NCBI GenBank assembly: GCA_934654795.1
Contig: CAKUGT010000004.1
Coordinates: 19,403-83,402, forward strand
DNA length: 64,000 bases
Origin: an uncultured Collinsella sp.
GTDB taxonomy: Bacteria > Actinomycetota > Coriobacteriia > Coriobacteriales > Coriobacteriaceae
Reading direction: 5' to 3'
In this document: positions 1-64,000 of the stretch, one piece after another
Position numbering within the stretch: position 1 is the first letter of the stretch
Layout: each line of letters begins with the position of its first letter
Program-made: the position numbers and the translations under genes
The notes under the pieces: model-generated
Database searches by the model: none
What the model saw: only the letters and a program-made list of their open reading frames with translations
Told to the model about the DNA's origin: nothing

Positions 1-3
1 CCT

Positions 4-68
4 AAACCGTCCCAACATTCGACGTTTTTTGCCAATATCGGGAAAAGCATCGAATGTTGGGACGGTTT
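4..68. repeat. 65-bp palindromic intergenic repeat, family R1 copy a
   Basis: Arms AAACCGTCCCAACATTCGA and its reverse complement flank a short A/T-rich loop. The same arms recur at 4173-4237 and 14522-14586, so this is an interspersed palindromic family. It lies upstream of moaA, at the window edge; the gene it follows is outside the window. No function can be read directly; a 3'-end hairpin or REP-like element is possible. Confidence 0.8.
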
Positions 69-199
69 GAATGCTGAGAATGGGCTCGGGAAGCCCTTCT
101 TGCTCGAATAGCCTGTCCTGTCGTACGCGTGTCGACCTAGTTCCTGTGTGCGGTACTATATTCCCTGAAGAATAATGGCCTGCGCGAGGGGAGGATTGC

Positions 200-1255
200 G
201 TGGACGAGCGCCTGCAACATGACGGTTTTGGCCGCGACATCAACTACCTGCGCATTGCCGTTACCGACAAGTGCAATTTCCGTTGCATCTATTGCATGCC
301 CGTCGACGGCGTAGCGCCGCGCGCACACGATGAGCTGCTCAGTGCCGAGGAAATTGCTCGCTTTGTGCGTCTGGTGGCGGGGGAAGGCATTCGCCGTGTG
401 CGCCTGACGGGTGGCGAGCCGCTGGTCAGCCGCCGCATTATCCCGCTCATTCGCGACATCCGTGCGATCCCGCAGATCGAGGATATCTCGCTCACCACCA
501 ACGGCGCGCTGCTGCCCAAGCTGGCGCCGCAGCTCAAAGACGCCGGGCTCGACCGCGTCAACATTTCGCTCGACACGCTCGACCCCACACTCTTCGGAAA
601 GATCACGCGCCTGGGCCGGCTCGAGCAAACCATGGCCGGCATCGATGCGGCGCTTGCTTGGGGCTTTGAGCCGGTTAAGGTCAACTGCGTGGTGGTCCGC
701 CGCCTCAACCAGGATGTGGCGGCCCTCGCGCGGCTGACCGTTGACCGTCCCATTCACCTGCGCTTTATCGAATACATGCCCATCGGCGACGAGCACACGA
801 GCTCGCATTGCGCCGTGGACCCGCACGCGCCTTCGTTCAATCCCGAGCTGTGGGACGCGAGCGACACAGTGCCGAGCGACGAGCTGCGGGCGCGCATCAA
901 TGCCGGGGCCGCCGCGGCTGGCCTGGGTGAGCTTGAGCCGCTCGACATCAACGACGCTCCTGCCGGCGCGGGCCCTGCGCGCTACTGGCGCTTCCCGGAC
1001 GCAGCGGGCACGGTCGGCTTCATTAGCGCCATGTCCAACCATTTTTGCGCGAGCTGCAACCGTCTGCGCCTGACGGCGGACGGCAGCGTTCGCCCCTGCC
1101 TGTTCAGCGATGCCGAGTATTCGGTGCGCGAGGCGCTGCGCCGTGGTGATGATATGCAGGTGCTTTCGATTTGGCGCGATGCCGTGGCCCACAAACCGCA
1201 GGAACACGCGATAATTGAGGGCACGCAACGATTTATGTCCCAAATCGGAGGATGA
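200..1255 (+). CDS. moaA: GTP 3',8-cyclase MoaA (molybdenum cofactor biosynthesis)
   Basis: This radical-SAM enzyme makes the first intermediate of molybdopterin from GTP, together with MoaC. The N-terminal cluster motif CNFRCIYC is at residues 25-32 (Cys25, Cys29, Cys32). A second CxxC plus downstream Cys near residues 275-295 would hold the C-terminal [4Fe-4S] cluster that binds GTP. The protein ends in Gly-Gly, the conserved MoaA tail. The 351-residue length is normal for the family. The GTG start at 200 was chosen because a purine-rich GAGGGGAGG lies just upstream. The stop is 4 bases before the ATG of the moaC-mobB gene, so the two are very likely cotranscribed and translationally coupled. 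No moaD, moaE or moeA is in the window. Confidence 0.95.
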   Translation: MDERLQHDGFGRDINYLRIAVTDKCNFRCIYCMPVDGVAPRAHDELLSAEEIARFVRLVAGEGIRRVRLTGGEPLVSRRIIPLIRDIRAIPQIEDISLTTNGALLPKLAPQLKDAGLDRVNISLDTLDPTLFGKITRLGRLEQTMAGIDAALAWGFEPVKVNCVVVRRLNQDVAALARLTVDRPIHLRFIEYMPIGDEHTSSHCAVDPHAPSFNPELWDASDTVPSDELRARINAGAAAAGLGELEPLDINDAPAGAGPARYWRFPDAAGTVGFISAMSNHFCASCNRLRLTADGSVRPCLFSDAEYSVREALRRGDDMQVLSIWRDAVAHKPQEHAIIEGTQRFMSQIGG

Positions 1256-1259
1256 TCAT

Positions 1260-2567
1260 ATGGCCAAGAGCAGGTACGCCGATGCCACCAAGGCCGCTCG
1301 CAGGGCCGCGATGTCAGCCCACAAAGCCACGTCTGCCAGCAAAGACGCCGCGACCGCGGCCGTGCAGCCGCCCGCGAGCGACAACGCCGCCGAGTCCGCC
1401 CGCGACGCACGCCGCGACGAGCTGACGCACGTGGACGCCAAGGGCGAGGTGCGCATGGTCGACGTATCCGACAAGGCCGAGACGCACCGCATCGCCATCG
1501 CCGAGGGCACCATCCTCATGCATCCCGAGACGCAGGCGATGGTGCTGCAGGACCGCGCCAAAAAGGGTGACGTGCTCGCCTGCGCGCGCGTGGCGGGCAT
1601 CATGGCCATCAAGCGCACGAGCGACATCATCCCCATGTGCCATCCGCTGCTCATCACCAAGAGCAAGTGCGATATCGAGCCCATCGCTCCGGCAGGAATG
1701 CCTGCCGAGGACGTGCCCGAGGGCTGGGCGCCGGCGCGCCTGGACGGGCAGGTCGGCTTTCATGTGCTGGTCACGGCGGGCGTGACGGGCAAGACGGGTA
1801 TTGAGATGGAGACGCTGACCGGCGCGAGTGCCGCGTGCCTGACCATCTACGACATGTGCAAGGCCGTCGACCGCGGCATGGAAATCGTCGACGTGCGCCT
1901 GCTGCACAAGGAGGGCGGCCGCTCGGGCGTGTGGGATCGCGCAGAGCGCCAAGCCGCTGCTACTGAGGCCGTGGCCGCCGACGGTGCCGCGCTCGCGAGC
2001 GCACCCGTCGCCGTCGCGCCCGCAGCTCCGGCCCCGGCCGTCCCCGCGATCGCGTTTATCGGCTACCAGAACTCGGGCAAGACCACGCTCGTCGAGAAGG
2101 TTATCGCCGAGCTCACCCGCCGCGGCCTGCGCGTGGGTTCGCTCAAGCATCATGGGCACCACGGCTTTGATATCGATGTGCCTGCTAAGGATACGTGGCG
2201 CCATCACCAGGCCGGATCCAAACACGTGGGCCTCATCTGCGCCACGCGCTGGGCGGAGTACGCCGACACGCGCGAGGAGGACGAGATGCCCGCGCGCGAA
2301 CTGCTGTCGCGCTACAACGACGTCGATGTGGTGATTATCGAGGGCTACAAGACCGAGGGCTTCGACAATATCGTGGTCGCGCGCTCCGGTGTCGACCGTC
2401 TGCGCGGCAAGAGCTCGCTCGACCTGGTCGACGGCCGCACACTGGCCCTCGCCTGCAACGAAGCCCTGGCGCGTCAGGCCTTCGACGCCGGCTTTGCGAC
2501 CCGAGCCATCAACATCAACGACGCCCGAGCCATTTGCGACCTGATCCAAGACCACCTTCAGGCTTGA
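1260..2567 (+). CDS. moaC: MoaC-MobB fusion, molybdenum cofactor biosynthesis bifunctional protein
   Basis: Two molybdenum cofactor proteins are joined in one 435-residue chain. After a basic, Ala-rich leader of about 55 residues, residues 56-225 match MoaC (cyclic pyranopterin monophosphate synthase), with the typical stretches HVDAKGEVRMVDVS, MCHPLLITK and GASAACLTIYDMCKA. An Ala/Pro linker follows. Residues from about 260 match MobB, with a P-loop GYQNSGKTT and the family SLKHHGH segment. MobB binds GTP and assists attachment of the guanine nucleotide to the cofactor. The start at 1260 follows a GGAGG near the moaA stop; longer upstream starts would overlap moaA. Both halves look intact, so both activities are expected. 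MoaC-MobB fusion is inferred from the continuous frame. Confidence 0.93.
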   Translation: MAKSRYADATKAARRAAMSAHKATSASKDAATAAVQPPASDNAAESARDARRDELTHVDAKGEVRMVDVSDKAETHRIAIAEGTILMHPETQAMVLQDRAKKGDVLACARVAGIMAIKRTSDIIPMCHPLLITKSKCDIEPIAPAGMPAEDVPEGWAPARLDGQVGFHVLVTAGVTGKTGIEMETLTGASAACLTIYDMCKAVDRGMEIVDVRLLHKEGGRSGVWDRAERQAAATEAVAADGAALASAPVAVAPAAPAPAVPAIAFIGYQNSGKTTLVEKVIAELTRRGLRVGSLKHHGHHGFDIDVPAKDTWRHHQAGSKHVGLICATRWAEYADTREEDEMPARELLSRYNDVDVVIIEGYKTEGFDNIVVARSGVDRLRGKSSLDLVDGRTLALACNEALARQAFDAGFATRAININDARAICDLIQDHLQA

Positions 2568-2573
2568 CGCTGC

Positions 2574-2673
2574 GCCGGCCCCAAGCACCCCATCTCGCCC
2601 CTCAAGCCGTCGCTCGCGTACCAAAGTACGCGTCGCTCCTCTTTCGGGGCGACCTGGGGCACTTGGAACCGGC
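2574..2673. repeat. 100-bp imperfect hairpin element after moaC-mobB
   Basis: The left part (GCCGGCCCCAAGCACCCC...) pairs with the right part (GGGGCACTTGGAACCGGC) across about 100 bp, with an apical GCGTAC/GTACGC stem. It starts 7 bases after the moaC-mobB stop. The 2568-2896 interval holds only this hairpin, the terminator at 2698-2730 and the MFS leader; no gene is seen there. Confidence 0.65.
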
Positions 2674-2697
2674 TCGCTACGTTGCCATATCATTGGG

Positions 2698-2730
2698 CCA
2701 CCACAGGCAGGCACCTTTGTGGTGGTTTTT
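2698..2730 (+). terminator. R2-family hairpin with T-tract, likely intrinsic terminator
   Basis: CCACCACA pairs with TGTGGTGG around a GGCAGGCACCT centre and is followed by TTTTT. Relatives occur at 4257, 5217, 14477 and 49453. It probably ends the moaA-moaC-mobB transcript. Confidence 0.7.
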
Positions 2731-2896
2731 GCTTTGGTAGATGTTTGGGACATGCCTTAAAATCTACCAAGTAGTTCGTGCTGGCAAAAACGGAGAGAAG
2801 GGGCCCGATGCGTCCTTAACGTTTCATACGGATAGATTGAGTCGATGGCCGGTGGTCAATGTCCGCGGCCGTATTCGTATGCAACAAGGAGCCCTC

Positions 2897-4171
2897 ATGC
2901 CTACATCTCTATTTCCTAAATCCCAACCATCGCTGTCCACGCAAGCAAAGCGCCTGGTGGCAATGCGGTTTCTCATCTACACCGGCTTCCAGACCAGCTA
3001 CTTTATCGGCGTTATCGGAACGCTCACCTATGCGGACGGCGCTTCGGTCGTCGCGACGTCGCTGGCCGTCCTGTTTATGAACGTCTTCGTGATCCTGGGG
3101 TCCTTTGCGGGCGGCGCGGCGCTCGACGCCCGGGGCCCGCGCCGCCATTTTCTGCTGAGCATCGTCGGCGCGCTGGCAACCGGCGCGGCGATCATCGCCT
3201 TTGGCAGCGCGACCGGAACAGTCCTTGCCGGCGCGGTGCTCTTGGGCTTTGTAATGGGGTTCGCTCAGCCCATCGCCACGTCCTATCCGGCCTACCTCAC
3301 CGACGACCCCGTCGAACTCAAAGACATCAACTCCACCATCACCATGTTCTCCAACGTGAGCATCATCGTTGGCCCCACGCTGGGCGGCTTTGTTGCGGCG
3401 GCAGCATCGTCACGCGCGGTGTTCGTGCTCATGATACTGTTCACCCTGCTCGCGCTCATTGCCGGCTGGGGTTTTAGACCGCAGGCGGGCCACATCGCCG
3501 GGCAAGTGAACAACGATTCGGCGGAGGAAGGAGAGCGCGCGGTCCAAAGCCCCAACACGTCCGCCCGCGCCACCTTCGCAGCCAGCATCAAGACGGTCTT
3601 CACCAACAGCGTTCTCGCCCTGCTCTTCTGCATCATCTTCCTCTCGAACTTTGGCTACGGCGCCTTCGATCCGCTGGAGTCGTTTTTCTATCGCGACGTC
3701 CTGCACGTCGGCGTCGAGTGGATGGGCTGGCTCTCGTCGGCCTCGGGCGTGGGCGCGGTGCTGGGTGCCGTGCTCGCGATCCGCTTGCCGCCGCACTTGG
3801 TAAACCTAAAAACGCTGCTCGTGGCGCTTATGTCCGTGGGCCTGGGAAGTCTGCTCTATGTGGGGACGCCGTACGTGGGTGTGGCCCTCGTCGGCCAGAT
3901 CGCCTTGGGCATAGCTTGGGGTGTCGTCAACCCGCTCCACAACACCATCGTGCAAACGACGGCGCCGCTCGAGCAACTCGGTCGCGTGAACTCGGTCATG
4001 GGCTTTGGCAATATGTTCGCCGGCGTGGCGCCGCTGGCGATTGCCCCGTGGCTGGCGACAACATTTGGCGTACAGCGGACGCTCGTGGGGGCGGGCATGG
4101 TCGTGACGGCGGTCCCTGCGGCGTTGCTGCTGTTTGGACGCAATCATTTGGATCGTGCCGTAAAGCGGTAA
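2897..4171 (+). CDS. Major facilitator superfamily transporter, substrate unknown
   Basis: A 424-residue integral membrane protein with about 12 hydrophobic segments in two halves and a hydrophilic central loop around residues 200-230, the usual MFS layout. A GGAALDARGPRRHF segment after the second helix resembles the MFS loop 2-3 motif (G-x-x-D-R-x-G-R-R). The start at 2897 was preferred because AAGGAG lies six bases upstream; the longer frame from 2741 has no ribosome site and begins within the leader. The stop lies two bases before an R1 palindrome. Neighbours do not suggest a substrate. An efflux role is common for this subfamily but is not shown by the sequence. Confidence 0.85.
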   Translation: MPTSLFPKSQPSLSTQAKRLVAMRFLIYTGFQTSYFIGVIGTLTYADGASVVATSLAVLFMNVFVILGSFAGGAALDARGPRRHFLLSIVGALATGAAIIAFGSATGTVLAGAVLLGFVMGFAQPIATSYPAYLTDDPVELKDINSTITMFSNVSIIVGPTLGGFVAAAASSRAVFVLMILFTLLALIAGWGFRPQAGHIAGQVNNDSAEEGERAVQSPNTSARATFAASIKTVFTNSVLALLFCIIFLSNFGYGAFDPLESFFYRDVLHVGVEWMGWLSSASGVGAVLGAVLAIRLPPHLVNLKTLLVALMSVGLGSLLYVGTPYVGVALVGQIALGIAWGVVNPLHNTIVQTTAPLEQLGRVNSVMGFGNMFAGVAPLAIAPWLATTFGVQRTLVGAGMVVTAVPAALLLFGRNHLDRAVKR

Positions 4172-4172
4172 G

Positions 4173-4237
4173 AAACCATCACAACATTCGATGAAAATCG
4201 CGATTTTGCCGAAAAACGTCGAATGTTGTGATGGTTT
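4173..4237. repeat. 65-bp palindromic intergenic repeat, family R1 copy b
   Basis: Arms AAACCATCACAACATTCGA and GAATGTTGTGATGGTTT pair; the loop carries AAAATCGCGATTTT. Relative to the other copies, the arms change C to T on one side and G to A on the other, keeping the pairing. It starts directly after the MFS stop codon. Confidence 0.85.
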
Positions 4238-4256
4238 GGCCCGTAGACGCCGCAAT

Positions 4257-4294
4257 CACCACAAAGGGGGCCAGGCACCTTTGTGGTGGTTTTG
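4257..4294 (+). terminator. R2-family hairpin with short T-tract
   Basis: CACCACAAAGG pairs with CCTTTGTGGTG around GGGCCAGG, followed by GTTTTG. It lies between the MFS gene and the HAD gene and would act as a terminator or 3'-end hairpin. Confidence 0.6.
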
Positions 4295-4382
4295 CACCAA
4301 AGCGCCCCGTGCGCGCCTTGGTATACCATGTACGCCGTTCACGAATACACCCCACACCGCCGCACAACCCAGAAAGGCCCCC

Positions 4383-5204
4383 ATGGACACCACCTTCAGC
4401 CACATCAAAGCCGTGTTCTGCGATATCGACGGTACGCTGCTCACGAGCCAGCACACGGTGTCCCCGCGCACCGTGGCGGCGATCCGCGCCCTGCGCGAGC
4501 GTGGCGTGCTCTTTGGCCTGTGCACCGGGCGCGACGCCCACGCGACCGAGGCCATGTACGAGCTCTGGGGCATCGAGGGCCTGGTGGACGTGCTCGTGGG
4601 CTGCGGTGGCGCCGAGGTCATCGACCGCGCGCACGGCATCAACGAGCTGAGCTACCCGCTGCCGGGCGAGACCATCGCGCGCATCTGCAAGCACATGGCG
4701 GACCTTCCGGCGACGCCCGTCTGCCCCCGAGACGGCGTGTTCTACGTGCCCGAGAGCAACGCGTGCGTCGAGCACCTGTCGCGCGTCGATGGCGTGCCCT
4801 ACCAGGTGGTCGATTTTGCCGAGTTTTTGCGCGAGCCGCAGCCCAAGGTGATGTTTACCATGGCGCCCGAGGTAATGCCGCGGGTGATTGAGCGGGCGTC
4901 GACGTTTGCCGATAACACCGTTAAGGCGGCGGCTCTGCAAACCACGCAGCGGCTCTACGAGTTCATGGATCCGCGCGTGTCCAAGACGCGCGGCCTTGTG
5001 CGCGTGGCGGAGCTCAACGACATGGAGCTCCAGAACATCTGCGTGTTTGGCGATGCCGATAACGACACCTGCATGGTGGCCGACGCCGGCGTGGGTGTGG
5101 CCATGGCAAACGGCAGCGCCGCCACCCGTGCCGCCGCCGACTTTGTAACCGCCAGCAACGACAAAGACGGCATCGCGATCTTTATCGAGGAACACCTGCT
5201 ATAG
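4383..5204 (+). CDS. Cof-type HAD-superfamily hydrolase
   Basis: A 273-residue phosphatase-like protein of the HAD superfamily, Cof/YidA branch, which dephosphorylates small phosphometabolites in the cytosol. Motif I is DIDGT at residues 14-18, with the nucleophile Asp14 and acid/base Asp16. Motif II is in LCTGRD (about residue 50). The C-terminal motif IV is FGDADND, followed by the family segment GVAMANG. The middle forms the C2-type cap. The ATG at 4383 follows GAAAGG and matches the normal N-terminus of the family; the frame extends upstream through the R1/R2 repeats but that part is not protein-like. The substrate cannot be told. It stands alone between hairpin repeats. Confidence 0.9.
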   Translation: MDTTFSHIKAVFCDIDGTLLTSQHTVSPRTVAAIRALRERGVLFGLCTGRDAHATEAMYELWGIEGLVDVLVGCGGAEVIDRAHGINELSYPLPGETIARICKHMADLPATPVCPRDGVFYVPESNACVEHLSRVDGVPYQVVDFAEFLREPQPKVMFTMAPEVMPRVIERASTFADNTVKAAALQTTQRLYEFMDPRVSKTRGLVRVAELNDMELQNICVFGDADNDTCMVADAGVGVAMANGSAATRAAADFVTASNDKDGIAIFIEEHLL

Positions 5205-5216
5205 CGCTGGGGGAGA

Positions 5217-5252
5217 GCCACCACAAAGGGAACAGGCGCCTTTGCGGTGGCC
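5217..5252. repeat. R2-family palindrome after the HAD gene
   Basis: GCCACCACAAAGG pairs with CCTTTGCGGTGGC around GAACAGGCG. There is no T-tract after it, so termination is less certain than for the sister copies. It lies 12 bases after the HAD stop. Confidence 0.6.
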
Positions 5253-5269
5253 TCAGGCGATTTGGGCAA

Positions 5270-5708
5270 ATTGATGCCTAAAATCTGTGGGAAAATTCAA
5301 ATATTGTTGTCTGAACATCATGCTTCTAACCACCGATGGGTTTAAGATATTCTCATCAATTTGGTAGGATATTCATCCCGGTTAATGACCTACCGCTCAC
5401 GGTCGATTTTCGACCGTTCACAGGATGTTTGCTATTGAGCAAAATGTTGTGCAAATAAATCTAATGCCATTAAAAATTAATAGGCAACTAAATTACCAGC
5501 AGAAACAAAAAATAGATACCGAATAAACGAAGGTAAATCTGAGCAAATGTCAAGAGAATTGAGAACTCGCTACAAAAATGTCGGTTTTGTTGCTCAGATG
5601 TTTAAACAATCGTTATAATTGCATTACTAAACGAGCGCAATTACAGATTGCGCAGATACGTTTGATGGTGAAAGAGCAAGATCGCGGTCTCTTGGGGAGG
5701 AGACATCG
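5270..5708 (+). promoter_or_regulatory. AT-rich leader and control region of the pilus operon
   Basis: About 440 bases without a gene and clearly richer in A/T than the rest of the window. It holds several inverted repeats: GGTAGG/CCTACC near 5362-5394, GGTCGA/TCGACC at 5401-5415, and ATCTGAGCAA (5537-5546) with its complement TTGCTCAGAT (5590-5599). A promoter overlaps the last of these. The ribosome site GGGGAGGAG lies just before the ATG at 5709. The low GC suggests a transferred or regulator-bound segment. Confidence 0.6.
5590..5619 (+). promoter_or_regulatory. Sigma-70-type promoter for the pilus operon
   Basis: TTGCTC (5590-5595), an 18-base spacer and TATAAT (5614-5619) form a good housekeeping promoter about 90 bases before the first pilin gene. 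The -35 box is part of the right arm of a 10-bp inverted repeat, so a protein bound there would block or alter transcription. Confidence 0.7.
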
Positions 5709-8700
5709 ATGAAAGCGAATTCAGAAAAAACTAAGCAGAGTAAAAAAGCGACGCGCCGTGTACTGGCAGGCGTTTTGTGCGGAGCCTCCGTGTTGAGCCT
5801 GGTACTGTCGCTCGTCATGCCTCCAATCTCGCAGGCCATTGCCAACGACACCCAGACAGTTTCTACCGAGGAAGCTGTAACGGGGAGTTCCTCAAGTGAG
5901 TCCGCTGCTGTAGATAACACCAGCGAGGATGCCGAAAACCAGAATAGCGCCGCCACCTCTGCGAACGCGGCTACTACTGTGAACAAGGGCATCTACAAGC
6001 CCACGTCTATCGGTATCGGTACGAATATCGATATCTCCACCCCCGATCCCGGCGTGGCCACCTACGTCGGCCGCGACATGTACATCGGTGGTAAGCCGAA
6101 CAAAACTAGCACTCTTGATGCGAATAACGCCCCCACCGGCTCATATGCCGCTGAGGCGGAGGGCCTTACCGTGGTCCACGGCAAACTGGCCATGAATCCT
6201 ATCAAGGAGAGTTGGGGCGGCCAGGGCTTCCGTTTCGGCACCGTTGGTTTTGGATCGCAGTTTCGTCCCAGGGAGGAAAGCACGGTGCTTGCGGTCGCCG
6301 GCATAAACAGCTTGATTGAGAACATGAATACCGGTCAGGGAACGATCTCAGATACTGCGACGGTTGGTGCTTGGACCAAGGGTGCTTGGGTCGGCAAGGC
6401 GACAAAGACTGACTCCAACCCTGGCTATGACTATACCGCGCAGATCGCCGGTCCCATTACCTATTCCTATTGGGATTCGAATGCTAACAACGGGCGCCAG
6501 TCTGTCGTGAAAAAGCAAGGTAATTGGTTCGAGGGCTCGGATGCTCTGAAGAGCGACCTGTTCAATCAAAATGTTGATTTGACTAATGTTAACGGTAGCG
6601 ATTATTCGAGCTACAACGGTGCAGATGGATACCTCTCGAAGCTATCGAAACAGCTCGCCTCGTTTGCAAATACCGGCACAGTTACGGATGGTTCCGCAAT
6701 TAGCGACAACAGCTACGTAATCAACAAGTACGATAACAAGGGAACAAGCTATACACTCACTTTCGATGGTAGTGAGAAGTCTGTTTCCGGTGCGCTTGAT
6801 ACCGGAATCCCGAACAATACGATTCGCAACACCGAGCGACTCATCACCTTTACCGGCGATGGAACTTCTATGCAACAGGTCTTCACCATCGCCGGTTCCG
6901 AGCTCTCCAACTTGAAGGATGGCGTCTACTACCGCGGCGTCGACTTTAAGTTCACCAATGTCCCCGAAGGCGCATCCATTGTCGTGAACGTTACAGGTAC
7001 TGATCCTGTCGAGTTCCACAACGGCTGGCGCTTCTGGTGGGGCAATGATGAAATATCTCGTGGTTACGAGAAACAGTACGCCGGTCAAGACCTTGGCGTG
7101 AAATACTCGCTGGCCTCCCAGTCCATCATGTGGAACTTCGTGGATACCACCAGCCTTACCATTCGCGGCGGCATTGCAGGTGAGGGTCGAGAGGACTGGG
7201 ACGGCAAGGACGGCAAGTGGACCGACGATGACCCCGCCGCTGCTATGCTCGGATCGATTCTCGTTCCCAACGGAAGCTTCGATGACCATGTGACCACCAA
7301 CGGTCGTGTGTACGTGGGCGAAGACTTCATGATGAACAACCCTAACGCCGCGTACGACTTCGGAAATAATCTCGAGGGTAAATCGGCTTCCGTCATCGAT
7401 ATGGATCAGGAGCGTCACAATTTTCCGTGGTCCGGGTCGTATACACCGGACGGCTCTGCCATTGCGTGGAGCAAGGTCGACGCTGCGGACGGCATGACGC
7501 CGCTTTCTGGTTCCTCGTGGACAATATACGGCACTGTCGATGATGCCAAGAATGAAACGTATCCCATCGTTACGGTAACGGATGGCGGTGCCAATGATTA
7601 CTCTTCGGATGATGGCGAGCTTCAGTTCAACTATTTGAATCAGAAGGCCAAAATTGGCGATCCCAACGATAAAGACTACTTCACGTACTACATTCGCGAG
7701 GTCAAGGCGCCGGCTGGTTATCAGAAGTCGGACACCATCTACTACGCAACCATGAACAACACCGGCGAGCAGGTGAACTATGTTCAGGGTCATGTGGACA
7801 CGGTGAACGGAAATGAGCTCGTTTCATTCGATGATTCCAACACCACGGGCGCCATCTCCAACACCAAGATCACCGGTACGGTGTCTTGGACCAAGGTTGA
7901 GGAGAGCGACACGGGACACACTCCTTTGGCTGGTTCCGAGTGGGCGCTTACCAAGGTAAAGGATGCCGATGGTGCCGAAATTCCGGACGCTGCATCCCTG
8001 ACTGTGATTGATAACGATACGAATGCGGAAGCTGTCAGCAACAAGTGGGCAGATTCTGATCCCGCCGATGGCAAGTTCAAGCTCGAGGGTCTGCTGCCGG
8101 GCACGTACACGCTCACGGAGACCCAGGCGCCGTTTGGCTACGAGCTGAACCAGACAACCTACGAGTTCACGGTGTCCAAGGCGGACGGTTCCATTGCGTG
8201 GACCGAGGGAAAGAAACCGAGCATTGTTGAGGGCACTACGTACATCTCCGATTCTCTCACCACCACGTCCGTGGAAATCCCGGTGACTAAGTCCGTCCGT
8301 AATACGGACTGGCCGAAGGATTCCAGCGGGAAATACGTTGCGTTCGACTTCAACATCGAGGCTACGGGGGATTACGCAACCAACGTGCCCATTCCTAACC
8401 CGGCAGACCTCTCCATTGCACCCGCAGCAGGGGAGACCGACGCCGCCAAGCCCAACAACATCACGGCGACCTTTGGCGCCATGACGTTCAACAAGTCTCA
8501 CCTGTCCGATACCCCCGGTACGGCGGGTGACTACGCCAGGACCTACACCTACACGGTGAAGGAGGTCGCGCCTACCACCGGTGCCATCGATAAGCTCCGC
8601 TACTCCAAGGCCGAGTACCAGGTTGCCGTCACGGTGAAGGCCGTCATGAATGAGACCACTGGCAAGTACACCGGTCTTACCACCTCTACCACCGTTACGC

Positions 8701-8951
8701 AGATGAAGGACGACATGGGCAACACCCTTGGCGAGAACGGGCAGGGCGTCGTGGTTGAACCCTCCGCCGCCGCGCCCGACGCCATTCCCGCCTCCACCTT
8801 CACCAACACCTACTCCACTTCTTTGCCCCTTTCTGGTATGTCGGGCGTCACTCTGACGTACCTTGCCGGCGCGGCGGTGCTTTGCGCTGCTGCGGCCTGG
8901 ATGCACATTCGTCGCAAGGCGAATGCGAAGGGAGGTGAGCGTCGTGAATAA
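5709..8951 (+). CDS. Large LPxTG-type surface/pilus tip protein with SpaA/Cna-B domains
   Basis: A 1080-residue cell-wall protein, probably the tip adhesin of a sortase-built pilus. Residues 1-48 form a long signal peptide with a basic start and hydrophobic core. Residues about 85-400 resemble the choice-of-anchor A fold (VGRDMYIGG, LTVVHGKLAMN). Two SpaA/Cna-B-type domains follow (about 585-685 and 720-825), each ending in an E-box (YYIREVKAPAGY, YTLTETQAPFGY). A third immunoglobulin-like domain (about 850-1030) resembles the streptococcal pilin isopeptide-linkage domain, with TVKEVAP. The sorting signal LPLSG precedes a hydrophobic helix and a basic tail. It is the first gene after the leader promoter and overlaps the next start by 8 bases. 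The binding target is unknown. Confidence 0.88.
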   Translation: MKANSEKTKQSKKATRRVLAGVLCGASVLSLVLSLVMPPISQAIANDTQTVSTEEAVTGSSSSESAAVDNTSEDAENQNSAATSANAATTVNKGIYKPTSIGIGTNIDISTPDPGVATYVGRDMYIGGKPNKTSTLDANNAPTGSYAAEAEGLTVVHGKLAMNPIKESWGGQGFRFGTVGFGSQFRPREESTVLAVAGINSLIENMNTGQGTISDTATVGAWTKGAWVGKATKTDSNPGYDYTAQIAGPITYSYWDSNANNGRQSVVKKQGNWFEGSDALKSDLFNQNVDLTNVNGSDYSSYNGADGYLSKLSKQLASFANTGTVTDGSAISDNSYVINKYDNKGTSYTLTFDGSEKSVSGALDTGIPNNTIRNTERLITFTGDGTSMQQVFTIAGSELSNLKDGVYYRGVDFKFTNVPEGASIVVNVTGTDPVEFHNGWRFWWGNDEISRGYEKQYAGQDLGVKYSLASQSIMWNFVDTTSLTIRGGIAGEGREDWDGKDGKWTDDDPAAAMLGSILVPNGSFDDHVTTNGRVYVGEDFMMNNPNAAYDFGNNLEGKSASVIDMDQERHNFPWSGSYTPDGSAIAWSKVDAADGMTPLSGSSWTIYGTVDDAKNETYPIVTVTDGGANDYSSDDGELQFNYLNQKAKIGDPNDKDYFTYYIREVKAPAGYQKSDTIYYATMNNTGEQVNYVQGHVDTVNGNELVSFDDSNTTGAISNTKITGTVSWTKVEESDTGHTPLAGSEWALTKVKDADGAEIPDAASLTVIDNDTNAEAVSNKWADSDPADGKFKLEGLLPGTYTLTETQAPFGYELNQTTYEFTVSKADGSIAWTEGKKPSIVEGTTYISDSLTTTSVEIPVTKSVRNTDWPKDSSGKYVAFDFNIEATGDYATNVPIPNPADLSIAPAAGETDAAKPNNITATFGAMTFNKSHLSDTPGTAGDYARTYTYTVKEVAPTTGAIDKLRYSKAEYQVAVTVKAVMNETTGKYTGLTTSTTVTQMKDDMGNTLGENGQGVVVEPSAAAPDAIPASTFTNTYSTSLPLSGMSGVTLTYLAGAAVLCAAAAWMHIRRKANAKGGERRE

Positions 8952-10614
8952 GAAGTTTAGCTCCTTCCCGATCTTGTTTGCGCTGCTCGCCCTCTTGGTC
9001 AGCACCTGCGCGGTCGTGTTCCCCGCCTCCGCGCAGGCCGCGCCGACCTCGACCGGTTCCATCACGGTGAGCGGCACCGTGGCGAGCAGCTACGACGCCT
9101 ACCAGATCTTTAGCGCCAACGTCGTCGACGGCGACAGCGACGCTAAGATCGCCACCGACCTCGCCTGGGCAAGCGACGCCGTGCGCGACGCCGCGCTGCC
9201 TGTGCTGCACAGCGCCGGCATGCCCAGTTCCCAGACCACCGCGCAGGAAGCTGCCGAGTGGCTCAACGCCGATTCTCACCTTACGAGCGCGCTGAGCGCA
9301 CAGCTCGCTCGTTCCCTCCAGAGCTCCGACGCCGTGTCCGTGCCCCTTAACGCGGGCACGACGACCGAGCTGTCCTGTGGCTACTGGCTCATCGTCGCCG
9401 ACGACGACGCCATCGCCCAGGGCGAGGTCGGCACCGCGCCGATCATGGTTCTGGTCGGCGGCAGCGCCGTCACCGTCAAGCCCAAGGCCGCCACTCCCAA
9501 GGTGGCCAAGCACGTGCTGGAGGACAGCACCGCCGCCTGGCAGAAGGCCGCCGACGCCACGGTCGCCGACGACCTGTACTGGCGCCTCTCGGCCACGGTT
9601 CCAGCGGGTCTTGCTGCCTACGATACCTATACGGTGCGGTTCGTCGACACCATGAGTGCGGGGCTCGACCCCTCCAAGGTGGCCGCGAGCATGCGCGTGT
9701 ACGTGGCGGCGGGCGCGGACGGCGGCTTCGACGCCGTCTCGGCCGGTAAGGACGGCCGCGCCGGCACCGACCCCGCGAAGGGCTGGACCGACATCACGGC
9801 CCAGTGCGCCACCAAGGTAACGGCCGACGGTAAGACCTTCACCGTGCGCACCGGCGACCTGATCGCCGCGCTCGGCGGGGCCGACGCCTTCGCCGCGGGC
9901 GCCCGCGTGGTCGCCGTGTACAACGCGCCGCTCAACAGCGCGTGCAACCACGGCATCGCGAAGGGCAACCCCAACGAGGTCTACCTGCGCTACCCGCGCT
10001 CTCCCTTTGCCGACCAGTCCGGCGACGCCGGCTTCACCCGCACGCCGAGCGACGATGCGTGCGCCTACACCTGGGATCTCGCGCTCACCAAGCGCGGCAG
10101 CGACGGCGACAAGCCGCTTGCCGGGGCGGTCCTGAGCATCGTAGACGACCGCGACCGCACGCTGGCGGCCGACGGCACGTGGGATGCGGAGGGCAAGGCC
10201 ACCGTCACCACGGGCGAGGACGGCCGCGTGACCGTCTCGGGCGTGGACTCGGGCAAGCTGGAAGTCCGCGAGCTCAAGGCACCCAAGGGCTACACCGCCT
10301 TTGAGGGTACGCGCTCCGTGACAGTCAAGGCCGAGGGCCTGGACGTCGACCAGGTGGCCGCCGCCAAGCCCAAGCTCACCATCACGGCCGAGTCGCCCCT
10401 GCGCGCCGACAGCGCGGACGGGTCGACGGGCAGCCTGGAGGCGTCGCTCATCAACACGCCCACCGGCACACCCCCTAGCATTACCACCGGAGGCTTTATG
10501 CCCTCGACTGGCGATATGGCAATGTACGCCGCGGCCGCCGCAGCGGTCGCCGGAGCCGCGCTCATCGTGGTCGCGCTCCTGGTCAAGCGGGGAGGTGGCA
10601 GCCATAAAGAGTAG
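8944..10614 (+). CDS. Minor pilin with D2 isopeptide and Cna-B domains, MPSTG anchor
   Basis: A 556-residue sortase-anchored pilin. The GTG start at 8944 lies inside the end of the previous gene, with GGGAGGTGA just upstream, which indicates translational coupling. A signal peptide spans about residues 1-33, ending near AQA. A fimbrial D2-type domain lies around residues 180-370, preceded by a possible pilin-lysine segment VKPKAATPK. A Cna-B domain (about 380-470) ends with the E-box LEVRELKAPKGY. The wall-sorting signal is MPSTG, not the usual LPxTG, followed by an Ala/Val helix and KRGGG. Its codons are far more G/C-biased than those of the pilin genes on both sides, so the operon looks mosaic. 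It may be a basal or minor shaft subunit. Confidence 0.87.
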   Translation: MNKKFSSFPILFALLALLVSTCAVVFPASAQAAPTSTGSITVSGTVASSYDAYQIFSANVVDGDSDAKIATDLAWASDAVRDAALPVLHSAGMPSSQTTAQEAAEWLNADSHLTSALSAQLARSLQSSDAVSVPLNAGTTTELSCGYWLIVADDDAIAQGEVGTAPIMVLVGGSAVTVKPKAATPKVAKHVLEDSTAAWQKAADATVADDLYWRLSATVPAGLAAYDTYTVRFVDTMSAGLDPSKVAASMRVYVAAGADGGFDAVSAGKDGRAGTDPAKGWTDITAQCATKVTADGKTFTVRTGDLIAALGGADAFAAGARVVAVYNAPLNSACNHGIAKGNPNEVYLRYPRSPFADQSGDAGFTRTPSDDACAYTWDLALTKRGSDGDKPLAGAVLSIVDDRDRTLAADGTWDAEGKATVTTGEDGRVTVSGVDSGKLEVRELKAPKGYTAFEGTRSVTVKAEGLDVDQVAAAKPKLTITAESPLRADSADGSTGSLEASLINTPTGTPPSITTGGFMPSTGDMAMYAAAAAAVAGAALIVVALLVKRGGGSHKE

Positions 10615-10722
10615 CTGGCAGCCCCACAGAGAGCGGGGCGAGACGTAGCGAAGTAAATGCTAAGACACAGACAGACGGATTTAGATCAAACGGACTTCAA
10701 GCAGAAAGCAGAGGAAAAGAAG

Positions 10723-12510
10723 ATGAGCATGAGCAAGAACATCGCACGCCTGGCAGTAACCGCCGGCCTCACAGCAGCGCTGAGCTTCGGCGGAGTCATG
10801 GCCCCGGTGACCATGGCGTTTGCTGATGGTACGCCGACGGTGTCCCAGAGCGGCAACGTGACGATCAAGGAGGAAATCTACACGGATACAGCCTTTAAGG
10901 GTATCCAGATTTTCAAGGCAACGGTCACACAGGATCAGAAGGAAGACGGCACCTGGAATGGGTCCAAGACGCTCTCTGATATCACTTGGGCATCGCCTGA
11001 TGTTATGAATGTTGTGACTAGTGCATTTGCTGGCGTCGCGGGAACTCCTGCTGCGAATGCAGGCGCTCAGGCTTGGGCCAAGTACATTAAAGATAATGCC
11101 GGTGAAAAAGTTGGCCAGACTGCCAAGGTTGACGCTGACTCCACGTTGGATAAGATCGCTGCCGCACTTGAGGACTCGACTCTAACCTGGAAAAACCCAA
11201 GCGATTCCAGCAAGGGAGACTTTAAGACTTTAGACGCCGGCTATTGGCTCTTTGTGACTGCAAATGTTGGTTCGACCACATCTAGCGATTCGGCCAACGG
11301 CAATACCGACGCCCATACCTCGCCAATTTTTGCCGTCGTTGGTGGCGAAGACGTGAATGTTGATTCTAAAAAGGATGTCCCCAACGTGACCAAGGCCGTT
11401 AAGGACGACAATAATGGCAGCTTTGTGGATTCGAGCAAAGTTGTTCCCGAGGGCTCTTCTCGAGATGTCTTTACGGCGCCCAATAGGGTTGCGGACTCTG
11501 CATCCGATCAGCTGGTTGAGTATCAGCTTGCAGGTACCGTGGCCAGCAATATCAATACTTATAAAGAGTACAGCTATACCTTCACCGATAATCTGCCTAA
11601 TACGATGGTGCCCGAGCTTAACGGCAATGATCCCGTTGTCGAGGTCAAGATTGGCGATCAGGTTGTTCATCCGAGTAGCTACAACAAAAGTTATGTAGAT
11701 GGCAAACTTGAGGTTTCGTTCTCAAATCTGAAAAATGCCCATGCGAAAAATGAAGATGATACCGAGGGCGCAATCATTAACGTTGATGGCAACTCAAAGG
11801 TCTATGTGAACTATAAGGCAAAGCTTGACCCCAAGAAGGTTAAGGCCGATATGCTCGGTAAAGGCCAGAAGAACACCGTTACTCTGACCTATTCCAATAA
11901 CCCTCACTCTACTACCGAAACGGGCACGACAGTCGTACATCCCGCTTATGATTACACCTACGGCATTGACGTCACCAAGGTTGGTGATGAGGAAACCCCT
12001 AAGAAGCTCTCTGGTGTTGTGTTTAAGCTGCAGGAGAAGATCGGCGGCACTGTCGAGGACAAGTACATTGATGCTAACGGAGTAAAGCAGGCGAACGCCG
12101 AGAATGCCAAGCTCACCACGACCGCGGACGGCAAGATTAGCGTCATCGGTCTCGATGAGGGCACTTACGTCCTCACGGAGGTCACGCCCGCGCCTGGCTA
12201 CGATAACTCTCACGGCAACAAGGGCATCACGTTCACCATTACGCGTGGTACGCTTTCCGAGAGCGACGCCACCGTGGTAAATCCTGCGGTTGCGGTAGCT
12301 GACGGAGACAATACGGGCCTCGTTAAAGCTGACGACTCCACGAACGGTATGGTGCACCTCATCGTTACCGATAAGAAGGGCTCTGGCCTTCCCCTCACCG
12401 GCCTTAACGGCGTGACCTTCACTTGGATTGCTGGTGGCGCGGTGCTGTGCATCGGCGTGGCGCACCTCATCCGCAGCCGTAAGCAGGCTGAGGAGTCCGA
12501 GCAGGAGTAA
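10723..12510 (+). CDS. Major pilin (FimA/SpaA type) with LPLTG sorting signal
   Basis: A 595-residue shaft pilin. The ATG at 10723 was chosen because GAGGAA lies six bases upstream and it gives a clean signal peptide cut near FADG. Domain order: an N-terminal domain, a segment with VDSKKDVPNVTK that could carry the lysine joined by the sortase, a fimbrial D2 isopeptide domain (about 235-410), and a Cna-B domain (about 420-530) with the E-box TYVLTEVTPAPGY. The C-terminus has LPLTG, a hydrophobic helix and a basic tail. It follows the minor pilin by about 108 bases and is followed by a strong terminator. The order tip, minor, major and then a class C sortase matches known actinobacterial and streptococcal pilus loci. 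Confidence 0.9.
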   Translation: MSMSKNIARLAVTAGLTAALSFGGVMAPVTMAFADGTPTVSQSGNVTIKEEIYTDTAFKGIQIFKATVTQDQKEDGTWNGSKTLSDITWASPDVMNVVTSAFAGVAGTPAANAGAQAWAKYIKDNAGEKVGQTAKVDADSTLDKIAAALEDSTLTWKNPSDSSKGDFKTLDAGYWLFVTANVGSTTSSDSANGNTDAHTSPIFAVVGGEDVNVDSKKDVPNVTKAVKDDNNGSFVDSSKVVPEGSSRDVFTAPNRVADSASDQLVEYQLAGTVASNINTYKEYSYTFTDNLPNTMVPELNGNDPVVEVKIGDQVVHPSSYNKSYVDGKLEVSFSNLKNAHAKNEDDTEGAIINVDGNSKVYVNYKAKLDPKKVKADMLGKGQKNTVTLTYSNNPHSTTETGTTVVHPAYDYTYGIDVTKVGDEETPKKLSGVVFKLQEKIGGTVEDKYIDANGVKQANAENAKLTTTADGKISVIGLDEGTYVLTEVTPAPGYDNSHGNKGITFTITRGTLSESDATVVNPAVAVADGDNTGLVKADDSTNGMVHLIVTDKKGSGLPLTGLNGVTFTWIAGGAVLCIGVAHLIRSRKQAEESEQE

Positions 12511-12610
12511 CGCTCGCTCACCCATCCCTTTGGCAGGTGGGATGTGATGGCCATGAGACTTGCGGACACTTTTCTCGTCCATCGATGTTCTTGCTTTGCC
12601 ATTCTCTTTT

Positions 12611-12649
12611 CGGGGCAGACTCCGCACTGGAGTTTGCCCCGTTCTTTTT
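12611..12649 (+). terminator. Strong intrinsic terminator of the pilin operon
   Basis: A 13-bp stem (CGGGGCAGACTCC with GGAGTTTGCCCCG), a 5-base loop and the tail TTCTTTTT lie 100 bases after the major pilin stop. The sortase gene further on therefore probably has its own promoter. Confidence 0.9.
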
Positions 12650-12660
12650 GGACAACACAG

Positions 12661-12793
12661 GCAGCCTCCACCGTCCGGTGCGGACTCATCCGTCATCGCG
12701 TTTCTTGACTCGTATGAGATTCGGTTTAAGGTCCGTAGGCGCACGCGCGGTGCGGACGGTAGAAGGCATTTGCGCCGCAACAAGCGCAAATAA
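12661..12793 (+). pseudogene. Broken duplicate of the small membrane-protein gene at 13115
   Basis: The last 33 codons (VIAFLDSYEIRFKVRRR... ending NKRK, stop at 12791-12793) match the intact gene at 13115-13264 almost residue for residue. Upstream of the shared part the DNA is still recognisably related, but the reading frame is shifted and the start codon and ribosome site are missing. The pilin terminator lies just upstream. The copy is best read as a decayed duplicate. Confidence 0.7.
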
Positions 12794-12943
12794 GAATGCC
12801 CGGGGTTAGAGGCCCGGGCATTTAACAAAACCAGAAAACTAGGCCGCCCGCGCTTTCGATCACTTACGCGGGATGCGTCGTTTCCTGTATCGATTCTATC
12901 CTGAATCGCCCCGCCGATCTGGGATATTCTAAAAACTCAAATA
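12692..12943 (+). repeat. About 250-bp duplicated segment, copy 1
   Basis: This copy runs from the small gene's 3' half through a GCCCGGG hairpin and a GATTCTATCC...GGGATATTCTAAAAA tail, and is repeated at 13166-13412. Many single-base differences but the same order of blocks show an old local duplication. Confidence 0.8.
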
Positions 12944-13114
12944 CGCCGGACAATCCATCGGCCAGGTTCCGCTGGACGATGGATTGTGTGTAACTATCGA
13001 ACAAATGTTTGCAAAAATTGCGTTTGCCAGACGTGGGTGCGTGCGCTCGCAGTAAAATGGCCTTGCGACGCATCTCGTGCGCGGGCGGCCGACGACTCGA
13101 TCGGAGGTCCCCAA

Positions 13115-13264
13115 ATGCTGAAATTCCTTAACGTGCTCGCCGCCCTCGCGGCGGTGGGCTCGTTCGTCATCGCGTTTTTTGACTCGTATGAGGTTCGGTT
13201 TAAGGTCCGTAGGCGCTCGCGCGGTGTGGACGGTTCTCGGCGTTTGCGCCGCAAGCGCAAATAA
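13115..13264 (+). CDS. Small single-span membrane protein with basic tail, function unknown
   Basis: A 49-residue protein with one hydrophobic helix (about residues 3-24) followed by a very basic, Arg/Lys-rich tail (KVRRRSRG ... RRKRK). The ATG at 13115 has GGAGG seven bases upstream, so it is probably translated. It would sit in the membrane with the basic tail inside. It lies between the pilin terminator and the sortase gene and has a broken duplicate 474 bases upstream. No family is recognised. A role in pilus or envelope assembly is only suggested by position. Confidence 0.6.
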   Translation: MLKFLNVLAALAAVGSFVIAFFDSYEVRFKVRRRSRGVDGSRRLRRKRK

Positions 13265-13412
13265 GAACGGCCGGGGTTGCAGCCCGGCCGTTTAACACGT
13301 TAGAAAACTAGGCCGCCCGCGCTCCTTAACACTTACGCGGGATGCGTCGTTTTCTACAAACATTCTATCCCGAATCGCCCCGCCGATTCGGGATATTCTA
13401 AAAACGCAAATA
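13166..13412 (+). repeat. About 250-bp duplicated segment, copy 2
   Basis: Second copy of the block at 12692-12943. It contains the 3' half of the intact small gene, the hairpin CGGCCGGG/CCCGGCCG at about 13267-13290, and the shared AACTAGGCCGCCCGCGCT and GGGATATTCTAAAAA sequences. The hairpin may terminate the small gene's transcript. Confidence 0.8.
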
Positions 13413-13524
13413 TGAGCCCATGCCCGCGCCGCGCAATACTGTCTAGCTGCGTTGCGCGTCATATGAGCTTGCGAATCGGCTATTATTTGTTTAGACAACT
13501 TGAGCTGTAGAGGAGTGATCGGCG

Positions 13525-14463
13525 ATGGTGCAGGGCGCCAAACACATGAAGAGCGATAACGCCGCGGACAACGGTGGCTCAAGTCCCCAGCCCAAACCTC
13601 AACCAAAGCCTAAGCGTCGCCGCAAGCGACTGCCGCGTTGGGCCGACCGGCTCATCACCGTCGTCATCATCCTTATCGGCGTGGGCCTTATGACCTGGCC
13701 GTGGATCTTGGACCGGCTCGAGGCTTCGGGCGTGTTCAACCAGATCAGCACCGTGTCCAGCACCGTGGACGCGCTCTCCGAAGAAGAGCGCGAGCGCATT
13801 CTACTGCAGGCGCGCTCCTTTAACGAGCAGCTTGCCGGCGAGGCCACCGAGCTTCCTGCCGACCAGATCGAGCCCTACGATCAGCAGCTTATCTTTGACC
13901 GCGACCCTATGATGAGCTGGGTCGAGATCCCCTCCATCGATGTGAGCATGCCCATCTACCACGGCACGAGCGAGGAAGTCCTTATGGCGGGCGTCGGCCA
14001 CCTGGAGGGCACGAGCCTGCCGGTGGGCGGCACCTCGACGCATTGCGTGCTCACCGCGCACTCGGGCATGCGCAACCTGAGCATGTTCGACGACATCCAC
14101 TCGCTGGAGCCCGGCGACCTGGTGCTGCTGCACACCATGAACAAGACGCTCGCCTATAAGATGGTGGACTCCGAGGTGGTGCTGCCCGAGGAGATGGAGT
14201 CGCTGACCATCGAGCCCGGCGCCGACAAGGTGACGCTCGTCACCTGCACGCCCTATGGCGTGAACGACCATCGCCTGCTGGTGCATTGCGTGCGCACCAA
14301 GTACAACAAGAAGGACGTCGACAAGCAAAAGTCGCTGGCCGGTCGCCACTGGGGCAAGCGCGAGTTTGCCGTGCTCATCGTGATCGTGGCCATTGTGCTG
14401 TTGCTGCTGGACATCGTGATCCACGCGGTCCGCAAGCGCCGCAAGGCCAAGGCCTCGGCATAA
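13525..14463 (+). CDS. Class C (pilin-polymerising) sortase
   Basis: A 312-residue membrane transpeptidase that joins pilins through lysine isopeptide bonds and cuts their LPxTG-like signals. A Pro/Lys/Arg-rich cytoplasmic start is followed by a helix at about residues 41-60. The catalytic His is in LTAHSGM (about 177). The active Cys is in TLVTCTPYG (about 239), and the catalytic Arg is in the following HRLLVHC. A second hydrophobic helix and a basic tail near the C-terminus are typical of class C enzymes. A lid-like segment may be FDRDPMM, which has Asp-Arg-Asp rather than the usual DPF/W form. The ATG at 13525 follows GAGGAG. It serves the three upstream pilins. Confidence 0.92.
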   Translation: MVQGAKHMKSDNAADNGGSSPQPKPQPKPKRRRKRLPRWADRLITVVIILIGVGLMTWPWILDRLEASGVFNQISTVSSTVDALSEEERERILLQARSFNEQLAGEATELPADQIEPYDQQLIFDRDPMMSWVEIPSIDVSMPIYHGTSEEVLMAGVGHLEGTSLPVGGTSTHCVLTAHSGMRNLSMFDDIHSLEPGDLVLLHTMNKTLAYKMVDSEVVLPEEMESLTIEPGADKVTLVTCTPYGVNDHRLLVHCVRTKYNKKDVDKQKSLAGRHWGKREFAVLIVIVAIVLLLLDIVIHAVRKRRKAKASA

Positions 14464-14476
14464 GACATTCTCCAGA

Positions 14477-14511
14477 ACCATCACAATGGGGACAGGCACC
14501 TTTGTGGCGGT
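14477..14511. repeat. R2-family palindrome after the sortase gene
   Basis: ACCATCACAA pairs imperfectly with TTTGTGGCGGT around TGGGGACAGGCACC. It directly follows the sortase stop and precedes an R1 copy, the same pairing of families seen after the MFS gene in reversed order. Confidence 0.6.
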
Positions 14512-14521
14512 CGGGACTTCC

Positions 14522-14586
14522 AAACCGTCCCAACATTCGACGAAAATCGCGATTTTGCCGAAAAACGTCGAATGTTGGGACGGTTT
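14522..14586. repeat. 65-bp palindromic intergenic repeat, family R1 copy c
   Basis: The arms match copy a exactly over AAACCGTCCCAACATTCGA; the loop matches copy b (AAAATCGCGATTTTGCC). It lies 58 bases after the sortase stop. Confidence 0.85.
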
Positions 14587-14747
14587 TCGTTGTGGGCGGG
14601 ACGGTTTCCGCCGCAGGTCCGCCGGACCAGCCCTGCCAACCCGCCGTCCTCGTTACGTTTTCGCTGCATTTAGGTAAAGCGTCTGCTCCAAGCCGGCATT
14701 GCCCTGTATACTAGAGCGGTTTAACTGTTATGCGGAAGGGAGCGCCT

Positions 14748-15059
14748 ATGGCACTCAGCGAGAAAGACGTGCGCGGCATCGCCGAGTACGCAAAGATCGC
14801 ACTGACCGATGACGAGCTCACCCAGATGACGTCCTACATGAACGACGCCGTCCAGATGCTCGAGCCTGTCTTGCAATATGACTTGCCCGACGTGGAGCCC
14901 ACGTTCCATCCCATCGGAAGCCTGTCCAACGTGATGGGCGACGACCTGCGCGAGCCCGAGCGCGACCTGCCGCTCGACGTTGCGCTGGAAAACGCCGGCA
15001 GCGCGCGCGACCGCTACTTCCGCGTGCCGTCCATTTTGGGAGAGGGGGAGAGCGAGTAA
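14748..15059 (+). CDS. gatC: Asp-tRNA(Asn)/Glu-tRNA(Gln) amidotransferase subunit C
   Basis: A 103-residue subunit that stabilises the GatA-GatB contact in the enzyme that turns misacylated Glu-tRNA(Gln) (or Asp-tRNA(Asn)) into the amide form. The family pattern is visible: helical N-terminus (VRGIAEYAKIALTDDE), the MLEPVLQYD region, and the C-terminal DVEPTFHPIG with LREPERDLPL. The ATG at 14748 follows GGAAGGGA. The last base of its stop codon overlaps the gatA ATG. It is the first gene of a tight gatC-gatA-gatB operon. A TATACT near 14707 may be its promoter -10 box. Confidence 0.95.
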   Translation: MALSEKDVRGIAEYAKIALTDDELTQMTSYMNDAVQMLEPVLQYDLPDVEPTFHPIGSLSNVMGDDLREPERDLPLDVALENAGSARDRYFRVPSILGEGESE

Positions 15060-16573
15060 TGGCTCAGAGCTTCGATTCCCTTACCGCCGCCCAGATCGCC
15101 GCGGGCGTTGCCGCCGGCGACTTTACCGCTACCGAGGTGGCCCAGGCCTCCCTTGCCGCCATCGAGGCGCGCGAGGGCGGAGTCCAGGCGTTCCTGCAGG
15201 TGTCGCCCGAGCTCGCGCTCGAGGCCGCCGCGCGCGTGGATGCCGACCGTGCCGCCGGCAAGCCGCTGCCCCCGCTCGCGGGCGTGCCGCTGGCCATCAA
15301 GGACAACATGAACCTCGTGGGCACGCGCACCACCTGCGCTTCCCGCATGCTCGGGGATTACCAGAGCGTCTACACTGCCACCTGCGTCCAGCGCATGCTC
15401 GACGCCGGCTGCCTGCCCATGGGCAAGGCCAACATGGACGAGTTCGCCTTTGGTAGCTCTACCGAGAGCTCGGCCTTTCACCGCACCAACAACCCCTGGG
15501 ATACCGAACGCGTGCCCGGCGGCTCCTCGGGCGGCTCCGCTGCCGCCGTCGCCGCGGGCGAGGTCGCGCTCTCGCTGGGCTCGGACACCGGCGGCTCCAT
15601 CCGCCAGCCGGCGGCACTCTGCGGCGTGGTGGGCCTTAAGCCCACGTACGGCGCCGTGAGCCGTTACGGCGTGGTGGCCTTTGGCTCGTCGCTCGACCAG
15701 GTTGGTCCCTTCGGCCGCACGGTCGAGGACGTCGCGCTGGCCATGAACGCGCTTACCGGCGCGGGTCACGATCCGTACGACTGCACCAGCCAGGACTGCG
15801 CCGTCGACTTTACCGAGCACCTCAACGACAGCATCGAGGGCAAGCGCGTGGGCATCATCCCCGCGTTTATGGAGGCCGAGGGCCTAACGCCCGAGGTCAA
15901 GGCCGCTGTTCAGCGCGCTGCCCAGGAGCTGCAGAACCAGGGTGCCGAGCTGGTCGAGGTCGACCTGCCGCACCTGGACGCCGCCATCGCCGCCTACTAC
16001 GTCATCGGCCCGGCCGAGGCGTTCTCCAACCTGGCCCGCTTCGACGGCATTCGCTATGGCTACCAGGAGGAGGGCTGCGCCAACCTGTCCGACCAGAGCT
16101 CGCTTTCGCGCGCCCACGGCTTTGGCGCCGAGGCCAAGCGCCGTCAGATGCTCGGCGCCTACCTGCTGAGCTCGGGCGTGTACGACAAGTACTACTACGC
16201 TGCGCAGAAAGCCCGCACGCTTATCACGCAGGACTACGACGCCGCATATGCCAAGGTGGACACGATCCTGATGCCCGCCTCGCCGCGCACGGCCTTTAAG
16301 TTTGGCGAGATCAGCGACCCCACGCAGATGTATCTCTCCGACCTGTACACCATTTCGCTCAACATTTGCGGCAACGGTGGCATCTCGGTGCCGCTGGGCC
16401 TGGGCGAGGACAGCAAGCTGCCCGTTTCTGCCCAGCTGGTGGGTCCGGCCTTTAAGGACCGTCAGCTGCTCACGTTTGCCCGCGCCCTGGAGCGCGGCTT
16501 TGCCGATGCCGCCACGGGCGCGCCCGCGCTTTCCGTCGCGCCCGATTTTGCCGGGAAGGGAGGCGAGCTGTAA
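15059..16573 (+). CDS. gatA: Asp-tRNA(Asn)/Glu-tRNA(Gln) amidotransferase subunit A (amidase)
   Basis: A 504-residue amidase-signature subunit that releases ammonia from glutamine for the GatB active site. The Ser-cisSer-Lys triad is visible: Lys in PLAIKDN (about residue 80), the Gly/Ser-rich PGGSSGGSAAAV (about 153-164) and the nucleophile in GSDTGGSIRQPAA (about 178). Length and overall order fit GatA rather than a generic amidase, as does its place between gatC and gatB. Start and stop both overlap the neighbouring genes by one base, so translation is coupled. Confidence 0.97.
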   Translation: MAQSFDSLTAAQIAAGVAAGDFTATEVAQASLAAIEAREGGVQAFLQVSPELALEAAARVDADRAAGKPLPPLAGVPLAIKDNMNLVGTRTTCASRMLGDYQSVYTATCVQRMLDAGCLPMGKANMDEFAFGSSTESSAFHRTNNPWDTERVPGGSSGGSAAAVAAGEVALSLGSDTGGSIRQPAALCGVVGLKPTYGAVSRYGVVAFGSSLDQVGPFGRTVEDVALAMNALTGAGHDPYDCTSQDCAVDFTEHLNDSIEGKRVGIIPAFMEAEGLTPEVKAAVQRAAQELQNQGAELVEVDLPHLDAAIAAYYVIGPAEAFSNLARFDGIRYGYQEEGCANLSDQSSLSRAHGFGAEAKRRQMLGAYLLSSGVYDKYYYAAQKARTLITQDYDAAYAKVDTILMPASPRTAFKFGEISDPTQMYLSDLYTISLNICGNGGISVPLGLGEDSKLPVSAQLVGPAFKDRQLLTFARALERGFADAATGAPALSVAPDFAGKGGEL

Positions 16574-18249
16574 TGAAGGAGCTTTCCGAGGTCCTGCAGG
16601 ATTGGGAGGCCGTGATTGGCCTGGAGATCCACACCGAGCTCACCGCACTCGACACCAAGATGTTCTGCAACTGCAGGCTCAGCCACGATGACGAGCCCAA
16701 CGCCAACGTGTGCCCGGTGTGCCTGGGCCTGCCCGGTGCCCTGCCGGTGCCCAACAAGCGCGCCATCGAGAGCATCGTCAAGGCGGGTCTGGCCACCAAC
16801 TGCGAGATCCAGCGCCACTCGATGTTCTACCGCAAGCACTACTTCTATCCCGACATGGCCAAGAACTTCCAGACCACGCAGGGTCCGGTCGCCTTTGCCA
16901 TGTACGGCCATCTGGACCTGGACGTGACCGGTCGCGGTGCCGCCGAGCGCCCCGACTGCGCGTTTGGCGAGGCCGAGGCTCAGAGCCTGGCGAGCGCTTC
17001 GGCCAATGCCGAGGGCCTGTCCACGTCCATGTCGTCGACCATGCGCGAGGGCAACCAGCGCGCCGGTCACCTGGCCAGCTACGACGCGTCCAACCTGCAG
17101 ATGCCCGAGCGCCGCGAGGACGGCTCCTACACGGTGCCCATCCGCATCCTGCGCATCCATATGGAGGAGGACGCCGCCAAGATGGTGCACGTGGGCGGTG
17201 CCGAGGGCCGCATTACCGCCGCGGCCGAGTCGCTCGTCGACTACAACCGCTGTGGCACGCCTTTGATTGAGCTCGTGACTGAGCCCGATCTGCGCACGCC
17301 TGAGGAAGCGCGCCTGTTTATGGAGAAGCTCCGTCGCATCTTTGTGACGCTGGGCATTTCCGACTGCTCCATGGAGAAGGGCTCCATGCGCTGCGACGGC
17401 AACGTGTCGCTGCGTCGCCGCGGCGAGACCAAGCTGGGCACCAAGACCGAGCTCAAGAACCTCAACTCGTTTAAGAGTCTGCACGACGGCCTTGCCTACG
17501 AGATCTGCCGCCAGGCCGAGGTGCTCGAGGAGGGCGGCATCATCTATCAGGAGACCCGCCACTGGGAGCCCAGCCGCAAGCGCACCGTGGTCATGCGTGT
17601 GAAGGAGACGGCCGACGACTATCGTCTGTTCCCCGATCCCGACCTGGCGCCGTTCGATCTGGACGACGAGTTTATCGACCGCTGCCGTGGTGAGATTCCC
17701 GAGCTGCCCGATGCCAAGCGCGCCCGTTTTGAGGCCGACTTTGGCATTAAGGCGGCAGATGCCGAGCAGATTGCCGGCGACCCCGAGTTTGCCGACTTCT
17801 TTGAGGCCGCCGCTGCCGGTATGGCCGGCAAGGAGGCCCAGACGGTCGCAAACCTGCTGGTCAACGAGATGATTGCCTACCTTAAGGGCGCGGGCGTGTC
17901 GCTTGCCGAGTCCGGCATTGCACCGGCTCAGGTGGCCGCACTTGCCAAGCTGCTGGCGACCGATGCCATCAGCTCCAACCAGGCGCACGAGGTGTTTGAG
18001 GCCATGGCCCAGACCGGCGACGACCCCAACAAGATCGTCGACGAGCGCGGTATGCGTCAGGTGAGCGATGCCGGCGCACTGCAGCCGATCGTGGACGAGG
18101 TGCTGTCAAGCTGTGCCGAGCAGGCGCAACAGTACCGCGATGGCAACCAGAAGGTCATCGGCTTTTTGGTGGGCCAGTGCATGAAGGCGAGCCGCGGCAA
18201 GGGCAACCCGAAGCTCTTCAACGAGTTGCTGAGAACGTCGCTCTCGTAA
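16573..18249 (+). CDS. gatB: Asp-tRNA(Asn)/Glu-tRNA(Gln) amidotransferase subunit B
   Basis: This subunit binds the misacylated tRNA, activates its carboxyl group with ATP and receives ammonia from GatA. The family signature VIGLEIHTEL is near the N-terminus (residues 15-24). Zn-type cysteines lie in FCNC and CPVCLG. The kinase core has YRKHYFYPDMAKNFQ, and the HMEEDAAK and NRCGTPLIE motifs follow. The C-terminal helical and YqeY-like tail domain runs from about 430 to 558. The length of 558 is somewhat above the usual 475-500. The stop is directly followed by the structured element at 18250. Confidence 0.96.
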   Translation: MKELSEVLQDWEAVIGLEIHTELTALDTKMFCNCRLSHDDEPNANVCPVCLGLPGALPVPNKRAIESIVKAGLATNCEIQRHSMFYRKHYFYPDMAKNFQTTQGPVAFAMYGHLDLDVTGRGAAERPDCAFGEAEAQSLASASANAEGLSTSMSSTMREGNQRAGHLASYDASNLQMPERREDGSYTVPIRILRIHMEEDAAKMVHVGGAEGRITAAAESLVDYNRCGTPLIELVTEPDLRTPEEARLFMEKLRRIFVTLGISDCSMEKGSMRCDGNVSLRRRGETKLGTKTELKNLNSFKSLHDGLAYEICRQAEVLEEGGIIYQETRHWEPSRKRTVVMRVKETADDYRLFPDPDLAPFDLDDEFIDRCRGEIPELPDAKRARFEADFGIKAADAEQIAGDPEFADFFEAAAAGMAGKEAQTVANLLVNEMIAYLKGAGVSLAESGIAPAQVAALAKLLATDAISSNQAHEVFEAMAQTGDDPNKIVDERGMRQVSDAGALQPIVDEVLSSCAEQAQQYRDGNQKVIGFLVGQCMKASRGKGNPKLFNELLRTSLS

Positions 18250-18397
18250 GCGGGAACCCGGGAGCCCCGGCAGGGCGGGTGCTTCCTCAAAATTTCGGAC
18301 AGTCCTGCGCAAGACGAAGGCCACATTAAGTGGCCTTCTTTGCGTGCGGAACTCATTTTGAGCAAACACCCGCCCTGCCGGGGCTCCCGGGTTCCGC
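18250..18397 (+). other. Candidate structured RNA element (family E, copy 1) after gatB
   Basis: A 148-base nested hairpin starting one base after the gatB stop. Outer arms such as AACCCGGGAGCCCCGGCAGG pair perfectly; CTCAAAAT pairs with ATTTTGAG inside; an apical GAAGGCCAC/GTGGCCTTC stem closes on ATTAA. Internal-loop blocks TCGGACAGTCCTG, CACATTAAGTG and CGTGCGGAACTC are shared with the element at 40118-40251, whose helices have different but still paired sequences. Known terminators do not need such conserved loops. A structured RNA or a mobile palindromic unit are the main options. Confidence 0.55.
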
Positions 18398-18471
18398 TAC
18401 GACTCGGCCGTTCGGGTCAGGTGGGCTGAATGAAATAGAGCGAACGAGGGCGCCGGCGGCGCCCTCGTTCT

Positions 18472-19476
18472 TTATATATGGTGGGAGCGCCAGGTGGTGG
18501 GGGTGGTGTTGGTGTATTGCTTGAATGCTTGGGCGAAGGCGGCCTGTTGGGGATAGCCTAGTCGCTCTGCCACCTGCGCTATTGTGAGCGAGCTGTCGGC
18601 CAAAAGGTCCTGTGCTCGCTCCATGCGGCGTCTTCTAATATAGGCGCCCAGGGACTCGCCGGTTTGGGCCTTAAAGGTGGCGCACAATTTGGAGCGGCTC
18701 GTGTAGAGCCTCTCGGCCACCTCGTTCACACCCACATGCCTGCCCTTGTCGAGCGCGCGCTCGACGATGGCCGCGGCCTCGTTGGCAAGGCCTACGCTAG
18801 CCCGCGTATCTGCCGCCTGTTGTGCCTGCTTATAGGACGCGCGTGAACAGGCAAGCTCGGCGACCATGGTTTCCACGATTCCCCGCATATAGACATGTCC
18901 GCCTGCGCCGCGTGCGCGTCCCTCGTTTATTCGGTGCAGTGTGTGGCAGATGGCAGACATCGCTTCCTCGTGCCATGGCTCGGCAAATGTCTCAAAGATC
19001 CCGGCGAACTCGGTGGGATAACGATGCTCCAGCTCATCAAAATACCCTGGTAAAAAGAGCACCGAGCGCGAGTGGTAGAGCTGCCCCGCAAACAGCGGGC
19101 TCAGCTCTTCGCCACAGTTATCTTGAATAAAACTGCAAACCGTGTTGTTCGGCCACGGTCCACGCAGCGGCTTAAGGTTTGTGGGCGTTATGCCGGCCTG
19201 GGGCATGCATGTGAGCGTGGGCGCGCTGACCTCGCTCACGCAGGCGTACGGTTCGGGCGTGTATTCGGCCAGTTGCATGTCGCGCGTCGGGGTAATGAAA
19301 TGCTCCATGACGATGCAGCTGGGGGAGATGGGCATAATCCATGCGCGACCGCGTGCCCGGTCGTTTGCCACCTCGCCGGTAAATACCGCGCCCTTGCCGG
19401 TGAGTTCTAGACCAAATTGTTCAAACTGCGGTGCGTAGAGCTCGGTTATGTCGGTTGCCACTCGCAGCATTTGCAA
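18472..19476 (-). CDS. AraC-family transcriptional regulator
   Basis: A 334-residue DNA-binding regulator. The two helix-turn-helix units of an AraC C-terminus are at about 235-330, with SRSKLCATFKAQTGESLGAYI and the second-motif stretch SLTIAQVAERLGYPQQAAFAQAFKQY. The N-terminal 200 residues would bind an effector but show no named family to me. A TTG start at 19476 was kept because GGAAGGGG lies six bases upstream; an ATG six bases further in is also possible. It is divergent from two ABC exporter-type genes and is likely their activator, an arrangement like ybtA with ybtP and ybtQ. Regulation by iron or a siderophore is only inference. Confidence 0.9.
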   Translation of the reverse strand: MQMLRVATDITELYAPQFEQFGLELTGKGAVFTGEVANDRARGRAWIMPISPSCIVMEHFITPTRDMQLAEYTPEPYACVSEVSAPTLTCMPQAGITPTNLKPLRGPWPNNTVCSFIQDNCGEELSPLFAGQLYHSRSVLFLPGYFDELEHRYPTEFAGIFETFAEPWHEEAMSAICHTLHRINEGRARGAGGHVYMRGIVETMVAELACSRASYKQAQQAADTRASVGLANEAAAIVERALDKGRHVGVNEVAERLYTSRSKLCATFKAQTGESLGAYIRRRRMERAQDLLADSSLTIAQVAERLGYPQQAAFAQAFKQYTNTTPTTWRSHHI

Positions 19477-19590
19477 ATGCGTCCCCTTCCTTTGCGGAAA
19501 CGTCCACGCCTGGTCAGATTGTGAGCCATGGCTAACATGTCAATGATAAGTTGATTGCGGTTAACTCTCAAGCCGTTAGAAGGGAATCTC

Positions 19591-21417
19591 ATGGCAAAGG
19601 GATCAAAAAAGGAAGGCGACGGTATCGGCGAGCTGCTCGTCTATGCCGGTGACCGCAAATTCCTAACGTATCTGGGCATGGCGCTCTCGGCAATTTCACA
19701 GCTGCTGAGCTTTGGTCCGTATGTGTGCATCTGGTTTGTCGCGCGCGACCTTATCGCCGTGGCGCCCAATTGGAGCGAGGCTGCCCGCATAGCGGTGTAC
19801 GGCTGGTGGGCCGTGGGTTTTGCCCTGGCAAGCATCGTCCTCTACTTTACGGGGCTCATGTGCACGCACCTGTCCGCTTTTCGTTGTGCGTCCAACATTC
19901 GCAAGGCCACGAGCGAGCATTTGCTCAAACTGCCACTCGGCTATTTTGACACGCATGCCACCGGTGAGCTGCGTCGCATTGTCGATGGCTGCGCGGCTTC
20001 CACCGAGACACTGCTTGCGCACATGCTGCCCGATATCGCCGGCGCCGCTGCTATGGTCGTGGGTCTGTTGGTGCTGCTGTTTGCCTTTGATTGGCGCCTG
20101 GGTGCGGCTTGTCTTATCTCGGTTGCCGTGTCGATGGGCGCCATGGCTACCATGATGAGCGGCAAGGGCGCCGAGTTTATGAAGGCCTACATGGGCGCGC
20201 TGGTCAAGATGAACAAGACGGGCACCGAATATGTTCGCGGCATTCCCGTGGTTAAGGTGTTCCAGCAAACGATTTACTCCTTTAAGGCGTTTCACGACGC
20301 GATCGCCGAGTACGCGCACATGGCGCAAAGCTATGCCGGTACGTTTTGCCGAGGTCCGCAGGTGCTCAACCTAACGGCGCTCAACGGCCTCGTGGCCTTT
20401 TTCCTGCCCGTGGCGCTGCTGCTGGCGCCGGGCGAGGCAGACTTTTCTCACTTTATGACCAACTTTACCTTTTACGCGATCTTCTCGGCTGTAGTGCCCA
20501 CGGCCATGACCAAGCTTATGTTTGTGGGCGAGGCATCTCAGATGAGTGCCGATTCGCTGGCACGCATCCGAAGCATCATGGAGTCTGAGCAACTTCCGGT
20601 GCCCGCTCAGCCCAAGCATCCTGTTGGCAGTGATGTACGCTTTGATGACGTGAGCTTTACGTACAAGGGTGCCGAGACTCCTGCCCTCAACCATGTGAGT
20701 TTTAATGTTTCCTCAGGTAGCACCCTTGCTCTGGTGGGTCCCTCGGGCGGCGGTAAGTCAACCTGTGCGAGCCTGATTCCGCGTTTTTGGGATGTATCTG
20801 CGGGCCGTGTGCTCGTGGGCGGCGTGGACGTGCGCGATATGGACCCGCACGAGCTTATGGACCAGGTTGCATTTGTGTTCCAGACGAATCAGCTGTTTAG
20901 GCAGACGCTCGCCGATAACGTGCGCGCGGCCAAGCCAACAGCCACCGATGACGAGGTACGCGCGGCCCTCTCTGCGGCTCAGTGCGATGACATTGTGGCC
21001 AAGCTCCCGCAAGGCATCAATACCATGCTGGGCGCTGGCGGAGCCTATCTTTCGGGCGGAGAGGTCCAGCGCGTGGCGCTTGCCCGTGCCATCCTCAAGG
21101 ACGCCCCCATCGTGGTGCTCGACGAGGCCACGGCTTTTGCCGACCCCGAAAACGAGGCGCTTATCCAGCGTGCCTTTAGCAAGCTGGCCGCTGGTCGTAC
21201 GGTCATCATGATTGCGCACCGGCTTTCGACTGTGGTGGGTGCCGACCAAATCGTGGTGCTTAACCAAGGCAGCGTGCAGGAGGTTGGCACTCACGCCGAG
21301 CTGTTGTCGCAAGGCGGCCTGTACGCCAAGATGTGGGCCGACTACGAGCGGGCCGCAAACTGGAAGATCACTGCTGCGACCGCGGATGTCACTGCCGCGA
21401 AGGGAGGCGAGGCATAA
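19591..21417 (+). CDS. ABC transporter ATP-binding/permease protein (subunit 1 of a heterodimer)
   Basis: A 608-residue half-transporter with an N-terminal six-helix membrane domain (about 30-320) and a C-terminal ATPase. Visible motifs: Walker A GPSGGGKST, signature LSGGEVQRVALARA, Walker B IVVLDEAT and the His switch in MIAHRLST. DEATAFADPENE after Walker B resembles the YbtP/YbtQ and IrtA/IrtB siderophore-type group, so uptake of a metal chelate is possible despite the exporter fold; this is inference. The ATG at 19591 follows AGAAGGGA. Its stop directly abuts the next gene's ATG. Confidence 0.92.
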   Translation: MAKGSKKEGDGIGELLVYAGDRKFLTYLGMALSAISQLLSFGPYVCIWFVARDLIAVAPNWSEAARIAVYGWWAVGFALASIVLYFTGLMCTHLSAFRCASNIRKATSEHLLKLPLGYFDTHATGELRRIVDGCAASTETLLAHMLPDIAGAAAMVVGLLVLLFAFDWRLGAACLISVAVSMGAMATMMSGKGAEFMKAYMGALVKMNKTGTEYVRGIPVVKVFQQTIYSFKAFHDAIAEYAHMAQSYAGTFCRGPQVLNLTALNGLVAFFLPVALLLAPGEADFSHFMTNFTFYAIFSAVVPTAMTKLMFVGEASQMSADSLARIRSIMESEQLPVPAQPKHPVGSDVRFDDVSFTYKGAETPALNHVSFNVSSGSTLALVGPSGGGKSTCASLIPRFWDVSAGRVLVGGVDVRDMDPHELMDQVAFVFQTNQLFRQTLADNVRAAKPTATDDEVRAALSAAQCDDIVAKLPQGINTMLGAGGAYLSGGEVQRVALARAILKDAPIVVLDEATAFADPENEALIQRAFSKLAAGRTVIMIAHRLSTVVGADQIVVLNQGSVQEVGTHAELLSQGGLYAKMWADYERAANWKITAATADVTAAKGGEA

Positions 21418-23175
21418 ATGTTTGCCTCATTCCAACAAAAGTATTTCCTATCCGACAAAGGTATCGCCGGCGTCAAACGCGGCATGTTCTGGACCACGCT
21501 CACCAATCTTATTACCATGGGCGGCATGGGCTTTTTATTCTTGGCCATGGCGGGCTTTATTGAGCATCTGATCAGCGGGGCCGACCTGCCGGACGCGCTG
21601 CCGATCGTGGCCGGACTCGTGGTCTTTTTGGTACTGCTCTTTGCCTCTAACTGGCAGCAGTACTACTACACCTACTGTATTTTCTACGAGGAGTGCGGCA
21701 ACCAGCGTATGGAGATTGCCGAGCGCCTGCGTAAGCTCCCACTGTCGTTTTTTGGCCGCCGCGACCTGGCCGATTTAACCGAGACTATCATGGGCGACGT
21801 GCAGGCCATGGAGCATGCCTACAGCCACGTGTTGGGTGAACTGTGGGGCGCCATCATCGCGAGCGCCGTGGTGTTTGTGGGATCGCTTTTCTTTTGCTGG
21901 CAGCTGGCGATTGCGGCGTTTTGGAGCGTGCCTGTGGCGTTCACCGTGCTGCTGCTGACCCGTAAACCCATGGCACCGGTGTTCGACCGCGTGCGCGCCG
22001 AGAAAGTCAAAGTGACCGAGGCGGTTCAGGAGACCCTCGATTGCGTTCGCGAGATTCGCGCTACTAACCAGGAGGCACATTATCTTGAGGGCCTCAACGC
22101 CGTGATTGATGCCGAGGAGCGCGAGGTCACCCGCGGCGAGCTCGCTAACGGGCTGCTGGTCAATTCGGCCTTCGCTATCCTGCGCCTGGGTATCGCAACC
22201 ACGCTCATCGTGGGCTCGAGTTTGGTCATGGCGGGCCAGGTCGATTTCTTGGGTATGTTCGCCTTCTTGCTTATGGTGAGCCGCATCTATGCACCTTTTG
22301 ACCAGGCGTTAATGCTGGTGTCAGAGCTGTTTGCCGCCGAGTCGTCGGCCAAGCGCATGCGCTCCATTATGGAAGAGCCCTTGGCGCAGGGCAGCGAGCG
22401 GTTCGAGCCCGTGGGTCACGATGTGGTGTTCGACCACGTGGCGTTTGGCTATGGTGCTGGTGACGACGGCCGTGCTGGTGAGAAGGTGCTTACCGACGTG
22501 AGCTTTACCGCCAAGGAGGGCGAGGTCACGGCGCTCGTTGGTCCTTCGGGCTCCGGCAAGTCCACGGTGAGTCGCCTGGCCGCGCGCTTTTGGGATGCCA
22601 CCGCGGGCAAGGTGACCGTGGGCGGCGTGGACGTTGCGGGCGTGGACCCCGAGGTGCTGCTGCGCGACTACGCCATTGTGTTCCAGGACGTGCTGCTCTT
22701 TGACGACACGGTGATGGGCAACATTCGTCTGGGCCGTCGCGATGCTACCGATGAGGAAGTCCTTGCTGCCGCGCGTGCTGCCAACTGCGACGAGTTCGTG
22801 AGCCGCATGCCGCAGGGCTACGACACCATGATTGGTGAGAACGGCTCCAAGCTCTCCGGCGGCGAACGCCAGCGCATCTCTATCGCCCGCGCGCTGCTTA
22901 AAGATGCGCCGATCGTACTGCTGGATGAGGCAACGGCGAGTTTGGACGTGGAGAACGAGACCGTGGTGCAGCAGGCGCTTTCTCGACTGCTTGCTGGCAA
23001 AACGGTTATCGTGATCGCCCACCGCATGCGCACGGTCGAAAATGCCGATAAGATTGTCGTGCTCAAGGACGGGGTGGTTGCCGAACAGGGTGCCCCGGCG
23101 CAGCTCAAAGCGGCAGGCGGAGAATTCGCCCGCATGGTCGCGCTGCAAAAGGAAGCAGCCACCTGGCAGCTGTAA
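21418..23175 (+). CDS. ABC transporter ATP-binding/permease protein (subunit 2 of a heterodimer)
   Basis: The partner half-transporter, 585 residues. The membrane domain occupies about residues 20-310 and the ATPase domain follows. Motifs: Walker A GPSGSGKST, Q-loop AIVFQDVLLF, signature LSGGERQRISIARA, Walker B IVLLDEATASLD and VIAHRMRT. Both subunits appear to keep a catalytic Glu after Walker B, so both ATP sites could work. GGGAGGCGAGG at the end of the preceding gene serves as its ribosome site. Adjacent genes and the AraC regulator suggest one regulated transport unit. Confidence 0.92.
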   Translation: MFASFQQKYFLSDKGIAGVKRGMFWTTLTNLITMGGMGFLFLAMAGFIEHLISGADLPDALPIVAGLVVFLVLLFASNWQQYYYTYCIFYEECGNQRMEIAERLRKLPLSFFGRRDLADLTETIMGDVQAMEHAYSHVLGELWGAIIASAVVFVGSLFFCWQLAIAAFWSVPVAFTVLLLTRKPMAPVFDRVRAEKVKVTEAVQETLDCVREIRATNQEAHYLEGLNAVIDAEEREVTRGELANGLLVNSAFAILRLGIATTLIVGSSLVMAGQVDFLGMFAFLLMVSRIYAPFDQALMLVSELFAAESSAKRMRSIMEEPLAQGSERFEPVGHDVVFDHVAFGYGAGDDGRAGEKVLTDVSFTAKEGEVTALVGPSGSGKSTVSRLAARFWDATAGKVTVGGVDVAGVDPEVLLRDYAIVFQDVLLFDDTVMGNIRLGRRDATDEEVLAAARAANCDEFVSRMPQGYDTMIGENGSKLSGGERQRISIARALLKDAPIVLLDEATASLDVENETVVQQALSRLLAGKTVIVIAHRMRTVENADKIVVLKDGVVAEQGAPAQLKAAGGEFARMVALQKEAATWQL

Positions 23176-23178
23176 GAA

Positions 23179-23209
23179 TGTGACAAAGGGACTGTCCCTT
23201 TGTCACATT
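23179..23209. repeat. Palindrome flanking the DUF4143 ATPase, left copy
   Basis: TGTGACAAAGGGAC pairs with GTCCCTTTGTCACA. A close copy lies at the other end of the ATPase gene (24686-24716). It follows the ABC gene stop by four bases. Confidence 0.75.
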
Positions 23210-23236
23210 GAACTGGTTGTGATGGTGGTGTGGCGA

Positions 23237-23339
23237 ACCGAACCTAAAACTTCCGTAAATGTGATAAACATCACGTTTTCCCCGGGGTAAAATGTGAGAA
23301 AACTCACATTTACGGAAGTTTCTTTGCGGGAGGTTCGGT
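23237..23339 (+). promoter_or_regulatory. Long palindromic leader of the DUF4143 ATPase
   Basis: ACCGAACCT plus AAACTTCCGTAAATGTGA on the left pairs with TCACATTTACGGAAGTTT plus AGGTTCGGT on the right. Two smaller hairpins (TGTGA/TCACG and TGTGA/TCACA) lie inside. The right arm contains the ribosome site GGGAGG of the ATPase, so folding of the RNA would hide it. As DNA it could also be an operator. Confidence 0.7.
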
Positions 23340-23340
23340 C

Positions 23341-24690
23341 ATGCAGCGTGATATCATCGCTAAGCTTAGCGCCTGGAAGGCGTCGGAGTATCGTAAGCCG
23401 CTCATCCTTAAAGGGGCGCGCCAGGTTGGAAAGACGTGGGTGCTCAAGGAGTTCGGTCGCACCTCTTATCGCAACTGCGTATACCTAACGCTGGAGGAGC
23501 CGTCTCCCGGGGTGCAAAGCGAGTTCGCCCAGTTTTTCGAGGGCACGCGCGATCCGCGCCGCATCATTTCAAACCTTTCCCTAGCGCTCGGCCAGCCTAT
23601 CGATCCCGGCGAGACGCTTCTTATCATTGACGAGATTCAGGACTGCCCCTCTGCGGTCGGCGCGCTCAAATATTTCTGCGACGAGGCCCCCGAGTATCAC
23701 GTCGCGTGTGCGGGGTCTCTGCTTGGCGTTCGCTTGTCTCGTGAGACCAGTGCCTTTCCGGTGGGAAAGGTCGAGTTCATGGAGATGTATCCCATGAGCT
23801 TTTCTGAGTATTTAAAGGCCGAAGGCGCCTCAAACTACGATGAGTATCTTGGCGGTCTGGATCAGATCGAGGCAGTGCCTGATTTCTTTCACGTCCGACT
23901 TGTTGAACATCTTCGTCGCTTTTTTGCATGCGGCGGCATGCCTGAAGCTCTTGGCCGTTGGGTCGAGACAGGCGATATCGTTCAAGTGGATAGGGTGTTA
24001 TCCGATCTCTTGGATTCCTATGAACGTGATTTTGCCAAACATGGCGGCCGTGCGCAGTTCGCCAAGCTATCGCAAATCTGGAGCTCAATTCCAACACAAT
24101 TGGCGCGCGAGAACAAAAAGTTTGTTTGGGGTGCGGTTCGTGAGGGGGCTCGTGCCCGCGAATACGAGGACGCTCTGGAGTGGCTCGCCGATGCCGGGCT
24201 GATTACGTCGGTTCGGCTTAATGCCGGCAGCGGGATACCGCTCTCGGCCTACGATGATCTCAGGGCCTTTAAGGTCTACTGTCTCGATGTTGGCTTACTA
24301 CGCCGTATGGCAAGGCTGGATGCTTCGGCCTTTGCCATCTCGGACGCGTTGTTTTCTGAGTTCAAAGGCTCGTTTGCCGAGAACTATGTGCTCCAGGCAT
24401 TGCTTCCGCAGCTGGATGCCGCTCCGCGCTATTGGACAAACGAGAAGCCGAAACACGAAGTCGATTTTTTGATTCAGGTCGGAAACGATATCGTTCCGGT
24501 TGAGGTCAAATCGGGAGAGGTCGTTCATTCCAAGAGTTTGAAATACTATGCCGACAAACATGCGGAGACGACCCCGCTGAGAGTCCGCTACTCCCTTAAG
24601 AACCTGAGGCTTGACGATGGGGTGCTCAATATTCCGTTGTATTTGGCCGACCGGTCCATCCCGCTCATCAAGAAAGCGCTCGCCATGTGA
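23341..24690 (+). CDS. AAA-type ATPase with C-terminal DUF4143 domain
   Basis: A 449-residue protein of the common AAA_14/DUF4143 group. Walker A is GARQVGKTW (about 25-33) and Walker B is LLIIDEIQDCP (about 95-105). A sensor-like CAGSLLG follows. The C-terminal part (about 210-440) is DUF4143 with an EVDFLI...PVEVKSG segment that resembles a restriction-endonuclease-like fold. The cellular role of this family is not established; defence or stress roles have been proposed. Here it is a lone gene framed by matching palindromes, with a palindromic leader covering its ribosome site, which suggests a self-contained, possibly mobile cassette. Confidence 0.88.
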   Translation: MQRDIIAKLSAWKASEYRKPLILKGARQVGKTWVLKEFGRTSYRNCVYLTLEEPSPGVQSEFAQFFEGTRDPRRIISNLSLALGQPIDPGETLLIIDEIQDCPSAVGALKYFCDEAPEYHVACAGSLLGVRLSRETSAFPVGKVEFMEMYPMSFSEYLKAEGASNYDEYLGGLDQIEAVPDFFHVRLVEHLRRFFACGGMPEALGRWVETGDIVQVDRVLSDLLDSYERDFAKHGGRAQFAKLSQIWSSIPTQLARENKKFVWGAVREGARAREYEDALEWLADAGLITSVRLNAGSGIPLSAYDDLRAFKVYCLDVGLLRRMARLDASAFAISDALFSEFKGSFAENYVLQALLPQLDAAPRYWTNEKPKHEVDFLIQVGNDIVPVEVKSGEVVHSKSLKYYADKHAETTPLRVRYSLKNLRLDDGVLNIPLYLADRSIPLIKKALAM

Positions 24691-24716
24691 CAAAGGGGCA
24701 GTCCCTTTGCCACATG
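24686..24716. repeat. Palindrome flanking the DUF4143 ATPase, right copy
   Basis: TGTGACAAAGGGGCAGTCCC ends in CTTTGCCACA. It overlaps the ATPase stop codon (TGA is part of the left arm). It differs from the left copy by a few bases. Confidence 0.75.
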
Positions 24717-24735
24717 ACGGGGCAGTGTAAATCGC

Positions 24736-24913
24736 GGTCTAATACTTTTCCCGAGAAGTGAACGACTTCATTTGGACCCCCGAGGCATCGACACTTTTTC
24801 GTCTCGATTTCCTGCGGTTTTGTCGAGTTTTTTCTGCGGTTTTGCTGCCGAAAAATGCGGACGTTTCGGGGGTCTGATTTCACTCGTTCACTTCTCGGAA
24901 AAAGTATTAGACC
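24736..24913. repeat. 178-bp inverted-repeat element (MITE-like)
   Basis: The left arm GGTCTAATACTTTTCCCGAG plus AAGTGAACGA and, after a gap, GACCCCCGA pairs with the right arm ending in TATTAGACC. The centre has CTGCGGTTTT twice and several GTCGA words. It occupies most of the 450-base gap between the ATPase and the small gene at 25141; no gene is seen there. Confidence 0.8.
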
Positions 24914-25140
24914 TCGATCTGTGGGGCGGAGGAGGGGCATTCTCTGATGCTACGGATGCGTGTCGCGACGAGTGGTTTGCCGAAAGCCGGAGATTTCCTG
25001 AACTTAAATTTCCAAAAAGTTAGTTATGGCTGACCAAAATTGTTGGATAAACTATTTTTCGATAGTGTGCTCGAGCAAGTTTGGTAACTCGGGTGCTGAG
25101 GCACCACGCCGCAATTCGTGCGGCAAAAGGGAGAGACATC

Positions 25141-25386
25141 ATGAAGAAGTCCACGTTCAACACCCTGCTTGTCGGTGGCGGTTTTCTGCTTGGCACGGCC
25201 GGCATCAAGCTGCTCACCAGCGCTCCGGTAAAGAACGCCTGCGTGCAGGGCATCGCGTGCGGCATGCGCATCAAGAACGGCTACCAGGACATGGTCGAGC
25301 AGGCAAAGGCCAACGTTGACGATATGGTCGCCGAGGCTGCCTACATCACCCAGAGCGAGGCTGACGCGGACAACGCGGCCGAGTAG
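25141..25386 (+). CDS. DUF6110-like small protein upstream of P-type ATPase
   Basis: An 81-residue protein with a hydrophobic stretch at about residues 8-27 (LLVGGGFLLGTAGIKLL), then KNACVQGIACGMRIKNGYQDMVEQAK and an acidic tail. The layout fits the small DUF6110-type proteins often found beside cation P-type ATPases; this call is from memory of the pattern. Two cysteines (CVQGIAC) could touch metal. The ATG at 25141 follows GGGAGAG. The stop is 18 bases before the ATPase ATG, so the two are one transcription unit and the small protein may be an accessory of the pump. Confidence 0.65.
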   Translation: MKKSTFNTLLVGGGFLLGTAGIKLLTSAPVKNACVQGIACGMRIKNGYQDMVEQAKANVDDMVAEAAYITQSEADADNAAE

Positions 25387-25404
25387 CGCCCCCAGGCACA
25401 AACT

Positions 25405-27480
25405 ATGAGATTCTCGATTATCAGCGAGATCCCCGGCAGGACCCGCCTCCAGTTGGCGGGTCCTGTGCCAGAGAGCGATCTCGATGCGCTTCTAAAGCTC
25501 AGCGGCGAAATCGACGGCGTGCGCAAGGTGCGCGTCTACGGACGCATCGGGCAGATGGCGCTCGAATACGACGAGCCGCGCCGCGACGCCGTGCTGGCCG
25601 CCGTCGGCGCGCTCAATGCCCAGGCTATCGCCGATGCCAAGTCGGGCTACGTGATGCAGCTCGAGCCGCGCAAGCACAAGCTTGTCATGGATCTGGCGAC
25701 GCTTGTCGGCGTCCACTACGCGCGCCGTTGGTTTTTGCCCACGCCGCTGCGTGCCGTCTTTGTCGTTGCCGGCTACATGGCCTTTTTGCGCGCAGCCCTC
25801 CACGAGCTCGCGCAGCCGCGCCTGACCGTTCCCGTGCTTGACGCGTCGGCCATCGGCATCTCGTTCGTCAAGCGCGACGTCGACACCGCGGGCCAGACGA
25901 TGTTTCTACTCAACGTGGGTGAGCTGCTCGAGGACTACACGCGCGCCATGAGCGAAAACGAGCTCATTAACTCGCTGCTCGACGTGCCCGACAAGGCACA
26001 AAAGGTCGTCGGTGATACCGAGGTGAGCGTTGCCGCCACCGAGCTTGAGCCCGGCGACCTGGTCGCCGTGCGTACCGGCATGTCCATCTGCATCGACGGC
26101 GTAGTCGAGCAGGGAAGCGCCATGGTCAACCAGGCGACCCTGACCGGCGAGCCGCTGGCCGTCGAGCGCAGCGTGGGCGACGACGTGTTTGCCGGCACCG
26201 TCGTCGAAGACGGCAGCATCTTGGTGCGCGTGCGCGCCAACACGGCCCAGACCAAACTGCGCTCAATTGTCTCGCTCGTTCAGACGGCCGACTCGCTTAA
26301 ATCCGAGGGCCAGTCGCACATGGAGGATCTCGCCAACAAGATCGTTCCGTGGAACTTCCTGCTCGCGGGCCTAGTCGCGCTCACTACGCGCAGCCTCATC
26401 AAGACCTCTGCGGCGCTGATGGTCGACTATTCGTGCGCGCTGAAGCTCACGGGTTCCGTCGCCGTTATGACCGCCATGAGCGACGCCGCCAAGATGGGCG
26501 TCATGGTTAAGGGCGCCAAGTACTTTGAGTCGTTTGCCAAGGCCGACACCATCGTCTTTGACAAGACCGGCACGCTGACCGAGGCTCAGCCGCGCCTGGC
26601 TTGCGTGCTGACGACCGACGGTTGGAGCGAGGACGAGGTCCTGCGCCTTTCCGCCTGCCTGGAGGAGCATTTTCCGCATCCTGTGGCCCGCGCCGTCGTC
26701 AACGCCGCGGGCGAGCGCGGACTCGAGCATCGCGAGCGCCATGCCGCCGTCGAGTACATCGTGGCGCACGGCATTGCCTCGTCCATTGAGGGGCGTCGTA
26801 CAATTATTGGCTCGGCGCACTTTGTATTTGAGGACGAGGGCGCGCAGCTCGAGTCTGACATCAAGGAGCGCATCGAGTCCCAGATGCAGGGCCTGTCGCC
26901 GCTCTACCTGGCGGTCGATGGCACGGTTGTGGGCGTGCTCGGCATCGAGGACCCACTCAAGCCCGGGGTGCGCGAAGCCATCGCCGACCTGCACGCGCTG
27001 GGCGTCAAACACGTCGTCATGCTTACGGGCGACTCCGAGCGTACGGCAGAGCGCATCGCGCGCGAGGCGGGCGTCGACGAGTTTAAGGCCGAGCTGCTGC
27101 CCGAGGATAAGTACGCGTATGTGGAGCGGATCAAGCGCGAGGGGCGCCGCGTTGCCATGGTGGGCGACGGCGTCAACGACTCGCCGGCGCTGGGTCTGGC
27201 CGACGTGGGCCTGGCCATGGGCGGCGGCAGCGACATCGCCAAGGAGGTCGCCGACATCATCCTGGCCGATACGGACCTCGCGGCGATTGTTCGCCTGCGT
27301 CGCATGAGCCAGGGGCTCATCGACCGTCTGACGAGTTCGTATTCCAAGGTGATGCTCACCAACTCGGCGCTGCTGGCGCTCGGCATTACCGGCGCGATTA
27401 CGCCGCAGACGTCGTCGCTCCTGCACAACGGCTCGACGATTGCGTACAGCCTGGGCAACGCGAAAGCGTATCTGCGGTAG
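25405..27480 (+). CDS. P1B-like metal-translocating P-type ATPase with atypical membrane metal motif
   Basis: A 691-residue pump. An N-terminal 70-residue domain (IPGRTRLQLAG...) resembles a degenerate HMA fold without a CxxC. Family motifs are clear: TGEP (actuator), the phosphorylated Asp in DKTGTLTE (about residue 386), the P1B-type His-Pro in EHFPHPVARA, MLTGDSERTA and GDGVNDSPAL. The membrane metal motif, normally CPC or SPC, reads DYSCALK, with no Pro. Substrate is unclear; such variants are seen in less studied P1B groups. A weak ribosome site suggests coupling to the upstream small gene. A strong terminator follows. Confidence 0.88.
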   Translation: MRFSIISEIPGRTRLQLAGPVPESDLDALLKLSGEIDGVRKVRVYGRIGQMALEYDEPRRDAVLAAVGALNAQAIADAKSGYVMQLEPRKHKLVMDLATLVGVHYARRWFLPTPLRAVFVVAGYMAFLRAALHELAQPRLTVPVLDASAIGISFVKRDVDTAGQTMFLLNVGELLEDYTRAMSENELINSLLDVPDKAQKVVGDTEVSVAATELEPGDLVAVRTGMSICIDGVVEQGSAMVNQATLTGEPLAVERSVGDDVFAGTVVEDGSILVRVRANTAQTKLRSIVSLVQTADSLKSEGQSHMEDLANKIVPWNFLLAGLVALTTRSLIKTSAALMVDYSCALKLTGSVAVMTAMSDAAKMGVMVKGAKYFESFAKADTIVFDKTGTLTEAQPRLACVLTTDGWSEDEVLRLSACLEEHFPHPVARAVVNAAGERGLEHRERHAAVEYIVAHGIASSIEGRRTIIGSAHFVFEDEGAQLESDIKERIESQMQGLSPLYLAVDGTVVGVLGIEDPLKPGVREAIADLHALGVKHVVMLTGDSERTAERIAREAGVDEFKAELLPEDKYAYVERIKREGRRVAMVGDGVNDSPALGLADVGLAMGGGSDIAKEVADIILADTDLAAIVRLRRMSQGLIDRLTSSYSKVMLTNSALLALGITGAITPQTSSLLHNGSTIAYSLGNAKAYLR

Positions 27481-27500
27481 CGTTTTTCGATTGAGCCTAT

Positions 27501-27550
27501 GGCCTGTACCCTGGCGGCAACCACAGCCGCCAGGGTACAGGCCTTCTTTT
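27501..27550 (+). terminator. Strong intrinsic terminator after the P-type ATPase
   Basis: A perfect 17-bp stem, GGCCTGTACCCTGGCGG with its complement, a short loop and TTCTTTT. It lies about 20 bases after the pump stop. Confidence 0.92.
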
Positions 27551-27552
27551 GT

Positions 27553-27600
27553 TTGACGATAGGCTAGCAAGGATATAAGCTAGTGCTAGCATGGCTAGCA
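27553..27600 (+). promoter_or_regulatory. Toxin-antitoxin promoter with GCTAGC operator repeats
   Basis: TTGACG (27553) and TATAAG (27574) form a plausible promoter with a short 15-base spacer. GCTAGC or GCTAGT occurs at 27563, 27579, 27585 and 27594, overlapping the -10 region. Such repeated short palindromes are typical operators for ribbon-helix-helix antitoxins. Confidence 0.6.
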
Positions 27601-27621
27601 TTTGCCGGAGGTGAGGTTGAG

Positions 27622-27975
27622 ATGGGTGCTGTTAGCGGTATGGCGCAAGTGAATGTTCGCGTGGATCGCCAGGTCAAGGACCGTGCCGAGGAGGCGCTGC
27701 GGCTTTCGGGCGGGTCGCTGTCCGAGCTCATCAAAAAGGTTGTGGCCAAGGTCGCGCAGGGCGGCGGGCAGTGTGAGGAGGTGCTCGCGGCCGTCGACGA
27801 CCGGCAGCACGCCATCGCGCCCGAGTCCCCGTTTGCCGCGTCGTGGGCGGCCGCGGACCAGCTCTATGCGGACTTGGGTATCGTTACGTTGTCTGGGGCC
27901 GACGACCGCGATTGGGAAACGGTCTATGCGGAGGCCATGGACGAGCACTATCGTAAAAAGGGGATGATCCTGTGA
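27622..27975 (+). CDS. RelB/DinJ-like antitoxin
   Basis: A 117-residue protein. Residues 7-50 (AQVNVRVDRQVKDRAEEALRLSGGSLSELIKK) fit a ribbon-helix-helix DNA-binding start of RelB/DinJ type; the acidic C-terminal part would wrap the toxin. The ATG at 27622 follows GGAGGTGAGG with five bases between. The stop overlaps the toxin GTG by four bases, the usual coupling in toxin-antitoxin pairs. It probably represses its own promoter at the GCTAGC repeats just upstream. Confidence 0.82.
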   Translation: MGAVSGMAQVNVRVDRQVKDRAEEALRLSGGSLSELIKKVVAKVAQGGGQCEEVLAAVDDRQHAIAPESPFAASWAAADQLYADLGIVTLSGADDRDWETVYAEAMDEHYRKKGMIL

Positions 27976-28487
27976 GCGGGACATCTCTCAAGATCATGGT
28001 GGATGCCAACGTATGGGTCGATTCGTTTTGCGCCGATCATGTCGAGTCGCTTGCCGCGCGGGCTTTTATCGGGCAGGCTGCGGAGACAGGCACGTCGCTG
28101 TTCTTTCCTGTCCATATCGCTAAGGACGTGCTGTACGTTGTCCAGCACGAATTAAAGCGCAGCGTTCTTGCCAGCGGGGGATCGCTCGGCGAGGCGTCTG
28201 CCCGTGCAATTGGCGATGCGGCGTTGGCGTTTGTTCGGAACATGACCGAAAACGCCACGGCCGTGGGTGCAGATGCGTCGGACCTTTGGCTGGCCGACAA
28301 ATATTTAGCGCTCCATCGCGATTACGAGGACAACTTGGTGCTCGCCGCGTGCAAGCGCGCACAGGTCGATTACTTGGTGACCAACGATCGCAAGCTGCTT
28401 GAACATGCCGATATTGCGGCAAAAACGCCACGCCAAATGATGCCGATTCTGGCTTTGGCCGAACGTGGCGGGCGGGTATCCCGATAG
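27972..28487 (+). CDS. PIN-domain toxin (VapC-like ribonuclease)
   Basis: A 171-residue PIN-domain protein, expected to be a Mg-dependent RNA nuclease held inactive by the preceding antitoxin. The first catalytic Asp is in KIMVDANVWVD near the N-terminus. A Glu/Asp-bearing middle follows, and the last acidic residues are in HRDYEDNLVLAACK and LVTNDRKLL. The GTG start at 27972 overlaps the antitoxin stop. The pairing of a RelB-type antitoxin with a PIN toxin is a mixed arrangement, though seen in other bacteria. A bidirectional terminator follows. Confidence 0.85.
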   Translation: MSGTSLKIMVDANVWVDSFCADHVESLAARAFIGQAAETGTSLFFPVHIAKDVLYVVQHELKRSVLASGGSLGEASARAIGDAALAFVRNMTENATAVGADASDLWLADKYLALHRDYEDNLVLAACKRAQVDYLVTNDRKLLEHADIAAKTPRQMMPILALAERGGRVSR

Positions 28488-28500
28488 CGCCTGGCTGTCT

Positions 28501-28538
28501 GCGTGGCCTTCGGAACGTTGGCGCTCCGAAGGCCACGC
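28501..28538. terminator. Bidirectional terminator between PIN gene and 28548 gene
   Basis: GCGTGGCCTTCGGA pairs with TCCGAAGGCCACGC across a 10-base loop. It lies between two converging genes. Confidence 0.8.
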
Positions 28539-28547
28539 ATCCTTTAA

Positions 28548-28982
28548 TTACAAGAGCTCAGCCTTGATGACGGGAGCTTCGGCGAGCTTCTCGGCGGCCT
28601 TTTCGTCGGAATCGTTCAGTGCGGCCAGGCTGCGGTAGACCCACTCGTTGACCTGGGTGTTCTTGACGCCTGCGGTCTGCATAAGGGCGCCTACCTCGCG
28701 GATTGCTGCGAGCAGATCAGCTTTGGGACCTGCGAGCTCAACAAAGGCATCGTGATGTGCGGTGACGCCGCGGTTCTCACTCACGTGGTCGATAAAGCCC
28801 TCGACGGTCTCAAGCTGCTGGGCGAGAGCCGCATCATCGTCAGCGTCCAGCGCGACGAGTGCGTTCGATACCGTGAGGGCGGGATGTCCGCAGGGGACAA
28901 AGCCCTCGATGACATCCATGGCTTCGGTAATGGTTGAGCCCAGACCTGCGAGGGCATTGACGAGCTGCTGTTTGGTATCCAT
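28548..28982 (-). CDS. Conserved-looking hypothetical protein, helical
   Basis: A 144-residue soluble, acidic protein with no motif I recognise. It is rich in Ala, Glu, Asp and Leu with a predicted mostly helical pattern; a lone CGHP occurs near residue 32. The ATG at 28982 was chosen because AAAGGA is five bases upstream; the longer frame runs into the tmRNA upstream region. It is convergent with the toxin gene and divergent from ssrA. Function is unknown. The frame is intact and codon use is like its neighbours, which supports a real gene. Confidence 0.7.
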   Translation of the reverse strand: MDTKQQLVNALAGLGSTITEAMDVIEGFVPCGHPALTVSNALVALDADDDAALAQQLETVEGFIDHVSENRGVTAHHDAFVELAGPKADLLAAIREVGALMQTAGVKNTQVNEWVYRSLAALNDSDEKAAEKLAEAPVIKAELL

Positions 28983-29218
28983 AACGGTCCTTTCGACGAG
29001 TTGTTTTGCTTGGCGCCAATATACGTGACGTCTTCGGTAGCAAAAATGCGAAGTCGCGCGCACATTGTGGTCTTCACAGCTCGTGCATAGAACAGCTGTC
29101 CGCTTTCAGAACGTGGTAAGATAACACTCCACAAGCGGGGCTCGCCTCGCATGTTCCTTGAAAAGTCGACGGGTGTTGGGTGCTCGTGCCCAATGCCATC
29201 CAGACTTTCCCGACATTC

Positions 29219-29582
29219 GGGGGCGACTGGTTTCGACACGATAGCTCTGAGAGAGGAAGCAAGCCGAGGTCTCCTCGCCTCGTTAAACAGGGGTACCGTC
29301 AAATTGAATTGACAACAACTCTTCTTTTGAGCCTATGGCTCTCGCTGCTTAATTTATAGCGGCGCGTCAACCCGGTGATTTCCCCGACACCGGCGCGACG
29401 TCATTTTAGGGGAATGCTCCTGCGCACGTAATCGGTATGGTGCAGGCTAAGACCGAACCGGTTAGGACGCCGCGAGCGTGTCGCTGCGCGCAAAGCGTCC
29501 GAGACTAAACCAGCGACTGAGCTTGGAGATGCCAATCAGGGGGCTTTCGTGGACCGGAGTTCGATTCTCCGCGCCTCCACCA
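29219..29582 (+). ncRNA. ssrA: Transfer-messenger RNA (tmRNA)
   Basis: The 5' end GGGGGCGACTGGTTTCGACA is the typical tmRNA start, and the 3' end has a tRNA-like T arm (GGAGTTCGATTCTCC) with an encoded CCA. Seven 5' bases (GGGGGCG) pair with CGCCTCC at the 3' end. The tag reading frame runs from about 29311: DNNSSFEPMALAA followed by TAA at 29350-29352; the resume codon may be GAC or the ATT before it. The RNA rescues stalled ribosomes with SmpB and marks the peptide for proteolysis. smpB is not in the window. A TAAGAT near 29118 could be a promoter -10 box. Confidence 0.97.
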
Positions 29583-29591
29583 TAAGTAACA

Positions 29592-29626
29592 GGTAGGTAG
29601 ATATTCGTATCTACCTGCCTTTTTAT
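29592..29626 (+). terminator. Intrinsic terminator of ssrA
   Basis: A 12-bp stem GGTAGGTAGATA/TATCTACCTGCC with a TTCG loop and TTTTT, ten bases after the tmRNA CCA. Confidence 0.92.
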
Positions 29627-29639
29627 TTCTAGTCCGTAC

Positions 29640-29800
29640 CGCGGAGAATCGAACTCTATGCAGGGCGCGGGCGTTAAGCAAACGCGAAGCGTTTGTAGCC
29701 CGCGGGCGAGGGCGGCGGCAGCCGGCCGAAGCCGGTGCGGATTTGCGAAGCAAATACGCGGATTCTCCGCGCAAAGCTTCAACCCTATGCAGATGCGATG
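29640..29800. repeat. Hairpin-rich block bounded by copies of the tmRNA T arm
   Basis: It opens with CGCGGAGAATCGAACTC, the exact 17-base reverse complement of the tmRNA T arm, and ends near GATTCTCCGCGC, a direct copy of 12 bases of the same arm. Between them are short hairpins such as CAAACGCGAAGCGTTTG, GCCCGCGGGC and ATTTGCGAAGCAAAT. CTATGCAG occurs near both ends. It looks like an insertion or excision scar beside ssrA. No gene is supported. Confidence 0.6.
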
Positions 29801-29846
29801 CCGATCGGACTGCAGCCTGCCATGCCCCGCATCAACGTCGCCCCAG

Positions 29847-30095
29847 GCGGAAAATCCATCCCAGAATTCCGGCTCAGACTGGGATGCGGTTTCCGGATGA
29901 CGTTTCAAGCGGAAACTGCATCCCGGAATCCTCATTCGGAATGGGATGCAATTTCCAAATGAATGGCTAGCGGAAAGTACATCCCGGAATCCGCGCTCAG
30001 AATGGGACACGGTTTCCCGATGGCCACCCAAGCGGAAACCGCATCCCAGAATCCGCGCTCAAAACGGGACACGCTTTCCGCCGGCCACCCCCTCA
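29847..30095. repeat. Four tandem units of about 62 bp, each an imperfect palindrome
   Basis: Units begin with GCGGAAA at 29847, 29909, 29970 and 30032, each followed by CATCCC(A/G)GAATCC, a TCAGA or similar centre, then GGGA and TTTCC. Each unit can fold on itself (GCGGAAA with TTTCCGC-like ends). Reading frames cross it, but the repeated peptides look like shadows. It ends about 75 bases before the patatin gene. Confidence 0.8.
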
Positions 30096-30168
30096 ACACT
30101 AAAACCCATGCGCCCTCCATCACAAAACTGGGTAGAAGAGAGCCAAAACGCAATCGCAGGAGGTCAAC

Positions 30169-31047
30169 ATGACTGCAGAAGATAAGGCAAAGAACGCCGG
30201 CAAGGTCGCGCTCGTCCTGGAGGGCGGCAGCTTCCGCGGGCAGTTTACCGCCGGCGTGCTCGACGTCCTCATGGAGGCCGGTGTCGAGATCCCGGCGGTG
30301 TACGGCGTATCGGCCGGTGCGCTCAATGGCGTCAACTACAAGTCGCACCAGATCGGACGCACCAACCGAGTCAATTTGGCCTTTTGCAACGACAATCGCT
30401 ACATGGGCGCCGCGTCGTTTGCGTCCACGGGCTCCATCGTGGGCTACGACTTTATCTTCAACGACGTCCAGGACCGCCTGGATCCCTTTGACAACGAGAC
30501 GTTCGACGCCAGCCCCATCGAGATGTATGCCGTCGCGACGGACATGCTCTTTGGAACCGCTGCGTACCTGCCGGTCGTAAACGCCGTGCTCGATCTCGAC
30601 GCCGTGCGCGCTTCGACTTCGTTACCGCTGGTGACCCCGCCGGTCGAGATTGACGGGCACAAATACGTCGACGGCGGTGTGGCCGATTCGGTTCCTATCG
30701 AGCATGTGCTCGAGGAGGCGGGCTTCGACCGCGCGGTCGTCATCGTCACCCAAGACCGTTCGTACGAAAAGAAGCCCTACGAGTTTATGCCGGCGGCGCG
30801 TGCGCGTTATGCCGATTACCCCTACCTGCTCGAGGCCATCGAGACGCGCCACGACCGCTACAACATCCAGCGTATGCACCTGTGGAAGTATGAGCGCGAG
30901 GGCCGTGCCCTGGTCGTCGCTCCGCAAAAGCCGGTCGAGGTCGGCCATGTTGAGCACGATCCGGCCAAGCTTCTGGACCTATATATTCAGGGCCGCCAGG
31001 AGGCAAAGCGCTTGCTGGCCGACATCGAGGCATTCGTCGAGCGCTAG
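30169..31047 (+). CDS. Patatin-like phospholipase
   Basis: A 292-residue cytosolic acyl-hydrolase of the bacterial patatin group (YjjU/RssA-like). The oxyanion loop is in LEGGSFRGQFTAG (about 14-26), the nucleophile Ser in GVSAGAL (about 46-52), and the catalytic Asp in the DGGVADS motif (about 165). Together they make the Ser-Asp dyad. No signal peptide is seen. The ATG follows AGGAGG by a normal distance. It appears to be a single-gene unit, between the tandem repeats and the rplM promoter. The natural lipid substrate cannot be told. Confidence 0.9.
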   Translation: MTAEDKAKNAGKVALVLEGGSFRGQFTAGVLDVLMEAGVEIPAVYGVSAGALNGVNYKSHQIGRTNRVNLAFCNDNRYMGAASFASTGSIVGYDFIFNDVQDRLDPFDNETFDASPIEMYAVATDMLFGTAAYLPVVNAVLDLDAVRASTSLPLVTPPVEIDGHKYVDGGVADSVPIEHVLEEAGFDRAVVIVTQDRSYEKKPYEFMPAARARYADYPYLLEAIETRHDRYNIQRMHLWKYEREGRALVVAPQKPVEVGHVEHDPAKLLDLYIQGRQEAKRLLADIEAFVER

Positions 31048-31110
31048 CGCCACAACACTACGGCCCATGGACGACATGTGCAGAAACTCTGGTCGGAGCC
31101 AAAATACCTG

Positions 31111-31138
31111 TTGACTCGGGCGGCGAGCGGGGTAATAT
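31111..31138 (+). promoter_or_regulatory. Promoter of rplM-rpsI
   Basis: TTGACT (31111-31116), a 16-base spacer and TAATAT (31133-31138), about 67 bases before the rplM start. Confidence 0.7.
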
Positions 31139-31204
31139 GGACGGGTTACTTGCAGAGCCCCGTGAATCTCTGTAACAACACGTACTGTACATGGAGGAGT
31201 CTAA

Positions 31205-31648
31205 GTGATTTCGAAATCGACTCACTACGCCAAGCAGGGCGAGGTCCAGCGCAACTGGGTTCTCGTCGACGCCGATGGTGCTGTCCTGGGCCGTCTTGCC
31301 ACCCAGATCGCAATGATCCTGCGCGGTAAGAACAAGCCCCAGTTCACGCCCAACAGCGACTGCGGCGACTTCGTTGTCGTCATCAACGCCGATAAGGTCC
31401 AGCTTACCGGTAACAAGGCCGACACGAAGACCTATTATCGCCACAGCGGCTACAACGGCGGCCTCAAGGCTGAGAGCTTCCGCCAGGCTATGGAGAAGCA
31501 CCCGGAGAAGGTCATCGAGCGCGCCGTTCGCGGCATGCTGCCCAAGACCACCCTCGGCCGTGCCCAGATGACCAAGCTCAAGGTCTACGCTGGTGCCGAG
31601 CATCCGCACGCTGCCCAGAACCCCACGAAGATTGAGCTGGAGGCTTAA
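31205..31648 (+). CDS. rplM: 50S ribosomal protein L13
   Basis: A 147-residue ribosomal protein that binds 23S rRNA early in large-subunit assembly. Family stretches are clear: [62 protein letters not shown] and [13 protein letters not shown]. The GTG start at 31205 has GGAGGAG seven bases upstream. It is two bases from rpsI, the almost universal L13-S9 pair, under the promoter at 31111. Confidence 0.98.
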
Positions 31649-31650
31649 AG

Positions 31651-32046
<396 letters not shown>

Positions 32047-32076
32047 GGTTTTATCTCCTTTCGAGATACAATGTAC

Positions 32077-32120
32077 AAGCGGGGCCTGCCGATTCCTCGG
32101 CGGGTCCCGCTTTTCTTTTT
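32077..32120 (+). terminator. Intrinsic terminator of rplM-rpsI
   Basis: AAGCGGGGCCTGCCG pairs (with two wobbles) with CGGCGGGTCCCGCTT, followed by TTCTTTTT, about 30 bases after the S9 stop. Confidence 0.92.
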
Positions 32121-32169
32121 CGACTAGGGTGGGCGGTTGCATATCGCCTGCTAGGGAAGGAGCGATCCT

Positions 32170-33507
32170 ATGCCCCAGAACATCTTCGGTACCGACGGCG
32201 TCCGTGGCGTCGCCAATGCCGACCTCTCGTGCGACCTTGCGTTTCGCCTGGGCCGCGCGGCGACCAAGTTTCTTGGTCCGGATATCTGCATCGGCCGCGA
32301 CACGCGTCTTTCGGGCACCATGCTCGAGAGCGCTCTGACCGCCGGCATCATGGCCGAGGGCGGCCGTCCGCATTGCTGCGGCGTTATCCCCACGCCCGCC
32401 GTGGCGCTGCTCACTGTTCAAAACGAGCTCGACGGCGGCATCGTCATCTCTGCTTCGCATAATCCGCCGGAGTTCAACGGCATCAAGTTCTTTAGCCGCA
32501 AGGGCATGAAGCTTCCCGATGCGGTCGAGGAGGAGATTAGCGCCTGGGTCATGTCCGAGGAGGCCATGGCTGCCGACACGCTGCCGACTGGCGCCGGCGT
32601 GGGCCACATTATCAAGATGAAGGACGCTCGCAAGGCATACGTTGACCACGCCATCGATACGCTTGATGGCCTGAGGCTCGACGGCCTGGTTGTTGCCGTC
32701 GACTGCGGTCACGGCGCCTCTTGCCAGACCACGCCCGCCGCGCTGCAGCGCCTGGGCGCCACGGTCCATGCCATCAACACCGACTACTGCGGTACCGACA
32801 TCAACGTCGAGTGCGGCTCCACCCATCTTGAGCCCCTGCGCGAGCTCGTGCTGCGCACTCATGCCGACATCGGTCTGGCCCACGACGGCGACGCCGACCG
32901 CGTGCTGTTCGTGGATAGCGAGGGCAACGAGATCGATGGCGACTACATCCTGGCCATCTGCGGCTCCGACCTGGCCGCCCGTGGCAAGCTCGCCAACTCC
33001 GAGATCGTCTCGACCGTCATGTGCAACCTGGGCTTCTCCATCGCCATGAAGGAGCAGGGCTTCGAGATGGTCCAGACCGCCGTGGGCGACCGCTATGTTC
33101 TGGAGCGCATGCTCGCGGACGGCGCCGTTATCGGCGGCGAGCAGTCCGGCCACATCATCTTCCTGGAGCACAACACCACCGGTGACGGCCTGGTGACGGC
33201 TCTGCAGCTGCTGGCCGTGCTCAAGCGCACCGGTCGTACCCTCACCGACCTTGCCGGCATTATGAAGAAGTACCCGCAGGTACTCGTCAACGTGCATTCC
33301 GACAACAAGGCTGGTCTGGACGATTGCCAGCCCATTTGGGACGCCGTCGCTGCCGCCGAGAAGGAGCTCAATGGTCGCGGCCGCATCTTGGTGCGCCCGA
33401 GCGGTACCGAGCCGCTGGTCCGCGTTATGGCCGAGGCCGAGACGCACGAGCTCACCCAGCGCGTTGTTGACGACATCGTCGAGGTTGTCAAGCGCGAACT
33501 TCCCTAA
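32170..33507 (+). CDS. glmM: Phosphoglucosamine mutase
   Basis: A 445-residue enzyme that interconverts glucosamine 6- and 1-phosphate, feeding UDP-GlcNAc for peptidoglycan. The N-terminal FGTDGVRG, GRDTRLSG, the active Ser loop SASHNPPEFNGIKFF (phosphoserine near residue 98), the metal loop DGDADR and the sugar loop GGEQSGHII are seen in order. The C-terminal phosphate loop RPSGTEPLVRVMAE completes the fold. The ATG follows AAGGAG. It starts a run of amino-sugar and sugar genes (EIIA, nagB) but has its own spacing and may be a separate unit. Confidence 0.96.
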   Translation: MPQNIFGTDGVRGVANADLSCDLAFRLGRAATKFLGPDICIGRDTRLSGTMLESALTAGIMAEGGRPHCCGVIPTPAVALLTVQNELDGGIVISASHNPPEFNGIKFFSRKGMKLPDAVEEEISAWVMSEEAMAADTLPTGAGVGHIIKMKDARKAYVDHAIDTLDGLRLDGLVVAVDCGHGASCQTTPAALQRLGATVHAINTDYCGTDINVECGSTHLEPLRELVLRTHADIGLAHDGDADRVLFVDSEGNEIDGDYILAICGSDLAARGKLANSEIVSTVMCNLGFSIAMKEQGFEMVQTAVGDRYVLERMLADGAVIGGEQSGHIIFLEHNTTGDGLVTALQLLAVLKRTGRTLTDLAGIMKKYPQVLVNVHSDNKAGLDDCQPIWDAVAAAEKELNGRGRILVRPSGTEPLVRVMAEAETHELTQRVVDDIVEVVKRELP

Positions 33508-33578
33508 TGGTCAAAAACGGGTGCCAAGTGGTAAACTGTTAAAACTATTTTGATTGATTGGTATGTCCGAGGGGGAGC

Positions 33579-34076
33579 ATGTTCACTAAAGTCCTAAGGT
33601 CTTTTGGTATGCGTGGACGAGTTCTTACGCTGGATGCTCCCATCTCGGGCGACGTCATTCCGTTGTCCGAGGTCAATGATCAGACATTTGCCACCGGCCT
33701 TTTGGGCCAGGGCGTGGCGATTCAGCCTACTGGCACGCGTGTGATTGCGCCGGCAGACGCCAAGGTCGAGGCCATTTTTCCCACGGGGCACGCCGTTGCG
33801 CTTAACACGGTCGATGGCTTGGACGTGCTCATCCACGTTGGTTTGGACACTGTTCAGCTCGAGGGCAAGCACTTTACCGTTTATGCGCAAGTGGGTGACA
33901 TCGTCCACAAGGGCGATGTACTTATTGAGTTCGATCGCGAGGCAATTGCTGCCGAGGGCTATGATGTGACGGTTCCCATCTTAGTGTGCAACTCCGTTGA
34001 GTTCTCGAGCATCAAGGGCTCCGTTGGCGTGCATGTCGAAGAGATGGACCAGCTCATCGTTGCTCGCGAGCGCTAG
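33579..34076 (+). CDS. crr: PTS sugar transporter EIIA, glucose family
   Basis: A 165-residue EIIA(Glc)-type domain standing alone. The phosphorylated His is in VLIHVGLDTVQLEG (about residue 84), preceded by the second active-site His in FPTGHAVAL (about 69). GVAIQPTGTRVIAPADAKV and YAQVGDIVHKGDVLIEFD complete the fold. It passes phosphate from HPr to a sugar-specific EIIB/C elsewhere, and may also signal sugar status. The ATG at 33579 follows GAGGGGGAG. Its place next to nagB suggests N-acetylglucosamine or glucosamine uptake, which is inference. Confidence 0.9.
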   Translation: MFTKVLRSFGMRGRVLTLDAPISGDVIPLSEVNDQTFATGLLGQGVAIQPTGTRVIAPADAKVEAIFPTGHAVALNTVDGLDVLIHVGLDTVQLEGKHFTVYAQVGDIVHKGDVLIEFDREAIAAEGYDVTVPILVCNSVEFSSIKGSVGVHVEEMDQLIVARER

Positions 34077-34120
34077 CAAGTGCACGTGGCCATTAGCCTA
34101 CAATTCAAACACGTTTACGG

Positions 34121-34151
34121 AGGGCGCCCTTGAAAGAGGACGCCCTCCGTG
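34121..34151 (+). terminator. Hairpin after the EIIA gene, possible terminator
   Basis: CGGAGGGCG pairs with CGCCCTCCG around CCCTTGAAAGAGGA. No T-tract follows, so it may be a weak terminator or a processing hairpin. Confidence 0.5.
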
Positions 34152-34348
34152 GCAAGATGGAATTTGTCCGAAGCTAAAAGGCTTTGGGTCACCGTGGACG
34201 GGCAGGGGCCTCGACGCGGCTAGACACGAGACACATACATTACGCGACCTCGCCCTGGTGGCCGCACACGTTGGTTGCGGCCGACGCGGGCCGCGGGCAA
34301 GTGCTTGTAAGGGGAGCCTTGCCTCTCTTGTACGAGAAAGGACGCGTA
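34152..34348 (+). promoter_or_regulatory. nagB leader, structured but unassigned
   Basis: About 200 bases without a gene. A GGCCGCACACG...TTGCGGCC hairpin and an AAGGGGAGCCTTG segment are visible. No known riboswitch was recognised. The nagB ribosome site GAAAGGA closes it. Confidence 0.35.
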
Positions 34349-35077
34349 ATGAAGATCATTAAAGCTAAAGACTACGAGGATATGAGCCGCAAGGCCGCCA
34401 ATATCATCTCGGCGCAGGTTATCCTCAAGCCCGACTGTGTGCTGGGCCTTGCCACCGGCTCCACCCCGATCGGTGCCTACAAGCAGCTCGCTGCTTGGTA
34501 CGAGAAGGGCGACGTCGACTTTGCCGAGGTCAGCACCTACAACCTGGACGAGTATCGCGGCCTTTCGCACGACGATCCCCAGAGCTATCACTACTTCATG
34601 CGTGAGAACTTCTTCGATCACATCAACATCGACCTGAACAACACGCATGTGCCCGACGGTTCCAACCCCGACGCCGCCGCTGCCTGCTCTGAGTACGACA
34701 AGATCGTCGCTGCCGCCGGCTACCCCGATCTGCAGCTGCTCGGCATTGGCAACAACGGTCACATCGGCTTCAACGAGCCCGATGACCACTTCTCCAAGGG
34801 CACGCACTGCGTCGACCTCACCGAGAGCACCATTCAGGCCAACAGCCGCCTGTTCGACAGCATCGACGATGTTCCCCGTCAGGCCTACACCATGGGTACC
34901 CAGACCATCATGTATGCCCGCATGATCCTAGTCGTCGCCAACGGCGAGGCCAAGGCTCAGGCCGTGCATGACATGTGCTATGGTCCGGTTACGCCCGCGT
35001 GCCCGGCTTCGATCCTGCAGCTGCACACCAACTGCGTCGTGGTCGCTGACGAGGCCGCCCTTTCGCTCTGCGAGTAG
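34349..35077 (+). CDS. nagB: Glucosamine-6-phosphate deaminase
   Basis: A 242-residue enzyme that turns glucosamine 6-phosphate into fructose 6-phosphate and ammonia. The phosphate loop LATGSTPIGAYKQL (about 37-50), the catalytic YNLDEYRGL with Asp near 65-70, and IGNNGHIGFNEP with the ring-opening His (about 130-140) are conserved. The ATG at 34349 follows GAAAGGA, giving a normal N-terminus; the longer frame is not protein-like. With glmM and EIIA nearby it links amino-sugar use to wall synthesis. A terminator follows. Confidence 0.96.
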   Translation: MKIIKAKDYEDMSRKAANIISAQVILKPDCVLGLATGSTPIGAYKQLAAWYEKGDVDFAEVSTYNLDEYRGLSHDDPQSYHYFMRENFFDHINIDLNNTHVPDGSNPDAAAACSEYDKIVAAAGYPDLQLLGIGNNGHIGFNEPDDHFSKGTHCVDLTESTIQANSRLFDSIDDVPRQAYTMGTQTIMYARMILVVANGEAKAQAVHDMCYGPVTPACPASILQLHTNCVVVADEAALSLCE

Positions 35078-35110
35078 CGCGAGCCCGTCATCTCGACATA
35101 GCTTTGCCGA

Positions 35111-35137
35111 AGGCCTCCGCTTTGCGGGGGCCTTTTT
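35111..35137 (+). terminator. Intrinsic terminator of nagB
   Basis: AGGCCTCCGC, a TTTG loop, CGGGGGCCT and TTTTT, about 35 bases after the nagB stop. Confidence 0.88.
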
Positions 35138-35524
35138 GCTGTCCTTGTCGTATGCTTGACCAAAATCTTGCCGCAAGCTTGACGGATGCCGGATGCCCAA
35201 CAGCTTGATTCATTCCATACCAGATTCTATGCAAAAATGCCACTAAAAGGTCGCAGACGGTAGCGGGTGCTAGGCGAGTTGAATGACATAGCTGAACCGT
35301 GTCTATTTGAGTTACACTGCCACTGGGATGGGACAAGCCGACAAGCACATTTACCTGCTCAAAGACCGATTAGTCGGGGGATTAATAACAATCGGCCCTC
35401 GCTGTACAAAAACTTGCCGCTTGCGTACCGAAAGACAACCTAAAACACAAAGCCGCTCTATTCATAGTGCGGCTTGTATGGTCTTGCGGTTACGGTGTCC
35501 ATACGGTCGAGTGGAGGAGCGGGC
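35138..35524 (+). promoter_or_regulatory. Upstream region of the large regulator
   Basis: About 390 bases without a gene. Inverted repeats ACCGATTAGTC/GGGGATT...AATCGG near 35368-35393 and AGCCGC/GCGGCT near 35451-35474 are visible. No clear promoter could be fixed. GGAGGAG precedes the ATG at 35525. Confidence 0.35.
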
Positions 35525-38524
35525 ATGGTAAACGATTTGGATAGTATAGACGACCTCGAACTGATGCCGCTGGGCGGAGGCTATATGGTGCGACGCGAAC
35601 GTCTGCTGAATGAGCTTATCGCCAAGGGTCGAAAAGCCGGCATCGTGGTTCTCTACGCGCCCGACGGCTTTGGGAAAACCTCGGTGCTGCTGCAGTACAC
35701 CCAAGAGGTTAAAAGCGATCCGACGCGAGGCCCCGTGCGGATTATCGAGGCGGATCGGGCCATTGGGCGCGAGGTGTTTATGCAGCTCGAGGTGGTTACC
35801 GAGGAGCTCAAAGACAAGCCGCATTCCCTTGTCGCGATCGATAATGTGCCAAATCTCGATCAGTGCGACACTGAAGATCTGATTGACAGGATTCGCAGCT
35901 TGCGGGCTATGGGGGTGGGGGTCTTTATCTCCTGCCGTCCTTCAAACCGTCAGTTGATTCATGGGCTGGGCGACTCGGTTAAGATCAATGCGCAAATGCT
36001 CAAGGTGCACGCCTATGAGTATTCGGCTTGGGCATCGGCGTTTTCGATTAGCACATCGCTCGACTTTTACCAGCTCACGCAGGGTGTGCCCGAGCTTGTT
36101 TCGGCTTTGCAGACGGGCCTGTATGGCCAGGGCGATGTTGCCGGTCTGCTCGAAAACGAGATTGTCAACGTTTATGGTGCGGCGCTTGTCGATCTTGCTT
36201 CGCTCGATAATAATGCGCTGTTCTGCGTTGCCTGTCTCATGATCTTGATGGGCGAGGGCAATATTGCAGAACTCGAGGCTTGCGGGGTGAGGCTGTCGAT
36301 GATCGACCAGTCCTACCTTGTACGCGATTACCCGATCTTTGGCTTGGATCCGGCCGACCGAAGCTTTACGTGCCTGGGCGCCGAGGATAACGGACGGCTT
36401 CGCCTGCGAAAGTTGGTGGCCGAGATCCGTCCCGAGCTTGTTCCGCGGGCAGCTCGAATTTTGCTCAAGGCAGGCCGATGTGATGCGGCGATGGACCTGG
36501 CCGACGCCTTTCTGGACCGAAGTGTGGTCCTTGAACTTGCCGGGCAGTATGGGGTCGATCTTGCTCTGACGGGGCACGGTGCCGATGTCTGCCGGGCGGC
36601 GTTGGGCACGACCGATGCCGACGATCCCGCCCCAGAGCCAACGCCCGCCGAGGCACTCGGCGTCTATTTGGCGGCGGTCAGCGTGTCCAACACAAAGCTC
36701 GCCCGCTGTATGGCATCGCTTATTGAGCATGCGGGCGATCAGGCAGCCTGTGAAATAGATCCCGTTTCGTGGAAGGTCGCCCAGGCCCTTACGGCAGTTT
36801 GCTATGGGGACAACGGGCTTGGGCTTCCCATGAACCTTGCTGTGCCGGAAATCGAGACGGAGCACACGGCGCTCGACATGCTCTTTGCACATATCGGGGT
36901 CAAGCACTGGTTGGCTGAGCGGGGAGATGACGGCGGCGCTCTGCAACAGCTCAAAACGCGCAAGGCCTATGACTGTGAGCTCGATATCGCGGGGACTTTT
37001 ATACGGGCCGATAGCATGCTGGTGGAGCTCTTCGATGGGTCGTTTGCGGGGATCGACGAGCGTGACGACGAGATGGCGCTGATGCGGGACGCGCTCGATG
37101 TACGTGGGCTTAAGGCGCCGGCTATCTGGGTGCGCATGGTGCTGGCGGCACGGCGGCTCCTTTCTGGCTTGCCGGTAACCGACGATGCGGCCTTCAACGA
37201 GCTCGATCGCTTTGCCGTGCGCATGCGCGACAACCAGATTCAGCTGTTTGGCCTGCTGCTAGAAGGCTGGCAATCGCTGGCAGAAGGTCGGCCGGTCAAT
37301 GCGAAGTTCCGCGCGGTCCAGGTACTCAAACTGGCTGAGGAGCCAATTGCGTACATGCGCGACAACGCGTTGCTGCTGGAGCGTGCGGCGTATCTGCGCA
37401 ATACCTCGATGGTTTCGGTGCGCGAGGAGGCGGAGCTGCTCGATATAAGCCAGACGCAGGTTGGCGGTGCGGAGGCCTGGATGGTGGCGCTGCACTTGGC
37501 CTGCGCGGGGCGAGACAGCGATCTTGCGGCCTGGATGTCCATGAACCGTGCAGGGATTTTGGACCCATCGTATCGGCTCTTTGCGCGCCTTGCCATGCAT
37601 TGTCTGGGCGAGCCGGCGACCAGGATTCGCAAGAAGCTTCCCGTGCGCGAGCTATCGCGGTATTCGCTGCGCGATGATCTGGAAGGGGAGGGCGAGCGCT
37701 TATTTCAGGCCGGCGAGGTTGAAGCCGTTGATACCATCGACCATATCGAGATTCGCATGTTTGGTGCGTTTCGCGCCGAGCGCGACGGGTTTCCCATTAC
37801 GGACAAAATGTGGCGCCGCAAGAAGGCGGCGACGCTTGCCGAGCGGCTTGCACTGGGCATGGATGCGCTCGTCGACCGCGAGACGCTGGCAATGGAGCTG
37901 TGGCCCCATGCCGAGTTTAATAGCGCCCGCAACAACCTGTATTCGACGATATCGCGCCTGCGTTCGGCCTTGGGGCCGACGCCAGACGGAAAATCGTGCG
38001 TGCTGATCCAAAATGAATGCATCGGACTCAACGGCGACTACGTCAAGACCGATGTACGGCTGTTTGACCAGATAAGCCGCGAGGTGTTGGGAAATCGCAC
38101 GGGTGCGCGCGGGCCCCATTTAGTTGAGCTGTGCCTTAAGATTGAGCAGCTTTATGCCGGACCGCTGTATGTTCCCAATGGCTGTAATCCCACCTACTTT
38201 TTGCGTATGCGGCGCATTATGGAATCGAAGTATATCGACTGCATGATTCGGGGAGCGAATGCCGCCCTAGAAGAAAACGACCTGCAGTCGGCGGTATGGC
38301 TAGTGGAGTCGGGGCTGCGCCAAGAGACGGCGCGCGAGGACATGGTGCGTTGCGCTATGCGCGTCTACGGCGCGGCGGGGCGGCGGCGCGATATCGTCGA
38401 GCTGTACAGTGGGCATATGCACCACCTGAGGGAGCAGGTCAATGGCGTACCCGAGCCCGAGACGCGGCGTCTATACGAGCGCTTGGTGGAGGGTAGGCTT
38501 AACCGCGTGCTGGTCGAGCGATAA
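35525..38524 (+). CDS. Large ATPase-type regulator with C-terminal wHTH and BTAD domain
   Basis: A 999-residue cytosolic regulator. Near the N-terminus, YAPDGFGKTSVLLQ (about 44-57) is a P-loop like that of MalT/STAND ATPases, and LVAIDNVPNLDQCD (about 100-115) resembles Walker B. A long helical-repeat middle follows. The C-terminus (about 740-840) reads as an OmpR-type winged helix (IRMFGAFRAERDG...MWRRKKAATLAERLALG... RNNLYSTISRLRSALG). A bacterial transcriptional activation domain (BTAD) of TPR-like helices (about 850-990) follows. The layout matches SARP/LAL-type activators. Target genes are not evident; nagB and EIIA upstream are candidates by position only. Confidence 0.85.
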   Translation: MVNDLDSIDDLELMPLGGGYMVRRERLLNELIAKGRKAGIVVLYAPDGFGKTSVLLQYTQEVKSDPTRGPVRIIEADRAIGREVFMQLEVVTEELKDKPHSLVAIDNVPNLDQCDTEDLIDRIRSLRAMGVGVFISCRPSNRQLIHGLGDSVKINAQMLKVHAYEYSAWASAFSISTSLDFYQLTQGVPELVSALQTGLYGQGDVAGLLENEIVNVYGAALVDLASLDNNALFCVACLMILMGEGNIAELEACGVRLSMIDQSYLVRDYPIFGLDPADRSFTCLGAEDNGRLRLRKLVAEIRPELVPRAARILLKAGRCDAAMDLADAFLDRSVVLELAGQYGVDLALTGHGADVCRAALGTTDADDPAPEPTPAEALGVYLAAVSVSNTKLARCMASLIEHAGDQAACEIDPVSWKVAQALTAVCYGDNGLGLPMNLAVPEIETEHTALDMLFAHIGVKHWLAERGDDGGALQQLKTRKAYDCELDIAGTFIRADSMLVELFDGSFAGIDERDDEMALMRDALDVRGLKAPAIWVRMVLAARRLLSGLPVTDDAAFNELDRFAVRMRDNQIQLFGLLLEGWQSLAEGRPVNAKFRAVQVLKLAEEPIAYMRDNALLLERAAYLRNTSMVSVREEAELLDISQTQVGGAEAWMVALHLACAGRDSDLAAWMSMNRAGILDPSYRLFARLAMHCLGEPATRIRKKLPVRELSRYSLRDDLEGEGERLFQAGEVEAVDTIDHIEIRMFGAFRAERDGFPITDKMWRRKKAATLAERLALGMDALVDRETLAMELWPHAEFNSARNNLYSTISRLRSALGPTPDGKSCVLIQNECIGLNGDYVKTDVRLFDQISREVLGNRTGARGPHLVELCLKIEQLYAGPLYVPNGCNPTYFLRMRRIMESKYIDCMIRGANAALEENDLQSAVWLVESGLRQETAREDMVRCAMRVYGAAGRRRDIVELYSGHMHHLREQVNGVPEPETRRLYERLVEGRLNRVLVER

Positions 38525-38555
38525 AAAACGGGCGTCCGAATTGCTCGGACGCCCG
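38522..38555 (-). terminator. Intrinsic terminator of yhbY
   Basis: On the minus strand CGGGCGTCCGA, a short loop, TCGGACGCCCG and a TTTTTT tail. It overlaps the stop of the regulator on plus, so it may also stop that transcript. Confidence 0.85.
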
Positions 38556-38593
38556 CAGGCTTGCTGAATGTTGGCTCGCCGGATCGTTGGCTC

Positions 38594-38893
38594 TTAGACG
38601 AGCTCGATCTTTTCGATGTCCTTGCGCGAGGACTCGCGATACAGCGAGAATTTGCGGCCGATAACCTGGACGATCTCGGCGTGGGAGCGCTCGGCGAGCT
38701 CCTCGGCGGCCTCGCGGGCGGAAAGGCTGGAGCCATCGAGCACGGAGCACTTAACGAGCTCGTGCTTCTCCAGGTAGGCAACCGTCTGCTCGACGGTGCC
38801 CTCGTTGACGTCGGACTTGCCGATGATGATGGCGGGGTTGAGGTGATGGGCCATGCTGCGAAGCTGCTTGACCTGTGCTCCTGTCAGTGCCAT
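38594..38893 (-). CDS. yhbY: CRM-domain RNA-binding protein, YhbY family
   Basis: A 99-residue protein of the YhbY/CRM family that associates with large ribosomal subunit precursors. The family start LTGAQVKQLRSMAHHLNPAIIIGKSDVNEG contains the conserved GxxG-like loop (IIGKSD). The middle has HELVKCSVL and the end has the IGRKFSLYRES block. The ATG at 38893 gives the usual length; its ribosome site is weak. It appears to be a single gene transcribed against the large regulator. Confidence 0.92.
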   Translation of the reverse strand: MALTGAQVKQLRSMAHHLNPAIIIGKSDVNEGTVEQTVAYLEKHELVKCSVLDGSSLSAREAAEELAERSHAEIVQVIGRKFSLYRESSRKDIEKIELV

Positions 38894-39062
38894 GGGTTCT
38901 CGCTTTCTATGTATGGGGCGCCCCACGACGGGGCCTTAATCTACGTGAGCTGTCCCACGATAGCGCAGGAACGGTGCGGTGTGGAGCGCGTTTGCCCAGT
39001 TCAAAAAGAATGCGGATGCCGAGCGAGTGGCCGGTGCGGGCTGCAGACGGTTTATAGATGGG

Positions 39063-39950
39063 CTACGGACGACTCGCAGAGACCGGCTCCCAGGCAATAA
39101 ACGCCCAGCGAACCTTGCGGATATGGTCGAGCATAAAGCGTCCCTGCGGCACGCCCTTGGACCCGGGCTCGCCGGCATGGGGATTTTCAATCATGTGTTG
39201 GGCAATGTAATCGCGTAGACGGTCGACCTTATCCTCGTTACCATGCTCGAGCATGCGGGAGAAGTCCGCCACACCCGTCTCAAGGCTGTCGAAGGTATCG
39301 CGTCGAGGCGATTCAAAGTACGTGACCTGCGGCAGGGCACCCATCTGAATGAGGATATTAAAGGCATAGACAAAGCCATTGCTGCAGGTAACCGAGGCGC
39401 CGATGGCGTTCATCAGATGCAGGTCATAGCGTGGGCTAGAGTTAGCGACCATCGTGACAGCACAACGCCGACGAGCCGTTCGATCAAGCTTGGCAAGCGC
39501 ACCTTTTAAGTTGGTCGTGGTGACGGAGCGACTGGCAAAGGCAACATCCACCGCTTTCGCGACCGGCCCAACTAAATCCCAGTCATCATCCCAAGCAAGC
39601 TCAAGCGGCGTAATACGGCCTTCGAGCCCGTAATACTCAATACCGGCATCAAGCGTGCCAAGCATAGCAGGAGAGAAATCAGCAGCAATCACAGGATGCC
39701 CGGCCTGCGCAAGCGGAATAGCAATCGATCCAGCCCCACACCCCATATCAAGCACCGACTCACCAGGCTGGAGCGCCAATAGCTTCATAAAATCGCGGGC
39801 ATACGGAGCAGTCTCCAACGGCCGAAAATGCCGAGCTCTCTTATCCCACTCAAAAGAGTCATCAGCCCGATGCCGAGCAGCCTGCAAACGCATCCATTCA
39901 TCATTCCAATCAGTGGAAAGCAGCTCAGAACGATTCTCCCCATCAACCAC
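39063..39950 (-). CDS. Class I SAM-dependent methyltransferase
   Basis: A 295-residue methyltransferase. Motif I is VLDMGCGAGSIAIPLA (about 65-80), followed by the acidic end of strand 2 in VIAADFSPAML. The rest is a Rossmann-type domain with a variable C-terminal part carrying the substrate site. The GTG at 39950 was chosen because TAGGAGG lies seven bases upstream; the longer frame to 40010 adds an unlikely hydrophobic start. The substrate is unknown. It lies between yhbY and the structured element at 40118 and seems to be its own unit. Confidence 0.85.
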   Translation of the reverse strand: MVDGENRSELLSTDWNDEWMRLQAARHRADDSFEWDKRARHFRPLETAPYARDFMKLLALQPGESVLDMGCGAGSIAIPLAQAGHPVIAADFSPAMLGTLDAGIEYYGLEGRITPLELAWDDDWDLVGPVAKAVDVAFASRSVTTTNLKGALAKLDRTARRRCAVTMVANSSPRYDLHLMNAIGASVTCSNGFVYAFNILIQMGALPQVTYFESPRRDTFDSLETGVADFSRMLEHGNEDKVDRLRDYIAQHMIENPHAGEPGSKGVPQGRFMLDHIRKVRWAFIAWEPVSASRP

Positions 39951-40117
39951 GGGCCAACCTCCTAGCAACAAAAAAGCGACTCCTCCCAAAAGAAGAGCCG
40001 CAACCAGCATATATCAGAAAAAGAACCGCTCCAACGCCAAACCGCCATACCAACCAAGTGGTGCAGGAGCGAAGCAACTGCAATCGGGATGGAACCCAAC
40101 CGAGGTCCCGATGTGCG

Positions 40118-40251
40118 GGAGCCCCGGGGAGGGCAAATATATAAGGTCGATCGCGAGTTCCGCACGAGCCGGAGAGCACTTAATGTGCTCTCCGTGCGAG
40201 TCAGGACTGTCCGAGCAGGCGACCTTATATATTCGCCCTCCCCGGGGCTCC
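40118..40251 (-). other. Candidate structured RNA element (family E, copy 2) after the DUF711 gene
   Basis: A 134-base nested hairpin on the minus strand, beginning 16 bases after the DUF711 stop. The outer 32-base arms (GGAGCCCCGGGGAGGGC plus an AATATATAAGGTCG part) pair with one mismatch. The apical GGAGAGCAC/GTGCTCTCC stem holds ATTAA. The blocks TCGGACAGTCCTG, CACATTAAGTG and CGTGCGGAACTC are the same as in the element at 18250, while the helices between them differ. Confidence 0.55.
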
Positions 40252-40267
40252 TCGCCCGAACCCCCAG

Positions 40268-41632
40268 CTAGTTCTTCAGCGAGTTCAGCGGTGCGGGGAA
40301 GCGTCCACCACGGTGGGCAAGCACGGTGCCGGCGTTGGGGTTCACCGGCATGATGGGCGCACGGCCGAACAGGCCGCCGTACTCGACGCAGTCGCCCACG
40401 CCCTTGCCGATGGCGGGGATCACGCGGACGGCCGTGGTCTTGTTGTTGATGACGCCGATAGCCATCTCGTCGGCGATGATGCCGGCGATGGTCTCGACCG
40501 GGGTGTCACCGGGGATGGCGATCATGTCAAGGCCGACGGAGCATACGCAGGTCATAGCCTCGAGCTTCTCGAGCGAAAGCGCGCCGGCCTCGACGGCGGC
40601 GATCATGCCGGCGTCCTCGGACACGGGGATAAAGGCGCCCGAAAGACCGCCGACGCTGGAGCTGGCCATGACGCCGCCCTTCTTGACGGCGTCGTTGAGC
40701 ATGGCGAGCGCGCAGGTCGTGCCCGGGCCACCGCAAGTGCCCACACCGATGATCTCGAGGATGCGGGCAACGGAGTCGCCGATGGCGGGCGTAGGGGCCA
40801 GCGACAGGTCGACGATACCCTTCTCGACACCCAGACGATGGGCGGCCTCGCGGCTCATGAGCTCGCCGGCACGGGTAATCTTAAAGGCGGTCTGCTTAAT
40901 CTTCTCGGCAACCTCCATCATCGAGGCGGAGTCGGGGAGCGTCTCCAGGGCCGCGGCCATAACACCGGGGCCCGAGACGCCAACGTTGATGACGGCGTCG
41001 GCCTCGCCACCGCCGTGGACGGCGCCCGCCATAAACGGGGAGTCCTCGACCATATTGGCAAAGCATACAAACTTAGAGGCGCCGACGGAGTCCTGGTCGG
41101 CCGTGAGCTTGGCGGCATCGATGATGGTCTGCGCGGCCATGAGCACGGCGTCCATGTTGATGCCGGCGCGCAGGCTGGCAACGTTGACGCTGGAGCAGAC
41201 GCGGCTCGTGGTGGCGAGCGCCTGCGGAATGGACTGGATAACGCGGCGGTCGGCGTCGCCGATGCCCTTCTGGACAAGCGCGGAGAAACCGCCCAGGTAG
41301 TCGATGCCGAGAGTCTCGGCCGCACGGTCGAGGGCATGCGCGATGGGGGTGAGGTCTTCATCCTTGCAGCAAGCGGCGATCTGCGCCACCGGGGTGACGG
41401 AAACGCGCTTGTTGACGATGGGGATACCGTACTCGCGCTCGAGGTTCTCGGCGGTCTCGACCAAGTGCTCAGCCGTGTGCGTCACGTGGTCGTAGATCTT
41501 CGTGCACATGCGGTCGAGGTTCTCGTCGCCGCAACCCATGAGAGAAACACCCATGGTGATGGTCCTGATGTCGAGGTTCTGCTCCTCAACCATGCCGCGG
41601 GTTTCCGCGATTTCTGCAGGCGTGATCGCCAT
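40268..41632 (-). CDS. UPF0210 / DUF711 family protein (PFL-like fold)
   Basis: A 454-residue member of the UPF0210 (DUF711) family, whose structure is related to pyruvate-formate-lyase-type barrels but whose reaction is not known. The length and stretches such as [48 protein letters not shown] and the C-terminal [15 protein letters not shown] match the family as I remember it. The ATG at 41632 follows AGGAG by seven bases. In many genomes an ACT-domain UPF0237 gene lies beside it; none is seen here. It is downstream of metH on the same strand, separated by a hairpin. Confidence 0.9.
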
Positions 41633-41678
41633 CCTTGCGCTCCTATCTGCCAAAACGAGCATAGTCCCCTTTATTCTA

Positions 41679-41713
41679 ACGTGCCGCACGTGCCAAGTGG
41701 CACATGCGGCACG
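41679..41713. terminator. Hairpin between metH and the DUF711 gene
   Basis: ACGTGCCGCACGTGCCA pairs with TGGCACATGCGGCACGT almost perfectly. On the minus strand no clear T-tract follows, so metH readthrough into DUF711 is possible. Confidence 0.5.
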
Positions 41714-41740
41714 TTTTGGTGCGGGGTTGTTTCCGTTGTG

Positions 41741-44296
41741 TTACCGGCCAAAGACCTCTTCGGCGATGCGCGCGCTTTCGGCGGCGTCCTTGGCGTAGTA
41801 GTCTGCGCCGATCTGCTTGGCGTATTCGGGGGTGAGCACGGCGCCGCCCACGATGATCTTGACGCCCGGGACTTCCGAATGGAGCAGCTTAATGGTCTCC
41901 TCCATGGCAACGACGGTGGTGGTCATAAGCGCCGAGAGGCCGACGAGTTTGATGTCGCGCTCCTTGACGGTCTTGAGCACCTCTTGCGGGTCGACGTCGC
42001 GGCCCAGGTCAAAGACGGTGTAGCCGTAGTTGTCGAGCAGCATCTTGACGATGTTCTTGCCGATATCGTGGATGTCGCCCTTGACGGTGGCCACGCAGAT
42101 CTTGCCCTTGTCGGCAATCTCGCCGGCGGGCATCAGACGCTTGATGGTATCGAAGCCCACGCGTGCTGTTTCTGCCGAGGCCATGAGCTGCGGCAAGAAG
42201 AATTTGCCCTGATCGAAGAGGACACCGACCTCGTCGAGGGCAGGAATAAAGTGGTTATTGATGAGGTCCATGGCGTCGTGGTCGGCCAGCAGGCGCTCGG
42301 TCTCGGCCGCGATCTCGCCCTTGCGGCCCGAGACGACCATGTGGCGGATGGGATCGTCGTCGGCGCTGGCGGTGGTGCCCGCGGCGGGTGCGGCATCGGT
42401 CGTTGCGGCCTGGGCGGCCGCCGGGTCTGCGGCGATCTTATACGGGTCGGTCCAGCCGGCATAGCGCTCGATGTATCCGGTCGAGCCCTCGTCCTCAACG
42501 CTCAGCACACGATAACTGTAGACGGTGTCCATAAAGCGCTTGGAGCCCGGGTTCATGATAGGGGCGTCCAGGCCCGCGCCAAACGCGGCGGCCAAAAAGA
42601 CCGAGCCCAGCAGCGGGCGGGCGGGCAGGCCAAAGCTGATGTTCGATACGCCGAGCGCGCACTTGACGCCCAGGCGCTCCTTGCACAGCGACATGGCGCG
42701 CAGGATCTGCTCGGCCTGGCGCTGGTTGGTCGAGGCGGTCATGACCAGGCAGTCGATGAGGATGCGGTCCGGGCCGATGCCGTAGCGGGCGGCCTCGGCC
42801 ACGATGCGCTCGGCGATGGCAAAGCGGGCCTCGGCGGTATCGGGGATGCCGCCCTCGTCGAGCGTGAGGCCGACGACGTTGGTGCCGTAGTGGGCGACCA
42901 GCGGGAAGATCTCGTCCATGATCTGCTGCTTGCCGTTGACCGAGTTGATGATGGGCTTGCCGGCGTAGCGGCGCACGGCGGCCTCGACGGCGGCGGGGTC
43001 GGTGGAGTCGATCTGCAGGGGCAGGAGGGTGGAGCCCTGGAGCTGCTCGGTTGCCTGCTGGATGATCTTGACCTCGTCGATCTCAGGCAGGCCCACGTTG
43101 ACATCTAGGATGTCGGCGCCCTGCTCCTGCTGGCTGATGCCCTGGCTTACGACGTAATCCAGGTCGCCGTCGCGCAGGGCCTGCTGCAGGCGCTTCTTGC
43201 CGGTGGGGTTGATGCGCTCGCCGATGACGGCGATCTTGTGGCCGTCGCAGGGAAGGTCTACGACCGTCTGGGCGCTCGTGACCGACATGCTGGGCTTGCG
43301 GTGACGCACACTGGGCGTGTGGTTGTCGATGAGGGTGCGAAGTGCCGCCATGTGCGCGGGCGTGGTGCCGCAACAGCCGCCGACGACGCTCACGCCGTCC
43401 TCGATTATGCCGGCGACGGCCTCGGCGTATTCGGGTGCCTGGATGTCAAAGACGGTGTTGCCGTCATCGTCCACGCGGGGTAGTCCCGCATTTGCCTGCA
43501 CCATGACGGGCTTGTTGGTGACGGTGAGCATGCGCGCGGCGAGTCCGCGGAGCTCGGCCGGGCCCTGGCTGCAGTTGATGCCCAGGACATCGGCGCCGAT
43601 GGCGTCGAGGGTGATGGCGGCGACCTCAGGGCTTGTGCCCAAGAAGGTGCGACCGTCTTCCTCAAAGGTCATGGTGGCAAAGACGGGCAGGTCGGAGTTC
43701 TCGCGGCAGGCGAGGACGGCGGCCTTGATCTCGGCCAGGTCGGTCATGGTCTCGATAATAAAGAGGTCGACGCCCGCAGCGACGCCGGCACGCACCTCCT
43801 CGGCAAAGAGGTCGTAGGCCTCGTCAAAGCTGAGGGTGCCCAGGGGGCGCAGTAGGGCGCCGATGGGGCCGATGTCGCCGGCGACGTAGCGGGCGCCGGC
43901 CTCACGGGCGCAGGTGACGGCCGCGGCAAAGACATCGGCCACGGTGGCGGCGCCGTCGAGTTTGTGGGCGTTTGCGCCAAAGGTGTTGGCGGTGATCACG
44001 TCACAGCCGGCCTCGACGTACTGGCGCTGGATGTCGGTGATGACCTCGGGCTCCTCAAAGTTGAGGAGCTCGGGCAGGGCGCCGGCCTTCATACCGGCGG
44101 CCTGCAGCATGGTGCCCATGCCGCCGTCAAACAGCAGATGCCCGGTGCCTTCGATGGCGGCACGCAGGCGATCGTCCTTGATGCACAGGTCGTCGATCGT
44201 GCGCGTCTTGTACGTGGCGCCGTTGAGGCGCGCGGCATTGACAGGCGCCGCCAACGCAGCGCCGTCAGAATCATGAGTGATAAGCGGAGTAAACAT
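41741..44296 (-). CDS. metH: Cobalamin-dependent methionine synthase, lacking the reactivation domain
   Basis: An 851-residue enzyme that moves a methyl group from 5-methyl-tetrahydrofolate through cobalamin to homocysteine. Domain order: homocysteine-binding domain (about 45-330, with zinc Cys in GINCSQGP and GGCCGTTPAH), pterin-binding barrel (about 350-620, starting VIGERINPTGKK), an Ala/Thr linker, the helical cap and the B12 domain (about 650-850) with the lower-ligand His in GDIHDIGKN. The usual C-terminal AdoMet reactivation domain of about 1200-residue MetH is absent and is encoded by the preceding gene. It starts nine bases after that gene. Confidence 0.96.
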   Translation of the reverse strand: MFTPLITHDSDGAALAAPVNAARLNGATYKTRTIDDLCIKDDRLRAAIEGTGHLLFDGGMGTMLQAAGMKAGALPELLNFEEPEVITDIQRQYVEAGCDVITANTFGANAHKLDGAATVADVFAAAVTCAREAGARYVAGDIGPIGALLRPLGTLSFDEAYDLFAEEVRAGVAAGVDLFIIETMTDLAEIKAAVLACRENSDLPVFATMTFEEDGRTFLGTSPEVAAITLDAIGADVLGINCSQGPAELRGLAARMLTVTNKPVMVQANAGLPRVDDDGNTVFDIQAPEYAEAVAGIIEDGVSVVGGCCGTTPAHMAALRTLIDNHTPSVRHRKPSMSVTSAQTVVDLPCDGHKIAVIGERINPTGKKRLQQALRDGDLDYVVSQGISQQEQGADILDVNVGLPEIDEVKIIQQATEQLQGSTLLPLQIDSTDPAAVEAAVRRYAGKPIINSVNGKQQIMDEIFPLVAHYGTNVVGLTLDEGGIPDTAEARFAIAERIVAEAARYGIGPDRILIDCLVMTASTNQRQAEQILRAMSLCKERLGVKCALGVSNISFGLPARPLLGSVFLAAAFGAGLDAPIMNPGSKRFMDTVYSYRVLSVEDEGSTGYIERYAGWTDPYKIAADPAAAQAATTDAAPAAGTTASADDDPIRHMVVSGRKGEIAAETERLLADHDAMDLINNHFIPALDEVGVLFDQGKFFLPQLMASAETARVGFDTIKRLMPAGEIADKGKICVATVKGDIHDIGKNIVKMLLDNYGYTVFDLGRDVDPQEVLKTVKERDIKLVGLSALMTTTVVAMEETIKLLHSEVPGVKIIVGGAVLTPEYAKQIGADYYAKDAAESARIAEEVFGR

Positions 44297-44305
44297 CGAT
44301 GGCTC

Positions 44306-45094
44306 CTAATGGCTGGAATAGCAGGTGGTGTGGGCGGCACGGAAGCGACAGTGTTCGCGCATGCGGCAGATATTGCAGGTGGGGCGGGTCTGGGCGTCGT
44401 GGACTTCGCCGTCGAACAGGCCGATCACTGCGGTCACGCTCTTGGTGGGCATGAGCAGGCTGGTGGGCGTGACGGTGAGTCCAATGAGGCGCGTGGCGTT
44501 GAGCGCATCCACGATTGAGCGCTGGGCCGAGAGCGGGCAGTCGCCGTAGCCGGGGCTAAAGCGCCAGTTGCCGGCGAGTCCGTGTGCGGCAGCGTCCGCC
44601 TTGACCTGCTGGTCCATCTGCTCAACGGCGGCCTCAACATATGCCGAGCAAGCGGCGTCGAGCACAGCGCCCTCCAGGGGCTGCTGGGCTCCGGTGGTTC
44701 GCAGGCGGCGCTCGGCGGCCATCCCGAGGGTGCAGGCCATGAGCGCTGCCAAGCGGGCGTCCTTAAGATGACGATAGATATCGCGACCTCGCAGCTCAAC
44801 ATTGGTGCCAACCAAGTGAATGCAAGGTTCGCCCTGCTCGTCGACGCCCGTGGCATCGACGGCAAAGACGCGACGCACGCCGCGGGGCTCAATGTCTAGC
44901 TCCAGGCGCTCAACGACAAGCTCAATGCGTTGTGACAGCTCGGGCTCAATTTGCTGGCCGCCGTAGCCCAGATACCGCAGCATCTCGGCGCGGTCGACGC
45001 GGGGGTGATGGGCAGCATCGACACGGTAAAGCGCCGGCGACGCAAGGTCGGCCGGCACTTCGACGTCGGTTGTATCGATGTGCGGTTTTTCCAT
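44306..45094 (-). CDS. Stand-alone methionine synthase reactivation-domain protein
   Basis: A 262-residue protein matching the C-terminal AdoMet-binding domain of MetH, which re-methylates inactive cob(II)alamin. The AdoMet loop RFSPGYGDCPLSAQ (about 170-183) is clear. The C-terminal tail adds CNICRMREHCRFRAAHTTC, a Cys-rich stretch that could hold a metal or iron-sulfur cluster and take the place of flavodoxin-dependent reduction; that role is inference. The ATG overlaps the metF stop by one base and metH follows after nine bases, so all three are one operon. Confidence 0.88.
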   Translation of the reverse strand: MEKPHIDTTDVEVPADLASPALYRVDAAHHPRVDRAEMLRYLGYGGQQIEPELSQRIELVVERLELDIEPRGVRRVFAVDATGVDEQGEPCIHLVGTNVELRGRDIYRHLKDARLAALMACTLGMAAERRLRTTGAQQPLEGAVLDAACSAYVEAAVEQMDQQVKADAAAHGLAGNWRFSPGYGDCPLSAQRSIVDALNATRLIGLTVTPTSLLMPTKSVTAVIGLFDGEVHDAQTRPTCNICRMREHCRFRAAHTTCYSSH

Positions 45095-45966
45095 TACCCC
45101 AGGCGCTCCATAATGGTCGCGGCGATTGCAGGACGGTTCATAGTGTACAGGTGCAGGCCGTCGGCGCCGTGCTCCTTGAGGTCGCAAAGCTGGCGGGCGG
45201 CATAATCTACACCGGCTGCCTGCAGGCTCTCGGGGTCGTTTTCGTACTTGGCGAGGATCTTGATGACGGGGGAGGGCAGCGACGCGCCGCACATAAAGAC
45301 CATGCGGCTGATCTGCGACTTTCCCATAAACGGCATGATGCCCGCGGTGATGGGCACGGTGATGCCGGCCTTGTCGGCAAGCTCGCGGAAGCGATAGAAG
45401 CACTCGTTATCAAAGAAGAGCTGTGTCACAAAGAAGCTCGCGCCGGCGTCTTGCTTTTGCTTGAGGTGCTCGACCGAGAGGTTGAGGTCCTCACAGGCAA
45501 TGTGGCCCTCGGGGTAGGCTGCGGCGCCCACACAAAAGCCGGCGTCGACGAGCTCGGGGATGAGGTCGCGGGCGTAGGCGTAGTCCGAGGCGGGCTTGTC
45601 GTCCTCGGTCGCGCCGGCGGGAAGGTCACCGCGCAGGGCCAGGATGTTTTCAACGCCGGCGGTGCGATACTCGTCGATCTTGGCGGCGATATCGGCGCGC
45701 GAGCGGCCCACGCAGGTAAGGTGTGCCACCGAGGGCGTGTCGAATTCGCTCGAAATCATATGCGCGATGGGGGCGGTGGTGGCACCGTTGCCCGAGCCGC
45801 CAGCGGAACAAGTGACCGAGACAAAGCTCGGCGAAAGTTTGCACAGATTGCCCGCCACCTCGCGAGCCGTATCGAGGGTAAGCTCACCCTTGGGCGGGAA
45901 CATCTCAAACGAAACGGGTGCGGTGCCCTGAGATGCTGCCTGCTTAAAAACCTCGTCGACGCGCAT
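45094..45966 (-). CDS. metF: 5,10-methylenetetrahydrofolate reductase
   Basis: A 290-residue flavoenzyme that reduces methylene-THF to methyl-THF, the methyl donor used by MetH. The N-terminal VSFEMFPPKG, the VTCSAGGSGN loop, ILALRGDLPAG, the HLKQKQDAGASFFVTQLFFDN block and the ITAGIMPFMGKSQI segment are typical. The ATG at 45966 follows AAGGAG by six bases. It is the first gene of the metF, reactivation protein, metH operon, and is divergent from glnN. Confidence 0.96.
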   Translation of the reverse strand: MRVDEVFKQAASQGTAPVSFEMFPPKGELTLDTAREVAGNLCKLSPSFVSVTCSAGGSGNGATTAPIAHMISSEFDTPSVAHLTCVGRSRADIAAKIDEYRTAGVENILALRGDLPAGATEDDKPASDYAYARDLIPELVDAGFCVGAAAYPEGHIACEDLNLSVEHLKQKQDAGASFFVTQLFFDNECFYRFRELADKAGITVPITAGIMPFMGKSQISRMVFMCGASLPSPVIKILAKYENDPESLQAAGVDYAARQLCDLKEHGADGLHLYTMNRPAIAATIMERLG

Positions 45967-46120
45967 ATCGTGCTCCTTTAGATACGTAATAGTGTGATGT
46001 GTTGTAAGGATTCTACAGCACCGCTGTGCCACGGTGGAGTTTTACTCGCGATTTGGGGGATACCAATCAAAGATGCCTTGCTATCGGCATTTCCTATAGC
46101 AGAGCGGCTCATTTTGACAT

Positions 46121-46168
46121 GGGCTATAAAGACTGGTATCTGATGCGAAATACCAGTTAATAGAGCCC
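46121..46168. promoter_or_regulatory. Inverted repeat between metF and glnN
   Basis: GGGCTAT..ACTGGTAT pairs with ATACCAGT..ATAGAGCCC around CTGATGCGAA. A second repeat, GCAACAT/ATGTTGC, lies at 46288-46308. The 45967-46393 interval holds the control regions of both divergent genes and nothing else. A regulator-binding site or RNA hairpin are both possible. Confidence 0.5.
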
Positions 46169-46393
46169 CATCCCAAATTGACTACCCTTAAACCATGGGG
46201 AGAGGTCTGCAATTTATACAGTTGATTGGCTGTTGAGAGCGGCAACGCCGCCGCGATGCGGTAACCTCATTGATTGGTTTCGTGACAGCAACATAACGGT
46301 AATGTTGCGGAAACACGACGAGCCTAATCTATGACTCGTTCGTTAGTAATCAACACCGCTTCTCACGCGGTGCCGATACGAAGGGAGTTCCGT

Positions 46394-48481
46394 ATGGCCG
46401 AACTTACTGACCGCTTCGGGACCATGGTGTTCTCTGAGGAAGTCATGAAGGACTACCTCCCCAAGGACATTTGGAAGCGCCTTGCTGCAACCCTCGAGGA
46501 CGGTGAGCCGCTCGACCTGGATGTGGCCAACGCCGTTGCCCACGCCATGAAGGTCTGGGCCATCTCCAAGGGCGCGACGCACTACGCGCACTGGTTCCAG
46601 CCGCTTTCGGGCATTACTTCCGAGAAGCACGACAGCTTCCTCGAGCCCAACCACGACGGCACCGCCATTACCAAGTTTACGGGCAAGAACCTCATCCAGG
46701 GCGAGCCCGATGCCTCCAGCTTCCCCAACGGCGGTCTGCGTGCCACCTTCGAGGCCCGTGGCTACACCGCTTGGGATCCCACTAGCCCCGCCTTTATCAA
46801 GGACGATGTCCTGTGCATCCCCACGGCTTTCTGCTCCTACACGGGCGAAGCCCTGGACAAGAAGACCCCGCTGCTGCGTTCCATGACCGCGCTCTCGCGT
46901 GAGTCCAAGCGCGTTTTGGCGCTGTTTGGCAAGACCCCCAAGAAGGTCGTTCCTTCCGTGGGCGATGAGCAGGAGTACTTCCTGATCAAGAAGGACGCTT
47001 ACCGCAAGCGCAGGGACCTGGTCATCACCGGTCGCACCCTCTTTGGCGCTGCTCCCTGCAAGGGCCAGGAGCTCGAGGAGCACTACTTTGGCGCTATCCG
47101 CCCCACCGTCTCGGCCTATATGAAGGACCTGGACGATGAACTGTGGGCGCTTGGCATTCCTGCCAAGACCAAGCACAACGAGGTCGCTCCCTGCCAGCAT
47201 GAGCTCGCCCCTGTCTATGGCGAGGTCAACGAGGCCATCGACCAGAATCTGGTCATGATGGAGAAGATGAAGCTCATCGCCTCCCGCCACGACTTGGTCT
47301 GCCTGCTGCACGAGAAGCCCTTTGAGGGCATCAACGGTTCGGGCAAGCACAACAACTGGTCGCTTGGCACCGAGTCCGAGAACCTGCTCGACCCGGGCGA
47401 CACCCCGCTCGACAACCTGCAGTTCATCGTCTTCCTCACCGCGGTGATCGAGGCCGTCGATAACTATCAGGAGCTCTTGCGTGCCTCCGTTGCCTCGGCC
47501 GGCAACGACCATCGTCTGGGCGCCAACGAGGCTCCTCCGGCGATTATGTCCATCTTCCTGGGCGACCAGCTTACCGAGGTCGTCGAGAAGATCATCGATG
47601 GCAAGGCTTCCGTCCATGCCACGCGTGGCGTGCTTGACTTGGGTGCCGATACCCTGCCCAAGCTGATGCAGGACAACACCGACCGCAACCGCACCTCCCC
47701 GTTTGCCTTCACCGGCAACAAGTTCGAGTTCCGTGCCTGCGGCTCCGAGCAGAACGTCTCCGACTCCAACCTGGTGCTCGATGCCGCCGTGGCCAAGTCG
47801 CTCAAGTCCTTCGCCGACGCACTCGAGGGTACGCCCGAGGATAAGTTCCAGGACGCCGCGCTCGAGTACTGCAAGAAGGTGCTGACCGATCACCAGCGCA
47901 TCCTGTTCTCCGGCGACGGTTACTCTGACGAGTGGCCCATCGAGGCCGAGAAGCGCGGCCTTGCCAACAACAAGACCACGGCCGACGCTCTTCCCGCCTT
48001 TGTTTCCGATAAGGCCATTGCGCTCTTTGAGGAGACGGGTGTCCTGACCAAGGCCGAGGCCCAGTGCCGCTACGACTGCAAGCTCGAGAAGTACAACAAG
48101 CTCATGAACATCGAGGCTACCACGATGATTCGCGAGGCACGTCGTACCTATCGCCCGGTCATCACCGCCTATGCCACCAAGGTCGCTAAGGGCCTGGAGG
48201 CAATCCGCGCTGCCGGTGCCGATGCTGCCATGCAGTGCGAGCAGAACACGCTCAACAAGCTCTGCAATGGCATCACCGCCATCAACGACTCCATCAAGGC
48301 TCTCGACGCCGTGCATCAGAAGGCCGAGGCCCTCGATGGCCAGGAGCAGGCCAACGTGTACGCGCACGAGGTCGTTCCCGCTATGGATACGCTGCGTGCT
48401 GCCGTGGACGCCATGGAGGAGATCGTGGCTGCCGACTACTGGCCGGTCCCGACCTACGACGACATCCTGTTCTACGTGTAG
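46394..48481 (+). CDS. glnN: Type III glutamine synthetase
   Basis: A 695-residue glutamine synthetase of the large GSIII type, found in Bacteroides, cyanobacteria and some Gram-positives. It makes glutamine from glutamate, ammonia and ATP. Family features: [16 protein letters not shown] at the start, [52 protein letters not shown] and the C-terminal helical domain. The ATG at 46394 follows GGGAGTT. Single gene with its own terminator; the upstream inverted repeats may be control sites. It supplies glutamine to GatCAB, MurT-GatD and GuaA. Confidence 0.96.
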
Positions 48482-48510
48482 AACGTAACTGACATATCGT
48501 CACGGTATTG

Positions 48511-48545
48511 AGCCGGGGTCTGCATCGCGCGGGCCCCGGCTTTTT
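48511..48545 (+). terminator. Intrinsic terminator of glnN
   Basis: GCCGGGG and CCCCGGC stem, loop region TCTGCATCGCGCGGG and TTTTT, about 30 bases after the glnN stop. Confidence 0.88.
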
Positions 48546-48605
48546 GTTTGCGAAGGACGCTTTGGATCCCGCTTTGCAACTGATTCGCCCACGCAATAAG
48601 GGGTC

Positions 48606-48824
48606 GTGGGCAAAAAACGTCAAATATGAGTACTGTCACAAGCCCTGCAGCATTATCTTTTTGCAAAATATGCAGTGTTACGCAACATATGTCCAAGTAC
48701 TTAGCTGATAAACGCCTGCAATTCTTCCGCCGTAGGACGCCTGGCGTCCAAATTGCCTTCTGATGGCATGAAATCGCTGTTACTAAATTGGTAACAGTAC
48801 TCATATTTGCTATTTTTTGTCCAC
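48606..48824. repeat. 219-bp segment with 31-bp terminal inverted repeats
   Basis: Arm 48606-48636 and arm 48794-48824 share the word AATATGAGTACTGT in opposite directions, with four mismatches over 31 bp. Read inward, both arms encode KYEYC. The enclosed DNA has a minus-strand open stretch ending PTAEELQAFIS but no convincing start. A MITE or decayed mobile unit is likely. No gene is supported in 48482-49118. Confidence 0.65.
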
Positions 48825-48859
48825 GGGCCCTTGGATGACAGTGTGATTTTATGCCTTCG

Positions 48860-48947
48860 GGGTTCGAATCCCGGCGTTGGAGAAGAAAAAAGCCCGTCAC
48901 CACAAGGGTAACGGGCTTTGCATTTCAAATGGTGCCCCCAGCGGGAT
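48860..48947. repeat. 88-bp perfect direct repeat, copy A (tRNA-end duplication)
   Basis: Identical to 49049-49136. It contains a T-arm-like GGGTTCGAATCCCGG, a terminator hairpin, and 29 bases that include the last part (3' end) of the tRNA-Glu gene, cut off inside the T loop. The 100 bases between copies are rich in small GC hairpins. Confidence 0.85.
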
Positions 48948-49048
48948 GTCCGCGTGCGGCTGGCGCCGCCCGCTTTCGCTGCGTCGCTCCGCTCCTTGCG
49001 TGCTGCGCTGGAAAACGCTTACGCGTTTCCTCAGCTCCGCACCCTGTC

Positions 49049-49136
49049 GGGTTCGAATCCCGGCGTTGGAGAAGAAAAAAGCCCGTCACCACAAGGGTAA
49101 CGGGCTTTGCATTTCAAATGGTGCCCCCAGCGGGAT
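49049..49136. repeat. 88-bp perfect direct repeat, copy B (overlaps tRNA-Glu 3' end)
   Basis: Same 88 bases as copy A, 189 bases further on. Its right end is the 3' part of the intact tRNA-Glu. It includes the tRNA's terminator (minus strand AAAGCCCGTTACCC...ACGGGCTTTTTT). Confidence 0.85.
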
Positions 49137-49195
49137 TCGAACCCGCGATATCCACCTTGAAAGGGTGGCGTCCTTGGCCGCTAGACGATGGGGAC
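49119..49195 (-). tRNA. tRNA-Glu (anticodon TTC)
   Basis: A full cloverleaf on the minus strand: acceptor GTCCCCA with TGGGGGC, anticodon stem CCACC/GGTGG around CTTTCAA (anticodon TTC), T arm GCGGG TTCGAAT CCCGC, and encoded CCA. Its length is 77 including CCA. Confidence 0.97.
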
Positions 49196-49295
49196 AGCGG
49201 GAAAGAGTATAGCAGACTTTTTTGCCGGCGCGTATATCGTTGGCAAACTGGAAAACCACCACACAGGAGTAGGCTTTAATTCCGATTTTCAAATA

Positions 49296-49430
49296 TCTCA
49301 ATCTGTAACATCTGGGCGGGCAAATCGGCTCTATCTGTTACAGATCGAGACAGACGGCGGGCGTCGGGACGAACATCTCAATCTGTAACAGTAAGACGAC
49401 TTTCAACGGCCTAGATGTTACAGATCGAGA
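49296..49430. repeat. Two 80-bp-spaced palindromes of TCTCAATCTGTAACA
   Basis: TCTCAATCTGTAACA occurs at 49296 and 49376, and the reverse form TGTTACAGATCGAGA at 49336 and 49416. The same arms recur at exactly 80-base spacing although the DNA between them differs. The interval 49196-49493 contains only this and the R2 hairpin. Confidence 0.8.
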
Positions 49431-49452
49431 CAAACAAACGTGGCAGATCAAA

Positions 49453-49488
49453 ACCACCACAAAGGTGCCTGTCTCCTTTGTGGTGGTG
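49453..49488 (-). terminator. R2-family terminator of the MurT-GatD gene
   Basis: ACCACCACAAAGG pairs with CCTTTGTGGTGGT; on the minus strand it is followed by TTTTG. It lies five bases after the gene's stop. The minus-strand centre AGACAGGCACC matches the plus-strand centre of the other R2 copies. Confidence 0.75.
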
Positions 49489-49493
49489 GGGCG

Positions 49494-51671
49494 TTAGGGG
49501 AGGAGCTTCATCGCGGCGTCGTGGGCGGCGTGCTCGTAAGCGTCGTCGAGGGGCTTGAGCGGCAGCAGGGCGGCGGCCTGTGCGTCGCCACGGCGCTCGA
49601 GGGCGTGGGCGATGAGCCAGTCGGCGAGCTCGGGGTTCTTGGGCAGCGCCGGCCCGTGCAGGTACGTGCCGATGACGCCCTTGTAGATGAGGCCCTCAAA
49701 GCCATCGTCGCCGTTGTTGCCGGTGCCCGCGACGACGGACGTTCCGAGCGGCGTGGCCTCTGCGTCGAGCAGGGTGCGGCCGCCGTGGTTCTCGAATCCC
49801 ACAAAGGGCTCGGGTGCCAGGTCGGTCTTGACGGCGACGTTGCCGATCAGGCGGTCGGAGCCGCGCACAGTCTCGGCGGCAATGACGCCCAGACCCTCAA
49901 TGCGATCCTCGCCCATGTAGTACGAACGGCCGAGCAGCTGATAGCTGCCACAGATGGCAAGCAGCGAGCCGCCATCCTCAACATAGGCCGCGACCTTATC
50001 TTTTTGGGCGAGCAGCTCGTGTGCCACGGCCAGCTGGTCGCGGTCGGAGCCGCCACCCATCATGACGATATCGGCATCGGTCAAATCAAGCGTCTCGCCC
50101 ATACGGACTTCGTCTACACGCACGGGAATGCCACGCCAGGCGCAGCGGCGCTCGAGCGCGATAACATTGCCGCCGTCACCGTAGAGGTTAAGGGCATCGG
50201 GGTACAGATAGACGATGCGCAGCGGGCGCGAAAGCTCGACCGGCGCAATATCGGTGGGGACAGCGCTACCATCGGCGCACGGTGCAGCGTGGGCGGCAAC
50301 CGTGGCCGCATCGGTGCCTTTGAGTTCGTCGAGCTCCTTGACCAGCGGCGGGAAGGCCGTGTAGTTGGCGACGGCGTAGAAGGTGTCATCGGCGGCCTCG
50401 TCTGCCACGGCGCCGATCGCCTGCGCGACGTCCGAGATAATCGCGGCATCGATGCCGGCGTACTTGAGGCGTACCTGCATGTCGTGCGCACGCGTGCCTC
50501 CGGCAAAGGCGACAAGACCCGGCGTGTCGGCGATGCGCTCGAAGTCGACATCGTAGATCCACGAGACATCGTGGCCGTCGGCATCGTTATCGTTTAGGAA
50601 GAAGGCGCAGAGCCTGCCACCTGCCGTTTTAATGGACTGGATCTGGCGATCGAAGCCCACGGGATTCTTGGCGAGGTTGGCCTCGACGGTGCGGCCGGCA
50701 ATATCCCAGCGGCCCATGCGTCCGCCGGCGGGCACATAGGCATTAAGCGTGGGCTGCAGGTGCGCCGCGTCCACGCCCAGCTCGTGCGCCGCAAAGAAGG
50801 CGGCGGCGACGTTATAGACCATGTACAGGCCGTTGTAGCGCGTGGCGATGTGCACGGCGGGCGCGTTGGCCTCGGGTCCAAAGGCCAGGTCAAAACCGTA
50901 GCCGTCGCAGCCGAGCTCCACGCCCGTCACGCGACGGACCAGCGCGGGGCGACCCCAGCCACACGAAGGGCAATGATAGGCGCCCAGCTGTCCGTACTGC
51001 ACATAGTCGTATTCCAGCGGGGCGTTGCACTGCGAGCAAAAACGCGAGTCGCTAATGCGGTCGGACTCGGTGCCCGTGGCGCCGTCGATGCCAAAGGCGA
51101 TGCTCGTGTTGGGGACGCGCGCGGCGATCGAGGCGCACAGCGGATCGTCGGCGTTGTAGATGAGCGTCGTTGCCGGAGAGAGCTCCAACGCATGGGCGAT
51201 GACGTCTTGGGTATGGTCGATCTCGCCGTAGCGGTCTAGCTGGTCGCGGAACAGGTTGAGCAGCACAAAGTACGTCGGTTTGAGCTTGGGCAGAACGCGT
51301 ACGGTGTAGAGCTCGTCGCACTCAAAAACGCCCACGCGCTTGCCGCTGCTGGTGTGCTTAAGGCCGCCGCGGGCCTCGAGCAGAGCACCCACCACACCAG
51401 GCTCCATATTGTTGCCGGCACGGTTGCACACCACGGTAGCGCCGCTGGCAGCAACGGCGTCAGCGATGAGGTTGGAGGTGGTGGTCTTGCCGTTAGTACC
51501 GGTAATCACCACGCTGCGGTCGACAAGGCCGGCGAGGTCGCTCAGCAACTCGGGGTCGATCTTCATGGCGATGCGGCCGGGGAGTACGCCGCCCTGGCGC
51601 TTAAGGATAGAGCGCAGTCCCCAGCGAGCGATATCGCTCGAGGTGCAGGCAAGAGATGAGCGGAGGTTCAT
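49494..51671 (-). CDS. murT: MurT-GatD fusion: lipid II isoglutaminyl synthase
   Basis: One 725-residue chain carrying both subunits of the enzyme that amidates the D-glutamate of lipid II. Residues 1-460 are MurT, a Mur-ligase-like ATPase with ITGTNGKTTT (about 55-64) and a zinc ribbon CSQC...CPSC (about 210-235). A linker of about 25 residues follows. Residues about 485-725 are GatD, a class I glutaminase with the nucleophile Cys in LLAICGSYQLLG and the His in GTYLHGPALPKNP. The two are usually separate adjacent genes of about 437 and 243 residues. Two helical-repeat genes precede it on the same strand. Confidence 0.9.
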   Translation of the reverse strand: MNLRSSLACTSSDIARWGLRSILKRQGGVLPGRIAMKIDPELLSDLAGLVDRSVVITGTNGKTTTSNLIADAVAASGATVVCNRAGNNMEPGVVGALLEARGGLKHTSSGKRVGVFECDELYTVRVLPKLKPTYFVLLNLFRDQLDRYGEIDHTQDVIAHALELSPATTLIYNADDPLCASIAARVPNTSIAFGIDGATGTESDRISDSRFCSQCNAPLEYDYVQYGQLGAYHCPSCGWGRPALVRRVTGVELGCDGYGFDLAFGPEANAPAVHIATRYNGLYMVYNVAAAFFAAHELGVDAAHLQPTLNAYVPAGGRMGRWDIAGRTVEANLAKNPVGFDRQIQSIKTAGGRLCAFFLNDNDADGHDVSWIYDVDFERIADTPGLVAFAGGTRAHDMQVRLKYAGIDAAIISDVAQAIGAVADEAADDTFYAVANYTAFPPLVKELDELKGTDAATVAAHAAPCADGSAVPTDIAPVELSRPLRIVYLYPDALNLYGDGGNVIALERRCAWRGIPVRVDEVRMGETLDLTDADIVMMGGGSDRDQLAVAHELLAQKDKVAAYVEDGGSLLAICGSYQLLGRSYYMGEDRIEGLGVIAAETVRGSDRLIGNVAVKTDLAPEPFVGFENHGGRTLLDAEATPLGTSVVAGTGNNGDDGFEGLIYKGVIGTYLHGPALPKNPELADWLIAHALERRGDAQAAALLPLKPLDDAYEHAAHDAAMKLLP

Positions 51672-51716
51672 GAAGTCGTTCCTAACGTGAATGACATGGT
51701 CGGGGCGATCGCGTCG

Positions 51717-52760
51717 CTAAAAGCCGTAGCGGCGCGCAAATTCCTGGGCGAGCTGCGATACATCTTCGCAGGCGTTGGCCCAGGGGGCAAAGTCGGGGGT
51801 GTCCGAGATAATGCCGTCGGCCTCCCAAACTGCCTGGTGCGAAAGGTCCCAGGGGTCGCGCGGCTCGGGTCGGCAGGGAAGATACGGCGTCTGGTACATG
51901 GGGTTTAGCAAGAAGAACGCGCCACCCTCGCAACGGTTAGCGAACTCACGCAGCGCACGCACCGCCGGACGCATCTTGTTCGTTTTGAACAAGAGGATCG
52001 TGCGGGCGAGCAGGTACCAAGGAGAGTTTTCGAGTGCGTCTGCCCCCATCTGCTCCTCGAGCTGGTGGGCCAGGGCAAAAAAGCCGTCCTGGTCTTCCAG
52101 GCGGGCGAGGGCGAGCAGCACGGTGTCGGCGGCTCGGGTGGGATAGCCTTCCGCCTTAAGAACACGGCGAGCATAGTTGGCGGCGGCGCGGTAACGAGCG
52201 CTCGCCATGCACAGCTGCGAGATGGCCTCGAGTGTGTGAAGCCACCCGATAAGCGCCGGCTCGCTCACGGTGAGATTTGCCGCCGTCACACCGTCGGCCA
52301 AAACATTATTGGCCCAGTAGTGCGGGGCCTCCATATCAAACCCGGGCACGCTCTGTTGCAGGTAGTCGGCCGTGCTCGTCTCGAGCTTCATCAGGTCGCC
52401 CAGGCAGGCGTCGACGGGCGTGTCCGCCAAAATGATGGCGAGCAGCTGGGCATCGACGGCCAGCGCATCGATGCGGACGATCTTGAGCAGCTCATCACGC
52501 ATATCGTCGAACAGGCGGTTGCGCGTCTGTTCGAACTCCTCGTCGCTGCCCATGTCCTCAATGCGATGGAGCTCGTCGAGCAGGTGGCGATGAACACCGG
52601 CATAGGACAGCAGCGCTTGGGCATGCTCGGTCTGCGCATACTTTTGAGGGTTTGCGCTTATGTCGTTATGGACAAGCTCGCGTGCTGCATCGGTGAGCTC
52701 GGGGTGCGATGCCAAGTAGGTGCGCTCCAGGTAGGCAGGGATGTAGACGCTCGGATCCAT
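51717..52760 (-). CDS. TPR-like helical-repeat protein, function unknown
   Basis: A 347-residue soluble, acidic protein of helical hairpins; alternating Ala/Leu-rich helices (YRAAANYARRVLKAEGYPTRAADTVLLALARLED) resemble tetratricopeptide repeats. No enzyme motif or signal peptide is visible. Its ATG overlaps the stop of the preceding gene by one base and it ends 45 bases before the MurT-GatD start, so the three are likely cotranscribed. It may be a distant relative of its upstream neighbour. Function is unknown. Confidence 0.75.
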   Translation of the reverse strand: MDPSVYIPAYLERTYLASHPELTDAARELVHNDISANPQKYAQTEHAQALLSYAGVHRHLLDELHRIEDMGSDEEFEQTRNRLFDDMRDELLKIVRIDALAVDAQLLAIILADTPVDACLGDLMKLETSTADYLQQSVPGFDMEAPHYWANNVLADGVTAANLTVSEPALIGWLHTLEAISQLCMASARYRAAANYARRVLKAEGYPTRAADTVLLALARLEDQDGFFALAHQLEEQMGADALENSPWYLLARTILLFKTNKMRPAVRALREFANRCEGGAFFLLNPMYQTPYLPCRPEPRDPWDLSHQAVWEADGIISDTPDFAPWANACEDVSQLAQEFARRYGF

Positions 52761-53836
52761 TAGAGGTCCCCTCCCTTAAACGGCAGCCCCTGCTCGGCCG
52801 CGCGCAGGATACGCTCGTCGATCTGGGAGCGCACGATGTCGTTGGTGGCGACCCAGGCAGCAAAGCTGGCGTTATCGGGGGCACCCAGGCCCTCCTGCAA
52901 CACCGGCGTCGCCTCGGACAGGGCAAGGACCAGCTCGTCGGTGGAGCCCACGCCCACGTTGACACGGGCAAAGACGCCATCGGGAAACTCGGTTTGGAAG
53001 TAGAGCGCCTCGGCTGCGTGCGGGCACGAGCGCGCAAGGATGCGCAGGTAGTGCCCGGCACCCTCGTAGTCCAGCTCGCGCCAGGCAGCGCTCATCAGCG
53101 CGATGAGCGTCCACGGGTCCAAGTCACGTTCCGCATCCTTGGGACGACGGCGCAGTGGCGTGTTGGCGAGATAGGGGACGGAGTGGGCAGAGCGAAAGTG
53201 CTTGAGCTCCTCAGCGGGGTATTCGAGCTTTGCCATGGCGAGCATTGCGGTGTGGCGGACGCCGGCAGGATCGTTGGGGGCAAAGTCCAAGCTGCGATTT
53301 GCGGCTTCGAGCGACATGCGGTAGCGGCCGCTAATGAGCGCGCGCGATGCCAAGGCGGCAAGCCAGCGCAGATAGGGACGGCGGGTCAGGTCGCCTGCGG
53401 CCTCGCGATCGTAGGGGTCCTGCGCCGAGGCAATCTTGAGCGCCAGATCGTGCTCCACCTCGTCGCACTTGGACACCAGATACTGCACGTATTCCTCGTT
53501 GGATTCGGCGGTGAGCGCCGTCAGCATGCGCTGGGCATCCCAGTTAGCCGGATCGAGCGCGGCTGCCTCGCGGAGCATGTTCTCGGCCGCGGCTTCTTCT
53601 TGCTCTGCCTGGGCGTCGTCGGGGATAAAGGGGATGCGGTAGTCGACAGCCTCGACCACCTTGGCAATGAGGTGCCCGGCGCGGTCGCGGTCGTGCACGA
53701 TGAGCGGTGCAGGGTTGCGGGTGAATTGTTCCATCAGACGCTCTACGGCGGCACCGTCGGTGAGTGGGATATTGTCGCGGCGCAAGGCCTCAAGAACGAG
53801 GCGATGGCAATCCTCTTGAATGGGATCGAATGCCAT
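52760..53836 (-). CDS. TPR-like helical-repeat protein, function unknown
   Basis: A 358-residue soluble protein with helical-repeat character (AAENMLREAAALDPANWDAQRM and SLEAANRSLDFAPNDPAGVR are TPR-like). The ATG at 53836 has AAAGGAGG four bases upstream. It leads a three-gene minus-strand unit with a second helical-repeat protein and MurT-GatD. A scaffold or regulator of wall amidation is a guess from position alone. Confidence 0.75.
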   Translation of the reverse strand: MAFDPIQEDCHRLVLEALRRDNIPLTDGAAVERLMEQFTRNPAPLIVHDRDRAGHLIAKVVEAVDYRIPFIPDDAQAEQEEAAAENMLREAAALDPANWDAQRMLTALTAESNEEYVQYLVSKCDEVEHDLALKIASAQDPYDREAAGDLTRRPYLRWLAALASRALISGRYRMSLEAANRSLDFAPNDPAGVRHTAMLAMAKLEYPAEELKHFRSAHSVPYLANTPLRRRPKDAERDLDPWTLIALMSAAWRELDYEGAGHYLRILARSCPHAAEALYFQTEFPDGVFARVNVGVGSTDELVLALSEATPVLQEGLGAPDNASFAAWVATNDIVRSQIDERILRAAEQGLPFKGGDL

Positions 53837-54336
53837 GGGGCCTCCTTTGCTGCGGTTAGGGTTCAAATGTCTCTATATAAGGTTCTAGTTTACCCGCATG
53901 TGGCACACCGGGGGTACCGCACTTGGACTTGCACCTTTGCACCACGAAGACGGATGTCGCACAAATGTCGGCACCTTGGACGACCGAGTGGTATCACGGT
54001 GCCGCAAACGGTCGATATTTGGCGGCGAACGGTGCATATTTTGGAGGGGCACCGTCCTGCCCGAGATATGTAGTCAACCTTGATAAAACGTTTGCCCAGC
54101 TTGGGGGTATGGATGCCACACAAGGGTCTTCGGGGATAGAAAAAACGTTTCATCATTGGCGGCTTTAGGTGAATAACTGACCAACCAGAACGGTAAAATA
54201 GTGTTTGTCTGAGCGTTGAGACGTTTAGACATCGCGCATTGTCATCGCCGGCAACGCGCAAAACGGTCCTAACGGAGCCAATCGGGTGCTCCGTTATATA
54301 CACAAGTCTAAGAGGGGCTTGTTTAGGAGGCACAGT
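53837..54336. promoter_or_regulatory. Intergenic control region between divergent units
   Basis: About 500 bases without a supported gene. CACCG/CGGTG-type words recur near 53990-54050. A TAACGGAGC/GCTCCGTTA hairpin lies at about 54271-54296, just before the dehydrogenase ribosome site, and TAAAAT near 54195 could be a -10 box. No riboswitch was recognised. Confidence 0.35.
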
Positions 54337-55560
54337 ATGGGACGTTTTACCAATCCTCGCGATCTGTACTTTGGTGAGGGCGCTCGCCACGAGGTGAAGA
54401 ACCTCAAGGGCAAGAAGGCCATCATCGTTTCTGGCGGCAGCTCTATGCGCCGCGGCGGGTTCCTGCAGGACGTTGAGGCCGACCTCAAAGAGGCCGGCAT
54501 GGAGGTCAAGCTGTTCGAGGGCGTCGAGTCCGACCCGTCCATCGAGACGGTCATGAAGGGCGCCGAGGCCATGCGCGAGTTCGAGCCCGACTGGATTATC
54601 GCCATCGGCGGCGGCTCGCCCATCGATGCCGCTAAGGCCATGTGGGTCTTCTACGAGTATCCCGAGGAGTCCTTCGACAACATCATCCAGCCGTTCAGCT
54701 TCCCCGAGCTGCGCCAGAAGGCTCATTTCTGCGCCATCTCCTCTACCTCCGGCACCGCTACCGAGGTCACCGCGTTCTCCGTCATTACCGACTACGCTAA
54801 GGGCATCAAGTACCCGCTGGCCGACTTCAACATCACCCCTGATGTCGCCATCGTCGACCCCGAGCTCACCTACACCATGCCCGCCAAGCTGTGCGCTCAC
54901 ACCGGCATGGATGCTCTGACCCACTGCATGGAGGCCTACGTTTCCACCTTCGCCTCTATGTTCACCGACGCCAACGCTCTGCACGGCATCCGCGAGATCG
55001 TCGAGTGGCTGCCCAAGTCCTATGCTGGCGACCATGAGGCCCGTCAGCACATGCATGAGGCTCAGTGCATCGCCGGCATCGCCTTCTCCTCGGGCCTGCT
55101 GGGCATCGTTCACTCCATGGCTCACAAGACCGGTGCAGCCTTCGAGAACGGCCACATCATCCACGGTGCTGCTAACGCCATGTACCTGGGCAAGGTCATC
55201 CAGTGGAACTCCAAGGATCCCCGTGCTGCCGAGCGCTACGCTTATGTGGCCAAGGAGATCCTGCACCTTCCCGGCGAGACCAACGAGGAGCTCATCGCTG
55301 CGCTCGTCCAGAAGATTCGCGACCTCAACGACCAGCTCAACATTCCGCAGTCCATCAAGGATTACGCGAATGGTGGCGTGAAGGTCGACGCCGAGAACCC
55401 GCAGATGGTTTCCGAGGAGGAGTTCCTCGCCAAGCTGCCCGAGATCGCCGCGAACGCCGAGACCGACGCCTGCACGCCCGAGAACCCGCGTGAGACCAAG
55501 GCTGCCGACTTCGAGAAGATCCTCAAGGCCTGCTACTACGACACCGACATCGATTTCTAA
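54337..55560 (+). CDS. Iron-containing alcohol dehydrogenase
   Basis: A 407-residue NAD(P)-dependent group III alcohol dehydrogenase. The nucleotide loop IIAIGGGSPIDAAKAM (about 87-102), the family segment SGTATEVTAFSVI, and metal ligands Asp and His in the region ITPDVAIVDPEL ... HTGMDALTHCMEAY ... GIVHSMAHKTG ... ENGHIIHGAANA are present. The ATG at 54337 follows AGGAGG by six bases. Butanol-type dehydrogenase activity is plausible; the true substrate is unknown. It is the first of three dehydrogenases in a row, with its own terminator. Confidence 0.9.
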   Translation: MGRFTNPRDLYFGEGARHEVKNLKGKKAIIVSGGSSMRRGGFLQDVEADLKEAGMEVKLFEGVESDPSIETVMKGAEAMREFEPDWIIAIGGGSPIDAAKAMWVFYEYPEESFDNIIQPFSFPELRQKAHFCAISSTSGTATEVTAFSVITDYAKGIKYPLADFNITPDVAIVDPELTYTMPAKLCAHTGMDALTHCMEAYVSTFASMFTDANALHGIREIVEWLPKSYAGDHEARQHMHEAQCIAGIAFSSGLLGIVHSMAHKTGAAFENGHIIHGAANAMYLGKVIQWNSKDPRAAERYAYVAKEILHLPGETNEELIAALVQKIRDLNDQLNIPQSIKDYANGGVKVDAENPQMVSEEEFLAKLPEIAANAETDACTPENPRETKAADFEKILKACYYDTDIDF

Positions 55561-55582
55561 TCGACTCTTGTTATCGTAACGA

Positions 55583-55625
55583 GGGGCTCCGCACGTATCT
55601 GTACGGAGCCCCTTTCTTTTTTTCT
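55583..55625 (+). terminator. Intrinsic terminator after the alcohol dehydrogenase
   Basis: GGGGCTCCG and CGGAGCCCC stem followed by TTTCTTTTTTT. Confidence 0.92.
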
Positions 55626-55644
55626 TTTAGAGAATGGGATAGTT

Positions 55645-56745
55645 ATGGCTGCAATTTTCAATAGCCCCAGCAAGTACATCCAGGGTCCGGACGAGCTCGC
55701 CAAGCTCGGCTCCTATGTCGAGCCGCTCGGCGCTAAGGCCCTCGTCATCGTGACGCCTTCGGGCAAGAAGCGCGTCGGTGCCAAGATCGAGGGCGGCTTT
55801 GCCGAGGCTAAGTCCGAGCTGCTGTTTGAGGACTTTAACGGCGAGTGCTCCAAGGGCGAGGTTGATCGCCTGGTTGCGCTCGCTCGCGACAACGGTTGCG
55901 ACATCATCGTCGGCGTCGGTGGCGGCAAGATCCTCGACACCGCGAAGGCCGTCGCCTATTACCTGGAGTCCCCGGTTATCATTTGCCCCACCATTGCTTC
56001 GACCGACGCCCCGTGTTCGGCGCTTTCGGTGCTCTACACCGACGATGGCCAGTTCGATAAATATCTCTTCCTTAAGGCAAACCCCAACATTGTCCTGATG
56101 GATACGACGGTTATCGCGGCGAGCCCGGTGCGCCTGACGGTTTCCGGTATGGGCGATGCGCTCGCAACCTACTTTGAGGCCCAGGCGACGCATGATGCCG
56201 ACGGTGGCACCTGCGCTGGCGGCAAGGGCGGCATGGCCGGTCTGGCGCTCGCCAAGCTCTGCTACGAGACGCTTATGGCCGATGGCGTCAAGGCCAAGGT
56301 CGCGCTGGAGAAGGGTGCGCTCACGCCTGCAGTCGAGCATATCATCGAGGCCAATACGCTGCTTTCGGGCATTGGCTTTGAGAGCTCGGGCCTTGCTGCT
56401 GCTCATGCCATCCACAATGGCCTGACGATGCTGCCCGAGTGCCACGGCATGTATCACGGCGAGAAGGTCGCCTTTGGCACCATCGTCCAGCTGGTACTCG
56501 AGGATGCTCCGACTGAGAAACTCGAGGAAGTCTTGGGCTTCTGCATTGAGCTGGGCCTGCCGGTCACGATGAAGGAACTTGGCGTTGCCGAGCTTACACG
56601 CGAGCAGGCCATGATTGTTGCCGAGGCCGCCTGCGCGCCCGATGACACCATGTGCAACATGCCGTTTGAGGTGACGCCCGAGATGGTCGCAAACGCCATT
56701 CTGGGTGCCGACGCGCTGGGTCACTACTATCTCATGGATGAGTAA
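55645..56745 (+). CDS. gldA: Glycerol dehydrogenase (GldA/DhaD family)
   Basis: A 366-residue NAD-dependent glycerol dehydrogenase. IIVGVGGGKILDTAKAV (about 89-105) binds NAD. Metal ligands are the Asp of GMGDALATYFEA (about 170), the His of GLAAAHAIHNG (about 253) and the His of MYHGEKVAFG (about 270). The length matches the family. It converts glycerol to dihydroxyacetone or the reverse. The ribosome site is modest. It lies between two terminators and so seems to be its own transcript. Confidence 0.9.
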   Translation: MAAIFNSPSKYIQGPDELAKLGSYVEPLGAKALVIVTPSGKKRVGAKIEGGFAEAKSELLFEDFNGECSKGEVDRLVALARDNGCDIIVGVGGGKILDTAKAVAYYLESPVIICPTIASTDAPCSALSVLYTDDGQFDKYLFLKANPNIVLMDTTVIAASPVRLTVSGMGDALATYFEAQATHDADGGTCAGGKGGMAGLALAKLCYETLMADGVKAKVALEKGALTPAVEHIIEANTLLSGIGFESSGLAAAHAIHNGLTMLPECHGMYHGEKVAFGTIVQLVLEDAPTEKLEEVLGFCIELGLPVTMKELGVAELTREQAMIVAEAACAPDDTMCNMPFEVTPEMVANAILGADALGHYYLMDE

Positions 56746-56759
56746 ATCAAGCTAAGGAA

Positions 56760-56793
56760 GGGGCAAAGCCAACAGATGGCTTTGCCCCTTTTT
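56760..56793 (+). terminator. Intrinsic terminator after gldA
   Basis: GGGGCAAAGCC, loop AACAGAT, GGCTTTGCCCC and TTTTT, about 15 bases after the stop. Confidence 0.92.
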
Positions 56794-56858
56794 GCTATGG
56801 TGCAAAGGGGCAAGGTTACTTTGCACCAATCGTTGTTTGATGAAGGGCGGATTCTCGT

Positions 56859-57926
56859 ATGACGCTTCCTATGGTTTACGGCGGTCCCGGCCGGTATGTT
56901 CAGGGGCCGGGCGAACTGTCGCGTCAAGGCAGGTATTTGTCATGGTTGGGCTGCGCTGCCTATGTCTTGTTTGACCAGGGCACCGAGGATCGGCTGTGCA
57001 GGCAGATCGTCGATGGATTTCTGGACGACGATCTAAGCGAGCCGTTCTTTAAGATTTATAACGGTCCGTGTACGGAAGAGGCCGTTGTCGGAATGGCTCA
57101 GGAAGCCCAGGCCGAGTATTGCGACATGGTGGTGGGCATTGGCGGCGGCAAGATGCTCGATATCGCCAAGGCAGTAGCGTTTTATGCTGAGCTGCCGTTG
57201 TGTGTATGCCCCACGGCGGCTTCGATGGACGGCCCGTGCAGTGCGATTTCGGTGCTGTATCACGAGGATGGGTCGTTCGACCGCTACCTGATGCTCGAGA
57301 AGAATCCAGACCTGGTCGTGGTCGATACCAACGTGGTCGCGTCAGCCCCGCTGCGTATGACGGTCGCTGGTATGGGCGATGCGCTGGCAACGTACTTCGA
57401 GGCGCGTTCGTGCGCCTCGGCGCACGGCGCCAACGAGCACGGTGGCGCGCCGGGGCACTTGGCCCTGGTTGCGGCTCGTGCCTGCTACGACACACTTATG
57501 GAGTGCGGTGTCGCTGCCAAGCGCGATCTCAAAAAGGGCCGTATATCGCCGGCGGTTGAGCGCCTGATCGAGTGCAATATTCTGCTCTCGGGCGTCGGCT
57601 TTGAGAGCGGCGGCCTGGCGTTGGCACATGCCATCGCCAACGGTCTGACGATTCTGCCCGAGTGCAAGGCCATGCATGGTGAAGCCGTGGCATTTGGCCT
57701 AGTGGTCCAGCTTCGTTTGGAGCGTGCACCCGAGCTTGATCAGGTTCTCGAGTTTTGCCAGCGCGTCGGTCTGCCGACGACGCTCGAGGAGCTGGGCCTT
57801 GGCGAGATTTCCGATGCCGACCTGATGAGCGTTGCGGATGCGGCCTTTAGAAACGAACGCAATATGGCCAACGAGCAGGCCAAGGTGACCAAACAAAAGC
57901 TCGTGCAGCTCATGCGCGAGGCATAG
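56859..57926 (+). CDS. Glycerol dehydrogenase paralogue
   Basis: A 355-residue relative of the preceding gldA product with the same layout: VVGIGGGKMLDIAKAVAF for NAD, and metal ligands in GMGDALATYFEA, GLALAHAIANG and AMHGEAVAFG. An added C-terminal basic tail ends LVQLMREA. It has more Arg and Cys and less even similarity than a recent duplicate would show. It could act on a different polyol. The ATG at 56859 follows GAAGGG at a longish distance. Confidence 0.85.
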   Translation: MTLPMVYGGPGRYVQGPGELSRQGRYLSWLGCAAYVLFDQGTEDRLCRQIVDGFLDDDLSEPFFKIYNGPCTEEAVVGMAQEAQAEYCDMVVGIGGGKMLDIAKAVAFYAELPLCVCPTAASMDGPCSAISVLYHEDGSFDRYLMLEKNPDLVVVDTNVVASAPLRMTVAGMGDALATYFEARSCASAHGANEHGGAPGHLALVAARACYDTLMECGVAAKRDLKKGRISPAVERLIECNILLSGVGFESGGLALAHAIANGLTILPECKAMHGEAVAFGLVVQLRLERAPELDQVLEFCQRVGLPTTLEELGLGEISDADLMSVADAAFRNERNMANEQAKVTKQKLVQLMREA

Positions 57927-58077
57927 TTTGGCGCTTGATCGACCTTGTGCAATCGAGGCGGCGATAGGCCATGGGCTATTTGCCTCAAAGGTGCTCCGCG
58001 TGTAATTTGCCCGAGGCGTGGGCTGATAGCGTATCATTATCTCTTGCTTGTTTGCACTGCTCAGGGAGGGGCCGCGC

Positions 58078-59331
58078 ATGGCGCAGGAACACGATCTGTT
58101 TGATGACATTATCGAGATCAGCAAGGGTTTCGACTTTCTTAAAAACCCGCTTGGCGGTGTGACCGATGCACTCGATCCATCGGCGCCGCAGTGGAATCCT
58201 GCCGACTACAAGGAGCGTCCGCGCGGCAACACCATTCCGTGCTTGACCTGCAAAAACGAAAAGAGCGGCTGCACCGCGTGCATGGACGTGTGCCCGGTCA
58301 ACGCTATCGAGGTCGAGGAAGACGCCATCGAGATTCTCGACTCCTGTCGCAAGTGCGGCCTGTGCGCCGCTGCCTGTCCGACCGAGGCGATCATCTCGCC
58401 GCGCCTGGCGCCCAAAAACCTGTATGACGACATTGTCTCGGCAGCTACGAGCCACGAGACCGCCTACGTCACCTGCACGCGCGCCCTTAAGCGCATGCCG
58501 CGCGAGAACGAGGTCGTCGTTGCCTGCGTGGGCGATATTACGGCCGAGACCTGGTTCTCGGTACTGGCGGACTATCCCAACGTGAGCGTGTACCTGCCGT
58601 TGGGCGTGTGCGATAAGTGCCGCAACACCGGTGGCGAGGATATTCTGGGCGAGGCCATCGCCACTGCCGAGGAGTGGGCCGGTACGGGCATGGGCCTGGA
58701 GGTCGACCCCAAGAGCCTCAAATGTCATAAGCGCCGCGAGTACGAGCGCAAGGAGTACATGGATAAGATTGCCCGCACCACGGGCCTTACCGTGACCAAG
58801 CTCAACCCGGCGACGGCGGCGCTGGCCTCGGTGACGCAAAAGCTCAAGGCCCACCGCCATCAGATTACCCAGCTCGAGCGTACGCTCAACACCATGTGCG
58901 GCACCACGACGGCCAAACGTCGCCGCACGCTTACGCACGGGCGCCAGTTGGTACTCTCGACGCTGCAAAACCATCCCGAGCTTGCCCAGAACATGCAGGT
59001 GAGCACGCCGGAATGCGATTTTGACAAGTGCACGTCGTGCGGCGAGTGCGTCAGCGTGTGCCCCACGTTTGCCTGCGATCTGGTGGGAAGCGGGCGCTTT
59101 GCACTGGAGTCCACGTATTGCCTGGGTTGCGGAGCCTGCGTCAAGGTGTGCCCCGAGCATGCGCTCAAGCTGGTTGAACATGATGCATCCAACCTGGTCG
59201 TCGTCGATCCCGAGGCCGAGGAAAAGGCCGCCCAGAAGGCGAAGGCTCACGAAGAAGCTGAGAAAGTCAAGGCCGAGGCGAAGGCCAAGCTCGACAAGAT
59301 GCTCGACCAGGTGGAAAAGCTCGCGGACTAG
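58078..59331 (+). CDS. 4Fe-4S polyferredoxin-type protein
   Basis: A 417-residue protein with two pairs of iron-sulfur motifs. The N-terminal pair is CLTCKNEKSGCTACMDVCP and CRKCGLCAAACP; the C-terminal pair is CDFDKCTSCGECVSVCP and CLGCGACVKVCP. A central region with a further CDKCRNTG follows the first pair, and the tail is a charged Lys/Glu/Ala-rich coiled coil. No signal peptide is seen. It would carry electrons in the cytosol; its partner is not in the window. The ATG at 58078 follows GGGAGGGG. It follows the dehydrogenases but may be separate. Confidence 0.85.
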   Translation: MAQEHDLFDDIIEISKGFDFLKNPLGGVTDALDPSAPQWNPADYKERPRGNTIPCLTCKNEKSGCTACMDVCPVNAIEVEEDAIEILDSCRKCGLCAAACPTEAIISPRLAPKNLYDDIVSAATSHETAYVTCTRALKRMPRENEVVVACVGDITAETWFSVLADYPNVSVYLPLGVCDKCRNTGGEDILGEAIATAEEWAGTGMGLEVDPKSLKCHKRREYERKEYMDKIARTTGLTVTKLNPATAALASVTQKLKAHRHQITQLERTLNTMCGTTTAKRRRTLTHGRQLVLSTLQNHPELAQNMQVSTPECDFDKCTSCGECVSVCPTFACDLVGSGRFALESTYCLGCGACVKVCPEHALKLVEHDASNLVVVDPEAEEKAAQKAKAHEEAEKVKAEAKAKLDKMLDQVEKLAD

Positions 59332-59445
59332 TCAGCGACCCCTATCTCTGCTTCATTCGTGCCGCCGTGGCGTCCGGGTTCGCCCAGATGCTGCGGCGGC
59401 GCTATACTTATGCAGTTTGAAATGCTTGTACCAAAAGGAGCTGTC

Positions 59446-60522
59446 GTGTCCCTTTCCATCGGTATCGTGGGCCTGCCCAACGTAGGCAAGTCGACGCTGT
59501 TCACCGCGCTTACCAAAAAGACCGGCCTTGCCGCCAACTATCCGTTCGCCACGATCGACCCCAACGTGGGTATCGTCGACGTGCCCGATAGCCGCCTGCA
59601 AAAGCTCGCCGACATCGTCAACCCGGGTCGCATTGTGCCGGCGACGGTCGAGTTCGTCGACATCGCAGGTCTGGTGAAGGGCGCCAACGAGGGCGAGGGC
59701 CTGGGCAACCAGTTCCTGGCCAACATTCGCGAGACCGACGCCATCTGCGAGGTCGTGCGCTACTTTAAGGATCCCAACGTCATGCGTGAGGTGGGCCGCA
59801 CGGGCGAGTTCGTCGATCCTGCCGGCGATGCCGACACCATCATGACCGAGCTCATCTTGGCCGACATGGGTACGCTCGAGAAGCAGCTACCCAAGCTCGA
59901 GAAGGAGGCCAAGCGCGACAAGGAGCTCATGCCCAAGTTCGAGGTCGCCAAGCGCCTGCTTGCCTGGCTCAACGAGGGCAAGCGCGCCGCGTCCATGGAG
60001 ATGACCGACGAGGAGCGCGCCGCTGCCAAGGGCCTGTTCCTGCTCACTATGAAGCCCATCCTGTATGTGGCCAACGTGGACGAGGATATGCTCAACGACG
60101 ATCTGGCGCCCATCGATGGTGTTAAGCCGCTGCCCATCTGCGCCAAGATCGAGGCCGAGCTTTCCGAGCTCGATCCCGAGGACGCCACCGACTACCTGGA
60201 GAGCCTGGGCCTGGAGCAGCCCGGTCTGGACGTGCTCGCGCAGGCAGCCTACAAGCTGCTTGGCCTGCAGTCGTTCTTTACGGCTGGCGAGATGGAGGTC
60301 AAGGCCTGGACGGTGCGTCAGGGTGCGACCGCTCCGCAGGCTGCCGGTGTCATCCACACCGACTTTGAGCGCGGCTTTATTAAGGCCGAGGTCATTGGCT
60401 ATGACGACTACATCGAGCTCGGCGGTGAGCAGGGCGCCAAGGCCGCCGGCAAGCTGCGTATTGAGGGCAAGGACTATGTCATGGCCGATGGCGACGTCGT
60501 GCACTTCCGCTTTAACGTGTAA
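59446..60522 (+). CDS. ychF: Redox-regulated ATPase YchF (OLA1/Obg-like)
   Basis: A 358-residue P-loop protein of the Obg-like family that prefers ATP and binds ribosomes. [14 protein letters not shown] (about 7-20), [11 protein letters not shown] (switch region), [16 protein letters not shown] and the C-terminal TGS-like domain with [17 protein letters not shown] are typical. The GTG at 59446 was chosen because AAAGGAG lies five bases upstream and it gives the standard N-terminus; the longer frame adds an unrelated stretch. The stop is 11 bases before the next gene. Confidence 0.96.
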
Positions 60523-60533
60523 GGACGACGCAC

Positions 60534-60917
60534 ATGTTTAAATATGGCAAAAAAGCCGGTTACATGGGTATTGCGCTACTCGTGCTTGCGGTGATTCCGC
60601 TGGTGGTCGCAGCGTGTGTTATCCCCAACATTGGTTCCGAGGTGGCAACAAAGTTTAATGCCGCCGGCGAGGCGACGCGCTGGGGCAAGAGCTACGAGTT
60701 GCTGGCACTGCCGGTGCTCAACCTGCTGCTGAGCGTGGCAACGTACTTTACGGCAGGACGCCAGGCTAAAAACAATGATGACTCTGCCGCCATGGCGCGC
60801 ATCGTGTGCGAACGCTACCTGCGCAACGGTTGCATCACGGGTGTGTTCCTCAACGTGGTTAACGTTTACTTTATGTACTCGGCGATTACCGGAACGGGCT
60901 TTGGCCTTGGTTTCTAG
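60534..60917 (+). CDS. Small DUF1648/SdpI-like membrane protein
   Basis: A 127-residue protein with three hydrophobic helices (about 12-32, 53-70 and 98-118). The loop after the first helix, ATKFNAAGEATRWGKSYELL, matches the short conserved stretch of DUF1648 (SdpI N-terminal) proteins. In SdpI this fold gives immunity to a toxic peptide, but most relatives are uncharacterised. The gene follows ychF after 11 bases and may be cotranscribed. It is convergent with the minus-strand gene at 60927. Confidence 0.75.
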   Translation: MFKYGKKAGYMGIALLVLAVIPLVVAACVIPNIGSEVATKFNAAGEATRWGKSYELLALPVLNLLLSVATYFTAGRQAKNNDDSAAMARIVCERYLRNGCITGVFLNVVNVYFMYSAITGTGFGLGF

Positions 60918-60926
60918 CTTGTCCTT

Positions 60927-61316
60927 TTAGGCAACGAGCCTGCACATATATTCAATGGCTGCTGCGAGGCCGCCGCTCGATCGTGGTTTAAAGACCATGT
61001 CGGCGGCGGCCTCGTTTTCGTATCCGGCGCCGCGAAGGGTGAGCGCGGTACCGGCTTCTAAAAGAAGGGGCAGGCCGTGTTGACTGGTTGCGATTACGGC
61101 AGCCTGATTGAGCGAGCAGCTATGCGTTTGGCATTGGATGGCAAGTTCACCTTGCGCCGGGCAAGGGACCAGAACGGCGGCGACGCGACTTGATAGCAAT
61201 GCAAATGCTGTGCGCTCATCGGGCGAAAGGCATTCGGCTTCAACGACGACGAGCTTGGGTGGTGCGCTGTTTGTGCGAAGCGTGGCTCGGTACATGCGGA
61301 CCGAAGAACCCGACAT
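60927..61316 (-). CDS. Hypothetical protein divergent from an HTH gene
   Basis: A 129-residue soluble protein with alternating beta-like (KLVVVEAECL, VAAVLVPCP, AAVIATS) and helical parts, a layout like a small alpha/beta domain. It resembles the phosphohistidine-swivel region of some PTS or PEP-using enzymes (ATSQHGLPLLLEAGTAL), but this is weak. The ATG at 61316 follows CAGGAG by six bases. It shares a perfect palindromic operator with the HTH gene at 61393. Function unknown. Confidence 0.65.
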   Translation of the reverse strand: MSGSSVRMYRATLRTNSAPPKLVVVEAECLSPDERTAFALLSSRVAAVLVPCPAQGELAIQCQTHSCSLNQAAVIATSQHGLPLLLEAGTALTLRGAGYENEAAADMVFKPRSSGGLAAAIEYMCRLVA

Positions 61317-61338
61317 AGAAAACTCCTGTGTATTCGGC

Positions 61339-61364
61339 AAAACGTAAACTATAGTTTACGTTTT
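61339..61364. promoter_or_regulatory. Perfect 26-bp palindromic operator between 61316 and 61393 genes
   Basis: AAAACGTAAACTA is followed directly by its exact reverse complement. It lies between divergent genes, 22 bases from one start and 28 from the other. It is the expected site for the small HTH protein. Confidence 0.8.
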
Positions 61365-61392
61365 TGTTCAGCTCCATTTCAAACTCGGCTGC

Positions 61393-61611
61393 ATGGACGA
61401 ACGTGCGAAACAGATTCTTGGCAGGCGGGTCGAGCAGACGCGCAGGGACCTTGGTATCTCCAAGGTCGATTTTTGTGTGGCAGCAGGAATCAGCCGCCCC
61501 TATCTCGACAGAATCGAAGATGGAACGGCAAATTTCACGCTCAAGGTTCTATTTAAGATCGCGCCCGCGCTTGGCATGACGGTATCAGAGCTTCTCGAGG
61601 GCATCGAATAG
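61393..61611 (+). CDS. XRE/Cro-type HTH transcriptional regulator
   Basis: A 72-residue protein that is almost only a helix-turn-helix domain: VEQTRRDLGISKVDFCVAAGISRPYLDRIEDGTANFTLKVLFKIAPALGM, with the recognition helix near SRPYLDRIEDG. It would bind as a dimer, most likely at the palindrome just upstream. No good ribosome site precedes the ATG, so a leaderless or low-level start is possible. A toxin-antitoxin or immunity-type pair with the divergent gene is possible but not shown. Confidence 0.82.
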   Translation: MDERAKQILGRRVEQTRRDLGISKVDFCVAAGISRPYLDRIEDGTANFTLKVLFKIAPALGMTVSELLEGIE

Positions 61612-61933
61612 GGCGTTTCCCCGCTGCTATTTGACGCTCTTTGGGCGGGTCCCCCTGGTTGCGATGTGCAAAATCGCGAGTATTCAGCACCAGTTCGGCT
61701 GTAGACGGTAGCTTGAGCGGCTGGTTTTGCCTATTTGGTAGTAGTTAATCCACACGTTAAATAAAAATGAGGAATAAATATTTACTAGACGGCCCCTTCG
61801 TCCTAAAAGTTCGTCTAACAATTGGCCGATTCTATGCCTCTGGCGGAGAAATTGCAGAATACTCCGTTATTTGCACGGCACGAGGGGGACCACCTGTCGT
61901 TTGAGGCTGCGATAAGTGGAACTGCCTTAGGGA
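61612..61933. other. Gene-free interval after the HTH gene
   Basis: About 320 bases with a local AT-rich patch near 61755-61785. The half-sites GAGTATTC (near 61678) and GAATACTC (near 61857) form a distant inverted repeat. No gene, terminator or RNA was recognised. Confidence 0.4.
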
Positions 61934-62947
61934 TTAGGCCATCGGGATTCGGTCGTGGTTGACTTGGCTGTAGAACAGGCGCTGGATCTCGGCGGCATCG
62001 CGTGACTGGCCGAGTGCCCACATGGTCTTGGCCACGAGCGTCTCGGTGGTCATGTCGTCGCCGCGCAGAATGCCCGGATGATCGGCGTAAGCACGGCCAA
62101 CCTCATAAACACCCAGGTCAAGGCCCTCTTCTGGGACCTGCGTGGTCATAACGACGGTGCGGCCCGAATCGACCCAGCGGAAAATTGCCTCTTGGAACGA
62201 CTCGCCCGACTCGCCAAACTCGGGAATACCGCCAATGCCAAAGGTCTCAAGGATTACAGCATCGTAGCTGTCGGCAAGGGCGTCCAGAATACCCGGGTTC
62301 ACGCCGGGCGTTAGCTTAAGGACAAACACGCGCGGGTCGATGCTGTCGTAGAAACGCACCGGGTTTTCGCCCTGATGCGTGCCGTGAAGTCCGTTGCGCA
62401 CAATGCGGTCGTTGCGGATGTAGGCAATGGGCGGATAGTTGACGCTAATGAACGCGTTAAAGCTCATGGTACGCTGCTTGCGGGCGCGCGTGCCGGCAAT
62501 GGCTACGCCGCCAAAGACAATCGAGACGTCGTGCGAGTGTTCGTCGAGCGCATAGAGCAGGCTCTGGTACAGGTTGAGCTTGGCGTCGGTAAAGGGATTG
62601 CCCATGGGCTTTTGCGATCCGGTGAGCACGATGGGCTTGGGGCTGTCCTGAATCAGGTAGGAAAGCGCTGCCGCGGTGTAGCTCATGGTATCGGTGCCGT
62701 GCAGAATCACGAAGCCGTCGTGGCCGGCATAACCCTCGACGATGACGTCGCGGATACGCATCCAGTCACTGGGGCGCATATTGGTGCTGTCGATGTTCAT
62801 GGGCTGCACCACGTCGAGCTCGCAGAGGCCCGAGATCTCGGGGACGCTCTGGGCGAGTTCCTCACCGGTCAGGGCGGGGGAGAGGCCGTTGCCGTCCTCG
62901 GTCGATGCGATGGTGCCGCCCGTGGCGATGAGAAGGATGCGCTTCAT
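61934..62947 (-). CDS. ansA: L-asparaginase (type I, cytosolic)
   Basis: A 337-residue asparaginase. The first catalytic Thr is in LIATGGTIAS (about residue 11), and the second catalytic set is in the ILHGTDTMSYTAAALS block (Thr and Asp near 88-90), with Lys in LTGSQKPM. No signal peptide is seen, so it is cytosolic. The ATG at 62947 gives the family N-terminus; the longer frame is not protein-like. AGGAA lies seven bases upstream. It frees ammonia and aspartate from asparagine. Single gene, divergent from guaA. Confidence 0.93.
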   Translation of the reverse strand: MKRILLIATGGTIASTEDGNGLSPALTGEELAQSVPEISGLCELDVVQPMNIDSTNMRPSDWMRIRDVIVEGYAGHDGFVILHGTDTMSYTAAALSYLIQDSPKPIVLTGSQKPMGNPFTDAKLNLYQSLLYALDEHSHDVSIVFGGVAIAGTRARKQRTMSFNAFISVNYPPIAYIRNDRIVRNGLHGTHQGENPVRFYDSIDPRVFVLKLTPGVNPGILDALADSYDAVILETFGIGGIPEFGESGESFQEAIFRWVDSGRTVVMTTQVPEEGLDLGVYEVGRAYADHPGILRGDDMTTETLVAKTMWALGQSRDAAEIQRLFYSQVNHDRIPMA

Positions 62948-63214
62948 TCTGGTATTCCTATCGTATTTGCCGCCACAGAGGCGGAGTCGTTCGGCAGTAT
63001 TGTGGCACAGGGCGTCCAATGTTCAAACGTATTACATCATCTGTAACGTTTGGTAACACTTCAATCGCCGTCAAATAGGGGCCAGGTCGTGCGTTTGCCG
63101 TGCTCTGATGGCTGCGAGGGACGAGAAACCCTATATAACGTGTACACTATGTAAGCTGTTTTCGTTTATTCGCGCGGGTGGGCACCGGCTCCCCGCCAAC
63201 AAGAGGGGGAAACC

Positions 63215-64000
63215 ATGGATCAAAAGGCTTCCGCAAAGGTCCTCGTACTCGACTTTGGTGCGCAGTACGGTCAGCTCATTGCCCGTCGCGTCCGCGACCT
63301 CAACGTGTATTCCGAGATTGTCCCCTGCGACATCTCGGCCGACGAGATTCGCGAGATGAACGCCTCTGCGCTCATCCTTTCCGGCGGCCCGGCTTCCGTG
63401 TATGCCGAGGACGCTCCGTCCATCGATCCCGCCATCTTTGACCTGGGCCTTCCCGTCCTGGGCTTTTGCTACGGCCATCAGATCACGGCCGTGACGCTCG
63501 GCGGCAAGGTTGGCCACTCCGAGGTGGGCGAGTACGGCCGCGCCACCATCACGCGTACGGCCGGCGCCAAGCTCTTTAACTCCACGCCCATGGAGCAGAC
63601 CGTGTGGATGAGTCACCGCGATGCTGTCTCCGAGGTGCCCGAGGGCTTTACCGTTACCGCCAGCACCGACGTGTGCCCGGTTGCCGCCATGGAGTGCGTC
63701 GAGCGCAAGATTTTCACCACGCAGTTCCACCCCGAGGTCAAGCACTCCGAGTACGGTCAGCAGCTGCTGAGCAACTTCCTGTTTGAGATCTGCGGCCTGG
63801 AGCCCAACTGGAGCATGGACAACCTGGTCGAGACCATGACGGCCGAGTTCCGCGAGAAGGTCGGCGACGACCGCGTGATTCTGGCCCTGTCCGGTGGCGT
63901 CGACTCCTCCGTCGTGGCTGCGCTGGGCGCCCGCGCCGTGGGCAAGCAGATGACCTGCGTGTTCATCAACCACGGTCTGCTGCGCAAGGGCGAGCCCGAG
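63215..64000 (+). CDS. guaA: GMP synthase (glutamine-hydrolysing), 5' part only
   Basis: The first 262 residues of GMP synthase, cut by the window end. The class I glutaminase domain has the nucleophile Cys in GFCYGHQ (about residue 89) and His-Pro-Glu in FHPEVKHS (about 174). The synthetase domain starts with the P-loop LALSGGVDSSV (about 228-238). It makes GMP from XMP with glutamine. The ATG at 63215 follows AGAGGGGG, six bases away. No in-frame stop is seen up to 64000. Confidence 0.96.
   Translation, partial: MDQKASAKVLVLDFGAQYGQLIARRVRDLNVYSEIVPCDISADEIREMNASALILSGGPASVYAEDAPSIDPAIFDLGLPVLGFCYGHQITAVTLGGKVGHSEVGEYGRATITRTAGAKLFNSTPMEQTVWMSHRDAVSEVPEGFTVTASTDVCPVAAMECVERKIFTTQFHPEVKHSEYGQQLLSNFLFEICGLEPNWSMDNLVETMTAEFREKVGDDRVILALSGGVDSSVVAALGARAVGKQMTCVFINHGLLRKGEPE

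Follow-up and report, generated by a model that had tools for sequence, protein, structure and literature searches.

A conserved-core hairpin family in Collinsella and its relatives, possibly a dispersed palindromic DNA element

Several described systems come close to the hairpins analysed here. REP/BIME sequences, which go with the Y1 protein RAYT, are likewise dispersed intergenic hairpins in tens of copies and often in opposed pairs. However, as far as the accessible part of that literature describes them, they carry GTAG/CGTC tags, unlike the present family, in which the core is central, the arms of Coriobacteriia are far longer and locus-specific, and Y1 is missing from many carriers. The REP literature examined contained no Collinsella, Eggerthella or like names. 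Quasipalindromes and other template-switch hairpins share with the present family perfect arms, wholesale arm change and inversion of the spacer or loop. In the accessible text of two such studies, one describes arm homogenisation with spacer inversion (PMC8604942) and the other perfect stems produced in one step together with loop inversion (PMC8794818). Those events are mutations at any inverted repeat, whereas the present family has one conserved core that occupies tens of sites, in more than one phylum. MITEs and small palindromic repeats are also small, non-coding and multi-copy, and the planctomycete copies of our family resemble them in having common arms and tandem arrays, but the Coriobacteriia element keeps its centre and varies its ends. 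Finally, Collinsella-1 (RF01700) is likewise a candidate RNA in Actinobacteria (PMC2864571, accessible part), but it matched neither of our hairpins.

The window analysed here is a stretch of 64,000 nucleotides from an uncultured Collinsella sp. An initial annotation of its sequence had pointed to two nested hairpins sharing three blocks, and direct reading of the sequence found both hairpins and all three blocks where they had been placed. Zero-mismatch matches to CGGACAGTCCTG, GTGCGGAACTC and CACATTAAGTG in the 64-kb window were confined to the two copies. Copy 1 (18250-18397, + strand) begins 1 base 3′ of the gatB stop codon (TAA, 18247-18249), and copy 2 (40251-40118, − strand) begins 16 bases 3′ of the stop codon (TAG, 40270-40268) of a DUF711-family gene. 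Each lies in the direction of its gene, in agreement with the spacing of 1-16 bases given earlier. The 5′ outer arm of copy 1 (18250..18294) pairs with its 3′ outer arm (18355..18397) around a core (18295..18354) that contains CGGACAGTCCTG (18296-18307), an apical hairpin with CACATTAAGTG (18322-18332), and GTGCGGAACTC (18344-18354). On the − strand, the outer arms of copy 2 (5′, 40214..40251; 3′, 40118..40154) pair in the same manner around a core (40155..40213) in which block matches located the three common blocks. Each copy is predicted to fold as one long hairpin, and the helices differ between the copies but stay paired in both predicted folds, as had been proposed. The RNA folding minimum free energies were −111.8 and −97.4 kcal/mol for copies 1 and 2 (z = −13.5 and −12.0; none of 200 shuffles equalled them), and folding as DNA gave z = −12.4 and −11.3.

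A strand-asymmetric core, RRACAGTCCT ... TGCGGAACT, placed around a lineage-specific inner stem, recurs across phyla. The common plan is: outer arm - GCTCRR - ACAGTCCT(CG) - inner stem - (C)TGCGGAACT - CGC - outer arm. In predicted folds, AGTCC and GGaACT can pair around one bulged A. The inner part takes several forms in Coriobacteriia, and the outer arms there are locus-specific, nearly perfect inverted repeats. The conserved terminal inverted repeats of MITEs were thus not found in Coriobacteriia; planctomycete metagenome-assembled genomes (MAGs) show the opposite, with arms common to different copies.

The two copies belong to a multi-copy family with a conserved core. A covariance model built from nine copies (R1) matched 39 of 43 genomes of the genus and 111 of 296 genomes (30 of 125 genera) of the class Coriobacteriia, these tallies including opposite-strand echoes of the palindrome. 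One R1 match (L097) had no core at the reported place, so the low-score matches may include false ones. In the complete genome G059, R1 gave 46 matches at E ≤0.1, of which the best 31 (E ≤2e-10) were distinct places and most of the remainder were opposite-strand echoes. Of 58 related genomes, 20 contained the simple pattern CGGACAGTCCTN{10,40}CACATTAAGTG, every one of them within the genus, and none contained its reversed control. A second model, R2, built from 84 copies, matched copy 1 at 18280-18369 (+, 89.5 bits) and copy 2 at 40140-40228 (−, 89.9 bits); among 396 genomes of the phylum it matched 25, all inside the class.

The family apparently has no earlier description. No account of it was found in the accessible main-text literature that was searched. 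At gathering score, Rfam gave only one tmRNA and one tRNA in the whole window, and neither hairpin corresponded to an Rfam family at gathering or relaxed score, in line with the earlier statement that no known riboswitch or ribozyme was recognised. The best relaxed-score match to copy 1 was Spy1786666 (RF02591), a weak likeness in the 3′ half (21.4 bits, E = 0.057) that lies far under the 64-bit gathering score of that family. ACAGUCCU, which may resemble the hairpin ribozyme, had no match in Rfam. No known insertion element was encountered in Rfam, in the phage and plasmid collections or in the search for the Y1 transposase family. In the plasmid collection the element occurred in a single record, a Collinsella aerofaciens replicon of 0.9 Mb whose genes are ordinary chromosomal ones. 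This large family spans several phyla, its copies neighbour ordinary genes in common gut bacteria, and neither Rfam nor the literature searched has a name for it.

Variable helices that enclose two short, invariant strands of an internal loop are what a structured RNA might present. According to this explanation, the core would act in 3′ UTRs, or in 5′ leaders on the opposite strand, as a functional internal loop serving protein binding, processing or a ribozyme-like act, and the helices would need only to pair. We regard it as a possible but rather improbable account. The strong covariation speaks for it: in alignment A5 (84 rows, 82 distinct), whose rows were aligned to the structure and are thereby biased toward it, 94.8% of cells were paired against 68.5% after shuffling and 35-49% in slid controls, and double changes occurred in 23 of 28 pairs. 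Further pair types were not in excess (65, against 66.0 in shuffles). In a structure-free test of 117 copies, orthologues included, the median score of a copy's own arms was 52, versus 13 for arms taken from different copies.

Pairing that is kept as RNA is expected to admit G.U far above A.C; no control RNA was counted here. Among isolated mismatches, each context being counted once, there were 23 G.U and 24 A.C at 20-65 nt from the core, and 9 G.U and 16 A.C at 8-20 nt. Division by the strand of the upstream gene gave G.U/A.C ratios of 14/15 (sense), 5/7 (antisense) and 4/2 (unclear). Within A5 the outer pairs 1-9 gave 10/20, the core pairs 2/1 and the middle pairs 10-15 gave 38/31, about 30 of these 38 coming from a single pair, which reads U.G in 30 rows; the lean toward G.U is limited to these middle pairs. 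The apical helix varies almost without G.U (2 G.U and 0 A.C in 738 cells). The counts were 13/22 outside Coriobacteriia and 15/35 in a second Coriobacteriia sample, and inherited positions inflate some of the figures. On this strand, therefore, no clear preference for G.U over A.C was found, A.C being similar or commoner in most counts, which argues against a structured RNA. An excess of A.C on one strand is an excess of G.U on its complement, so the counts are compatible with an RNA on the opposite strand. In the 3′ flanks of 40 copies, neither strand was enriched in sigma-70-like promoters, and this, like the lack of an Rfam family, counts against a structured RNA. The G.U versus A.C count is a simple test that other searches for RNA motifs could use.

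Genomic position bears on the structured RNA and on a further explanation, that of ordinary mRNA-end hairpins, i.e. terminators or stabilisers that are alike by descent. In G059, according to a home-made gene caller, 15 of 30 copies have a coding end 36-64 nt 5′ of the core, and the nearest coding end on the 3′ side of the core is never closer than 89 nt (30 of 30). Three annotated 50-kb stretches of the C. aerofaciens replicon contain four strong copies. Three of them come after a gene in sense, with its stop codon 33-42 nt ahead of the model start, and the fourth lies at a distance of 393 nt from a gene start. For 162 copies, orthologues included, the gene on the 5′ side was sense in 102, antisense in 41 and unclear in 19. 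The many copies in sense after a stop codon, and the convergent genes that often have one copy each, suit a structured RNA, whereas the antisense gene starts located 5′ of about a quarter of the copies (41/162) do not. Mere mRNA-end hairpins would also sit just past stop codons, as these copies do, and by eye a plain hairpin is seen at the copy-2 site of four genomes that lack the element there (G017, G031, G026 and G024). We nevertheless consider this explanation unlikely. Separate terminator-like hairpins with T-rich tails, found by a consensus scan of both strands, lie beyond both window copies (18442..18470, +, beyond copy 1; 39976..40001, −, beyond copy 2) and are distinct from them. Neither copy is itself followed by a T run in the window, as a short intrinsic terminator stem would be. 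The terminator scan did not report the element, although its loop limit of 8 would hide it. In addition, termination needs no core kept across phyla, and copies antisense at gene starts do not fit an mRNA end.

Opposed copy pairs were observed where genes converge, and in some of these a hairpin separates the two copies. In one such pair (L214 of G032, copies at about 1232 and 3461) the copies are about 2.1 kb apart, versus about 190 bases in G012 (L215), and enclose two ORFs of 287 and 342 aa. An AbiE-like identity was considered for these and dropped; neither has a Pfam match.

Comparison of orthologous loci revealed that arms are exchanged as blocks. A gatB match was obtained in 42 of 43 genomes, and 30 of the loci were compared (22 close and 8 more distant). 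The element is present in 21 of the close loci, and the other (G061) stops at a contig end; six distant loci have no element and two were unread. The 21 carriers show four arm alleles (in 9, 7, 4 and 1 genomes) between like flanks, with the closing pairs and little else in common; G025 has a shortened 3′ arm. At the copy-2 locus, 20 of 22 close loci carry the element and two stop at contig ends, while in G009, G018, G062 and G065 the element is present with different arms. The G059 copy at this locus combines one arm from each of two alleles, as expected of a recombinant. A third locus, L073, retains the whole or a partial element in 19 of 21 loci; G064 has lost it together with one arm and G030 is unreadable. 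The core of G059 at L073 is inverted between its arms, versus the opposite orientation in 18 orthologues. Changes inside one arm allele, counted as distinct changes over the three loci, were one-sided in 82 cases, 31 of which stem from a cluster with the truncated G025 copy, and two-sided in 12, of which 10 were Watson-Crick. The large excess of one-sided changes indicates that arms are not quickly repaired; taken together, the loci suggest that arms are born matched and exchanged whole. No clean close empty site and no insertion footprint were found at these loci; nearly all genomes of the close clade have the element at the loci examined, so that movement was not seen.

The pairing therefore looks to be kept at the DNA level and not by structured RNA. 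The initial annotation had taken conserved loops and compensated helices as the mark of a structured RNA; this is not supported, since the arms show no clear G.U preference and are swapped in blocks and the core can be inverted. Of its two labels, a palindromic element family fits better than a structured RNA, and what stands of its reading is the multi-copy family with a conserved core, the compensated helices and the lack of an Rfam match. Three outcomes that it had named as refuting, namely a total of two copies, missing covariation and a match in Rfam, did not occur. Strong covariation, often taken to prove a functional RNA, here seems to be the product of DNA-level palindrome turnover.

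Two side observations were made at gatB. A half-element lies 3′ of the gene in L129 (G059), L131, L133, L136 and L143; it starts exactly at GGAACTC after ...CCATTGTTTT..., and its arms are of a different allele from those of the preceding full copy. G026 (L147) has a short, plain, core-less hairpin like the outermost allele-a arms, which may be either a pre-insertion state or a deletion.

We see an even chance that the two hairpins represent a palindromic DNA element dispersed between genes, with arms that are created when DNA synthesis folds back and switches template. The core would fold as single-stranded DNA, and DNA synthesis reaching it would fold back and copy the flank just made, i.e. 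switch template. Such a fold-back would give the copy a fresh, perfect and local arm, and it would also permit inversion of the core. More speculatively, a factor may recognise the folded core and spread the element. An effect on mRNA, such as 3′-end protection or insulation, would be secondary. This account is favoured by the many copies in several phyla, the fit of each copy's own arms, the lack of a clear G.U preference, the block exchange of arms, the inverted core, the unshared outer arms of Coriobacteriia, the inverted gene ends at a few loci and the published template-switch studies. Weighing against it are the rarity of those inverted gene ends, the prevalence of one-sided arm changes, the common arms of planctomycete copies, the failure to find an insertion footprint or a partner protein, and the possible RNA on the complementary strand. 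By analogy with template-switch mutations, we infer a step from such a mutation to what may be a self-arming mobile element. A bolder and doubtful proposal is that the phylum-crossing core serves as a snap-back primer, the element carrying its centre only and writing inverted neighbour DNA as arms at each landing site. If fold-back at the core is true, a mobile element can spread with its centre alone.

Ectopic conversion, considered as another source of arms, was rejected for Coriobacteriia, in which outer arms were unshared between non-orthologous copies. Among 267 copies, a comparison that set aside loci L269-L434, 471 pairs had a common outer-arm 15-mer; 12 of them had no common flanks, and these were eight planctomycete-type pairs and four at the inverted L073 locus. 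Inverted copies of neighbouring coding sequence were found at some places. At the copy-2 locus, a decayed, inverted repeat of the last ~110 bases of the gene lies past the 3′ arm in G009, G018, G062 and G065 (z = 6.6-7.7). This inverted gene end is absent in four non-carriers (z = −0.6 to 0.5) and not significant in the close clade that includes the window (z = −0.7 to 1.4); G032 and G005 (no stop motif) and G061 and G001 (contig ends) were outside the comparison. At gatB the top carrier reached a non-significant z of 2.8, and the non-carrier G018 reached 2.7. At L060 it is the gene start that recurs inverted.

A wider count gave inverted coding copies with z > 3 in 11 of 68 cases, versus 1 of 68 in direct orientation and 0 of 150 cross pairs, copies with an opposed copy downstream being omitted (14 of 82 in a similarly built count). 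Two of the 11 (L099 and L111) were dropped, as they read as convergent paralogues, which leaves 9 of 66. Four of these nine (L055, L176, L179 and L180) are one locus, so that six loci remain, L113 among them weak. In a looser count, 14 of 88 were above the 95th and 11 of 88 above the 99th percentile of cross pairs. In successive 50-nt bands, 12, 9, 3, 6 and 4 of 68 exceeded the 95th percentile, with 3.4 expected. In a second sample, inverted matches numbered 4 of 74 and those in direct orientation 8 of 74, with 0 of 15 outside Coriobacteriia. We consider inverted gene ends beyond the arm genuine at a few loci, but not an established feature of the family as a whole.

The core with paired arms was also found in genomes labelled planctomycete, Hydrogenedentota and Bdellovibrio, in up to 43 copies. 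A contig scan for ACAGTCCTN{30,58}TGCGGAACT returned at least 120 stretches, a sample only, in which 90 of 124 sites had paired arms near the motif and 34 had none. The 90 comprise 70 sites that are Coriobacteriia or unassigned and 20 classed as other phyla, a class that rests on the record label or on the inner stem, with MAG labels that may be wrong and 10 of 21 loci carrying no label. The labels include Singulisphaera MAGs, Hydrogenedentota, Bdellovibrio and Latescibacterota. Bases left unfixed by the pattern agree between these 20 sites: CTCRR precedes in 20, CGC, GCGC or CCGC follows in 18, and CG stands after CCT in 18. The same three counts were 0, 0 and 3 in 46 pattern matches on viral contigs, none of which had paired arms, and the phage collection had no match to the element; carriage by phages was therefore rejected.

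The pattern RACAGTCCTN{25,55}TGCGGAACT occurred 28, 43 and 34 times in two Singulisphaera-labelled MAGs and one genome with the same inner stem, 17 times in Hydrogenedentota, three times in Bdellovibrio, and 6, 6, 3, 3, 2, 1 and 0 times in further genomes of other-phyla loci; the reversed pattern gave 0 in all 12 genomes. Inner stems are alike inside one of these genomes and differ among lineages. When ten other-phyla loci were compared with Rfam, the only overlap with the element was a chance-level one to mir-4874 (E = 0.56), far under the cut-off. The Singulisphaera-labelled MAGs and their relative also contain direct tandem repeats (L278:5491-5846 and L465-L468), for example two 178-base units that are 98% alike. 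Two pattern matches without paired arms lie on one contig of Propionigenium maris (L308), possibly by chance or as part of a different repeat.

A partner that moves the element was sought among neighbouring genes and transposases. No gene family recurs across phyla beside the copies in 44 chosen loci; the widest neighbour family occurred at five Coriobacteriia loci and all others at two, and no partner protein was found. In a REP/RAYT system, a Y1 tyrosine transposase would move the hairpins. The intergenic placement, the tens of copies and the opposed pairs are in keeping with this, and a Y1_Tnp protein is present in 37 of 43 genomes of the genus. However, Y1_Tnp was not found in the carriers G006, G034 and G033, and it is present in G016, which has no R1 element match. 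Of 20 further carriers, 10 likewise gave no Y1_Tnp match (G129, G125, G253, G673, G674, G684 and G675 are examples), although MAGs may be incomplete and old copies may have outlived a lost gene. We hold this explanation to be very improbable for the present family. A different repeat of about 45-50 bases (L073:1322-1368 of G059; query 193-239), with many partial matches in most close genomes of the genus, is REP-like and is perhaps tied to Y1 proteins of 250-350 aa.
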